Shown here piece by piece: positions 1-40,590 of a stretch of 40,590 nucleotides of DNA; the first letter of the stretch is position 1, and the number at the start of each line of letters is the position of its first letter. Made by a program: the position numbers and the translations under genes. Origin of the DNA: Akkermansiaceae bacterium. Lineage in GTDB: Bacteria; Verrucomicrobiota; Verrucomicrobiia; Verrucomicrobiales; Akkermansiaceae. Under the pieces are notes generated by a model that made no database searches, was not told the origin of the DNA, and saw only the letters and a list, made by a program, of their open reading frames with translations. The DNA lies in contig JAQWSX010000031.1 in assembly GCA_029242935.1 (NCBI GenBank), forward strand, positions 1-40,590, read 5' to 3'.

Positions 1-2
1 GG

Positions 3-2423
3 AATCAAAACCTCCGTAATTTCCGCCACGCCATTGACGTCAGTAACCGTCACCAAATCCCGTGGATGGTCGAAAGCGGATGGGATCTCAAAGGTGAAAA
101 CCGGCCTGCCTCCTTTCTTCCTCCCATCACCCACCTAAGTACCGGACCCTCTGGGCTCACTTATAATCCGGGAACTGGCCTCGCTAAAAAGTGGGATGAG
201 CACTTTTTTATCTGCGACTACTGTGGTGGGCGAAGCAGCGTGATTGGCTTTAAAGTATCTCCGTCCGGAGCCTCCTTCTCAGTCACTAATAACGAAACCT
301 TCATTAAAGGATTCCTCAATACTGACATGGAGTTCGGCTACGATGGACGGGTTTATGTGAGCGACTTCACTGGCAGCTGGCGCACCTATGACAAAGGCAC
401 TATCTTCGTCTTTGAAAACCCAGAAGAACTTGCCAAGCCAATCATATCTGAGGTCCGCTCACTTTTTGCTAACGGCTTTGAACAACTCTCTCCCGAAAAG
501 CTTGCTGACCTCCTCAGGCACAAGGACCATCGCGTCAGACAACGCGCTCAATTCGCTTTAGCAAAAAATATTGGGCATCGCGATCTTTTGGCAAAAGCGG
601 CAACCCCTCCAAACGGCCTCCTTACGCGCCTTCATGGACTCTGGGGACTCGGGCAACTTGCTCGGCTTCAAAAGGACCAGGAGTCTCAAACCCTCCTGAA
701 TAATTTTTGTTTCGATAAAAATTGGCGAATTCGAGGACAGGCCGCACAAGCACTCGGACAATCGAACCCCAAACCGTTTCGTGCCACTCTGATCACCCTC
801 CTTGCAGACGAGAATCTCAACACACGAATGCACGCCGCCATCGCACTCGGAAAATCCGGAGACCCAAGCGACATTCCTGCCCTCGTTTCTGTTCTTCATG
901 AGAACAAAAACAGCGATCCCTACCTTCACCACGGTGCTGTTTATGGACTCGAACTTATCACTAAAAATACCAACTCTGCCGCGACAATCATCTCATTAAA
1001 AGATCATCCATCGACCGCAGTTCGCCGCGGAGCTGTCATGATTCTCCGCCGACTCAAGCACGCAGGCATTGCCTCTTTCCTAAATGACTCAGATCCGACC
1101 ATAGCCATCGAAGCCATTCAGGCCATTAATGACAATTATATCGAAGAAGCCCGTCCTGCTCTTGCTCGTGCTACGCAATGGCTCGGTAAATCCACCCCAA
1201 TGATTGACTACCGCATCGTCAATGCCATTTACCGCGTGGGAGGATCAGATAACCTCAACCGTATTCTCAAAATAGCGAGCGATACAAATCGCCCTGACAA
1301 CCTCCGCATGGAGGCTCTCTTTGCCCTGCAGCGCTGGGAAAACCCACCCGCAGCCGACCCTACCACGGGCAAACATCGCCCGCTTTTTAACGATCGTTCG
1401 CTTGAAGACCATCGAGACACCATTGCGATCGTCTTGAATAGTCTCCTTAAAATCTCGACCAAACAACTCCTAGCCGAAGTCATCCGTACCACCGAAAGTT
1501 TCGAGATTAAAATCGAGGCGGACACTTTACTAGCGCACTTCGCCAACTCCAAGAACGACACCGTCATCCGGCTGGCTGCTCTTGAGAATCTGCAAAAGTC
1601 CAAGGACACTCAGCTCGCTTCGACAATTGCCAAAACTCTTAAAGACCGCGACAAGGAGATTCGCGTCCGCAGCCTTGATGCCTTGGCCCAAATCGATCTG
1701 AAAGCCGCTACTGCCCAAGCTCAGAAGATCCTCTCATCAAATAAAATCTTCGATCTCCAAAAAGCTTTCGCCACTCTCGGGGAACTCAAAAGTCCCGAAG
1801 TGACCCAATTTATCCTCAATTCTTTACAGACCATCTCCGCGCAACCAGCCGCTGTGCACCTTGACATCATCGAGGCTGCCAAAAAACAAGACAACGCTCA
1901 AATCGTTGCAGCTCTTGCCACTTACCAAGCCGGAGTAGATCAGTCCGATCCTCTTGCCACCCACGCCGTCACTCTCGAAGGGGGTGACATCAACCAAGGG
2001 CGCTTCGTTTTTTACAATCATGGGGCTGCGCAGTGCACCCGTTGCCACAAGGGACAACGGGGCCGCAAGGGTGGCATTGCCGGCCCAGATCTCTGGAACG
2101 TTGGCAGTCTCCACGGTCGAGACTATCTCCTCGAATCCTTAGTGAAACCCAACACCCATATTGCGCCAGGTTACGGAATGGTTTCGGTCACCTTAAAGGA
2201 TAATACAATCGCAGCCGGAAACCTTCATCAGGAAAACTCCAAGCAAGTCATCATCGCTGACATCACCACCGGAAAGAACACATCCTATTCCCGGGAAAGA
2301 ATTAAAGAGATCACGCGACCAGCTTCCACTATGCCTCCGATGACTGGCATTCTCAAAAAATCGGAGATCCGCGACGTCATCGCTTACCTAGCTTCCCTCA
2401 AAGACCCTAAAAAGAAGCAGTGA
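3..2423 (+). CDS. HEAT-repeat protein with C-terminal PVC-type heme-binding cytochrome c domain (5' partial)
   Basis: The frame is open to the left edge, so the gene starts outside the window; the ATG at 66 is internal. The N-terminal part reads like the last blades of a glucose/sorbosone dehydrogenase-type beta-propeller (FGYDGRVYVSDFTGSW). A long alpha-helical HEAT-repeat region follows, with recurring 'R..A..ALG' units. The C-terminus is a cytochrome c domain with one CTRCH heme site encoded at 2034-2048, followed by GPDL and a final 'IRDVIAYLASL' segment. This order is typical of the large exported membrane-bound dehydrogenases of Planctomycetes and Verrucomicrobia, thought to act in periplasmic oxidation of sugars or polysaccharide fragments. 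Substrate is unknown. The next gene is convergent. Confidence 0.85.
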   Translation, partial: NQNLRNFRHAIDVSNRHQIPWMVESGWDLKGENRPASFLPPITHLSTGPSGLTYNPGTGLAKKWDEHFFICDYCGGRSSVIGFKVSPSGASFSVTNNETFIKGFLNTDMEFGYDGRVYVSDFTGSWRTYDKGTIFVFENPEELAKPIISEVRSLFANGFEQLSPEKLADLLRHKDHRVRQRAQFALAKNIGHRDLLAKAATPPNGLLTRLHGLWGLGQLARLQKDQESQTLLNNFCFDKNWRIRGQAAQALGQSNPKPFRATLITLLADENLNTRMHAAIALGKSGDPSDIPALVSVLHENKNSDPYLHHGAVYGLELITKNTNSAATIISLKDHPSTAVRRGAVMILRRLKHAGIASFLNDSDPTIAIEAIQAINDNYIEEARPALARATQWLGKSTPMIDYRIVNAIYRVGGSDNLNRILKIASDTNRPDNLRMEALFALQRWENPPAADPTTGKHRPLFNDRSLEDHRDTIAIVLNSLLKISTKQLLAEVIRTTESFEIKIEADTLLAHFANSKNDTVIRLAALENLQKSKDTQLASTIAKTLKDRDKEIRVRSLDALAQIDLKAATAQAQKILSSNKIFDLQKAFATLGELKSPEVTQFILNSLQTISAQPAAVHLDIIEAAKKQDNAQIVAALATYQAGVDQSDPLATHAVTLEGGDINQGRFVFYNHGAAQCTRCHKGQRGRKGGIAGPDLWNVGSLHGRDYLLESLVKPNTHIAPGYGMVSVTLKDNTIAAGNLHQENSKQVIIADITTGKNTSYSRERIKEITRPASTMPPMTGILKKSEIRDVIAYLASLKDPKKKQ

Positions 2424-2462
2424 AAGTAGGACGTAAACTCTTTGACTTGAACCACGCCGCTT

Positions 2463-2675
2463 CTAGAAATCGATGAAGCTATTAAAGATGAACCCGAAGA
2501 CTTTTGGGAAACAGGCTCCCAAAATCGCCCCGACGACAGCCCCCACTCCTGCCAGGAAAACCACTCCCTTAAATCCCCCAAAAGGAACCGTTTCAAAGCT
2601 GAGGTAATACCCAATCGGCAAAATAATCGTAAAGAGGATCACCCCAAAGATTGATGAGAAAATCCGCTTGGCCAT
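2463..2675 (-). CDS. small two-helix membrane protein, unknown function
   Basis: A 70-residue protein with two hydrophobic segments, roughly residues 8-26 and 38-58, the second rich in Gly, Ala and Val (VVFLAGVGAVVGAILGA). A lysine/arginine start and this spacing suggest a hairpin inner-membrane protein. It lies 28 bases downstream of the DUF1501 gene on the same strand and could be co-transcribed. No family is recognised. The coding call rests on the clear membrane pattern and on its fit between neighbours; there is no obvious Shine-Dalgarno sequence. Confidence 0.55.
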   Translation of the reverse strand: MAKRIFSSIFGVILFTIILPIGYYLSFETVPFGGFKGVVFLAGVGAVVGAILGACFPKVFGFIFNSFIDF

Positions 2676-2703
2676 TTACAAAAAAATTAGGTTAACGTTT
2701 CAT

Positions 2704-4197
2704 CTAACTCAAGACTTCCTTCACCACCTGGCCATCATCGGTTGGCCCAATCAGACGCTGATTGAGTCCTTGATAGGAAAAGTTAAAGCGATGAGGATCG
2801 AGACCAAGCAGATGGAGAATAGTCGCCTGTAAATCCCTGACTCCGACTGGGTTCTCTCCAATATAGTAGCCAATATCGTCGGTTTCTCCGTAGGCTCCAG
2901 GCTTGATCCCCGCTCCCGCCATCCACATCGTGAAAGCATGGGGATGATGATCACGACCGTAATAGCCAGGCTTAAGAGTCGAATTAACATTGTTCTGCAT
3001 CATGGGAGTTCGGCCAAATTCCCCGCCCCAAACAATGAGTGTTTCCTCAAAAAGCCCCCGCTGTTTAAGATCCTTGATAAGACCTGCAATAGCCTTATCG
3101 ATCTGCTGGCACTTAATCGGGAGAGTCTCATCGATCGACTCCCCGGGCGATGACCCGTGGTGATCCCACCCCCAGTCATAGAGCTGCACAAAGCGGACAC
3201 CATTCTCGACGAGGCGTCGCGCCAACACACAATTGTTAGCGAAAGTAGGATCATCTCCTTTATATAGTCTCCGCGGATCGGCAGCCGTCTCAACATTGGA
3301 AACAAATCCCGGCTTGGCCCCATAAAGGTCGAGAACATGCTGCGGCTCTTTCCCGATATCCATCACTTCGGGAACCGACATCTGCATCCGGTAAGACAAC
3401 TCATATTGCGCAATCCGAGTAAGCGTCTCCGGATCACCGATGTGTTGGTTTTGATATTCGTTAAGATCTCTCAGCGCATCCAGGGTTTTCCGTCGGGCCT
3501 CGCGGCTCATCCCTTTCGGGTCGGAAAGGTAGAGAATGGGATCTCCACCGTCGGTTCGACATTGCACGCCTTGATAGAGAGTCGGCAGAAACCCAGATCC
3601 CCATAGCGATTTTCCCGCGCTGGGAGTTTTTCCGCCGGAGGCAAGGACAACAAAGCCCGGCAAATTCTTGTTCTCACTTCCCAAGCCATAGTTCACCCAC
3701 GACCCCATCGAAGGATAGCCCAATAATGGGTTCCCCGTTTGTAGTAACAACTGAGCCGGCGAGTGATTAAATTGATCGGTGTTCATCGAGCGGATGACAC
3801 AAACGTCATCAATCACCGAACTCAATCCCGGCAAAAGGTCACTGACCCACTGTCCGCTCTCACCACGCTTTTTGTAGTCAAAAACTGGCCCCATCATTTT
3901 GGGCGTTCCCTTGATGAAGGCGAAACGCTTCCCCTTAAGATATTCCTCGGGACAATCCTTACCATGGAATTTTGTCAAAGCGGGCTTATGCTCAAAAAGA
4001 TCGATCTGCGACGGCGAACCCGCCATGTGCAGATAAATGATCGACTTGGCCTTCGCCGGAATTTTAACACCCTTCCCAAAGCCACCTTTTTCTTCTGCGA
4101 GCAATTGGTTCAGCGCAAGAGCACCAAATCCTAAACCAGTCTGACCAAAGAAATGACGACGAGTCTGAGCACGGGCTTTTTCGTAATGAAAATTCAT
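2704..4197 (-). CDS. DUF1501 family protein (sulfatase-like fold, Tat-type export)
   Basis: A 497-residue protein of the DUF1501 family, which has an alkaline phosphatase/sulfatase-like fold and is abundant in Planctomycetes and Verrucomicrobia. Visible marks are an N-terminal twin-arginine segment (TRRHFFGQTGLGFGALAL), an early 'YLHMAGSPSQIDLFEHKP' block, a central 'WDHHGSSPGES' block and the family signature GGEFGRTP. The C-terminus has the usual 'ATILHLLGLDP' block. Its ATG overlaps the stop of the upstream DUF1549/1553 gene by four bases (ATGA), so the two are translationally coupled. This pairing is very common in the group. The enzymatic activity is not established. Confidence 0.9.
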   Translation of the reverse strand: MNFHYEKARAQTRRHFFGQTGLGFGALALNQLLAEEKGGFGKGVKIPAKAKSIIYLHMAGSPSQIDLFEHKPALTKFHGKDCPEEYLKGKRFAFIKGTPKMMGPVFDYKKRGESGQWVSDLLPGLSSVIDDVCVIRSMNTDQFNHSPAQLLLQTGNPLLGYPSMGSWVNYGLGSENKNLPGFVVLASGGKTPSAGKSLWGSGFLPTLYQGVQCRTDGGDPILYLSDPKGMSREARRKTLDALRDLNEYQNQHIGDPETLTRIAQYELSYRMQMSVPEVMDIGKEPQHVLDLYGAKPGFVSNVETAADPRRLYKGDDPTFANNCVLARRLVENGVRFVQLYDWGWDHHGSSPGESIDETLPIKCQQIDKAIAGLIKDLKQRGLFEETLIVWGGEFGRTPMMQNNVNSTLKPGYYGRDHHPHAFTMWMAGAGIKPGAYGETDDIGYYIGENPVGVRDLQATILHLLGLDPHRFNFSYQGLNQRLIGPTDDGQVVKEVLS

Positions 4198-7043
4198 GGT
4201 TTTGTCAGAGTTTCGTCGAGATTCAGAATAACGTTTGCCACCGACACCATCGCGGCATCGCCCTCCTTAAGGCCTGCGGATTTCAGGAGTTCATCAGCTG
4301 CCTCCGGAGTGTCTGTGTAGTGTTTATCCATTGTGTCATAAAGAGCCTGCAAACGGACTAATTCCCTACTCGATGGAGATCGAATAAGAACCACTCGGAA
4401 ACCATGCTCCAAACTCTTCATCTTTTTAGAAAGGGCTCCCGCCGCCTCAAGAAAAGTAGGATCATTGAGAGTAATCAATGCCTGTAGCGGAGTGTTAGTT
4501 CGGATTCTCCGGATCTGGCAAACCTCGCCGGAACCGGCATCAAAAGTCGTCAACGCTGGATAAGGACTAGTCCGTTTTAAGTAAGTGTACACCCCCCTGC
4601 GATAACGATCCTGCCCCGTAGCATCCTTCCATTTCTCGCCACTATATGTGGATTTCCAAACTCCAGGCGGTTGAGGAGGCATCACTGATGGTCCACCAAG
4701 CTTTTGGGTCAGGAGGCCAGAAGTCGCAAGCGCCTGATCGCGCACCATTTCGGCGGAAAGCCGGAAACGCGCGCCCCGAGAAAGCAGAGCATTGCGTGGA
4801 TCCTTCGCCAAACGATCGGGCGTCACCTTGGAGCTCTGTTGGTAAGTCTTCGACAGCACTATCGTCTTCAGAAGGCGCTTCAAAGACCATCCCTGTTCTT
4901 GATAGCCCACCGCGAGCCAATCGAGTAAATCGGGATATGTTGGCACGGCTCCCTGCATGCCAAAATCTTCTTCGGTCTCAACGATTCCTTTTCCAAAAAG
5001 CCGTGCCCAGATTCGGTTTACCATCACCCGCGCAGTCAAGGGATTCTCGGGATGCGTCAACCAACGGGCAACCCCGAGCCGATTGCCTGGAAACCCTTCG
5101 GGTAAAGAACCAAACATTTCAGGCAAACGTTCCGAAACAACCTCCCCTTGATCGAGAAAATTTCCTCTTTGATGAACCTTGGTCACCCGGCGACGATTTG
5201 CAGAAAGCTCCCGCATGATCGGAGTGTTAGGAATCGCTCGCCTCACTTGTTCGAGTTCCGTTCTTACTGCCACCACACGAGTATTCATCTTCCGGGTCGG
5301 CTCATAAACCTGGGTGACAAAAACTGACTCCAATCCTCCCTTCGCATCAACCTCTGCTTCCAACCACTTCGAAGGAAGGCGGCTCACCGAGACCTTAAAA
5401 TTTTCAAAGATCAGCCCCTGCCCATATTCCTGCTCGAGCGTTAGCCGGAGCTGACCACCCGCAATCGATTTATCAAAATCAAAAACCGCCACGTGGGGTG
5501 CCGCTGCCATGGGGGAAAAAGCCCATCCGGCCTTCGTGCTTCCATCAATTGCCTTCGCCACTTCCCAGCCTTTCTGCGAAAAATCCGCACGGGGATTGGT
5601 TAATCGGAGCTTCCGGGGTTTTTCTCCTTCAATAATGAGCTCGGCCGTCAACTCCCGCAGCGCAACGTTCTTGTCCTTCCACTTTCCACCCGGCTTTTTG
5701 GTCAGCGCGGCAATTCGGAGCGCCGTCACCGATTGGCCGGACGGAAGATCAAAAGTCAAAACCCAAGTATCCTTTTCCGGAAGTTCCCCTTTAACCGTTA
5801 GAATGCCATCAGCACGCTGTTGCAACTCTGCCGCCTTCGTTTCCTGACTCCGGAGACGAAGCGGACTCCAAAGTGCCCCTTCCCCGATCTTCGTTTTCCA
5901 CTCTAAAAACGCAGATTGAAATTCTTTCGGCCTCTCTTTTACCTTCTTCTCCAGATCTTTAATTTCCGTTTCCAGATCTTTGATCTCCTCACGTTGTTTC
6001 TTGGTCGGAGTCGCCATCACTGGTGAGCCTCGGTCGGCATCTTCGGTTTGATTGAAGAAGGCGTAAAAAGAATAGTAATCTTCGAGGCTGACTGGATCAT
6101 ACTTGTGAGTATGGCATTTCGCACACCCCATGGTGAGCCCCATCCAAATTTGCATCGTGGTATCGACTCGATCCTTCACTGCTGCCACCCGAAACTCCTC
6201 GTCATCGGTTCCACCTTCGTCATTTTCCATCGTGTTGCGATGGAAAGCTGTCGCCAAAATCTCATCGACCGTTGCATTCGGCAAAAGGTCGCCTGCCAAT
6301 TGCTCCGTAGTAAATTGGTCGAAAGGCATGTCGGCATTCAGAGCGTCGATGACCCAATCCCGATACCGCCAGATATTACGACCCCGGTCCTTCTCATACC
6401 CCTTGGTATCGGCATAGCGCGCCAAATCGAGCCACATCCGGGCCCAATGTTCCCCAAAAGCTTCTGAGTCCAAAATCCGATCAACAAGCTCTTTAACATC
6501 ACCTGATTTTTGAAACTGTTCTGCCTCTTCCAAGGTGGGAGGAAGCCCTGTTAAATCAAGAGTTAACCTCCGAATCAAAGTGTAGCGGTCCGCCGGCTCC
6601 GACATTTCAAGCCCCACTTCCTTCAGCCGTTTGGAAACAAAATGATCGATGGCGTATTCTCCCCCGGGAACGACCTGCTTCTCCGGTTTCTGAAACGACC
6701 AGTGCTCGTCATAGGGCGCACCAGCCGTCACCCACTTCCTTAAGATTTCTTTTTGCGCCCCTGTTAGTTGATGCCCCGAGTCCGGTGGCGGCATCAAATC
6801 GTCTTCGTCATCGGTCTCGATCCGGTGGATCAACTCCGGATCATCCCCCGGCTTGAGTGCTTTCTTTGCCCCCTCGGCGGTATCTAACCGCAGCTTCCCC
6901 TCGCGGGCCTCTTGATCCGGACCATGGCAGGAGAAACAATTCGCAGAAAGAATCGGACGAACATCTCGATTAAAATCCAAATCGGCATTCGCCCCTGCAA
7001 TTGAGAGGACTAAAACAGAAACGAGGGCAGATCTAGGAAACAT
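4194..7043 (-). CDS. PSCyt1-DUF1549-DUF1553 secreted cytochrome protein
   Basis: A 949-residue exported protein. A signal peptide ends near ANA at residue 20. It is followed by a PSCyt1 (planctomycete cytochrome C) domain with CFSCH at residues 36-40. A DUF1549 (PSCyt2) domain spans about residues 115-340 and carries a second CxxCH (CAKCH). A coiled-coil stretch rich in Glu/Lys lies near residues 348-375. A carbohydrate-binding-like middle region precedes the C-terminal DUF1553 (PSD1) domain ([19 protein letters not shown]). This architecture is standard for Planctomycetes/Verrucomicrobia and forms a pair with the downstream DUF1501 gene through a four-base overlap. It is presumed to work in periplasmic polysaccharide or sulfated-glycan metabolism; no direct function can be read. 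Confidence 0.9.
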
Positions 7044-7102
7044 GAGCGGGGTGTGCCGCCACTCTATCTGACATCACATCGAACCCAAGAAAAAGGGATG
7101 CT

Positions 7103-7315
7103 CTAAAAAAGAGCGGTAGCCTCTCCGGGAAGTGGGAAGTGCCCACTTCTCTCCTTCTTCCAAATCACGTCGCCGTCCTGGCGAATCTCAAAAATCCCGC
7201 CACTTCCCCCAACCAAAGTCACCTTTTCTCCAGAAGTTTCCTCAATTTCAGCCGACACACGGTCGGCTTCAGGACGGTAATTTCATTGCTCGCAATACTC
7301 GATTTCAATCGCCAT
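7103..7315 (-). CDS. SelW/Rdx-like selenoprotein, UGA (Sec) at codon 11
   Basis: A 70-codon frame with one internal TGA at 7285-7283 is an almost textbook member of the Rdx (SelW/SelT/SelH-like) thioredoxin-fold family. Residues 1-11 read MAIEIEYCEQ followed by UGA, which puts selenocysteine exactly at the second redox position of the CxxC/CxxU motif. Further family marks are N-Y-R-P just after it, GGSGGIFEI at residues 36-44, DG at 47-48 and a terminal 'KKERSGHFP' block. These are the positions conserved in bacterial SelW-like proteins. A GC-rich hairpin 15 bases after the UGA fits a bacterial SECIS. The start is the ATG at 7315; no Shine-Dalgarno sequence is visible. The function is probably redox on thiols. 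Ordinary gene callers would miss the gene because of the UGA. No selA, selB, selC or selD lies in the window. Confidence 0.88.
7251..7267 (-). promoter_or_regulatory. candidate bacterial SECIS hairpin of the SelW-like gene
   Basis: On the minus strand GCCGAC and GTCGGC form a perfect six-pair stem closing a five-base loop (CGTGT). There are 15 bases between the UGA and the foot of the stem. The second loop base is G. Known bacterial SECIS elements sit within roughly 16-37 bases of the UGA measured to the loop G and need a G in the first two loop positions; here that G is the 23rd base after the UGA. This matches the rule, but SelB binding is inferred. Confidence 0.7.
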
Positions 7316-7725
7316 GAGAGAATCATCGCCACGAATCCCACTCTAACAAATGAAAACGACCTAGCGTGATAATTTTCATTTAAATTTCGGAATTCTAAAG
7401 TAATGAGATCGAAAATCTAAAAATACCTCGCATGAACTTTGATTTAAAATTTAGGGGGAAAGAGAACCTTGAGAGGCACCCCCCAAAAGCAGGGCGAGCA
7501 TACGCCCAGGGATCTCCCTTATTATTCTAGATCTCCATGAGTCTTGTCAGTCGACGGACCCTGTTTCGAGGTCTGTTCCGATTCCTTCGGAAGAGCTTTC
7601 TTATCCAATCAATCATTTCCTTTGAATCTACAAGTTCGTGGTTGGTGAAGAAGCTCGTCTATCGTGATGACGTCTCTGCGCCAGCCATGCGGTGTTATAA
7701 TTAGGTCCATTTTTCTGATTTAGAT
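7316..7725. other. 410-base gap with a cluster of short hairpins
   Basis: No convincing gene is seen here. On the plus strand 7454-7519 holds three hairpins in a row: GGGGG (7454-7458) with CCCCC (7480-7484), GGGCG (7492-7496) with CGCCC (7503-7507), and AGGGA (7508-7512) with TCCCT (7515-7519). The segment just before it is AT-rich and could hold a promoter. The promoter of the SelW-like gene must lie in 7316-7400. The rest shows nothing recognisable. A small plus-strand frame at 7537-7704 is not supported. Confidence 0.35.
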
Positions 7726-8211
7726 TTAGTGCATGAGCTCGGCCCGCCAGTCATCGTGATCCTTTCCACAAAAATCGTCCTCACCTTCTGAAGTCTTCAT
7801 TTCGTGAAGGACTTCTCTTACTTCACGATCTTTCCTGCGAAAAAAGACCTTACTAAAGGCATATCGGTTGGAAGCCAGAAGGCGGCAAATCCCCACCGCC
7901 ATGGCCAGCAGCGCTGGCTTTGCAAGCCGACGGGCCAGATTTCTGTAATGAGCGCAACTATAAAGACACCACACCCAGGCTTTAGCGCCCCTATAAATTG
8001 TCCCCTCGTCTGTTCGGACGATCATTTCACGGCTGGGATCAAGCGTCCCTATTCCCGGAAATTTTTCTTCGGCTGCCGGTGATTGATACGGAATAAAGAG
8101 AATGTCAAAGGCCCGCGCCTGACGATTAATCCATTCGTGAAAGGTGCAGCACATTCCGCAGCGACCATCATAATAGACCTCAATAGATTTCACATGAATT
8201 GGGAGGTTCAT
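7726..8211 (-). CDS. DUF393 (DCC family) thiol-redox protein
   Basis: A 161-residue protein of the DUF393 or DCC family, predicted thiol-disulfide oxidoreductases. The family signature YYDGRCGMC begins near residue 13, with Cys18 and Cys21 as the presumed redox pair and an additional Cys22. The following 'FIPYQSP' and 'GAKAWVWCL' blocks also fit the family. A hydrophobic stretch near residues 100-118 may touch the membrane. It lies downstream of the GbsR-like regulator on the same strand with a 93-base gap. That gap carries a degenerate copy of the palindrome found in front of the regulator, which suggests shared control. Substrate is unknown. Confidence 0.85.
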   Translation of the reverse strand: MNLPIHVKSIEVYYDGRCGMCCTFHEWINRQARAFDILFIPYQSPAAEEKFPGIGTLDPSREMIVRTDEGTIYRGAKAWVWCLYSCAHYRNLARRLAKPALLAMAVGICRLLASNRYAFSKVFFRRKDREVREVLHEMKTSEGEDDFCGKDHDDWRAELMH

Positions 8212-8237
8212 TTATTTATTTTCCTAAGTTTTTGTGT

Positions 8238-8255
8238 TTTCAGTATTTTATGAAA
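8238..8255. promoter_or_regulatory. degenerate copy of the GbsR-type operator, upstream of the DUF393 gene
   Basis: TTTCAGTA-TT-TTATGAAA matches the perfect palindrome at 8830-8849 in its left arm and differs at two positions in the right arm. It lies 27 bases upstream of the DUF393 start codon. On the minus strand a TTGGCA followed by 17 bases reaches this element, so the operator would overlap the -10 region. Binding is inferred. Confidence 0.5.
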
Positions 8256-8304
8256 CTTTGTTTGCCAACAATTTTGTCTTTCTAGAATTCGAAAACAGGG
8301 ATTT

Positions 8305-8826
8305 CTAACTAAAGAACTTCATAGCCAGCTTGATTGCCTTGCCATGCTGCATCGAAGCGACACGATCGCCCATCTTGGACGCAAAGCTCACAAAATCTTC
8401 GAGTTGCTCCATTTGCTCATAAAAAGCCTTGCCTTCGGGAGACTCCATCTCATCAGAGGCGGCCTTACAGTTTCTTAAAGTCTCGAGCGCCGGCTCAATC
8501 TCACGCCGCTTCCGCTCGCGCGCGACCCGCCTAAAAATCTCCCAGACGTCTTTCTCTGCTTCGAAGAACTCTTTCCGCTCCCCCTTTTTTGTGACAATCC
8601 GGATCAGTCCCCAGCTGACAAGATCCTTGAGATTCGTATGGGCGTTCCCCCTACTAATCTCGAGAGCTTCCATTACTTCATCGGTACTCATCACCTCCGG
8701 AGCAGTCATCAAAAGAGCATGGATCTGAGCCATCGTGCGGTTGATGCCCCACTGAGCCCCCATAATCCCCCATTGGGTCACGAACTCATCGCGAGCCTCT
8801 TGAAGCTTGATAAGCTCATTCTTCAT
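8305..8826 (-). CDS. GbsR/MarR-family transcriptional regulator
   Basis: A 173-residue regulator of the GbsR branch of the MarR family. The N-terminus (about residues 1-30, with GINRTMAQIHALL following) is characteristic. A winged helix-turn-helix spans about residues 30-85, with the recognition region 'ALEISRGNAHTNLKDLVSWGLI'. The C-terminal helices likely dimerise. GbsR proteins typically repress genes for osmoprotectant handling, but the only visible target here is a DUF393 redox gene, so the signal is unknown. The gene is preceded by a perfect 9+2+9 palindrome placed between a TTGACA -35 box and the start codon, indicating autoregulation. AAAGAGG directly precedes the ATG. Confidence 0.85.
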   Translation of the reverse strand: MKNELIKLQEARDEFVTQWGIMGAQWGINRTMAQIHALLMTAPEVMSTDEVMEALEISRGNAHTNLKDLVSWGLIRIVTKKGERKEFFEAEKDVWEIFRRVARERKRREIEPALETLRNCKAASDEMESPEGKAFYEQMEQLEDFVSFASKMGDRVASMQHGKAIKLAMKFFS

Positions 8827-8829
8827 CCT

Positions 8830-8849
8830 CTTTCAGTAAATACTGAAAG
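8830..8849. promoter_or_regulatory. perfect palindrome, probable operator of the GbsR-like regulator
   Basis: CTTTCAGTA-AA-TACTGAAAG is a perfect inverted repeat with nine-base arms and a two-base centre, ending four bases before the regulator's start codon. Its size and symmetry fit a MarR/GbsR dimer site. It covers the position expected for the -10 element of the promoter below. Confidence 0.75.
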
Positions 8850-8856
8850 TTCATTT

Positions 8857-8862
8857 TGTCAA
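8857..8862 (-). promoter_or_regulatory. -35 box (TTGACA) of the regulator promoter
   Basis: A consensus TTGACA on the minus strand lies just upstream of the palindrome. A -10-like TTTACT 16 bases downstream falls inside the palindrome, so a bound regulator would block RNA polymerase. The -10 match is weak. Confidence 0.45.
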
Positions 8863-9081
8863 GCTAGCTCTTATCGATTTTTGATTCTTTATCACCTTGA
8901 TCGTAAGGACCAGATATCCGTAACAGCTCGGGTTAGCGCCTAGGGCGAAGTTCCGCGGAATGCTCGATTTATGATCGATGGCATCTGAAATTCTTAAAGT
9001 TCTAATCTGTGTAAATGCAGTCATTCAAATTGGTGATCACACGGCGGGAGCGGATAACATCCAAGGACGGCTTTTCTACCC

Positions 9082-9121
9082 AAATAAAAAAGCCCGTCCT
9101 CCGTAAAGAGAACCGAGCTTT
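9082..9121 (-). terminator. Rho-independent terminator of pgk
   Basis: On the minus strand, AAGCTCGGTTCTC and GAGGACGGGCTT pair with one bulge and G-U pairs around a short loop, followed directly by TTTTTT. The element begins 15 bases after the pgk stop codon. Confidence 0.75.
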
Positions 9122-9135
9122 AAAAAACAGAAGAA

Positions 9136-10335
9136 TTAAGCGTCCGTCAGGGCCGCGACTCCGGGAAGAATTTTCCCTTCAAGGAGTTCAAGACTTGCAC
9201 CACCACCGGTGGAAATAAAGCTCATCTTGTCCGCAACTCCGAACTTCACCGCGGCAGTAACGGAGTCACCTCCTCCAACGATACTGAGAGCTCCGCTTTC
9301 CACAACGGCCTCGGCAATCTCCTTGGTGCCCTTCGCAAAGCAGTCCTTTTCAAAGACCCCCATTGGCCCGTTCCACAAAACCGTCTTGGCCGTCAGTAAG
9401 ACTTCCTTAAATTCCGCAATCGCCACGTCGCCGATATCGATGCCTTCTTTGTCAGCCGGAATTGCCCCGCCTTCCCCATAAACTTGGGTATTCCAAGTCT
9501 CGGCGCCTTCCTTAAACTCCTTGGTGATCCGCGTATCTGCTGGAAGAAGAAAGTGGACTCCCTTTTCCTCAGCTTTTCTTAAAATCTCAAGGGCAAGCTC
9601 CTGCTTCTCATTTTCAACCAAGCTCATCCCAATTTGATAACCTTGTGCCTTTCGGAAAGTGTAGGCCATGGCGCCACCAATCAAGATGGTATCGGCTTTA
9701 TCGAGAAGTGCGGAAATGACCTCTATCTTATCACTCACTTTCGCACCACCCATGATGACCACAAAGGGTCTTTCGGCATTGGCAAGTTTCCCTTCAAGAT
9801 ACTCAAGCTCGCGCTCGATAAGCAACCCCATAGCGCTTTTAGAAACGTGATGCGTCACTCCCTCGGTGGAAGCATGGGCGCGGTGAGCGGTTCCAAATGC
9901 GTCGTTCACAAAAATCTCTGCATTTCCGGCGAGAGATTTCGCGAACTCGGCATCATTTCCCTTCTCCTCGCTATAATAGCGAGTGTTTTCCAAAAGAAGA
10001 ACATCTCCATCCTTCAGTTGCGCACGAAGAGCAGCAGTATCCTCACCGATACAGTCTTCCGCAAAAGTAACATCCTGCTCTAGCAACTCACAAAGTCGGG
10101 CCGCGACTGGTTCCAACGAATACTTCTTCTCACGAGCGTCAGTCGGCCGCCCCATGTGGGAACAGAGAACGAGGCGGGCCCCGTTGGAAAGAAGCTGTTT
10201 GATAGACGGAAGAGCCGCCTGAATACGAGTGTCATCCGTGATTTCGAAGGCATCGTTAGTGGGAACATTAAAGTCGGCACGCATCAGCACTTCCTGACCA
10301 GAGACCTCGATATCGCGAATGGTGAGTTTACTCAT
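9136..10335 (-). CDS. pgk: phosphoglycerate kinase
   Basis: Phosphoglycerate kinase of glycolysis and gluconeogenesis, which transfers phosphate between 1,3-bisphosphoglycerate and ADP. From the ATG at 10335 the protein has 399 residues, the usual length. Visible motifs are the N-terminal RADFNVP block, LCSHMGRPTD, ENTRYYSEE, the central 'ERPFVVIMGGAKVSDKI', 'LWNGPMGVFE' and the C-terminal 'FISTGGGASLELLEGK' that binds nucleotide phosphates. A GTG ten codons upstream also opens the frame, but the extension has no family counterpart. The gene is alone, not in a gap-pgk-tpi cluster, and ends at a clear terminator. Confidence 0.97.
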   Translation of the reverse strand: MSKLTIRDIEVSGQEVLMRADFNVPTNDAFEITDDTRIQAALPSIKQLLSNGARLVLCSHMGRPTDAREKKYSLEPVAARLCELLEQDVTFAEDCIGEDTAALRAQLKDGDVLLLENTRYYSEEKGNDAEFAKSLAGNAEIFVNDAFGTAHRAHASTEGVTHHVSKSAMGLLIERELEYLEGKLANAERPFVVIMGGAKVSDKIEVISALLDKADTILIGGAMAYTFRKAQGYQIGMSLVENEKQELALEILRKAEEKGVHFLLPADTRITKEFKEGAETWNTQVYGEGGAIPADKEGIDIGDVAIAEFKEVLLTAKTVLWNGPMGVFEKDCFAKGTKEIAEAVVESGALSIVGGGDSVTAAVKFGVADKMSFISTGGGASLELLEGKILPGVAALTDA

Positions 10336-10439
10336 AATTAGAGGTCGTTTTGGTGACGCAGACACGGCTTCCTGTCAAGAGTTCCCCTGTTTTTACAATT
10401 CCATCCTACAAAGCGTGCACCTTCCTTGCGCCTTGTCAT

Positions 10440-10466
10440 TCAGGAGTTACTTGCTCATTCTCCTGA
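10440..10466 (+). repeat. inverted repeat in the leader of the nucleotidyltransferase gene
   Basis: TCAGGAG (10440-10446) and CTCCTGA (10460-10466) are perfect seven-base arms around a 13-base loop, ending six bases before the ATG at 10473. The first arm contains AGGAG, an anti-SD-like sequence, but it is too far from the start to act directly. It could be an mRNA leader hairpin. Confidence 0.4.
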
Positions 10467-10472
10467 AAAGCT

Positions 10473-11309
10473 ATGAAGATTAAGAAAGCGGTCATTACGG
10501 CAGCCGGCCCCACACAGCAGCACCTTCCTCTGCAGACCCTTGTCAGCCCCAATGGAACGACCAAAACCGTTGTGGCCTTCATCCTCGACGAAATCTTCGC
10601 CAGCGGAATCGAATCCGCTGCCATTGTCATCGCACCAGGAACAGAGCAGGCTTTCTCATCCGCAGTTGCCAACCATCTTGACAAGGTCATCTTTATCGAA
10701 CAAGCGGCTCCAAAAGGATACGGACACGCTATTCTTTGCGCCCGGGATTTCACTGGAGACGATCCATTTCTCGTGATGATGGGTGACCATCTCTACCTTT
10801 CCTTTGCCAAAGAATCCTGCGTCCGCCAGCTCCTGAATTTCGCATCCCAAGCAAATGGACCGGTTTCTGCGGTTCAACCAACCCACGAAAGCAAACTTCC
10901 ATTTTATGGGACCGTGGCCGCCTCACCGGTTGGAGGAACTCAGGGGCTCTATGACGTCTCTCATATAATCGAGAAGCCGACTCCCACCATCGCCGAGCAA
11001 GAGCTCATCGTTCCGGGCTTGCGATCAGGCAGCTATCTTTGCTTCTTTGGGATACACGTTCTGACAGCACCCGTAATGGAATACCTTGATCAAGCATTCA
11101 CCGAAAAAGCGGACCTTCCCCTAACCCCCAGCCTTGCTACTGCTGCTAAAAGTGAAAAATATCTCGCGTGCGAAATCGAGGGCCTCCGGTTCAATATCGA
11201 AGAATCCTATGGACTCCTTCGAGCTCAACTAGGAATGGCCCTCTCCGGTGAAGGCCGCGACGAAGTAATGGGTTACATGATCGAACTGATTGCTGCTACC
11301 CGAAGCTAA
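10473..11309 (+). CDS. GalU-like nucleotidyltransferase with altered signature loop
   Basis: A 278-residue sugar-1-phosphate nucleotidyltransferase of the GalU type (UTP-glucose-1-phosphate uridylyltransferase family). The fold marks are KAVITAAG at the start, 'APKGYGHAILCA' near residue 79 and 'FLVMMGDHLY' near residue 99, with a late FNIEES block. The phosphate-binding loop is abnormal: where the family has AAG-x-GTR-x-x-P-x-TK, this protein has AAGPTQQHLPLQT, losing the GTR arginine and the TK lysine. It may be inactive, use a different geometry, or serve as a partner subunit. It sits 17 bases upstream of a gene whose C-terminal domain carries an intact pyrophosphorylase signature, and the two are probably co-transcribed. 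Confidence 0.8.
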   Translation: MKIKKAVITAAGPTQQHLPLQTLVSPNGTTKTVVAFILDEIFASGIESAAIVIAPGTEQAFSSAVANHLDKVIFIEQAAPKGYGHAILCARDFTGDDPFLVMMGDHLYLSFAKESCVRQLLNFASQANGPVSAVQPTHESKLPFYGTVAASPVGGTQGLYDVSHIIEKPTPTIAEQELIVPGLRSGSYLCFFGIHVLTAPVMEYLDQAFTEKADLPLTPSLATAAKSEKYLACEIEGLRFNIEESYGLLRAQLGMALSGEGRDEVMGYMIELIAATRS

Positions 11310-11326
11310 TTTTCTCATAACTTCCG

Positions 11327-14300
11327 ATGTTAGTCTCACTCATTACCGCAGAGGACCCCGCGACACGCGACCGCTCATTAGCGGAAGCTTGCGTTCCCCT
11401 CGACACAGAGGGTCTCTTACAGGAATGCTCCGCACTAGACGCCTTCCGCCGCACCTCGGAAAACCTCTATCATCGCGTCCGGGCCATCTTTTTCCTGCAA
11501 GCCATTCATCGATTTCATCTCCCCGAAAAACTCCCCACTTCAGATACCGGATCCATTCCCTTCGATGGTTACGAGAACCTTCTCGAGCGCCACTTTGAGG
11601 AGGCCATTGAAGTCTTCCTTCGAGTGCAAGATCGGGAAGGCCCGTCAGATGGCATTTGCTCCGCTCTCGCCTCCGCCTACCATCAACTCGCCTTCCAGAC
11701 TCTAGCCGATCAAGTGCGTAAATCGGTCCGCACGGTCCGCGGGAACCAATGGATGTTCCGCATGGGACACCCAGCTGATCACCCGCTCCGCATTCGTCGT
11801 GAACTCCTAGAACAAGACGAACATCGCTTTCCTATTCTCTGTGAACGCACCCCCGTTCGTATGGATCTGACCCACTCGGCCTGGTCGGATATCTTCTTTC
11901 TCGGCATGGACTTCCCTCAAGGAGCCCGAGTTGTAAACGTCTCGGTTGACCTCGCCGTTCATGGGCGCGACGCTCAACCAAAACCGCCGGTCGAAGCCTA
12001 CTTTCGTATCATCGACGAACCGGTCCTCAAGCTCACTTCCATCGATCTTAAGGCCACTGCTGTAATCGCCTCTCTCTCCGATGTCTTCGACTTTGCAAAA
12101 GATTACCTCGGACTTCTCAAAGCGGCCGTCATTGCATCTGGCATCATCCCGCCGGGCATCGAGGGTTCTGGCAAATCCCTTGCCGACCTCCTCAATCGGC
12201 TCGCCGGCCCCAACCGTGGAATCGAAATCATCTCTTCGGTCAACGACATCCCGAAAGGCTCCCGGCTGGCAGTTTCCACCAACCTTCTCGCCGCCCTCAT
12301 CAGCGCCTGCATGCGCGCCACCGGACAAACCCAGTCGCTCACGGGCGAACTCACCGAAAGTGAGAGGCGCCTTGTCCTTGCCCGCGCCATCCTTGGAGAA
12401 TGGATCGGCGGCTCCGGCGGTGGTTGGCAGGACTCCGGCGGCGTCTGGCCAGGAATCAAACTTATCGAAGGTGAACTTGCCGGCGAAACCGACCCAGAAC
12501 ACGGAATCTCCCGGGGCCGCCTCATGCCCAAACATAAGGTCTTCAATCATAAGGAAATTCCAGACTCCGCACGACAGGCGCTCACCGACTCCCTGATTCT
12601 CGTTCATGGAGGTATGGCACAAAACGTCGGCCCCATCCTCGAGATGGTCACCGAAAAATATCTTCTTCGATCCTCCGCCGAATGGAAGGCTCGCCAAGAA
12701 GCTCTCGACCTCCTTGATCAAATCGTAAAGGCCCTCGCTAGCGGTAACATCCGAGAACTCGGACGCCTCACCACCGAGAACTTTCGGGGGCCGCTCCAAA
12801 CGATCATTCCTTGGGCCACCAATCACTTCACCGAAACCCTCATCGATCGCGTCTCCAAGAAATTCGGGGAAGACTTCTGGGGCTTTTGGATGCTCGGCGG
12901 CATGTCCGGTGGTGGCATGGGCTTCATTGTCGAACCCTCACGTAAGCAGGAAGCTCTCAATATCATTCACGACATTATGATCCAAACCAAACGGGAGCTC
13001 GAAAATGCCCTCCCCTTCGCCATGGATCCCGTCGTTTACGACTTTGGCATCAATCCAAACGGCACCTTTGGCCAAATTCATCGCGGGGAGGAAGCCCTCC
13101 TCCCGCCTTCCTATTACCCCCTTGCCCTCGCCAATACCCTGCGGACTCCTCCCGCGGATCTCTCAGCAACAACCCGGGCCGAGCTTGATCAATTCGCCCG
13201 GGCCTGCAAGACGCACTCCGCATTCTCTTCCTCTATCGAGTCCCTCTTCGAAACACTGATCCCGCATGTCGACGATAACACGAGTGGAGAAAACTCACTT
13301 TCCAACCTCCTCACCGAAAACGGATTTGATCAGCGCCAGCACGAGCACATTCGAAAAGACCTTGTTGAAGGCAGAATCGGCCTTGCCCAAAATCGACTCC
13401 CTGCCACCACTATTATCAAGGATGTCTCACCCGAAGATATCACGGATTTTACCAAATCAGATTCCACGAAAGATCTCGTAGCTGGTGAACAAGCACTCGC
13501 TAACGGAGAAGTTGGAGTCATCACCCTTGCCGCCGGCGCCGGTTCCCGCTGGACCCAGGGTGCAGGCGTCTGCAAGGCTCTCCATCCCTTCGTTCGCCTT
13601 GACGGGTGCCACCGCACTTTTATCGAAACCCACCTAGGCAAGTCCCGTAAACGCGGCCACGAAGCGGGCTCGGCCATTCCCCATGTATTCACAACATCCT
13701 ACCTGACCCACCAACCCACCCGTCAGTTTTTGGAAACCGTTAAGGACTACAACTATCCCGGCTCGCTCCACTTGTCCCAAGGGCAATCAGTGGGCCTTCG
13801 CATGATTCCAACCGTTAGTGACCTGCGCTTTGCTTGGGAGGAAATGCCCCAGCAAGTCCTCGATGAGCAGCAGCAAAAAATGCGTGACTCAGTCAGATCC
13901 GCCTTGCTCAACTGGGCCCGATCAACCGGGGAGGCGACTGACTACACCGACAACCTCCCTCTTCAGTGCCTCCATCCTGTCGGTCACTTTTACGAGGTTC
14001 CCAACCTCCTTCTTAATGGGACTCTCGCCGATCTCCTCACCGAGCGACCACAGCTCAAAACACTAATGCTGCACAACATCGACACTCTCGGCGCCGACGT
14101 TGACCCCTCCCTTCTTGGCCACCATTTAGCGAGCAAGAATGGGCTCACTTTTGAAGTCATCACCCGCCGACTCGAAGACAGAGGCGGCGGCCTCGCTTCC
14201 ATCGAAGGCCGCCCAAGACTCCTCGAAGGCCTCGCCATGCCGCGCGAGGAGGACGAATTTATCCTCTCCTACTACAACTCGATGACGACTTGGATCGATA

Positions 14301-14638
14301 TCGACCAGCTTCTCGAACTGTTCGACCTCACTCGTGACGACATTCTCGCTCGTGACGAAAAGAAGATCCTCGCCGGAATCCGAAAAGTCGCGTCACGTCT
14401 TCCCACTTATATCACGCTCAAAGAAGTTAAAAAGCGCTGGGGCCACGGCCAGGAAGACGTCTTTCCAGTCACGCAATTCGAGAAACTTTGGGGGGATCTC
14501 ACCACCCTTCCCGGCATCGAATCAAAATTTATCGTCGTGCCCAGATCACGTGGCCAACAACTCAAGGACCCTGCCCAACTCGATGCCTGGCTCCGCGACG
14601 GCTCCGCCGATCACATCGAATCGCTCTGCGAGTGGTAG
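11327..14638 (+). CDS. fusion of fucokinase-like GHMP kinase and UDP-sugar pyrophosphorylase
   Basis: An 1103-residue protein. Residues 1-165 are helical and unassigned. Residues about 172-560 are a GHMP kinase closest in pattern to L-fucokinase/heptose kinases: PVRMDLTHSAWSDI (176-189), GGGWQDSGG (364-372) followed by PGIKLI, and GGMSGGGMG (524-532). The usual Gly-Ser ATP loop is changed to IPKGSRLAVST. Residues about 715-1075 are a eukaryotic-type UDP-glucose/UDP-sugar pyrophosphorylase, with LAAGAGSRW (734-742), Lys750 and LMLHNIDTLGA (913-923). It would phosphorylate a sugar and convert the sugar-1-phosphate to a nucleotide sugar. Known Fkp enzymes have the opposite domain order. The sugar and nucleotide are not readable. 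A GalU-like gene precedes it. Confidence 0.8.
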   Translation: MLVSLITAEDPATRDRSLAEACVPLDTEGLLQECSALDAFRRTSENLYHRVRAIFFLQAIHRFHLPEKLPTSDTGSIPFDGYENLLERHFEEAIEVFLRVQDREGPSDGICSALASAYHQLAFQTLADQVRKSVRTVRGNQWMFRMGHPADHPLRIRRELLEQDEHRFPILCERTPVRMDLTHSAWSDIFFLGMDFPQGARVVNVSVDLAVHGRDAQPKPPVEAYFRIIDEPVLKLTSIDLKATAVIASLSDVFDFAKDYLGLLKAAVIASGIIPPGIEGSGKSLADLLNRLAGPNRGIEIISSVNDIPKGSRLAVSTNLLAALISACMRATGQTQSLTGELTESERRLVLARAILGEWIGGSGGGWQDSGGVWPGIKLIEGELAGETDPEHGISRGRLMPKHKVFNHKEIPDSARQALTDSLILVHGGMAQNVGPILEMVTEKYLLRSSAEWKARQEALDLLDQIVKALASGNIRELGRLTTENFRGPLQTIIPWATNHFTETLIDRVSKKFGEDFWGFWMLGGMSGGGMGFIVEPSRKQEALNIIHDIMIQTKRELENALPFAMDPVVYDFGINPNGTFGQIHRGEEALLPPSYYPLALANTLRTPPADLSATTRAELDQFARACKTHSAFSSSIESLFETLIPHVDDNTSGENSLSNLLTENGFDQRQHEHIRKDLVEGRIGLAQNRLPATTIIKDVSPEDITDFTKSDSTKDLVAGEQALANGEVGVITLAAGAGSRWTQGAGVCKALHPFVRLDGCHRTFIETHLGKSRKRGHEAGSAIPHVFTTSYLTHQPTRQFLETVKDYNYPGSLHLSQGQSVGLRMIPTVSDLRFAWEEMPQQVLDEQQQKMRDSVRSALLNWARSTGEATDYTDNLPLQCLHPVGHFYEVPNLLLNGTLADLLTERPQLKTLMLHNIDTLGADVDPSLLGHHLASKNGLTFEVITRRLEDRGGGLASIEGRPRLLEGLAMPREEDEFILSYYNSMTTWIDIDQLLELFDLTRDDILARDEKKILAGIRKVASRLPTYITLKEVKKRWGHGQEDVFPVTQFEKLWGDLTTLPGIESKFIVVPRSRGQQLKDPAQLDAWLRDGSADHIESLCEW

Positions 14639-14681
14639 ATTTCGGCATTGTCTTTTCTCTTCCGAAATTGAGAGTGCTCGC

Positions 14682-15331
14682 GTGAAATTACTTCTGTTTT
14701 TATCGGTGTTACTTTCATCGTCGGCACTTGCCCGTTACTACGAATTTGAGCTTAATGAAGCTACCGATCCATCAGACAAGGAATCCTTTGGCATCCCGGA
14801 GAAAACCATGAGGTCTACTATCTGGACGAAAATGTTCCGTGGGGATTCATCGCTGTTTTCCTCTCATTTGATCCAGCTGATTCTGAAACCATTACAATTT
14901 TCACCCACTATGTGGGGATCGCCCAAGGATATCAATTCTACGCGGTTGATTCACTCAATTCAGAGGAAAGGCAGCAAATCTCGTCCAACTCCGGCGATGA
15001 TGAGCAAAGCTCCCCATTCACGATTTCTTCCGGCGGCTCACAACTCATCACCTTTGAAAGTGACATTATCGGAGAAGAAGGCTGGGTTCAAATTGGTTAT
15101 GATAAAGACGAAGGACTCCGCATCATTTCACAAAACGAAAATCCCCGCCCGCGCGAACCAGAATTCTCGATAAGCAACGGTCACGTTTTCATCACTCCCT
15201 CCCATCTTGGCATCGTTCAACAATCCTCCGACCTTAAAAACTGGACCAACATCAGTATTCAAGGAGGGACCGTGACCCTCATGATGTCTAAGTTCAGCGG
15301 CCCCATTTTCTTCCGCGAACTCTGCCCTTAA
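14682..15331 (+). pseudogene. secreted protein, frameshifted (one base missing near 14802-14805)
   Basis: A GTG start at 14682 gives a good signal peptide (KLLLFLSVLLSSSALA, cleavage before RYY) and about 25 mature residues. The sensible reading then continues in the -1 frame: EVYYLDENVPWGFIAVFLS from 14810 to the stop at 15331. Adding one A to the AAAA run at 14802-14805 joins the two as GIPEKNHEVYYLDE. The C-terminal part has the 'QQSSDLKNWTNI...FFREL' pattern common at the ends of secreted Verrucomicrobia proteins. No function is known. The change may be a real mutation or an assembly error. It lies 43 bases after the kinase-pyrophosphorylase fusion gene. Confidence 0.65.
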
Positions 15332-15341
15332 TCAAAAGGCT

Positions 15342-15923
15342 TCAAATCTCCACCGCCTCCGCAAGCATCTGGCGGTACTCGGCCTGTGGAACTTCGTATC
15401 CGCCAAAAGTTCTCAAATGATCAGTCATCCACTGAGTATCCAGTAAGATAACCCTCTCCTCGCGAAGCCATTCAACCAAGTTTACCAAAGCGATTTTGCT
15501 CGCGTCGGTCTTACGGCTAAACATGCTCTCGCCAAAAAAAGCCCGCCCCAGTCGCACCCCGTATAGCCCGCCTTGTAATCCCTCTTCATCCCAGCACTCC
15601 ACCGAATGGGCAAATCCTTGTTCAAAGAGCTCGTAATAGCTCTCCATGATTATCGGATCGATCCAAGTCTCCTCTCGGTCACGGCATCCCTCCATCACGT
15701 CCTGAAACGAAGTGTCAAATCGCACCTCGAAGGGTCGCTTTTTCATCGAACGTCTCAAACCGCGCGGAATATGAAATCGGTCATCGAGCGGAATGATCCC
15801 CCGCTCCTTCGGTTGGAACCAATAAATTTCGCCATCTTCCGACATCGGGAAAACCCCCTCCATATAGGCACCCAAAAGGACTTCAGTCGGAATTTTCTCC
15901 ACAGCGGTATTTTCGCGATACAA
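15342..15923 (-). CDS. aat: leucyl/phenylalanyl-tRNA--protein transferase
   Basis: Aat adds Leu or Phe from tRNA to proteins with N-terminal Arg or Lys, marking them for ClpS/ClpAP degradation. Family marks are YMEGVFPMSEDGEIYWFQP near the start and the long conserved block GGLYGVRLGRAFFGESMFSRK, then SKIALVNL and 'LLDTQWMTDHLRTFGG'. At 193 residues it is shorter than the E. coli protein, mainly at the N-terminus. The start is uncertain: TTG at 15923, or GTG at 15902 just before EKIPTEVLL. It diverges from yceD with a 29-base gap. Confidence 0.92.
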   Translation of the reverse strand: MYRENTAVEKIPTEVLLGAYMEGVFPMSEDGEIYWFQPKERGIIPLDDRFHIPRGLRRSMKKRPFEVRFDTSFQDVMEGCRDREETWIDPIIMESYYELFEQGFAHSVECWDEEGLQGGLYGVRLGRAFFGESMFSRKTDASKIALVNLVEWLREERVILLDTQWMTDHLRTFGGYEVPQAEYRQMLAEAVEI

Positions 15924-15952
15924 AGCCCTTATTTCAATCTACAATTCCGCCC

Positions 15953-16435
15953 ATGAAGATCGATCTCGCTAATTTAGCCGACGAAGGCCAGCACTTTGAG
16001 GGCGAGCTTTCTCCCGAAATCTTTGATCTCCAAGAAAGTGATATAATCAGCGTCAGTGCGCTAAAATACTCTCTTTTCACTCAGCGCTTTGACACCGAGC
16101 TCCTTTTAACTGGTAGCCTAGAGGCCACCTTCGAGCTCACCTGTATGCGCAGCCTTCATCCCTTCAAGCAAACGATCTCCATGCCCTCCGCTGCCGTCAG
16201 TATTGAGCTTGGAAACGACGGAATCATCGATCCCGCCCCCCAAATTCGGGAGGAAATCCTGCTCGAACTGCCCACCAACCCGCGCTGTGAGGACGGTGAC
16301 GCCCCCGCAAATTGCGAAATAGATCCGAAGTATTTAGCAGTAGACAAACCGACCGATGATGGAGTAGAACCCGCCCGCGCGCCGGAAAAACCCAATCCAT
16401 GGGGTGCTCTGGACGTATTGGACTCTCAAGATTAA
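15953..16435 (+). CDS. yceD: YceD/DUF177 family protein
   Basis: A 160-residue protein of the YceD (DUF177) family, which is almost always encoded immediately upstream of rpmF and has been linked to 23S rRNA accumulation. Visible marks are '[19 protein letters not shown]' in the middle, '[14 protein letters not shown]' and the C-terminal NPWGALDVL, a hallmark ending. The order yceD-rpmF-plsX is conserved across many bacteria and supports the call. The start is the first ATG, on the other side of a short divergent gap from aat. Confidence 0.88.
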
Positions 16436-16455
16436 CCTTCTTACCACCCAGACTC

Positions 16456-16638
16456 ATGGCCTCACCAAAACGTCGCACATCAAAGCACAAACAGAAGCTC
16501 CGCCGTGGAGCCAACCGTTGGCGCAAACCCCTTCTCAAGACCTGTCCTGAGTGCGGTACCAGCATTCCTGGACACATTGCCTGCCCAGCTTGCGGAACCT
16601 ACCGCGAGCGCCAGGTGCTCGACGGCGATCTCGTCTAG
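16456..16638 (+). CDS. rpmF: 50S ribosomal protein L32 (zinc-binding form)
   Basis: Sixty residues, normal for bL32. It begins [17 protein letters not shown], as in most L32 proteins (mature protein starts after Met). Four cysteines (30, 33, 43, 46) in CPECG and CPACG form the zinc ribbon of the C+ type, so this is not the zinc-independent paralogue. The frame opens earlier at 16399, but that stretch lies inside yceD and the family start is the ATG at 16456. It ends 37 bases before a strong terminator. Confidence 0.96.
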
Positions 16639-16675
16639 ATCACGTCATCCAAAATAGTTTCCAAAAATTTTACTG

Positions 16676-16702
16676 AGCGCGGGGCACCCTCCGCGCTTTT
16701 TT
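16676..16702 (+). terminator. intrinsic terminator between rpmF and plsX
   Basis: AGCGCGG (16676-16682) and CCGCGCT (16691-16697) pair perfectly around an eight-base loop and run straight into TTTTTT (16697-16702). The T-run ends only six bases before the plsX ATG at 16709, so it would end the yceD-rpmF transcript and must be read through, bypassed or regulated if plsX is expressed from the same operon. Confidence 0.8.
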
Positions 16703-16708
16703 ACCGTG

Positions 16709-17752
16709 ATGAAGATTGCACTCGATGCCATGGGCGGCGACCATGCCCCAGGAGTCAACCTCGAAGGAGCGCGCGATATCCTTGCCGAAAACTCCGAGAT
16801 CGAATCCATCCTCCTCACCGGCCCAGCCGACCAGCTGAAGAAGGCCGCAGCTGAGTGCGGTCTAACCGACTCGCGAGCTGTCTTCATTGATGCACTCGAA
16901 GTTGTTGGCATGGAAGAGTCCGGAGCCAAGGCACTTAGGCGCAAGAAAAATTCATCCATCTCCATCGCAGCCGACTTAGTAAAAAGAGGTGACGCTCAAG
17001 CCCTTGTCTCAGCGGGCAACACCGGAGCAGCCGTCGCAACCGCCACCGTAAAGCTCCGACTCCTCAAAGGAGTGCAGCGAGCCGGCATTGCCTCGCCCAT
17101 GCCCAACGAATTTGGCGTCTGCAATCTCCTCGATGCCGGTGCCAACCCCGAAGCCAAGCCAAGCCACCTCCTCGGCTATGCCATCATGGGTAGCGTCTAC
17201 GCTCGCGAAGTTCTTAAGGTCGCCGACCCACAGATCGGTATTATGTCCAACGGTGAGGAAGAAGAAAAAGGAACCGCCTTCACCAGGGAGACTATGACTC
17301 TCTTAAAGAATTTGGTCGAGCAAGGCGACGCCCCCTTCACCCTTTGTGGCAATGTTGAAGGTCACGACCTTTTTCAAACAAAACTCGACGTCTGCCTCTG
17401 CGACGGCTTCACCGGTAACATTGTTCTTAAAAGCTGCGAAGCCACCGCCAAGGCCATGTCCAAATGGATGAAAGAAGAGTTCAAAAAGAATCCTATCCGC
17501 ATCACCGGAGCTCTCCTTGGCAGAGGCGCCTTCCAGGCCGTTAAGGATCGCACCAATTATGAATCTTACGGAGGAAGCCCTCTTCTCGGCGTCAATGGTG
17601 TGGTCATCATCGCCCACGGTGGTTCCTCCGCTCTCGCCGTCAAAAACGCCCTCAAAATGGCCGCTCAAGCCCTCAAACACGAGGTCAACCCCAAGATCGA
17701 AGAAGCTCTGGCCAAGGCCAGCCTTCCCGATTTGGCTCCCGAAGAAGGGTAA
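16709..17752 (+). CDS. plsX: phosphate acyltransferase PlsX
   Basis: PlsX makes acyl-phosphate from acyl-ACP and phosphate, the first step of glycerolipid synthesis in most bacteria. The 347-residue protein starts KIALDAMGGDHAP, the family signature, and continues with LLTGP, 'ALVSAGNTGA', 'LLDAGANPEAKP', 'GIMSNGEEEEKG' and 'GFTGNIVLKSCEA'. The GTG three bases earlier is a less likely start. It follows yceD-rpmF, as in many genomes, but an intrinsic terminator lies directly in front. No fabH follows here; the next gene is an aminotransferase. Confidence 0.95.
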   Translation: MKIALDAMGGDHAPGVNLEGARDILAENSEIESILLTGPADQLKKAAAECGLTDSRAVFIDALEVVGMEESGAKALRRKKNSSISIAADLVKRGDAQALVSAGNTGAAVATATVKLRLLKGVQRAGIASPMPNEFGVCNLLDAGANPEAKPSHLLGYAIMGSVYAREVLKVADPQIGIMSNGEEEEKGTAFTRETMTLLKNLVEQGDAPFTLCGNVEGHDLFQTKLDVCLCDGFTGNIVLKSCEATAKAMSKWMKEEFKKNPIRITGALLGRGAFQAVKDRTNYESYGGSPLLGVNGVVIIAHGGSSALAVKNALKMAAQALKHEVNPKIEEALAKASLPDLAPEEG

Positions 17753-17837
17753 CCTTTGATGTTCATCGCCTCTGATGGAAAATTTCCGCGGCACCTAAAA
17801 ATCAAGGATTACCAAACCAGCGCAGGAATCTGATCAC

Positions 17838-17861
17838 GGGGGCAAGGACTAAATCGCCCCC
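17838..17861 (+). terminator. GC hairpin after plsX, possible terminator without T-run
   Basis: GGGGGC (17838-17843) pairs with GCCCCC (17856-17861) around a 12-base loop, 86 bases after the plsX stop. No T-tract follows, so termination is uncertain. Confidence 0.35.
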
Positions 17862-17871
17862 CTCAACCAAG

Positions 17872-17898
17872 TTTCGTGATTTTCGTTCCTTTCGTGGT
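17872..17898. repeat. three tandem TTTCGTNNN nonamers
   Basis: TTTCGTGAT, TTTCGTTCC and TTTCGTGGT follow each other without gaps. Such TTCGTG-type short tandem units occur scattered between genes in many environmental bacterial genomes. The role is unknown. Here they lie 34 bases before the start of the aminotransferase gene. Confidence 0.6.
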
Positions 17899-17931
17899 TG
17901 GTCCTCTCCACAACTTCGCCATCATCCTCCC

Positions 17932-19068
17932 ATGACGAATTTCGACACTCCCATCGCCCGACGCGGAACGGGCTCCCTCAAATGGGACCGCCGTGCCGAT
18001 CTCGACCCTTTCTGGGTCGCTGACATGGATTTCACCTCTCCACCCGAAGTCATCAATACTATCCGCGGACGCGTCGACCACGGAGTCTTCGGGTATGCCG
18101 TTCCACACCCTTCCCTCGTCGAAACTCTCCAAGGCTACCTCCTAGACCGAATCGGCTACACCTGCCCCGAGGAACAAATCATCCACCTCGGCGGCCTTGT
18201 CCCTGCGCTCTCACTCGCCGCCCGAGCTTTCGGAAAAACCGGAGATAAAGTCCTTACCTGTACCCCCATCTACCCTCCCTTCCTCGGTATCCATCACGAC
18301 GCCTCGATGGAACTCCTCAGCGTCCACCATATTGAGGTCGATGGCCAGTGGAGCTTCGACTGGCAGGCTCTCGAAGATAAGGTGACTGATAACACCAAGA
18401 TCTTTCTCCTCAGTAATCCGCAGAACCCGATGGGCCGAGTTTTCAGCGAAGAAGAGATCACTCAACTCGCCACCTTCTGTGAGAAGCACGACCTCATCCT
18501 TTTGTCCGACGAAATCCACTGCGACCTCATTCTTGACGAAGGAAAGACTCCGCACTTCTCCGCTCTTAATTTACCAGGAGCCCTGCGCGATCGAACCATT
18601 ACCCTTTTGGCTCCGAGCAAAACCTACAATATTGCCGGCCTCGGCTACGCCTTTGCGATCATTCCAAATGACTCCATCCGACGTCGCTTCTCCGCGGTTC
18701 GCGGCCACACTCTTCCTGAGATCAACTGCATCGCTTACTATGCGGCTGAAGCAGCCTACAGACACGGCGAACCCTGGCGACAGGACCTTCTCGCTTACCT
18801 TCGTGAAAATCGAGATCTTCTCACCTCGACCATCCGCCAGAAAATCCCCGATGCTAAAGTCCCCGATATTGAAGCCACCTATCTGGCTTGGATTGACTGT
18901 AAGTCCCTCCAAATCGAGAACCCGATCCAAGCAGCAGAAGACGCCGGTCTCTTCCTCTCCGACGGCGCTTTCTTTGGTAAAGACCGCTGTGTCCGTATGA
19001 ATTTCGGCACGCAAACCAAACGGCTCAAATCAGCTCTTGAGACATTTTGTAATGTAATGGGTTCCTAG
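17932..19068 (+). CDS. MalY/PatB-type PLP aminotransferase (putative C-S lyase)
   Basis: A 378-residue class I/II PLP enzyme of the MalY/PatB branch, many members of which are cystathionine or cysteine-S-conjugate beta-lyases. Motifs are 'WVADMDFTSPPEV' near the start, 'SNPQNPMGRV' (161-170), SDEIHCDLIL (192-201) and APSKTYNIAGL with Lys230 as the PLP-binding residue, then RMNFGT near the end. The WVADMDF and SDEIHCDL blocks distinguish this branch from ordinary aspartate aminotransferases. The exact substrate cannot be read. It has its own upstream gap of about 180 bases after plsX and no operon partners. Confidence 0.9.
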   Translation: MTNFDTPIARRGTGSLKWDRRADLDPFWVADMDFTSPPEVINTIRGRVDHGVFGYAVPHPSLVETLQGYLLDRIGYTCPEEQIIHLGGLVPALSLAARAFGKTGDKVLTCTPIYPPFLGIHHDASMELLSVHHIEVDGQWSFDWQALEDKVTDNTKIFLLSNPQNPMGRVFSEEEITQLATFCEKHDLILLSDEIHCDLILDEGKTPHFSALNLPGALRDRTITLLAPSKTYNIAGLGYAFAIIPNDSIRRRFSAVRGHTLPEINCIAYYAAEAAYRHGEPWRQDLLAYLRENRDLLTSTIRQKIPDAKVPDIEATYLAWIDCKSLQIENPIQAAEDAGLFLSDGAFFGKDRCVRMNFGTQTKRLKSALETFCNVMGS

Positions 19069-19189
19069 ACGTTCCCTAACACATAGCTCTTGAGACTCTT
19101 TTCCCCGGTATCTCGCAAAAAATATCTTAAGCACGACTGCGTTCGTAAACCCGCTGATAGTCGCCAACCTAAAACGAAGTAGTAGGCAT

Positions 19190-20167
19190 GTGAGATTCAA
19201 CTGTGCTCTTTTTATTTCACTTCACGTCCTGCAAATCTGCCAAGGTCTCAGCGAAGAAGCTCTGACCCTTTCAAATCGATTAGAGAACACGAGAGCAGCC
19301 AAACTTCTTATCTTCAAGCTTCGTGATAACGAGGGTCGGGGGATGGATTGTCTTGATGTCTTCCAAGCTCGATCGACAAAAAACGGTAGCTGTTTCGGAG
19401 TCTCGCACTCCCTGAAGAATGGTGTGTTCTCAGTCCACCTTTCTGAGTCCACAGACCTTAGGAACTGGAGACATGTTATTGAACTAGATCAACATGGTTC
19501 GCAAGCGACAGTCCACGAGATTGATGATGGAACCTTCCTGCTTGCTTACGAAAAGGATGCTCCCAATTCATGTTGGATCCGCTTGAGATCCTACCCCGAT
19601 TTAAAGGCACTTCGCTCTGGAAAATATGATCACGAAATCGACTTGCCTAGAACCCTCGCCCCAACTGCTGAGGGCACGCCTAGTTTTGAGAAGGTCGAAA
19701 TCAAGAATGGCAATCTCGCAACCTCAGATATCCATCTCCGCTTTCACTACTACAAGTATGCACGGGTCGATCAATTGGCATCAGGCACCTTGACCAATTT
19801 TAAAGAATGGAAAGCCACCCCCTCCAAAAAACTGAATCAGGCGTTCATCAAACTTGGCGCAGCCGGCAATATTGGCGACCGCAGCAAATTTATTTGGAAA
19901 GACAAATCGTACTACTTGCAGGAAGTTCAAGGAACCCGCAGGGACTGGGGAACATGGGGACTCTTCTTGTGCGATTCTAATGGACTCCCACTAAAGAGGT
20001 TGGATCTTAAAACACCGGGGAACTCGACGGCCTTTGCGAACGCGACAGTTTCCCGAATCAAAGATAAAAGCGGACAAGAGCTCTTGATCTTCACCGCCTT
20101 CCTCCACAGTAAGGGCTCCTCTCCACTGGAATCAGGCCAGATGCTCCTTACTTTCGACGCCCTCTAA
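19190..20167 (+). CDS. secreted protein, putative five-bladed beta-propeller (GH43/GH32-like)
   Basis: A 325-residue protein starting at GTG with a signal peptide (RFNCALFISLHVLQICQG). The body has repeated propeller-like patterns: 'VHLSESTDLRNWRHV', 'VHEIDDGTFLLAYEKD', 'DRSKFIWKDKSYYLQE' and a late 'LLIFTAFLHSKG'. The 'S.DL.NW' and 'RSKF.W....Y' patterns recall glycoside hydrolases of the GH43/GH32 fold, but no complete catalytic triad can be assigned. It may bind or cleave glycans outside the cell. It stands alone between two gaps. Function unknown. Confidence 0.7.
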   Translation: MRFNCALFISLHVLQICQGLSEEALTLSNRLENTRAAKLLIFKLRDNEGRGMDCLDVFQARSTKNGSCFGVSHSLKNGVFSVHLSESTDLRNWRHVIELDQHGSQATVHEIDDGTFLLAYEKDAPNSCWIRLRSYPDLKALRSGKYDHEIDLPRTLAPTAEGTPSFEKVEIKNGNLATSDIHLRFHYYKYARVDQLASGTLTNFKEWKATPSKKLNQAFIKLGAAGNIGDRSKFIWKDKSYYLQEVQGTRRDWGTWGLFLCDSNGLPLKRLDLKTPGNSTAFANATVSRIKDKSGQELLIFTAFLHSKGSSPLESGQMLLTFDAL

Positions 20168-20191
20168 TTCTGACCCCTATTTCGCTAAAAG

Positions 20192-20246
20192 GAGAAGTAT
20201 CCCTATCTTGGATTTCCCCCGCATACGAAGATCCACCCTACTTCTC
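20192..20246 (+). other. nested inverted repeats in the gap before the His/Cys secreted protein
   Basis: GAGAAGTA (20192-20199) pairs with TACTTCTC (20239-20246), and inside it ATCTT (20205-20209) pairs with AAGAT (20228-20232). The result is an elongated hairpin with one internal loop. It lies 25 bases after the stop of the propeller-like gene and 129 bases before the next start. It could be a 3' processing hairpin or a small structured RNA. Confidence 0.35.
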
Positions 20247-20374
20247 TCGTGAGGCCCCTTAATTAAAGGAGCGGGTAGGTAACAGAAAAGAGACCACAAC
20301 AGTCGAAGACTCTACTCGCCGAACTTATCGCCTCCAGCCTTGAAGCCACCTCAAAGCAGAGACATACTCCAGCC

Positions 20375-21046
20375 ATGAAGTTTTGGGCCCTTTCACTTTT
20401 ACTCATCCAAGGACTGCCTCTTTTTGGAAGTCAGCATGTGATACTTTGTGGCGGACCGGCCTCACGGAAGTGGGAAAACCTTCGTGTCGAACAGGAACGC
20501 CACGATAGTTGGTGGGCCAACTTCGTTCGAGCCTCGACTATGCGGATGGATGAAATCCGAAAGTCCTATGGCTCCGATTCCACGATCACTTGGATCGTTT
20601 ACCAAAACGGCTACCTCACCCGAGGACGTGACGACGAAAAGCCTTACACCTCATGGATCGCAGAACAGGCCGTCAAACGTAAAGCAAATCTTGTCTGGAT
20701 CAACACCGGTGATCAGGCGATCTCCACGATCAACCTCCAGCGAGATATTATTACTTTCGACTTTTTCGGCCACTCCAACCGCCACTGCTTCATGCTCGAC
20801 TACGGCAGTGACGTGATGGCAGTCAGCCAGACTTGGATTCACGAAAGGGACCTTAAGAAGATCAGCCGCGACGCCTTTACAAAGAATGCCTTTTGCCAAA
20901 GCTGGGGCTGCCACACAGGTGAAAGCATGTCTGCCGTCTGGAAACGTCGTATGGGGATTCCCCTTGTTGGCGCCAAGGGCAAAACCGACTACGCAGCTCT
21001 TTCGCTCGGTAAAATGCCCACCGTTTCCGGCGAGTGGATCCGATAA
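20375..21046 (+). CDS. secreted protein with His...Cys arrangement recalling clan CD cysteine proteases
   Basis: A 223-residue protein with a signal peptide (KFWALSLLLIQGLPLFGS). Its most striking blocks are IITFDFFGHSNRH (His133 after a hydrophobic strand) and AFCQSWGCHTGESMS (Cys174 and Cys179 after a second hydrophobic segment), then VGAKGKTDYAAL. A hydrophobic strand followed by GH(S/G) and later a hydrophobic strand followed by Cys is the layout of caspase-like clan CD peptidases. That relation is only a suggestion from the pattern; no family was recognised outright. bioB follows after 18 bases, so they may share a transcript, though without obvious functional link. Confidence 0.65.
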   Translation: MKFWALSLLLIQGLPLFGSQHVILCGGPASRKWENLRVEQERHDSWWANFVRASTMRMDEIRKSYGSDSTITWIVYQNGYLTRGRDDEKPYTSWIAEQAVKRKANLVWINTGDQAISTINLQRDIITFDFFGHSNRHCFMLDYGSDVMAVSQTWIHERDLKKISRDAFTKNAFCQSWGCHTGESMSAVWKRRMGIPLVGAKGKTDYAALSLGKMPTVSGEWIR

Positions 21047-21064
21047 CTCCTCACCACCAATTTC

Positions 21065-22060
21065 ATGACCTTTGAAGAACTCAACTCCCTCTATCAACTC
21101 CCGCTTTTTGACCTGATCCAGCGTTCCCGCCAGATCCACGAGGAGAATTGGCCAGCTGCCGAAGTCCAGCTCTGCACTCTCCTCTCCATCAAGACCGGAG
21201 GCTGCTCCGAAGATTGCTCCTACTGCGCTCAATCCGCCCGCTACAAAAGCGGAGTCGATGCCGAACGCCTCATGGAAAAGTGCGACATCATGAAGCGGGC
21301 CAAGGCTGCCCGCGAAAGCGGCTCAACCCGTTTCTGCATGGGAGCTGCTTGGCGCGGTGTCCGCGAGGGAACCCAGCGATTTGAACAAGTCCTCGACATC
21401 GTCCGTGATGTTTCTGAACTCGGGATGGAAGTCTGTGTTACCTTAGGTGAGCTGGGACCTTCCGAAGCTGAAAAGCTCAAGGATGCCGGAGTAACTGCCT
21501 ATAATCACAACATTGACACTTCTCCAGAGCACTATCCCAAAATTGTCACCACGCACACTTTCCAAGATCGCCTCAATACAATCCGTCACGCACAGGATGC
21601 CGGAATGTCGATCTGCTGCGGCGGTATTCTTGGACTTGGCGAAACCACCGAAGACCGCCTCAAAATGCTAGAAGTTATCTCCAGCTTCAATCCGCAACCC
21701 GAATCCGTCCCCATCAACTCCCTCATGCCTATGCCCGGCACTCCGCTAGCCAAGGAACAAGGAGTCGACGTCTTCGAACTCGTCCGGATCATAGCCTTAG
21801 CCAGACTTGCGGTCCCCAAAGCTAAAGTCCGACTTTCCGCTGGTCGAACCCAGTTGTCCGAGGAAGCGCAGACTCTTTGCTTCTTTGCCGGAGCCAACTC
21901 TATCTTCTATGGAGACAAGCTCCTCACCGCCAAGAATCCCGCAATCGAAAAAGACCTCGCACTCATTGACCGCCTTGGCATGAAACCCCAAGAACCAAAC
22001 CGGAAACTTGAGGCCCCTGATTCTGATGAATCACGCCCCGCCGAGCCGCAACTCGTTTGA
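21065..22060 (+). CDS. bioB: biotin synthase
   Basis: BioB is a radical SAM enzyme that inserts sulfur into dethiobiotin. The radical SAM cluster motif CxxxCxxC is at Cys47, Cys51 and Cys54 (GGCSEDCSYCAQS). Family blocks include 'RFCMGAAWR', 'VCVTLGELG', 'AYNHNIDTSPEHY', 'CCGGILGLGE', 'NSLMPMPGTPL' and 'KVRLSAGR', whose Arg supports the [2Fe-2S] cluster. Length (331) is normal; the last 20 residues are a charged tail. No other biotin genes are adjacent. Confidence 0.97.
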   Translation: MTFEELNSLYQLPLFDLIQRSRQIHEENWPAAEVQLCTLLSIKTGGCSEDCSYCAQSARYKSGVDAERLMEKCDIMKRAKAARESGSTRFCMGAAWRGVREGTQRFEQVLDIVRDVSELGMEVCVTLGELGPSEAEKLKDAGVTAYNHNIDTSPEHYPKIVTTHTFQDRLNTIRHAQDAGMSICCGGILGLGETTEDRLKMLEVISSFNPQPESVPINSLMPMPGTPLAKEQGVDVFELVRIIALARLAVPKAKVRLSAGRTQLSEEAQTLCFFAGANSIFYGDKLLTAKNPAIEKDLALIDRLGMKPQEPNRKLEAPDSDESRPAEPQLV

Positions 22061-22075
22061 TTAGCAGCATCCCCC

Positions 22076-22537
22076 ATGAATTGGCCAGACAATCGTTGCC
22101 GCATCGAAGTTTCTCTCGATCGACAACAAGTCACTCTATTCAGAGAAGGGAAAAACGTTTTTGAAGCCTCCGCTTCAACTGCCGCCAATGGCGCGGGATT
22201 TGAAGAGGGATCCTACCGGACGCCCACCGGAAACTTTGTAGTTCGCGAACGCATCGGCGAAGGAGCTCCGCTCCACACCTCATTCAAAGGTCGCCTCCCA
22301 CGAAGAATCTGGCAGGGAGAGAAATCAGATGACGCGATCCTCACCCGCATCCTCTGGCTCCACGGACTTGACCCCGAAAACAGCAACACCTACCTCCGCT
22401 ACATCTACTTCCACGGCACCCATGCCGAAGACCTGATCGGAAGTCCCGCATCACACGGTTGCATCCGGCTGGCAAACAAGCAAATGCTGGAACTCTTCGA
22501 ACTCACTCCGATAGGGACAGCGGTTCAAATCTCGTAA
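22076..22537 (+). CDS. L,D-transpeptidase (YkuD) domain protein without signal peptide
   Basis: A 153-residue YkuD/ErfK-type protein. The catalytic motif HGCIR is at 127-131 with Cys129 as nucleophile, preceded by 'YIYFHGTHAEDLIGSPAS', typical of the family. 'SYRTPTGNF' near residue 46 is the other conserved block. Members usually cross-link peptidoglycan or attach proteins to it and are exported, yet this one starts MNWPDNRCRIEVS with no signal peptide or membrane anchor. The start codon seems right, as the domain begins at once. It lies 15 bases after bioB and six bases before serB. Confidence 0.88.
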   Translation: MNWPDNRCRIEVSLDRQQVTLFREGKNVFEASASTAANGAGFEEGSYRTPTGNFVVRERIGEGAPLHTSFKGRLPRRIWQGEKSDDAILTRILWLHGLDPENSNTYLRYIYFHGTHAEDLIGSPASHGCIRLANKQMLELFELTPIGTAVQIS

Positions 22538-22543
22538 CCCATC

Positions 22544-23188
22544 ATGAAAAAAATCATCGCCTTTGACTGCGACTCAACCCTGTCATCCATCGAAGGAGTC
22601 GATGAGTTGGCCCGGATTGCCGGGGACCAGATCTTTCAGGAAGTCGAGGACCTGACAAATCTCGCCATGGATGGCAAAGTGCCTGTCGAAGAGGTTTTCG
22701 CTAGACGTCTTGATCTCATTCAACCGACCCGCGCCCAGTGTGAAGAAGTCGGCAGGATGTATCTGAACACAGTCGAGCCAACTGCTAAAGAGACCATCGA
22801 AAAACTGCAGGCACAAGACTGGGAGTGCATTATTATCTCTGGCGGCTTCGAACCCTGCATTACTCCTCTTGCTCAAGAACTTGGAATCGCAAGAGTTGAA
22901 GCGGTCCCCTTACAATTTGATCTCGAAGGGCAATATCTTGGATTTGACGAAAATTACCCAACAACGAGATCCGGAGGGAAACCTGAAATCATTAGATCAA
23001 TCCGTGCAAAAATTGGGCCCAACAGATTTATTATGGTTGGGGATGGAGTGAGTGACTTAGAAACAGATCCTGAAGTTGATACTTTCATCGGATTCTTCCG
23101 GTATGTTCAGAGGGACTCAGTTGCGCAAAATTGTAATGCCAACGCCTTTTCAATATCCGAGATCCTAGAAACTCATGTGAATTTCTAG
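22544..23188 (+). CDS. serB: HAD-family phosphoserine phosphatase
   Basis: A 214-residue HAD phosphatase of the SerB type, likely the last step of serine synthesis. HAD motif I is DCDST at residues 8-12, motif II Ser99 in SGGFEP, motif III Lys146 in SGGKPEII, and motif IV GDGVSDLE at 166-173. A small helical cap (about 15-80), with 'VEEVFARRLDLI', fits phosphoserine phosphatase. It lacks the ACT-like extension of E. coli SerB, as many bacterial SerB proteins do. The 3' end overlaps a perfect inverted repeat. Confidence 0.88.
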   Translation: MKKIIAFDCDSTLSSIEGVDELARIAGDQIFQEVEDLTNLAMDGKVPVEEVFARRLDLIQPTRAQCEEVGRMYLNTVEPTAKETIEKLQAQDWECIIISGGFEPCITPLAQELGIARVEAVPLQFDLEGQYLGFDENYPTTRSGGKPEIIRSIRAKIGPNRFIMVGDGVSDLETDPEVDTFIGFFRYVQRDSVAQNCNANAFSISEILETHVNF

Positions 23189-23191
23189 GAT
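23162..23191 (+). repeat. perfect 10+10 inverted repeat spanning the serB stop codon
   Basis: ATCCTAGAAA (23162-23171) and TTTCTAGGAT (23182-23191) are perfect ten-base arms around a ten-base loop. The TAG stop lies in the second arm. No T-run follows. It may serve as a transcript-end or stability hairpin. Confidence 0.55.
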
Positions 23192-23309
23192 GCTGTCATC
23201 ACTATTTTGATGAAAAAATCATGCCCCAGATAGTCTACTAAAGACCCAAAAACTACGGCAGCCTAAAAATCTGAGGGTCCCCTAAAACGAACGCACGGGC
23301 CTTGGTGAC

Positions 23310-23891
23310 CTACCCCCTGAGACCAAGGCGGATAAGCTCGGCGCTGTCGGCCCCAGGCTTTTCCTCTAAAACACGATCAACCGCCCTTCGGGCTTCCGCC
23401 TGTTTGAAGCCAAGTGCCATCAAGCCCATTTCCGCATCTCGCGCCGAGTCGGTCCGGTCGGGACCTGAATCCCAGGTCTCGACAACCCCAACCTTGTCCT
23501 TCAATTCCAAAATGATCCTCTCCGCAGTCTTCTTACCAATTCCTTTCACCCCGGATATCCCCGCGGCATCTCCTTGAATCACCGCCTGTTTGAAGCCCTC
23601 CACCGGCAATCCCCCCAAAACCGCCAATGCTGTCGCCGGCCCAATTCCACTCACACGGTCGATCAGAAGCATAAAAACATCCTTTTCCTCATCCCGTGCA
23701 AAACCATATAAAGTCAGCGAATTTTCGCGCACATGTTGGTAGATCCGCAGATCGATCGAGTCTCCCTCGAGTGGATTCAGCTGATCATAAGTTGAAAGAG
23801 GTAATTGCACGAGATACCCTACTCCGCCGGCTCCCACCACGACTCTTCCGGGAAGGGCTTCCCAAACTTCACCTTTTAAACGAGCGATCAT
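23310..23891 (-). CDS. ruvA: Holliday junction branch migration protein RuvA
   Basis: RuvA binds Holliday junctions and loads RuvB. From the ATG at 23891 the protein is 193 residues, the usual size, starting MIARLKGEV as in most RuvA. Domain I is an OB fold, domain II has two helix-hairpin-helix motifs (ISGVKGIGKKTAERIILELKDK region), and domain III (about 145-193), 'ARDAEMGLMALGFKQAEARRAV', binds RuvB. The frame also opens 14 codons earlier but that part is not conserved. No ruvB or ruvC is adjacent; the downstream serB converges. Confidence 0.96.
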   Translation of the reverse strand: MIARLKGEVWEALPGRVVVGAGGVGYLVQLPLSTYDQLNPLEGDSIDLRIYQHVRENSLTLYGFARDEEKDVFMLLIDRVSGIGPATALAVLGGLPVEGFKQAVIQGDAAGISGVKGIGKKTAERIILELKDKVGVVETWDSGPDRTDSARDAEMGLMALGFKQAEARRAVDRVLEEKPGADSAELIRLGLRG

Positions 23892-24069
23892 TAGGCGAAC
23901 GCTAGCCAAAACCAACCATGTCACAAAGGACAATCACCCTACTTTAAGTCCATGAAAGACACTTCATTAAGAAAACCTAACTTAATTGTTTACTAAATAT
24001 TTAGATTTCACATTCTTTATAGCTTTTTTGGTCGCTATTTCCGCAAATTTCTGCTAATCTGGCTTCGTT

Positions 24070-24375
24070 ATGGCAACTACTAAACGGACGCGTTTCTCCC
24101 GTCGACTTCCCGATCATGTCACCGATGAACTGGTGAATGTTCTGAGTTCAGATCCGAAACTTTTCGGATTCAACGAACTTTTCGAGGATGTCTATGAGCG
24201 GCTGAAAGAGCGTAATGCAGTAAGTGGTGGAGAAGAAATGCTTCGTCTTCGCGCTTATGAAAAGCTGCAAAACCTCGTTACCCGTGGTCTTGCTGAGAAA
24301 GATGGCAAGGAGTATCGCGGACTAGAGCGCATTCAGGAAGCGCACAGCGACAATATTGCCCAGCAAGAAGGTTAA
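24070..24375 (+). CDS. conserved small protein, unknown function
   Basis: A 101-residue protein, basic at the start (MATTKRTRFSRR) and otherwise acidic and helical. The middle contains 'DPKLFGFNELFEDVYERLKERN' and 'RLRAYEKLQNLVTRGLAEKDGKEYRGL', which looks like a small winged-helix or helical domain ending in a strand-turn-strand. No family is recognised. It has its own gap upstream, with an AT-rich region that could hold a promoter, and is followed by a strong terminator, so it is transcribed as a single gene. No partner is suggested by context. Confidence 0.75.
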   Translation: MATTKRTRFSRRLPDHVTDELVNVLSSDPKLFGFNELFEDVYERLKERNAVSGGEEMLRLRAYEKLQNLVTRGLAEKDGKEYRGLERIQEAHSDNIAQQEG

Positions 24376-24436
24376 TTCCCTGAATAGAGGGAATTTCGCA
24401 AAAATTGATGCTGGCTTTACCAGCTCCGAATCCTTT

Positions 24437-24474
24437 AATTAACCGCGTCAATAATGGCGCGGTTAATTGTTTTT
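24437..24474 (+). terminator. strong Rho-independent terminator
   Basis: AATTAACCGCG (24437-24447) and CGCGGTTAATT (24458-24468) are perfect 11-base arms around a ten-base loop, followed by GTTTTT. It lies 61 bases after the small conserved gene. Confidence 0.9.
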
Positions 24475-24535
24475 CTAGGAAAAGCGATTACTCCATTCTT
24501 CTGATCCTGACTTAGCCCAATCACGCTCTCAAATT

Positions 24536-24907
24536 ATGTTGAACGATTACCTTCCCGTTATTCTTCAGGCTCTCGCAGCCATAGGATTCGCCGGCGCTGC
24601 TCTTGGCCTTAGTGTTCTTCTTGGTAAGAGGGGAAGCTACAACGAGACCAAGGAAACCCCCTACGAATGTGGAATGCTTCCAATTGGAGAGGGCGCCCCT
24701 CGTTTTAGTGTGAAATTCTACCTCGTCGCGATGCTTTTCGTAATCTTCGATATTGAGGTCGTCTTTATGTATCCTTGGGCGGTTAGCTTTGCCGACCTCG
24801 TTCGTGAGGATGTCATGGTTCTCTGGAGCATGGCCAGCTTCGCTGGAATCCTGACGATTGCCTACGTTTACGCGCTCAAAAAAGGCGCCCTGAACTGGAA
24901 AGGCTAG
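24536..24907 (+). CDS. nuoA: NADH-quinone oxidoreductase subunit A (orphan gene)
   Basis: A 123-residue membrane subunit of complex I. Three membrane helices are visible: about residues 8-30, 60-85 and 92-115. The family blocks are ETPYECGM and FYLVAMLFVIFDIEVVFMYPWA with the conserved acidic residues of the proton channel region. Start context is ordinary. nuoA normally heads a 13-14 gene operon, yet here the next gene is dapA and no other nuo gene is in the window, so the complex I genes must be split in this genome. Confidence 0.95.
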   Translation: MLNDYLPVILQALAAIGFAGAALGLSVLLGKRGSYNETKETPYECGMLPIGEGAPRFSVKFYLVAMLFVIFDIEVVFMYPWAVSFADLVREDVMVLWSMASFAGILTIAYVYALKKGALNWKG

Positions 24908-24981
24908 AGTGGCTCCGCATCCGTCTCATTTTTCAAAGACGAGCTCTATACAATCAGAAGGTTTCACATTAGAACACTTCC

Positions 24982-25860
24982 ATGTTCGCTGGCACTTTCA
25001 CCGCCCTCATCACTCCTTTTCGCGATGGATCTCTCGATCACGAGGCCTTTAAAGCCCTTATCGATCGTCAAGTCGCAGCGGGAATCACCGGAATCGTTCC
25101 CGTAGGCACCACCGGTGAGTCACCGACTCTTGATTCGAACGAACACCTTGAGGTCATTAGCGCGGCAGTCGAGTATGCTGACAAGCGTCTCCTAGTCGTC
25201 GCAGGAAGTGGCGCAAATTCTACCAACGAAGCTATCCATCTCACTCAAGCTTCCGAAAAAGCTGGAGCGGACGCCTCACTTCAGGTTTGCCCCTATTACA
25301 ACAAGCCCTCCCAAGAAGGCCTCTACCAGCACTACAAGACGATCGCGGCAAATACCGGACTTCCCGTTATGCTTTACTCGATCCCGGGACGTTCTGTGAT
25401 CGAAATTAGTATCGAGACAATTGCCCGGCTTGCCAACGACTGCGAAAACATCGTGGCCAATAAGGAAGCAGGTGGCTCGGTCGATCGAATCAACCAACTT
25501 GTGCAAGCTGTCCCCGAGGATTTCCAGATTCTTTCTGGAGACGATCCCCTCACCCTTCCTTTCATGTCATGCGGAGCAGTCGGTCTCGTTAGCGTCGCCT
25601 CCAATCTCATCCCCGAAGTGATGACCAGCCTCGTCAATCGCTGCCTCGAAGGAGAATTTGCCGAAGCTCTGGAAATCCAGAAGCGCTACTACCCACTTCT
25701 TTCCGGTCTCATGGGACTCGACACGAATCCGGTCCCCATCAAATCAGCCGTTGCGTTGCAAGGTCACTGTACCGATGAGATCAGACTCCCCCTCGTCAAC
25801 CTCACCGACGAAAAGACGGAGACTCTTCGAAGCCTTCTCAAAACCTACACCCTCCTCTAG
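24982..25860 (+). CDS. dapA: 4-hydroxy-tetrahydrodipicolinate synthase
   Basis: DapA condenses pyruvate with aspartate semialdehyde in lysine and diaminopimelate synthesis. The 292-residue TIM barrel has the usual residues: Thr43-Thr44 (VGTTGES), Tyr105/Tyr106 in CPYYNKPS, Tyr132 with LYSIPGRS, and Lys161 as the Schiff-base lysine in NKEAGG. 'GDDPLTLPFMSCGAVGLVSVASN' is typical of the C-terminal part. It lies 74 bases after nuoA and 36 before queE; co-transcription with queE is likely, with no evident link. Confidence 0.96.
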   Translation: MFAGTFTALITPFRDGSLDHEAFKALIDRQVAAGITGIVPVGTTGESPTLDSNEHLEVISAAVEYADKRLLVVAGSGANSTNEAIHLTQASEKAGADASLQVCPYYNKPSQEGLYQHYKTIAANTGLPVMLYSIPGRSVIEISIETIARLANDCENIVANKEAGGSVDRINQLVQAVPEDFQILSGDDPLTLPFMSCGAVGLVSVASNLIPEVMTSLVNRCLEGEFAEALEIQKRYYPLLSGLMGLDTNPVPIKSAVALQGHCTDEIRLPLVNLTDEKTETLRSLLKTYTLL

Positions 25861-25896
25861 TTCTCAGCACGAGTAGCCCCCTTGTGATCCCAAGCC

Positions 25897-26628
25897 ATGA
25901 AAGTCTCACGCCTTGCCGATGGGTCTCCCGAGATCTTTCATACCTTACAGGGCGAAGGAGCCTCCCTGGGCGCTCCAGCTGTCTTTCTCCGGCTCTCGCT
26001 TTGCAATCTCCACTGCCATTGGTGTGACACTCCCTACACTTGGAACTGGGAGCAGACTCCCTGGAAACATCAAGATGAGGTCAAGTTTTCAAAAGCGGAA
26101 GCAATCGTCGAACTGAGTCCGGCCGAAATCGCGCCACTCATTTTGAGTTACAACTGTAATCGCCTCGTCCTTACCGGAGGGGAACCCTTGCTTCAACAAG
26201 ATGAATTAGTAGCGCTAAGCGGACTATTGCCTGAAATAACATTCATCGAAATCGAAACAAATGGAACTCAACTACCGAGTGACGATTTTGTTGATCTCCC
26301 GACCCAATTTAACGTTTCCCCCAAACTCTCAAACTCAGGAATGGCCGAGAATCTTCGCTTAAATTTCAAAGCGCTCGATCTTTTTGCTTCGCTAGAAAAG
26401 GCGCACTTCAAGTTTGTCGTCTGCAACCAATCCGATCTTGACGAAATCAAAGCCCTGCATTCAAAGCTAAACCTTTCTCCCGACCGGATACACCTAATGC
26501 CCGAGGGCCGTGACGCTGAAACACTTCAGCAACGTTCGCTCTGGCTTGCCGATATTTGCCGAGACCAAGGCTACCATTTTAGCCCACGACTTCATGTTCT
26601 CCTTTGGGGAAATGAGCGGGCAAAATAA
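25897..26628 (+). CDS. queE: 7-carboxy-7-deazaguanine synthase
   Basis: QueE is a radical SAM enzyme of preQ0/queuosine synthesis that contracts carboxytetrahydropterin to carboxydeazaguanine. The CxxxCxxC motif is Cys36, Cys40 and Cys43 (LCNLHCHWCDT). Before it is 'EIFHTLQGEGASLGAPAVFLRL', the substrate-binding block of QueE, and later LVLTGGEPLLQ and 'IEIETNGT'. Length 243 is normal. No queC, queD or queF is next to it, and the 36-base gap upstream is too short for a preQ1 riboswitch. Confidence 0.95.
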   Translation: MKVSRLADGSPEIFHTLQGEGASLGAPAVFLRLSLCNLHCHWCDTPYTWNWEQTPWKHQDEVKFSKAEAIVELSPAEIAPLILSYNCNRLVLTGGEPLLQQDELVALSGLLPEITFIEIETNGTQLPSDDFVDLPTQFNVSPKLSNSGMAENLRLNFKALDLFASLEKAHFKFVVCNQSDLDEIKALHSKLNLSPDRIHLMPEGRDAETLQQRSLWLADICRDQGYHFSPRLHVLLWGNERAK

Positions 26629-26787
26629 TAAAATTACTGGGGCAGGCCACCCGCATCGGCAAACCCAATCCTAGAACGACTTCCCGCGAAATTTTCAGAA
26701 TCTGAAAACTCTTCATTCCCTACAAAATCAGGGGGCATCCGATGTCTTCAAGCCACCTAAAGACGAAAAGACTGAGCTAAATCTTCC

Positions 26788-27096
26788 CTAACGTCGGGCC
26801 TTTTGGCGCTCCCGAACTTTTTCGCGCTGAATAAAAAGAGGAATCAGCTTCTGCTCAACGTAATCGAAACCAGCTTGGAGGCCCTTTTTCTGATACTCGC
26901 GACCGATTTCTGCCTCGACAGCTGTCGGATTACCTTTTACTCGCAAAAAATCATTTGAGGTGGCCCTAATAAACGCCTCGCCATCGATCTTCCCCTTTTC
27001 TCGAAGAAGCCACTCTCTCATATAGAGGGCCAGAATCGCATCACCAACCCAAGCCTCCTCACGCTCCTGATCAATCTCCTCAGTTGTTCGTTTCAT
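26788..27096 (-). CDS. short RNase III-like domain protein
   Basis: A 102-residue protein resembling a bare RNase III catalytic domain without a dsRNA-binding part, like Mini-III. The EEAWVGDAILALYMREWLL block matches the ExxxGDAxL signature helix, and 'VEAEIGREYQKKGLQAGFDYVEQKLIP' matches the later FEALIGAxYLDGGLEAAxxFIE helix. The aspartate expected three residues before the second Glu appears to be replaced by Thr (TAVE), so metal binding may differ. The ATG at 27096 is preferred; it overlaps the end of the lipoprotein gene by 17 bases. It could be an rRNA-processing enzyme or an inactive relative. Confidence 0.65.
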   Translation of the reverse strand: MKRTTEEIDQEREEAWVGDAILALYMREWLLREKGKIDGEAFIRATSNDFLRVKGNPTAVEAEIGREYQKKGLQAGFDYVEQKLIPLFIQREKVRERQKARR

Positions 27097-27676
27097 TTGC
27101 CTCAATTTGCTGCTGACGTGCTCTTTCTTGCGCGGCCTTCATTTCCTGCCTTAGTCGGTCCTCAGATTCGCGATCCCAATAGCCGCTATCCAATTCTATA
27201 AAAACACTTGAGTAAGGAAGAGCCGTTTTGGATTTAAGAACCAATACCGCATATCTTGAAGCATCGCTGTGAGCAAGCAAAGTCAGTGACCGGTTATCCA
27301 TTTGTCGAACTTGGTGGCCATGCAGCGCTCCGTTGAGTTGCTTCCGTAAATAATCGATGCCCGGCGCCCGATCATTACTCACGAAAGAAAGCTCACGGGC
27401 GGTATTAAACGAAGGCGTCACTGTCTCCGATTTTTCAAGGTGGTTGACGATGAAATCGACGATTTCTGGAATCTCACCATCCACCACCAAGGTTCTAACC
27501 CCACTCCGCGAGGCCACTGGGAATGATGACTCGGCCACAATAATCCAGTTTTGGATTCCAAGCGTATCGACCTCTCTCTCCACTGTTCCCGCCCACGGCG
27601 GAGGGGTCCGGTCAGGACCGGATCCACATCCTCCTAGCAGGAGTATCAATGGGAAAAACCAGGCAGTTGATTTCAT
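27080..27676 (-). CDS. lipoprotein with RbsD/FucU-like domain
   Basis: A 198-residue protein with a lipobox (LLLGGCGSG, Cys17). The body resembles RbsD/FucU sugar mutarotases: 'DTLGIQNWIIVAESSFPV' near the start, like the family's 'LGHTDEIVIADAGFP', and 'RYAVLVLKSKTALPYSSVFIEL' near the end, like its 'AVIRTGETTPYANVIL'. An alpha-helical, Gln/Glu/Arg-rich tail closes the protein. If right, it would be a membrane-anchored sugar-binding or mutarotase-like protein, which is unusual because RbsD/FucU proteins are cytoplasmic. It lies between the PhoH-like ATPase (30 bases upstream) and the RNase III-like gene. Confidence 0.65.
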   Translation of the reverse strand: MKSTAWFFPLILLLGGCGSGPDRTPPPWAGTVEREVDTLGIQNWIIVAESSFPVASRSGVRTLVVDGEIPEIVDFIVNHLEKSETVTPSFNTARELSFVSNDRAPGIDYLRKQLNGALHGHQVRQMDNRSLTLLAHSDASRYAVLVLKSKTALPYSSVFIELDSGYWDRESEDRLRQEMKAAQERARQQQIEANETNN

Positions 27677-27706
27677 CGCTGAAAACCGTCTAACACAAAA
27701 AGTCCT

Positions 27707-29221
27707 TCACATCAAACGCGCACCTGCCTCAGCCAAATCACTGCGCTCACCACGACTCAGAGACACATGCGCAGCAAAGGTTTGGCCCCGCATCCGCTGG
27801 CGGGTAAAAACCAAACCGTTACTACGGCTATCGACGTAGGGGTGATCGATTTGAGCCGGATCACCAACCAAGACCAGCTTTGACCCTTTCGACATACGGG
27901 TTACCACTGTTTTAGCTTCCTGCGGTGTCAACTGCTGGGCCTCATCCAGAATAAAAAAACGATTGGGGATTGAGCGCCCTCGAATATAAGCGAGAGCTTC
28001 CACCTCGATTACCCCTTGATTCACAAGATCATCATAAGGCTTTTGCCGGGCGCCTTCCGACTCAGATTTGTTTCGCTTGCGTTTTGGGCCCTTCGGATTC
28101 TGCGGGCTCATCAGAAGCTCCAGAGCATCGTAAATTGGCTGCAACCAAGGCCGCATCTTTTCCTCTAGGGAGCCTGGAAGATACCCCATCTGATCTCCCA
28201 TTGACACAACCGGTCGGCTTACTGTGAGTCCATTAAATTCGCGGGCAAAAACACCGTGCAACCCTGCCGCCATCGCCACGAGAGTCTTACCGGTTCCAGC
28301 CTGACCAAAGCAGGTCACCAGCGAGATTTCAGGATTGAGCAGCGCGTCAATAAAACACTTCTGCCCCAAATTAAGGGGCTTCAAATGATTCCCGTCCGGG
28401 ATGCGCAGAACCTCGGGAACAACCAAGCGGACCAACTTCCCACCAGACGCAAGCCGGGCTGGAATCGTTTGCTTCTCCCCTGCCTCGAGGAGGACGTATT
28501 GGTTCACATGTAGAGTGGAGGTTCTTTCGGCCCCCAGTTCGATCTCACCCGAACTCGCAAAGCGTTGCAGTTCGTTCTGATCCAACGCCAATCTCACCAT
28601 TTCTCGCTTGGCAGAGTCTTGGGGGGCAACCTTATCGTTTAGGTAGTCCTCACAAGTGATCCCAACCGCCCGGGCCTTCAGTTGCATATTCAGGTCCTTC
28701 GTCACCAACACCACCGGCGGATCGACATGCTCAGCAAGTAATAATGTACAAGCGAGAATGCGGTGATCCACCCGCTCACGATCCGGAAAGATCCGATGAA
28801 ACTTTTGCAATTCCTTGCTACTCTTTTCACACAAACTCGGATCATAAATCACCAGACGAATCGTCCCACCACCATCAGTCGGCACCCCCTTAGTTACTTG
28901 CGACTGCGGCCCAAAAATCTCCGTCAACTTTCGGTGAACCCTTCTCGCATTAGCACCACGTTCCGTCTGCTCGGTTTTGAAGCGATCTAATTCCGAGAGG
29001 ACGTCGGCTGGAATGCACAGGTGATTGTCTTGAAAACGATTCAAACATCCAGGTTCGTGTAAGAGCACATTGGTATCGAGAACGTAATGCTTTCCCGGGC
29101 CCTTCGGCGATTTGAGTCCAAAATTTTCGAGCTGGTCTGCGGTAAGCAAGGTTTCAGTTTTCTGCTGCACGGGAGAGACAACATTTAGAGTGACTTGAGC
29201 GTCTGAGGAGGCTTCGACCAT
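27707..29221 (-). CDS. PIN-PhoH family ATPase
   Basis: A 504-residue protein with an N-terminal PIN nuclease domain (about residues 44-195, HYVLDTNVLLHEP with Asp49) fused to a C-terminal PhoH-type P-loop ATPase (from about 285). The Walker A is GQAGTGKT at 306-313, the Walker B is FFILDEAQQ at 422-430, followed by LTPQEAKTVVTRM and VGDPAQID. PIN-PhoH proteins act as RNA helicase/nuclease in several bacteria. A basic linker (KGPKRKRNKSES) splits the ATPase domain near residue 380. Two short genes follow on the same strand, one RNase III-like, suggesting an RNA-processing operon. Confidence 0.92.
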   Translation of the reverse strand: MVEASSDAQVTLNVVSPVQQKTETLLTADQLENFGLKSPKGPGKHYVLDTNVLLHEPGCLNRFQDNHLCIPADVLSELDRFKTEQTERGANARRVHRKLTEIFGPQSQVTKGVPTDGGGTIRLVIYDPSLCEKSSKELQKFHRIFPDRERVDHRILACTLLLAEHVDPPVVLVTKDLNMQLKARAVGITCEDYLNDKVAPQDSAKREMVRLALDQNELQRFASSGEIELGAERTSTLHVNQYVLLEAGEKQTIPARLASGGKLVRLVVPEVLRIPDGNHLKPLNLGQKCFIDALLNPEISLVTCFGQAGTGKTLVAMAAGLHGVFAREFNGLTVSRPVVSMGDQMGYLPGSLEEKMRPWLQPIYDALELLMSPQNPKGPKRKRNKSESEGARQKPYDDLVNQGVIEVEALAYIRGRSIPNRFFILDEAQQLTPQEAKTVVTRMSKGSKLVLVGDPAQIDHPYVDSRSNGLVFTRQRMRGQTFAAHVSLSRGERSDLAEAGARLM

Positions 29222-29360
29222 TTGTTAGAGAGCGGGTATTTCTTCGCAAGACGGAATAATAAAAAACGCGTTCAGAGCCATCGTTCCCTTGAAGCGGTAG
29301 GTGAAAAAATTCCTTCATTTTCTCATCTTAAAATTGTCCACAACTGCCTCCAATGCAACG

Positions 29361-30371
29361 TTAATCCTCATGAAAATTACGCAATGCTGACCGATCAATT
29401 TTTCCCAACGTTGATCGCGGTAGCAAATCGACTGCAATTGCCCCTGCGATTCTCCCCGGGCCGGGCAGGCTCGCATTCCATCGCGCCAGATCCACTTCGG
29501 TTCCCTCATAAAAAAGAAACAAACTTACCCCGCACCTTTCATTAGGACGGCCCACCAATGCTACTTCGCGCTTTAGCTTTTCCCGCCAAAATTTTTCCAA
29601 CTCCTCTAAATTAACCAGCTCACCCAAGATCTTAACCAAACGATCTGCCCTTCCCAAAACTCTCAGACCTTTCCCAATTAATTCACACCGGTCATTTGTA
29701 ACATACCATCCATCGGTCTTTGGATCCCCGGCGACAAACCCGTCGCCTTCCCGGCGAATGATCGCGGTCAGCAACCCGTCGCCCTTCAAAGCAAGTTTCC
29801 CATCCACAATCTTTGCCTCCCAACCCTGCAGCAAGGGCAGACCATCACCAGTCGCGACTTGCGATGAAGTCTCCGTCATCCCATAACTCGGAACCACCGG
29901 CCATCTCAAATCCCTCGCTTTCCTAGCAAGCTCTTCATCCAATGGCCCCCCACCAACTACAACAGTCCTCATGGAGGTGGGGCATGTCAAGCGGGCTGAA
30001 ACCAAATCATACAACTGCGTAGGAACCAAAGAGGAAATGGTCACTCGATTCACATCACACCAATCAGTAAAGCTTCCCGCATTCCATCGGACCTCTAGTT
30101 TTGCCAAGCTTGCTCTGGAAATCTCCGCTCTCAGCACCATGCCGTAGCCGCCGACGTGAATAACCGGCAACGCCAACCCGAGGACATCTTTTGAGGCAAT
30201 CCCAAGCGCCTCAATAACGGATCGGGCCGACCACTCCAAAGCCTCATCAGAGAGAGCAACCCATTTCTCCCTGCCACTTGAGCCAGACGTCCGAAAAAAT
30301 CGATGCCGCTTAAAGCCACCGCTTTTCTTAGCCCAAGCTTCTACCTCGTTCACGAGCACAGCTTCGTCCAC
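29361..30371 (-). CDS. menE: o-succinylbenzoate--CoA ligase
   Basis: MenE activates o-succinylbenzoate with ATP and CoA in menaquinone synthesis. The 336-residue AMP-forming ligase is shorter than usual at the N-terminus and starts at GTG just before the phosphate loop TSGSSG (28-33). The other core motifs are present: SYGMTETSSQ, a GRADRLVKILGELVNLEEL hinge and the C-terminal GKIDRSALR with the catalytic Lys. It overlaps menC by 22 bases; the pair supports the role. The rest of the men pathway is not in the window. Confidence 0.88.
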   Translation of the reverse strand: MDEAVLVNEVEAWAKKSGGFKRHRFFRTSGSSGREKWVALSDEALEWSARSVIEALGIASKDVLGLALPVIHVGGYGMVLRAEISRASLAKLEVRWNAGSFTDWCDVNRVTISSLVPTQLYDLVSARLTCPTSMRTVVVGGGPLDEELARKARDLRWPVVPSYGMTETSSQVATGDGLPLLQGWEAKIVDGKLALKGDGLLTAIIRREGDGFVAGDPKTDGWYVTNDRCELIGKGLRVLGRADRLVKILGELVNLEELEKFWREKLKREVALVGRPNERCGVSLFLFYEGTEVDLARWNASLPGPGRIAGAIAVDLLPRSTLGKIDRSALRNFHED

Positions 30372-31270
30372 GGAAGAGCATCAAGCAAGTCGTCAAACCC
30401 CAAACCAGTCCCCTCAGGAATCTTGAACTCCGGGGAAGCATTCCCTAGCGCCTCGATGAATACATTCGGCTCAAACAGCCGGTGAGTCTGAAGACCACAA
30501 ATTTCCTTCACCCCAGCCCGAGCCGCCTCCCACGCCGCAAAAGCCTGGCCGAGCGGGTGGTCCATATAACTCGTAACCACCACACGTGGACCAGCTTTCA
30601 TCTCCTGCACAGCCGGCTTTAATACCTGAACCTCCGAATCACTCGAGGCATTTTCAAGGTTTCGGTCCAGAGCCATTGTCAGCCCTGATTCCTTCGCCAA
30701 CCGCTCCCAACCACCAGCAAAATAGGGCACCGGGTCTTCCAAAAAATCGATCGCCGCTTTCTCTACCTCCGACCAGAATGACAGTTCCTCGAGAAGCTCG
30801 TTCACATCTCCGTTCTCATTGAAATCAATCCGCCATTTAAGTCCGGGATACATCGGCATCATCAATCTGATGCGGCGTAAATCCCGTCCTCCTCCTTCTC
30901 CCCCCTTAACTTTCACATAAGTAAAGCCTCTCTCCATGGCCTCACTCAAAACCACCTCATTCAGTAATGGCAAGGTCGCATGACTCAGGGGAACTTGCAG
31001 ACCTTCGAACAACGAACAATTCTCTTCGCGTGCCCTACCATCCGCTCGAATACAGTCCAAAGTCCGACGCACCAGCGCACTTTCATGCCCTCCTGCCAGG
31101 TCATCAAGACAATCCTGTAAAGTTGGATCACCTAACTCAGGCCAAGGATGCAGACATCCAAACCCTGCCTCATTTCGAACCAACGCCCCCGCATACGCTC
31201 TGCGGGTCGTTTTTGAGTTCAGCGCACCAATCGTGCGTAACTCATAGTTCCAGATCCAAAAATCTCCCAC
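30350..31270 (-). CDS. menC: o-succinylbenzoate synthase
   Basis: MenC dehydrates SHCHC to o-succinylbenzoate in menaquinone synthesis. The 306-residue enolase-superfamily protein shows the KxK catalytic motif at Lys120/Lys122 (YVKVKGG), metal ligands in RIDFNEN (Asp149) and FLEDP (Glu178), and a later ALDRN with Asp202. The start is the GTG directly after the stop codon of the upstream lipoprotein gene, and its end overlaps menE by 22 bases, so the three genes form one tight operon. Confidence 0.88.
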   Translation of the reverse strand: MGDFWIWNYELRTIGALNSKTTRRAYAGALVRNEAGFGCLHPWPELGDPTLQDCLDDLAGGHESALVRRTLDCIRADGRAREENCSLFEGLQVPLSHATLPLLNEVVLSEAMERGFTYVKVKGGEGGGRDLRRIRLMMPMYPGLKWRIDFNENGDVNELLEELSFWSEVEKAAIDFLEDPVPYFAGGWERLAKESGLTMALDRNLENASSDSEVQVLKPAVQEMKAGPRVVVTSYMDHPLGQAFAAWEAARAGVKEICGLQTHRLFEPNVFIEALGNASPEFKIPEGTGLGFDDLLDALPWTKLCS

Positions 31271-31711
31271 TTAATCCCAGAGGTAAGACTTCTTAACAAA
31301 AATTTCAGAATCCCCCTCGAAAAGAGTCACACGCCAAGCCTGAACGTGACCGTGCTTCAAATACTCCAACCCCGACACTACAATCTCAAGATCCCCCTTA
31401 CCCGAGCCGGGAACCTCAAAATCTCGCTGATTTACCTTCGCTCCAGTTCTTGCCTGCCGGTATTCAAAAACCAACTTGATGGGCTCTTTTCCCGTTAATC
31501 CGTGCCAACGGACGTGGTAATAATTTCCCTTTCGCAAAGTCCGATCGCGAGCCGCCACCGCACCGTAAAGTCGCTTATTCATCTCCGCACGAATAAAAGG
31601 ATGACCAGTCGAAACATCGGTATCCTGAAGATGAAATTGGCGTACCCTGAGTATATCGGGCGCCCCGCAAGAAACCAAAAACATGGTAAAACCCGCTAAA
31701 AGAACCTTCAC
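31271..31711 (-). CDS. small lipoprotein, possibly YcfL-like
   Basis: A 146-residue protein starting at GTG with a lipoprotein signal (KVLLAGFTMFLVSCG, Cys15). The rest is mostly beta: 'NYYHVRWHGLTGKEPIKLVFEYRQ' and 'DLEIVVSGLEYLKHGHVQAWRVTLFEG' resemble an immunoglobulin-like or YcfL-type periplasmic domain, though the match is loose. Its stop codon touches the menC start, so it heads the menC-menE operon without an obvious role in quinone synthesis. It diverges from the Fur-family gene; a 20-base inverted repeat lies between them. Confidence 0.7.
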   Translation of the reverse strand: MKVLLAGFTMFLVSCGAPDILRVRQFHLQDTDVSTGHPFIRAEMNKRLYGAVAARDRTLRKGNYYHVRWHGLTGKEPIKLVFEYRQARTGAKVNQRDFEVPGSGKGDLEIVVSGLEYLKHGHVQAWRVTLFEGDSEIFVKKSYLWD

Positions 31712-31716
31712 GGCCT

Positions 31717-31736
31717 AATCCTCGATATTCGGGATT
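31717..31736. promoter_or_regulatory. inverted repeat between the lipoprotein and Fur-family genes
   Basis: AATCCTCGATATTCGGGATT is an imperfect palindrome: AATCC/GGATT outer arms and CGA-TAT-TCG at the centre, offset by one bulge. It lies five bases before the lipoprotein start and 36 before the Fur-family start, a suitable place for an operator shared by the divergent pair. Confidence 0.35.
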
Positions 31737-31772
31737 CATTATTCAATCTAAATTCCCTAGTATAGCAACAAT

Positions 31773-32273
31773 ATGGACGAGGGCATTCGCGAACGACTGG
31801 ACGATTTCATCCGAAAAAAAGGTTTGAGACAGACTTCCCAAAGGGATGAGATTCTTGAAATCATCTTCGCTTCCGACGAACACTTTACTCCTGATGAGCT
31901 CTTTGACCGGCTGCGCAATGCCGGATCCCGTGCTTCCCGTGCCACCGTCTACCGAACGCTGGGACTACTTGTAGAAGCCGCCCTCATCCACGAAATTGAA
32001 CTCGGCGATGGTCAAACCACCTACGATCCAAATTTTGTCGATCACCCCAACCACAACCACCTCATCTGTGTCGATTGCGGCAAGGTTGTAGAATTCGAGG
32101 ATACCCACCTCGACCTACAAAACGATTGCCTGACCCGACGGTTGGGCTTCCGACCGGTTCGCCAAAGCCTCCGGATCGAGGCTGCCTGCGAACGCCTGCG
32201 CAACGAGGGAAACTGCCCTGATCTTATCCAGGCCCGCGTCAAAGGAAAACGCCTCCCGAACCGAAAGAAATGA
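31773..32273 (+). CDS. Fur-family transcriptional regulator
   Basis: A 166-residue metal- or peroxide-sensing repressor of the Fur family. The winged helix spans residues 1-85 ('GLRQTSQRDEILEII', 'RASRATVYRTLGLL'). The dimerisation and metal domain has DHPNHNHLICVDCGKVVEFED with His91/94/96 and Cys99-xx-Cys102, and a second Cys pair at 139 and 148, so a structural zinc site is likely. Whether it senses iron, zinc or peroxide cannot be told. The next gene overlaps its stop by four bases. Confidence 0.9.
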   Translation: MDEGIRERLDDFIRKKGLRQTSQRDEILEIIFASDEHFTPDELFDRLRNAGSRASRATVYRTLGLLVEAALIHEIELGDGQTTYDPNFVDHPNHNHLICVDCGKVVEFEDTHLDLQNDCLTRRLGFRPVRQSLRIEAACERLRNEGNCPDLIQARVKGKRLPNRKK

Positions 32274-33028
32274 AGCTAATCTTCTCCCTCGTTTTAGCCC
32301 TCAGCCTAACGTCCCATAGTCAGCTTCGAATCGAATCCAAGGGGTTCAACATGAATGACAGTGATCTTCGTAGCATTTTTAAATCTACTCTCATTGCCCT
32401 TCCAAAAGCTAAAACCTTCAAGGACCCATCGCTCTTTGTTTCCAAACACGAGCGAGGACCCATCACTCTCTTTCAGCGGACTCCGCGCGGAGAAATTGCC
32501 ATTCAGCTCAACTCCGGAGACTACTATTACTCGCAGTGTATCTATCAATTTGCCCACGAACTCGCCCACGTCCGGGCTGACTTCCAACCTATTGAACACG
32601 AAAACAAGTGGCTCGAAGAAACCCTCTGCGAAACTGCGTCGCTCTTCGTTCTTCGTAAGCTGAGCAAAGAATGGGAGGAGAATGCACCCAACAACGCATT
32701 GAAAAACTACCGTAAACACCTCGCCACTTATGCTGCCACGGTGATGAAATCACGCGAAACCCTCACGACAGAAACTTCTCCAGCCTTCTATCGGAAGCAC
32801 CAGGAAACTCTCAGAAAGTCAGCCACCGAGCGCGAAATTAATGGAGCTTACGCCAACCTCCTTCTTCCTCTTTTCGAAAAAGAACCCGAACATTGGAAGG
32901 TCCTTCCTAAATTCCCCCGGATCAAAGGATCCACTCTTGCCAAACACTTTGCCGCCTGGCGCAAAGCCACTTCAAAAAATCACCATGATTTTCTGAATCA
33001 ATTCGAAGCTCTCTTTCTGAAAAAATAG
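32270..33028 (+). CDS. secreted HExxH protein, putative zinc metalloprotease
   Basis: A 252-residue protein with an N-terminal signal peptide (KLIFSLVLALSLTSHS). The zinc motif HELAH is at residues 96-100 and a candidate third ligand is Glu116, Glu117 or Glu121 in 'KWLEETLCETAS', the gluzincin pattern. The rest is helical and unassigned. Its ATG overlaps the stop of the Fur-family gene (ATGA), which is unusual for a secreted protease and suggests it is controlled with the metal regulator. Substrate unknown. Confidence 0.75.
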   Translation: MKLIFSLVLALSLTSHSQLRIESKGFNMNDSDLRSIFKSTLIALPKAKTFKDPSLFVSKHERGPITLFQRTPRGEIAIQLNSGDYYYSQCIYQFAHELAHVRADFQPIEHENKWLEETLCETASLFVLRKLSKEWEENAPNNALKNYRKHLATYAATVMKSRETLTTETSPAFYRKHQETLRKSATEREINGAYANLLLPLFEKEPEHWKVLPKFPRIKGSTLAKHFAAWRKATSKNHHDFLNQFEALFLKK

Positions 33029-33084
33029 AGACTGCGCAACCTTTTCCGGTTTTAATTCTTTGTGACATCTGGAACCCTCTCACC

Positions 33085-34098
33085 ATGACTATCGGTCCCA
33101 TTGAAAACATCTCCGGCATTCCGCTCGGCATCCTCGGAACCCATCTCGGCTTTCTAGAGGCCTTGGTTCCTGACGATAACGGAATGCTTCCCCGCAATAC
33201 TGATGGTGAATTTGTAATCGCTGCCGGAGCCCGTGAACTCATCGAACTATCCCCCGTTAAAATTGATCTGATCCAAATTTCATCTTTTGGCACAACCAAG
33301 CCCGATGAAAAAGACGAACTGATCGCAGCTGTTCGCGACCTCGGCCTAGAACCCCAACTCGTCATGATGGTCGGAGGAGTCAATCCAATGAACCCCGACG
33401 ATGAGGAAGAAGCCCTCGCGCAGCTTATGGTCAATCTAGGCGCGGCACTTCGCAACAATATCGTGCAGGTCAATTCGACCTCGGTGGAAACCTGGATGGA
33501 AGGTAATCCTCCGGCTAGTGAAGAAGAATTTCAGGATAGAGTCGCTCAAAATATCAAGCTTCATCTCCGTGCTTACGAGGAAGCTGGACTTGCCGATTCT
33601 TGCATCGACAACTGGAACATCGAATTCCTCCGCCCCGGTGAATTCCAAAACTTCACTTCCCTTGCCAAGCTCCGCCCTATTTTGAGCGGCCTAAATGAAA
33701 AAATTGGCAATCCGTTTTTTAAAGCGCTCATCGACGCAGCCCACTGCGGTGACTCCGGCCTGAGTATCCCCGAAAACGAAGTTATAGTGGCCTCGATGGG
33801 TGAAGCAGATGAGATTGGACCTTTCCACTGTTCGGTTCCCACCACCCGTGGATGTCTTTCCTCGGATGATGGATGGGTCGGCGCCCTACTCACCGCAAAT
33901 GCCAAGACCGGAAAACTACCCAGTGCCTTTGTTGAACTCTTTCGCCACGACGATCCCGTCCTAGAGCCACTGCGCAATCTTGACCCAGGCCACGGAATCG
34001 ACACCACTCTTGGACGCAGTTATAACGAAGTCATGGTCGATGGGCTAATCGACACCGTCCGCCGACTCAACAATCTCAAGAACCGAGGAATTCTTTAG
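33085..34098 (+). CDS. TIM-barrel sugar isomerase/epimerase-like protein
   Basis: A 337-residue protein with the layout of an AP endonuclease 2/xylose isomerase-like TIM barrel. Candidate metal residues are in NIEFLRPGEF, ALIDAAHCGDSG, EIGPFHCSVPTTRG and ELFRHDD. No signal peptide is present. It likely acts on a sugar or sugar acid in the cytoplasm, but the exact family is not recognised. It lies 56 bases after the HExxH gene and converges on the sulfatase gene with ten bases between stops. Confidence 0.7.
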   Translation: MTIGPIENISGIPLGILGTHLGFLEALVPDDNGMLPRNTDGEFVIAAGARELIELSPVKIDLIQISSFGTTKPDEKDELIAAVRDLGLEPQLVMMVGGVNPMNPDDEEEALAQLMVNLGAALRNNIVQVNSTSVETWMEGNPPASEEEFQDRVAQNIKLHLRAYEEAGLADSCIDNWNIEFLRPGEFQNFTSLAKLRPILSGLNEKIGNPFFKALIDAAHCGDSGLSIPENEVIVASMGEADEIGPFHCSVPTTRGCLSSDDGWVGALLTANAKTGKLPSAFVELFRHDDPVLEPLRNLDPGHGIDTTLGRSYNEVMVDGLIDTVRRLNNLKNRGIL

Positions 34099-34108
34099 AG
34101 GAAACTTT

Positions 34109-36175
34109 TCACTTCTTGCGAACACCTGGCCCATGATCGGGATTCGCGCGACCACCAAAATATTTATCACGAATCCATTTGGGCTGCCAAACGTCCAGCC
34201 GACGTTTTGAATTGTCGTAAACAACCTCTTTGGGCTCCGGGTTGTCGATTTTTAGCGGGGACTTGTCACCGTATCTTGCTCTTGCCGCCATTAGCATTGA
34301 ATCCAAAATAGCGGCTGATTTGATAGCATTCTTCTCTTCAAGTGGCCGCATTTCATCTGGGTCCCTCTCTAGATCGAAAACCTCCCGATGATTGATCTGC
34401 GGGAAAATGTTCAGCTTCCACTTGCCCCAGCGAATCGATCGCTGATGATTTTGAAAGGGCAGGAAGACATAATCATGAACCGGCCCACCGCCGTTCATCA
34501 AGGGCTGTAGATTTTTGGAATCGGCCTGCATTGGCAGCTCAAGCCCAGCAAGACCAAGGACAGTCCCATAGAGGTCATGGACATATGAAAAATTCTCAGT
34601 CGACTGACCAGCTGGCACTTCAGGCCCCCAGATAATCAAAGGGCACTTCATGCTGTGCTCGTAAATACTTTGTTTTCCTAGCAGCCCGTGACTTCCCATC
34701 GCGAGGCCATGATCAGCAGTGTAAATCACGTAGGTATTGTCGGCATGAGGGCTTCCCTCAAGGGCTTTCATGATCCTCCCCACTTGCTCGTCAAGGTGAG
34801 TGATCAAACCATAATACTCGCAGAGCTGGTCGCTAATAACCTCCCTGGTCCGTGGCCATGGCGCCAGACTTTCATCACGCCCCGAAACCCCGGCAGGTCC
34901 GATCTTGTAGGGATGTTGTGGAAGGAAATTTTTAGGGAGCGGTGGACGATTTTGATAATACATCTCACGATATTTCTCTGGAGGGTTTCTTGGGTCGTGC
35001 GGAGCCATGAATGCCACATAGAGAAAGAAATTTTCTTCGGTCTTTGCTCCCTCAATAAACTTTACGGCATCGTTAGCGAAGACCTCACTTGAGAAGCCCC
35101 CTGCAGGGCTCTTCCCCGAGAGTTTCCCGCCAGAAAACTTTTGCACATCGAAATCAGCATGATTCGCCATCCCACCCAAATACACCGAGGAACCCTCAGA
35201 AAAAGCACGCTTCAGGGTTGCTTCTCCATTATGCCATTTCCCAATAATGTGGGAGCGATATCCTCCTTGTTGGGTCAGATATGATGGCAGGATCTTGGCA
35301 TCTCCCCAATTGGAGCCCGGATTCTTTTTGGGCAAATTCAACCACTGCCTCCCAGTCATCAGCATGGCTCGACTTGCCACGCAAACCGCCCCGCTGAAGG
35401 AACCAGCACAGTAGTTATTGCGAAAGCTGAAACCACGCTCAACCAACTGATCAAGATTTGGAGTCCTGATATGCTGATTCCCATGCGCCGCGATCGTGTT
35501 CGCCTTCTGATCGTCTGCAAAGAGAAAGATAAAATTAGGTCGCTTCCTCCTGAGTTTGTAGTGCAGCTGGGCTACTTTTCCCATATAATGGTCCATACGG
35601 AATTCAACCGCTGATTTCTGGATGTGACTCCTCGACTTTTCGATTTCACCAAGCGCCTCATAGTAAAGTCCCAAGTAGAGGTGGGCATAACAAAGTTGGT
35701 TCCGTAATAAGAGGCCTTCCGCATTTTTTGAAGCCGCATCCAGAATATCCTGCGAAGTTCCCTTTCCCGCAAAAAGATCATGAACTTCCTTCATCGGTAC
35801 GCGTGAATCACCCACTATCGGAATTAAGGCTTTCCGGGCTTTTTTTACCGACCCTGCTTCGGCACGCACCACACACAAAAAATGCCATGCCGCATTCTCA
35901 ACATCATTTCGATTCACCTTCTGATGCAGCTCAAATTGCCTGACCCCCTTCTCAAACTCATTCGCGTAATAAAAAGCCAGCCCACGCTGCCAGTGATAGG
36001 GTTCACGAAAAGGCTGCGCGACAATTTCTAAATCCCAGCTTTGGATCGACTCATCAATTCGGCCCGCAAAAAAGTGCTCTTCTCCTCGCGCGTATAAATC
36101 CCGTCGATTCGGATCATTCGCCTGACCAAACATTGGTAAAACAGTCGCTAAAACCAGCAGAAGCCATAATCTCAT
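34109..36175 (-). CDS. secreted sulfatase with N-terminal TPR-like domain
   Basis: From the ATG at 36175 (688 residues) the protein has a signal peptide MRLWLLLVLATVLPMFGQA; the earlier GTG adds only five residues. Residues about 25-205 form TPR-like helical repeats. The sulfatase domain begins at RPNFIFLFADDQK with metal aspartates 221-222. The formylglycine motif is Cys265-VASR (CxASR instead of the usual CxPSR), followed by AMLMTGR. 'HIIGKWHNG', 'YTADHGLAMGSHG' and 'PLIIWGP' complete the family set. A TPR in front of a sulfatase is uncommon. It likely desulfates polysaccharides outside the cytoplasm. Confidence 0.87.
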   Translation of the reverse strand: MRLWLLLVLATVLPMFGQANDPNRRDLYARGEEHFFAGRIDESIQSWDLEIVAQPFREPYHWQRGLAFYYANEFEKGVRQFELHQKVNRNDVENAAWHFLCVVRAEAGSVKKARKALIPIVGDSRVPMKEVHDLFAGKGTSQDILDAASKNAEGLLLRNQLCYAHLYLGLYYEALGEIEKSRSHIQKSAVEFRMDHYMGKVAQLHYKLRRKRPNFIFLFADDQKANTIAAHGNQHIRTPNLDQLVERGFSFRNNYCAGSFSGAVCVASRAMLMTGRQWLNLPKKNPGSNWGDAKILPSYLTQQGGYRSHIIGKWHNGEATLKRAFSEGSSVYLGGMANHADFDVQKFSGGKLSGKSPAGGFSSEVFANDAVKFIEGAKTEENFFLYVAFMAPHDPRNPPEKYREMYYQNRPPLPKNFLPQHPYKIGPAGVSGRDESLAPWPRTREVISDQLCEYYGLITHLDEQVGRIMKALEGSPHADNTYVIYTADHGLAMGSHGLLGKQSIYEHSMKCPLIIWGPEVPAGQSTENFSYVHDLYGTVLGLAGLELPMQADSKNLQPLMNGGGPVHDYVFLPFQNHQRSIRWGKWKLNIFPQINHREVFDLERDPDEMRPLEEKNAIKSAAILDSMLMAARARYGDKSPLKIDNPEPKEVVYDNSKRRLDVWQPKWIRDKYFGGRANPDHGPGVRKK

Positions 36176-36494
36176 CCCTTTAATTAGCACGAAGAAGCAT
36201 CAAGCTTCGATTTAAATTTGTCAGAGAGTTAGTTCCATTCATTGGACGTTCGAGGCCTTTAAAGGCAAGGGCATCCATTTTATTGGTTTGCGTCTTAGAT
36301 GAACTCTCGCTTCCTTTTTAGAAAACTTAGGATCTGCTCGAGGATTGCTGCAGCCATAATTTCCCCTTAAGAGACTCAAAACTAGATATTCTCAACCTTT
36401 ACTCAAAAACTGAAAAAGTAGACGAACACCGAAAATGGCACCAAAAGAATTTGAGCAACCTACTTAATATTCTCATGATGGTGCTTCTGTTACC
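36176..36494. other. gap between the sulfatase and P450 genes
   Basis: This stretch, holding two divergent promoter regions, has no gene. The only clear structure is the 12-base palindrome GCCTTTAAAGGC at about 36256. The P450 start is preceded by an AT-rich TAATAT near 36460, which might be a -10 box. No RNA gene is seen. Confidence 0.4.
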
Positions 36495-37625
36495 ATGCAA
36501 AATGATCCCTTCCAAGAAGCACGTGAAAAAAAAGGCACCCTAAAGTGCCCGTTTCAAGGAGAAGAGATTCCCATGCTCCTCCGCCATGCCGATGTTCGGG
36601 CAGCCGCGAAGGACTGGCAGAAATTCAGCTCCGATGCTCCATTCAGGGTCCCCATCCCATCGGAAGAAGAATTGCGCACCATGCGGCAACTTCCCATCGA
36701 GACAAACCCGCCCGAGCACACCGAATATCGTAAAATCGTCGAACCATTTTTTAAACGATCCAAAACTCCCGAGGTCGTTACAAAAGTTCAGACCCTCGTC
36801 ACCGAGCTTTTGGAAAAGGCTCTGACAGGCAATGGCTCGCTTGAAATCGTTCACCAGTTCGCCTTGCCCATCCAGTCACGGGCTTTGACTTATCTTTTAA
36901 ATGTCCCCGAGTCCGAAGCCAACACTTATATCGAGTGGGGAATCCACGTTTTCCACGATGAAAATGGCTGCGGCTCCACGCTGGAAGATCACCTTGCTTG
37001 GGCCTTTAAGCGTGCGGAAAAAGATCCAGGTAAGGATTTTTTCAGTACGCTAAATCAAGCAACTTTTCAAAATCGCCTCCTAACTCACGAAGAAAAAATG
37101 GGATTCGCAAACCTCACCTTCGCCGGAGGTCGGGACACCATCATTCATAGTATCTCTTCAATCATCGCCCACTTTGGACAATACCCCGAAGACCTTCAAT
37201 CACTCCGCGACAATCCCAAAGGTCTAGTGATTGCTGGAGAAGAATTTTTCCGGGCTTTTATGCCTCTCACTCACATCGGTCGGGTCTGTCCAATTGAAAC
37301 CGAGATCAGAGGGAATAAGATTTCAGCTGGAGGTCGCGTTTCCTTGGGCTGGGCTGCCGCAAATTTTGATCCAGAGGTCTTCGACGAACCCGAAAAAATA
37401 AACCTCACTCGAAAGCCAAACCCCCACGTTTCTTTCGGTTTTGGTAAACACCTTTGCCTCGGGGCACCACACGCCAGACTCATTATCCGCTCACTTCTCG
37501 AAGCCTTGATCGCAAGAGTAGCAACAATCGAAATTTTGGAGGCGGCTTCTCACGTCGAAGAAAACTTGGCCTATTCCAGAGAAAACGGGTTTGACAGGCT
37601 TAAAGTCCAATTTCATGCCCTTTAG
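36495..37625 (+). CDS. cytochrome P450
   Basis: A 376-residue soluble bacterial P450. The heme-binding loop is FGFGKHLCLG with Cys321, the I-helix oxygen motif is AGGRDT (210-215) and the ExxR of the K-helix is EFFR at 250-253. The 'PPEHTEYRKIVEPFF' block near residue 72 is typical. No signal peptide or membrane anchor is seen, and no ferredoxin or reductase is adjacent, so the electron donor must be encoded elsewhere. The substrate is unknown. Confidence 0.93.
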   Translation: MQNDPFQEAREKKGTLKCPFQGEEIPMLLRHADVRAAAKDWQKFSSDAPFRVPIPSEEELRTMRQLPIETNPPEHTEYRKIVEPFFKRSKTPEVVTKVQTLVTELLEKALTGNGSLEIVHQFALPIQSRALTYLLNVPESEANTYIEWGIHVFHDENGCGSTLEDHLAWAFKRAEKDPGKDFFSTLNQATFQNRLLTHEEKMGFANLTFAGGRDTIIHSISSIIAHFGQYPEDLQSLRDNPKGLVIAGEEFFRAFMPLTHIGRVCPIETEIRGNKISAGGRVSLGWAAANFDPEVFDEPEKINLTRKPNPHVSFGFGKHLCLGAPHARLIIRSLLEALIARVATIEILEAASHVEENLAYSRENGFDRLKVQFHAL

Positions 37626-37635
37626 AGGCCTGCTT

Positions 37636-37728
37636 TTAAAAACCTGCTTTCTCTCGTTCCTCTTGAAAAAAATCCCTACAACAAGCTGAATTTCCACCAG
37701 CAGCTTCAGAGCGATCCACGAGCCGCAT
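37636..37728 (-). CDS. possible 30-residue peptide with a Cys-Cys pair
   Basis: A short ATG-started frame follows 12 bases after the cytochrome c peroxidase gene. It would encode a 30-residue peptide (MRLVDRSEAAGGNSACC, then RDFFQEEREKAGF). Its composition is protein-like, with an acidic/basic helix after a central Cys-Cys pair. No family is recognised and no Shine-Dalgarno sequence is visible. It may be chance; its place after a di-heme peroxidase gene is the only contextual support. Confidence 0.25.
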   Translation of the reverse strand: MRLVDRSEAAGGNSACCRDFFQEEREKAGF

Positions 37729-37739
37729 CGCTTTGACCT

Positions 37740-38881
37740 TTAATTGCCACCTGGCCTACGAGGGACGGTTAAGTCATGCCTTCGTTTGGTAAGGAAAAAT
37801 GCTTTTCGCTCTTCGGTTTGTGGCACCCCCAGAGGAACTTGGGGAAAAATATTCCCCTCCGGAATCTTGAGTAAGTTTTGGTCAGTAAAAGCGGCCAACA
37901 AGGCGACCAGGTCATCAACTTCCTGATCGGTCAAACCAAGGTCGCCCATGTCTTCATGATTCACGGTTCGAGGATAATTTGTCACCCCCCAGCGCTCGGG
38001 CTCAAGATCGCGCTTGTTGTATAACTCAATCACCTCTTTTAAAGTTTTGATCGAGCCATATGCAGATAGGGAGCCGTCAAAGCGACATTTCGAAGCGAAG
38101 GCACTTTGAATTGCCCAAGTTCCCCAGCCTTACCTGTAACAGCTCCGAGTCCCGGGTCGATTCTCCCTATCGCCGGTGCTCCCAAGTTATCAAATCCAGA
38201 ATCAGTCAACAAAGGCTTGGGCCAACTTGCAACACCCGTCAGATGGCAGGTAGAACACTTTCCCGTAGTTTGAAACACATCAAGCCCACGTTTTTCCGAA
38301 AGGCTGAGTGCTTCTTTGTCGCCAGCCCAATACTCATCAATGCGGGAATTAAAGGGCCGAAACATCGGCTCACGGAGGAAGGCAACCAAAGCTTCAAACG
38401 TTTTCTCATTGATTTCCTTGTCCGTGAGATCTTTGAATTCTTTCGCGTAATTCCCGCTACGAAACTTTCCTGCCAACTCCTTAGCACCAGCAATATTCAT
38501 TTCGTTCTTATCAAAAAAAGGATGACGAACCTGGTCCTGAAGATCGTGTGCCCGACCATCTAGAAAAAGGCCACCTTCCACGATATATTCTAACTCGCCT
38601 TTGTCGTCATAAGTGTCTTCCAACCTTTGAGATGGGATCAACGCGGCATACATTAATGAAGGTGCATTCCGTCGCCCTGCCCGCCCCTTCACCGCGCCCG
38701 GAGAAACCCGGCGAGGATCCGCGAATGCTTCTTTAGGAATGTGGCACGAAACACATCCTTGTCCAGGGGGGGTAGAAAGTGAAGTATCAAGAAAGATTTT
38801 TTCCCCTAAGGCAGCAAGAGGTAGCTCGGCTCCAAAGCAAAAAACCACCAAACTCGACCATATGAAAACCGTGAGTTTCAT
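37740..38881 (-). pseudogene. di-heme cytochrome c peroxidase (MauG family), frameshifted near 38060
   Basis: The first part (280 codons from 38881) has a signal peptide and both heme sites, CVSCH at 43-47 and CSTCH at 209-213, as in cytochrome c peroxidase and MauG proteins. It runs to TAPYLHMARSKL and stops at 38039. The family continues PYLHDGS...L.EVI..Y, which is found in another frame as GSIKTLKEVIELYNKR ending at the stop codon at 37740. Restoring one base between 38059 and 38060 turns CAT-ATG into CAT-GAT-GGC (H-D-G). So either a fresh mutation or an assembly error is present. The ATG overlaps the upstream gene by four bases. Confidence 0.85.
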
Positions 38882-39924
38882 TTTGCTACACCAAGCCCAA
38901 TCGATTTACAGTAAGCGATGCTACGTTCAATCTCCCCTCTTTGATATTTTTGTTCATCTTCTTTCGAAGAAGACTTATGAGCCTTCCGAGCCGTCCCTGT
39001 AGCAGCCCATTTTTCAAAGGCAACAAGACTCTCAGGTTTGCCCAATGCCCAAGATTTCCAAAAGCCCTCTTTTCGAAATGCGAGCTCGCGATTAAAGCCT
39101 GAAATTGTCTCGATCTGAACTGGTGAATTCGGGCAAAGCTCTGCGAAACGTTTGAAGTAAGCTTTCCAGTCCACCATTCCTTCACCCATCGCCGTCCACT
39201 GCGCGGTTACTCCGTTCTCACTCTTCCAAACCTGGGTGTCTCGCAAGCTCGTCGTTAGAGTATACTTTCCAAGATTTTCCAGATTTTCAAGCGGAGTCTC
39301 AAGAGTCCAAACTGCATTTCCAGCATCTAGATTAACACCCACAAAATCTGAACCCGCTGTCTCTACGAGCGACTTCAACTCCAACGAGTGCATGTCCCCA
39401 GCATGGTTTTCCATAGCAACCTTAACACCAAGATCTTCGCACACGCCTTTGCACGACTTGAGAACTTTAACCGTGTCTTCAATACGGGCTGCAATGCCTC
39501 CCTTTGTTGTCCGATCTCTTCCATTTCCAAGTACCACTCGAATTACTGGTGATCCAAGGGCCTTTGCAGACCTCAGACCAAGACGTAGATGTTCTTCGGC
39601 TTTTCCCCACTTATCTTTGAAACTGACTGAAGTCGGGCAAATGCTCCAGGTTCCAAGGTAAATTTGGATCCCCAGATCATCGGCGTATTTACGAATCCCC
39701 AAAAGATGCTTTTCATCGAGAGACTGAAAGGCATCAAGGTCAGTGATGAAAACCGTATCAACCTTGAGTTTTACGGCATAGTCGATGAGTTCCTTGGCCT
39801 TCCAACCCATCGCCCGCACCGCGAAGTTATCATAGCCCAACGAGAGTGATTTTTTAGATCCCTCTCCAAATACACTAGTAGCAGTCGCCGCGAGAGAGCC
39901 AGAAAGAAAATATCGTCGTTTCAT
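38878..39924 (-). CDS. exported sugar phosphate isomerase/epimerase-like TIM-barrel protein
   Basis: A 348-residue protein whose N-terminus (MKRRYFLSGSLAATATSVFGEG) looks like a Tat-type export signal. The body is an AP endonuclease 2-type TIM barrel: 'FVGVNLDAGNAVW' with metal Asp and Asn, VAMENHAGDMHS with Glu and His, and 'PVQIETISGFNR' with the late Glu. Such proteins are frequent in Verrucomicrobia next to cytochromes. A good Shine-Dalgarno sequence (AAGGAG, 39933-39938 on the minus strand) stands before the ATG. It overlaps the peroxidase gene by four bases. Substrate unknown. Confidence 0.82.
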   Translation of the reverse strand: MKRRYFLSGSLAATATSVFGEGSKKSLSLGYDNFAVRAMGWKAKELIDYAVKLKVDTVFITDLDAFQSLDEKHLLGIRKYADDLGIQIYLGTWSICPTSVSFKDKWGKAEEHLRLGLRSAKALGSPVIRVVLGNGRDRTTKGGIAARIEDTVKVLKSCKGVCEDLGVKVAMENHAGDMHSLELKSLVETAGSDFVGVNLDAGNAVWTLETPLENLENLGKYTLTTSLRDTQVWKSENGVTAQWTAMGEGMVDWKAYFKRFAELCPNSPVQIETISGFNRELAFRKEGFWKSWALGKPESLVAFEKWAATGTARKAHKSSSKEDEQKYQRGEIERSIAYCKSIGLGVAK

Positions 39925-40102
39925 TACTTATTCTCCTTACGTTCCTAAAATGAAACAAGTTTCGAATAGGACGAGTAATCTTGCCAGTCCCTTCAAAGGA
40001 CAAGCCACTCCAACCCGATCGCCAAGGATTTTATGCGGTTTTGAGACCTTTCTATTTTCCAGTCGCCGAGAGTTGATTGGAAGGCCGTCATTGATTTAGG
40101 CA

Positions 40103-40590
40103 TCACTTCTTTGGCTCAGGAAACGCCACCTGCCGGGGATGCATGAGATAAGCGATGAGATCACGAATTTGGTCGGCAGAGAGGTCGGACAAGAGCCCCT
40201 GAGGCATGATTGAATCCTGCATTCGCATATTTTTAAAAACGCTTTTCTTTTCAATCGATATTTCATCCGTAAGTGTTTTCAGAGTTACGGTTCGCTCATC
40301 GGATGCTATGATCAAACCACTTATGACCCTTCCATCTTTAAGCGTGATCAAAGACATTTGGTATTCCACTGGGACCACCGAATTCGGCGCGATAATATTT
40401 TCCAAAAGGTATCCAAAATCAGCGCGCCCCGATCCAGTGAGATCCGGACCCAATTTCCCTCCTTTCCCATAAAGTTGATGACAACTTGCGCAGAGTGTCT
40501 GGAACAGCACACGGCCTTGGCCCTTATCTCCTCGAGATCGGACGTCCGGAGTCAACGCCTTCTCGAGATCAATGATCTTCTTTTTCAAAT
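40103..40590 (-). CDS. C-terminal heme-binding cytochrome domain of a large protein (5' partial)
   Basis: The frame is open to the right edge, so this is the 3' end of a gene that starts outside the window. Visible is a cytochrome c domain with CASCH, then LYGKGGKLGPDLTGSGR, 'YLLENIIAPNSVVPVEYQM' and the typical ending 'MPQGLLSDLSADQIRDLIAYL'. It is the same domain type as at the left edge. It probably belongs to a membrane-bound dehydrogenase-like protein of the PVC group. It lies 179 bases upstream of the exported isomerase-like gene on the same strand. Confidence 0.85.
   Translation of the reverse strand, partial: LKKKIIDLEKALTPDVRSRGDKGQGRVLFQTLCASCHQLYGKGGKLGPDLTGSGRADFGYLLENIIAPNSVVPVEYQMSLITLKDGRVISGLIIASDERTVTLKTLTDEISIEKKSVFKNMRMQDSIMPQGLLSDLSADQIRDLIAYLMHPRQVAFPEPKK

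Follow-up and report, generated by a model that had tools for sequence, protein, structure and literature searches.

SelW-like proteins with a CxxU redox motif are a known and abundant class of bacterial selenoprotein (PMC2398784, PMC1794560, in the portions of both papers available to us). In those same portions, SelW-like (PF10262) is the largest family by number of sequences in the GOS marine data (PMC2398784), and Sec-using organisms are described as having few or no Cys forms of it (PMC1794560). Some epsilonproteobacterial SelW genes were missed in annotation, according to the accessible text of PMC4607533. The prokaryotic reviews of 2022 and 2026 give SELENOW-like proteins as CxxU in their available sections, the latter with one Sec, and the available part of PMC7539508 describes UxxU SELENOW in amphioxus and Ostreococcus lucimarinus.

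The gene considered here occupies positions 7103–7315 on the minus strand of a 40,590-nucleotide stretch from a Verrucomicrobiales bacterium (contig JAQWSX010000031.1, hereafter the window). It shares with the bacterial CxxU SelW-like proteins, as far as the available text describes them, the Rdx domain, the CxxU motif, and a predicted Sec at the second redox position. It differs from them in detail only; its subgroup is 63–86% identical internally and 30–49% identical to the other NYxP-type subgroups that were aligned. We are almost certain that this is a working SelW/Rdx selenoprotein gene, in which the UGA at codon 11 is predicted to be decoded by the Sec pathway.

Re-reading the coordinates bears out the frame proposed by an earlier, sequence-only reading of this DNA, namely a minus-strand frame with exactly one internal stop. 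The gene starts with ATG at 7315–7313, carries the UGA at 7285–7283 (codon 11), and ends with a TAG stop at 7105–7103 that lies within the span. The translation is MAIEIEYCEQ-(UGA)-NYRPEADRVSAEIEETSGEKVTLVGGSGGIFEIRQDGDVIWKKERSGHFPLPGEATALF-(TAG), which amounts to 70 residues with Sec at 11. The redox motif is C8-E-Q-U11 (CEQU), with UGA at the second redox position; the 59 open codons beyond it, and the family marks GGSGGIFE, DG, and FP, are also present as had been stated. When the UGA is taken as a residue, the protein matches Pfam Rdx PF10262 at 2.3e-17 and 63.4 bits, over the cut-off of 22.6, and TIGR02174 at 52.8 bits, over the cut-off of 34.2, further supporting the SelW-like/Rdx assignment made from the letters alone. 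Against SelTWH_Campy, NF041051, an equivalog model for epsilonproteobacterial SelW, the window protein has the same length and architecture and aligns over positions 1–68 of 70, but its 76.5 bits fall below the curated cut-off of 88, and it is therefore not filed under NF041051.

The best PDB sequence matches are solved bacterial SelW-like proteins, with 2fa8 at 2.8e-11. An AlphaFold2 model of the window protein (pLDDT 88.3, pTM 0.75) contains a strand at residues 3–8 followed by a helix at 14–28. Foldseek searches with this model return 2fa8 as the best match (TMq 0.87, 39% identity) along with 3dex, 2ojl, and 2p0g. In this thioredoxin-like fold, the CxxU motif follows the first strand. Mouse SelW, 2npb, is a weaker match (TMq 0.65).

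A single internal stop could also reflect a pseudogene or one codon misread in sequencing, and a truly decayed relative copy does exist, in genome G098, with TAA and TAG stops in addition. The distribution of the UGA argues against this reading. Rdx matches at E 0.001 or better are found in 49 of 144 genomes, the source genome included, and each of the 49 has one such match with an in-frame TGA. There is one TGA in 45 of them and there are two in three (G046, G106, G109), G098 being the remaining one. The recurrence of a UGA-bearing match in 49 genomes upholds the earlier contention that the placement of this stop is beyond chance. The translation was viewed in 43 genomes, again counting the source genome, and all of them have the UGA at the second redox position; six others (G015, G018, G037, G045, G049, G122) are represented by table rows with one TGA and lie outside these 43. 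Among 18 same-genus sequences, pN/pS after the UGA is 0.213, which likewise speaks against decay. Synonymous change in the same sequences is lowest over the 13 codons that follow the UGA, where pS is 0.568, as against 0.952 in the 10 codons before it and 0.754 and 0.795 further on. The decaying copy in G098 (L097, G098:C26:19315-19506) shows the appearance of a real pseudogene of the SelW family; its genome retains selA.

The sequence-only reading had also suggested looking for Cys homologues at codon 11 in relatives, and none occurs among the orthologues viewed. A Cys-type paralogue accompanies the UGA-type SelW in three genomes (G037, G049, G071). Across a broader sampling of the phylum, NF041051 matches are found in 48 of 387 genomes, eight with one TGA and 40 without a stop. 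Of these 40 Cys forms, 22 were viewed; they read CxxCRW in 19 cases and CxxCRF, CxxCNW, and CxxCHW in one case each. None of these 22 is of the NYxP type; they belong to another subgroup. A match over the NF041051 cut-off is seen in just one of the 387 genomes. Since the window protein also falls under that cut-off, genes of this kind may be missed by annotation. What emerges is a Sec-using lineage whose small SelW falls below the cut-off of NCBI's specific model.

Downstream of the UGA, on the minus strand at 7250–7268, lies a bSECIS hairpin, in which 7268–7262 pair with 7256–7250 around the loop CGUGU (7261–7257); the bare hairpin has a computed energy of -10.4 kcal/mol. The limits given for bSECIS elements in the accessible part of PMC13188914 are a loop of 3–9 nt, a stem of 4–16 bp, G in the first two loop positions, a distance of 16–37 nt from the UGA, and an MFE of -7.5 or lower. 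With a loop of 5, a stem of 7, G second, 21 nt, and the energy above, the window hairpin lies within every one of these limits. The same design, a 7-bp stem and a 5-nt loop with G second, starting 14 nt past the UGA, is common to 27 sequences (26 distinct). All 27 hairpins have the G; as bare 19-mers, 21 reach -7.5 kcal/mol and six miss it. A 48-nt stretch containing the window hairpin folds with a z of -2.92, and two of 200 shuffles fold as well.

Across the 27 sequences, 96.7% of the hairpin cells are paired, as against at most 47.8% in slid controls, and RNAalifold predicts the same helix. The covariation score is 0.447, compared with 0.170 in shuffles, none of 500 scoring as high; the cells with two-sided changes and the further pair types also exceed all 500 shuffles. 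Two-sided changes are seen in four of the seven pairs, a count that 78 of the 500 shuffles reach. Placed on the reading frame, three of the four pairs that covary link one third codon position to another. This covariation, together with the shared UGA and the selection downstream of it, leaves the pseudogene or single-codon error very improbable.

A functional selenoprotein gene in this organism implied, in the earlier reading, a working selenocysteine system. That implication holds for selA, selB, and a Sec-type selD, all found in the source genome; selC was not found in its assembly. The selB match (contig C131) scores 312.5 bits against a cut-off of 242.25, and selA (C163) scores 480.8 bits against 267.9; both frames are without internal stops. 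The selD match (C149) scores 384.5 bits against 125 and carries one in-frame TGA of its own. In this gene (L049, G000:C149:64935-65861), the UGA falls at CGGU in the context ELASCGG-(UGA)-ASKLGQAEL, a position that we take to be the usual Sec/Cys site of SelD. Across the 144 genomes searched, a selA match is present in all 49 that bear SelW and in 21 of the 95 that lack it. Conversely, SelW occurs in none of the 74 selA-less genomes (Fisher P 4e-22, a value inflated by shared ancestry).

Searches for tRNA-Sec in the source assembly, which is 85.5% complete, with a covariance model and by BLAST with a congener's gene, did not find it (best BLAST E 0.24). Ten sub-threshold matches were considered as selC candidates, and the eight scanned by ARAGORN are all ordinary tRNAs. 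In a search of 25 genomes, a tRNA-Sec match over the Rfam cut-off is present in 17. ARAGORN, applied to 15 loci, called 13 as tRNA-SeC(UCA) and two as tRNA-Ser, one of the latter from a match over the cut-off. Among congeners, tRNA-SeC(UCA) was recovered in 12 of the 15 searched. Congener G008 has no tRNA-Sec match despite having SelW and selA; of the other two congeners without one, G001 lacks both SelW and selA, and G011 has selA only.

The absence of selC from the source assembly could mean that the gene was lost recently, leaving a selW that is intact in sequence yet no longer decoded. Had the genome been complete, its lack of selC would have indicated a pseudogene according to the sequence-only reading. 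Because the assembly is 85.5% complete and divided among 219 contigs, this condition is inapplicable here. The selC context varies among congeners, and an attempt to place the source genome's own selC by synteny failed. The selC neighbours of two congeners, which we take to be YjeF-like in G003 and DNA-polymerase-like in G004, were likewise not found in the source assembly, by a search without a positive control there, a result that suggests an assembly gap. With the open selA and selB frames also standing against it, we consider a recent loss of selC most unlikely. In two other genomes, the assembly breaks at selC itself, the contigs of L061 and L060 (G004, G013) ending 2 and 12 bases past the Rfam tRNA-Sec match. 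That UGA is instead read as Trp or Cys, through an altered code or by a suppressor tRNA, would fit the frame being open under such a reading and the failure to find selC in the source assembly, but is scarcely credible given that under table 11 no internal UGA interrupts window ORFs of 949, 785, 497, and 409 aa, that the UGA codons fall on redox positions, that the genome has selA, selB, and a selD with a UGA of its own, and that a hairpin follows the UGA.

Decoding of the window gene as a selenoprotein would thus proceed by established steps. SelA and SelD, whose genes are in hand, would make Sec-tRNA, and SelB, bound to the hairpin that starts 14 nt past the UGA, would deliver Sec at codon 11. 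The predicted product is a 70-residue thioredoxin-like protein with the redox site Cys8-x-x-Sec11, which most likely cycles between the selenol/thiol and an intramolecular selenenylsulfide and would serve as a small redox carrier. This redox role is the most likely one on the basis of family resemblance.

The gene neighbourhood is conserved only among some close congeners and therefore gives no function. Downstream of selW in the window are a PSCyt1/PSCyt2/PSD1 gene at 4194–7043 and a DUF1501 gene at 2704–4197. In a comparison of 37 loci, PSD1 adjoins selW in L044, L082, L083, and L085; L090 has matching genes upstream, but PSD1 was not found within 5 kb downstream. An operon of selW with PSD1 and DUF1501 was considered and set aside, the neighbours being kept only in some close congeners, and we claim no functional link. 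A scan for a promoter and a terminator at selW gave consensus matches only. Upstream on the same strand, at 7726–8211, is a gene for a DCC1-like thiol-disulfide oxidoreductase with CGMC; L082 and L083 have it at a different distance from selW.

While CxxU SelW is well known in bacteria, relatives of the window gene include a form that a specialist might not expect. Three loci (L022, L034, L078) read Y-U-G-M-U-N-Y, so that the first redox residue would be Sec too. A scan for the pattern UxxUNYxPxA, with one genome per species, gave 30 stretches, of which 19 encode an Rdx protein (L128, L129, L133–L135, L137, L138, L141, L142, L145–L152, L154, L156) and 11 look like chance matches. All 17 UxxU proteins scanned directly exceed the Pfam Rdx cut-off, and L133 and L154 are covered by their identical copies L022 and L034, both Rdx matches. 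L135, which is partial because it ends at the edge of its stretch, reaches 25.2 bits over 28 residues. The 19 loci fall in 18 genomes, of which 15 carry the label Verrucomicrobia, a subgroup of it, or Rubritalea. The remaining three are labelled Chloroflexi (L137), Planctomycetota (L147), and Gammaproteobacteria (L149), and these could be mis-binned contigs. L141 and L152 are on two contigs of the isolate CPC300 and encode the same UxxU protein, as would result from duplication or redundant assembly. The UxxU genomes G046, G106, and G109 have selA.

The UxxU genes have a hairpin as well, with 96.3% of its cells paired. None of 500 shuffles comes up to it in paired cells, in two-sided cells, or in covariation score; 105 of the 500 reach its number of two-sided pairs and 92 its number of further types. 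By column count, the first UGA is 31 nt and the second 22 nt ahead of the start of the loop. Both values fall inside 16–37, and one hairpin is within the usual distance of both codons. On the energy limit the group is marginal, since only five of 18 bare 19-mers reach -7.5 kcal/mol; nine are at -7.2 or -7.3. An internal start at GM, ahead of the second UGA, was considered and rejected, as genes reading UQQU, USKU, UTQU, UGQU, and UGVU lack that ATG and the residues preceding the first UGA are conserved. It is very probable that bacteria use a UxxU SelW, in which a single hairpin serves the decoding of two UGA codons that lie two sense codons apart, giving a possible diselenide site.

Two Sec residues in the redox motif are also what the available text of PMC7539508 describes for amphioxus and Ostreococcus lucimarinus SELENOW, the window gene being CxxU. 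Those proteins are eukaryotic, whereas the UxxU relatives found here are in bacterial records and have their hairpin inside the coding region. In the passages covered by a whole-word literature search for UxxU, a bacterial UxxU SelW is not mentioned. Together, the relatives form a natural CxxU/UxxU series within a single protein about 70 residues long, and hence a simple system for the effect of a second Sec and for one bSECIS serving two UGA codons.

The tree of these proteins (62 rows, 71 columns) is weakly resolved. Left out of it were duplicate records of the same genes (L078, L079, L080, L082, L083, L102, L103), L028 (from G021, its protein being that of L025), L152 (which repeats L141 in isolate and protein), the truncated L135, the decayed L097, the Cys-type rows, and the six genomes represented by table rows; two genes are entered twice, as L022/L133 and as L034/L154. 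The clade of the window protein is CxxU only (31 rows, support 100/99). The tree needs five changes to account for the UxxU forms (4–5 in bootstraps), and perhaps these arose by several separate Cys-to-Sec changes; the well-supported branches force only one, and we therefore claim no number of origins. Finally, in L149 a 448-aa ORF on the SelW strand ends about 55 nt before the UxxU SelW ATG at 1139. From its motif, judged by eye, we take this ORF to be like glutathione reductase, which is a hint at the reductant.
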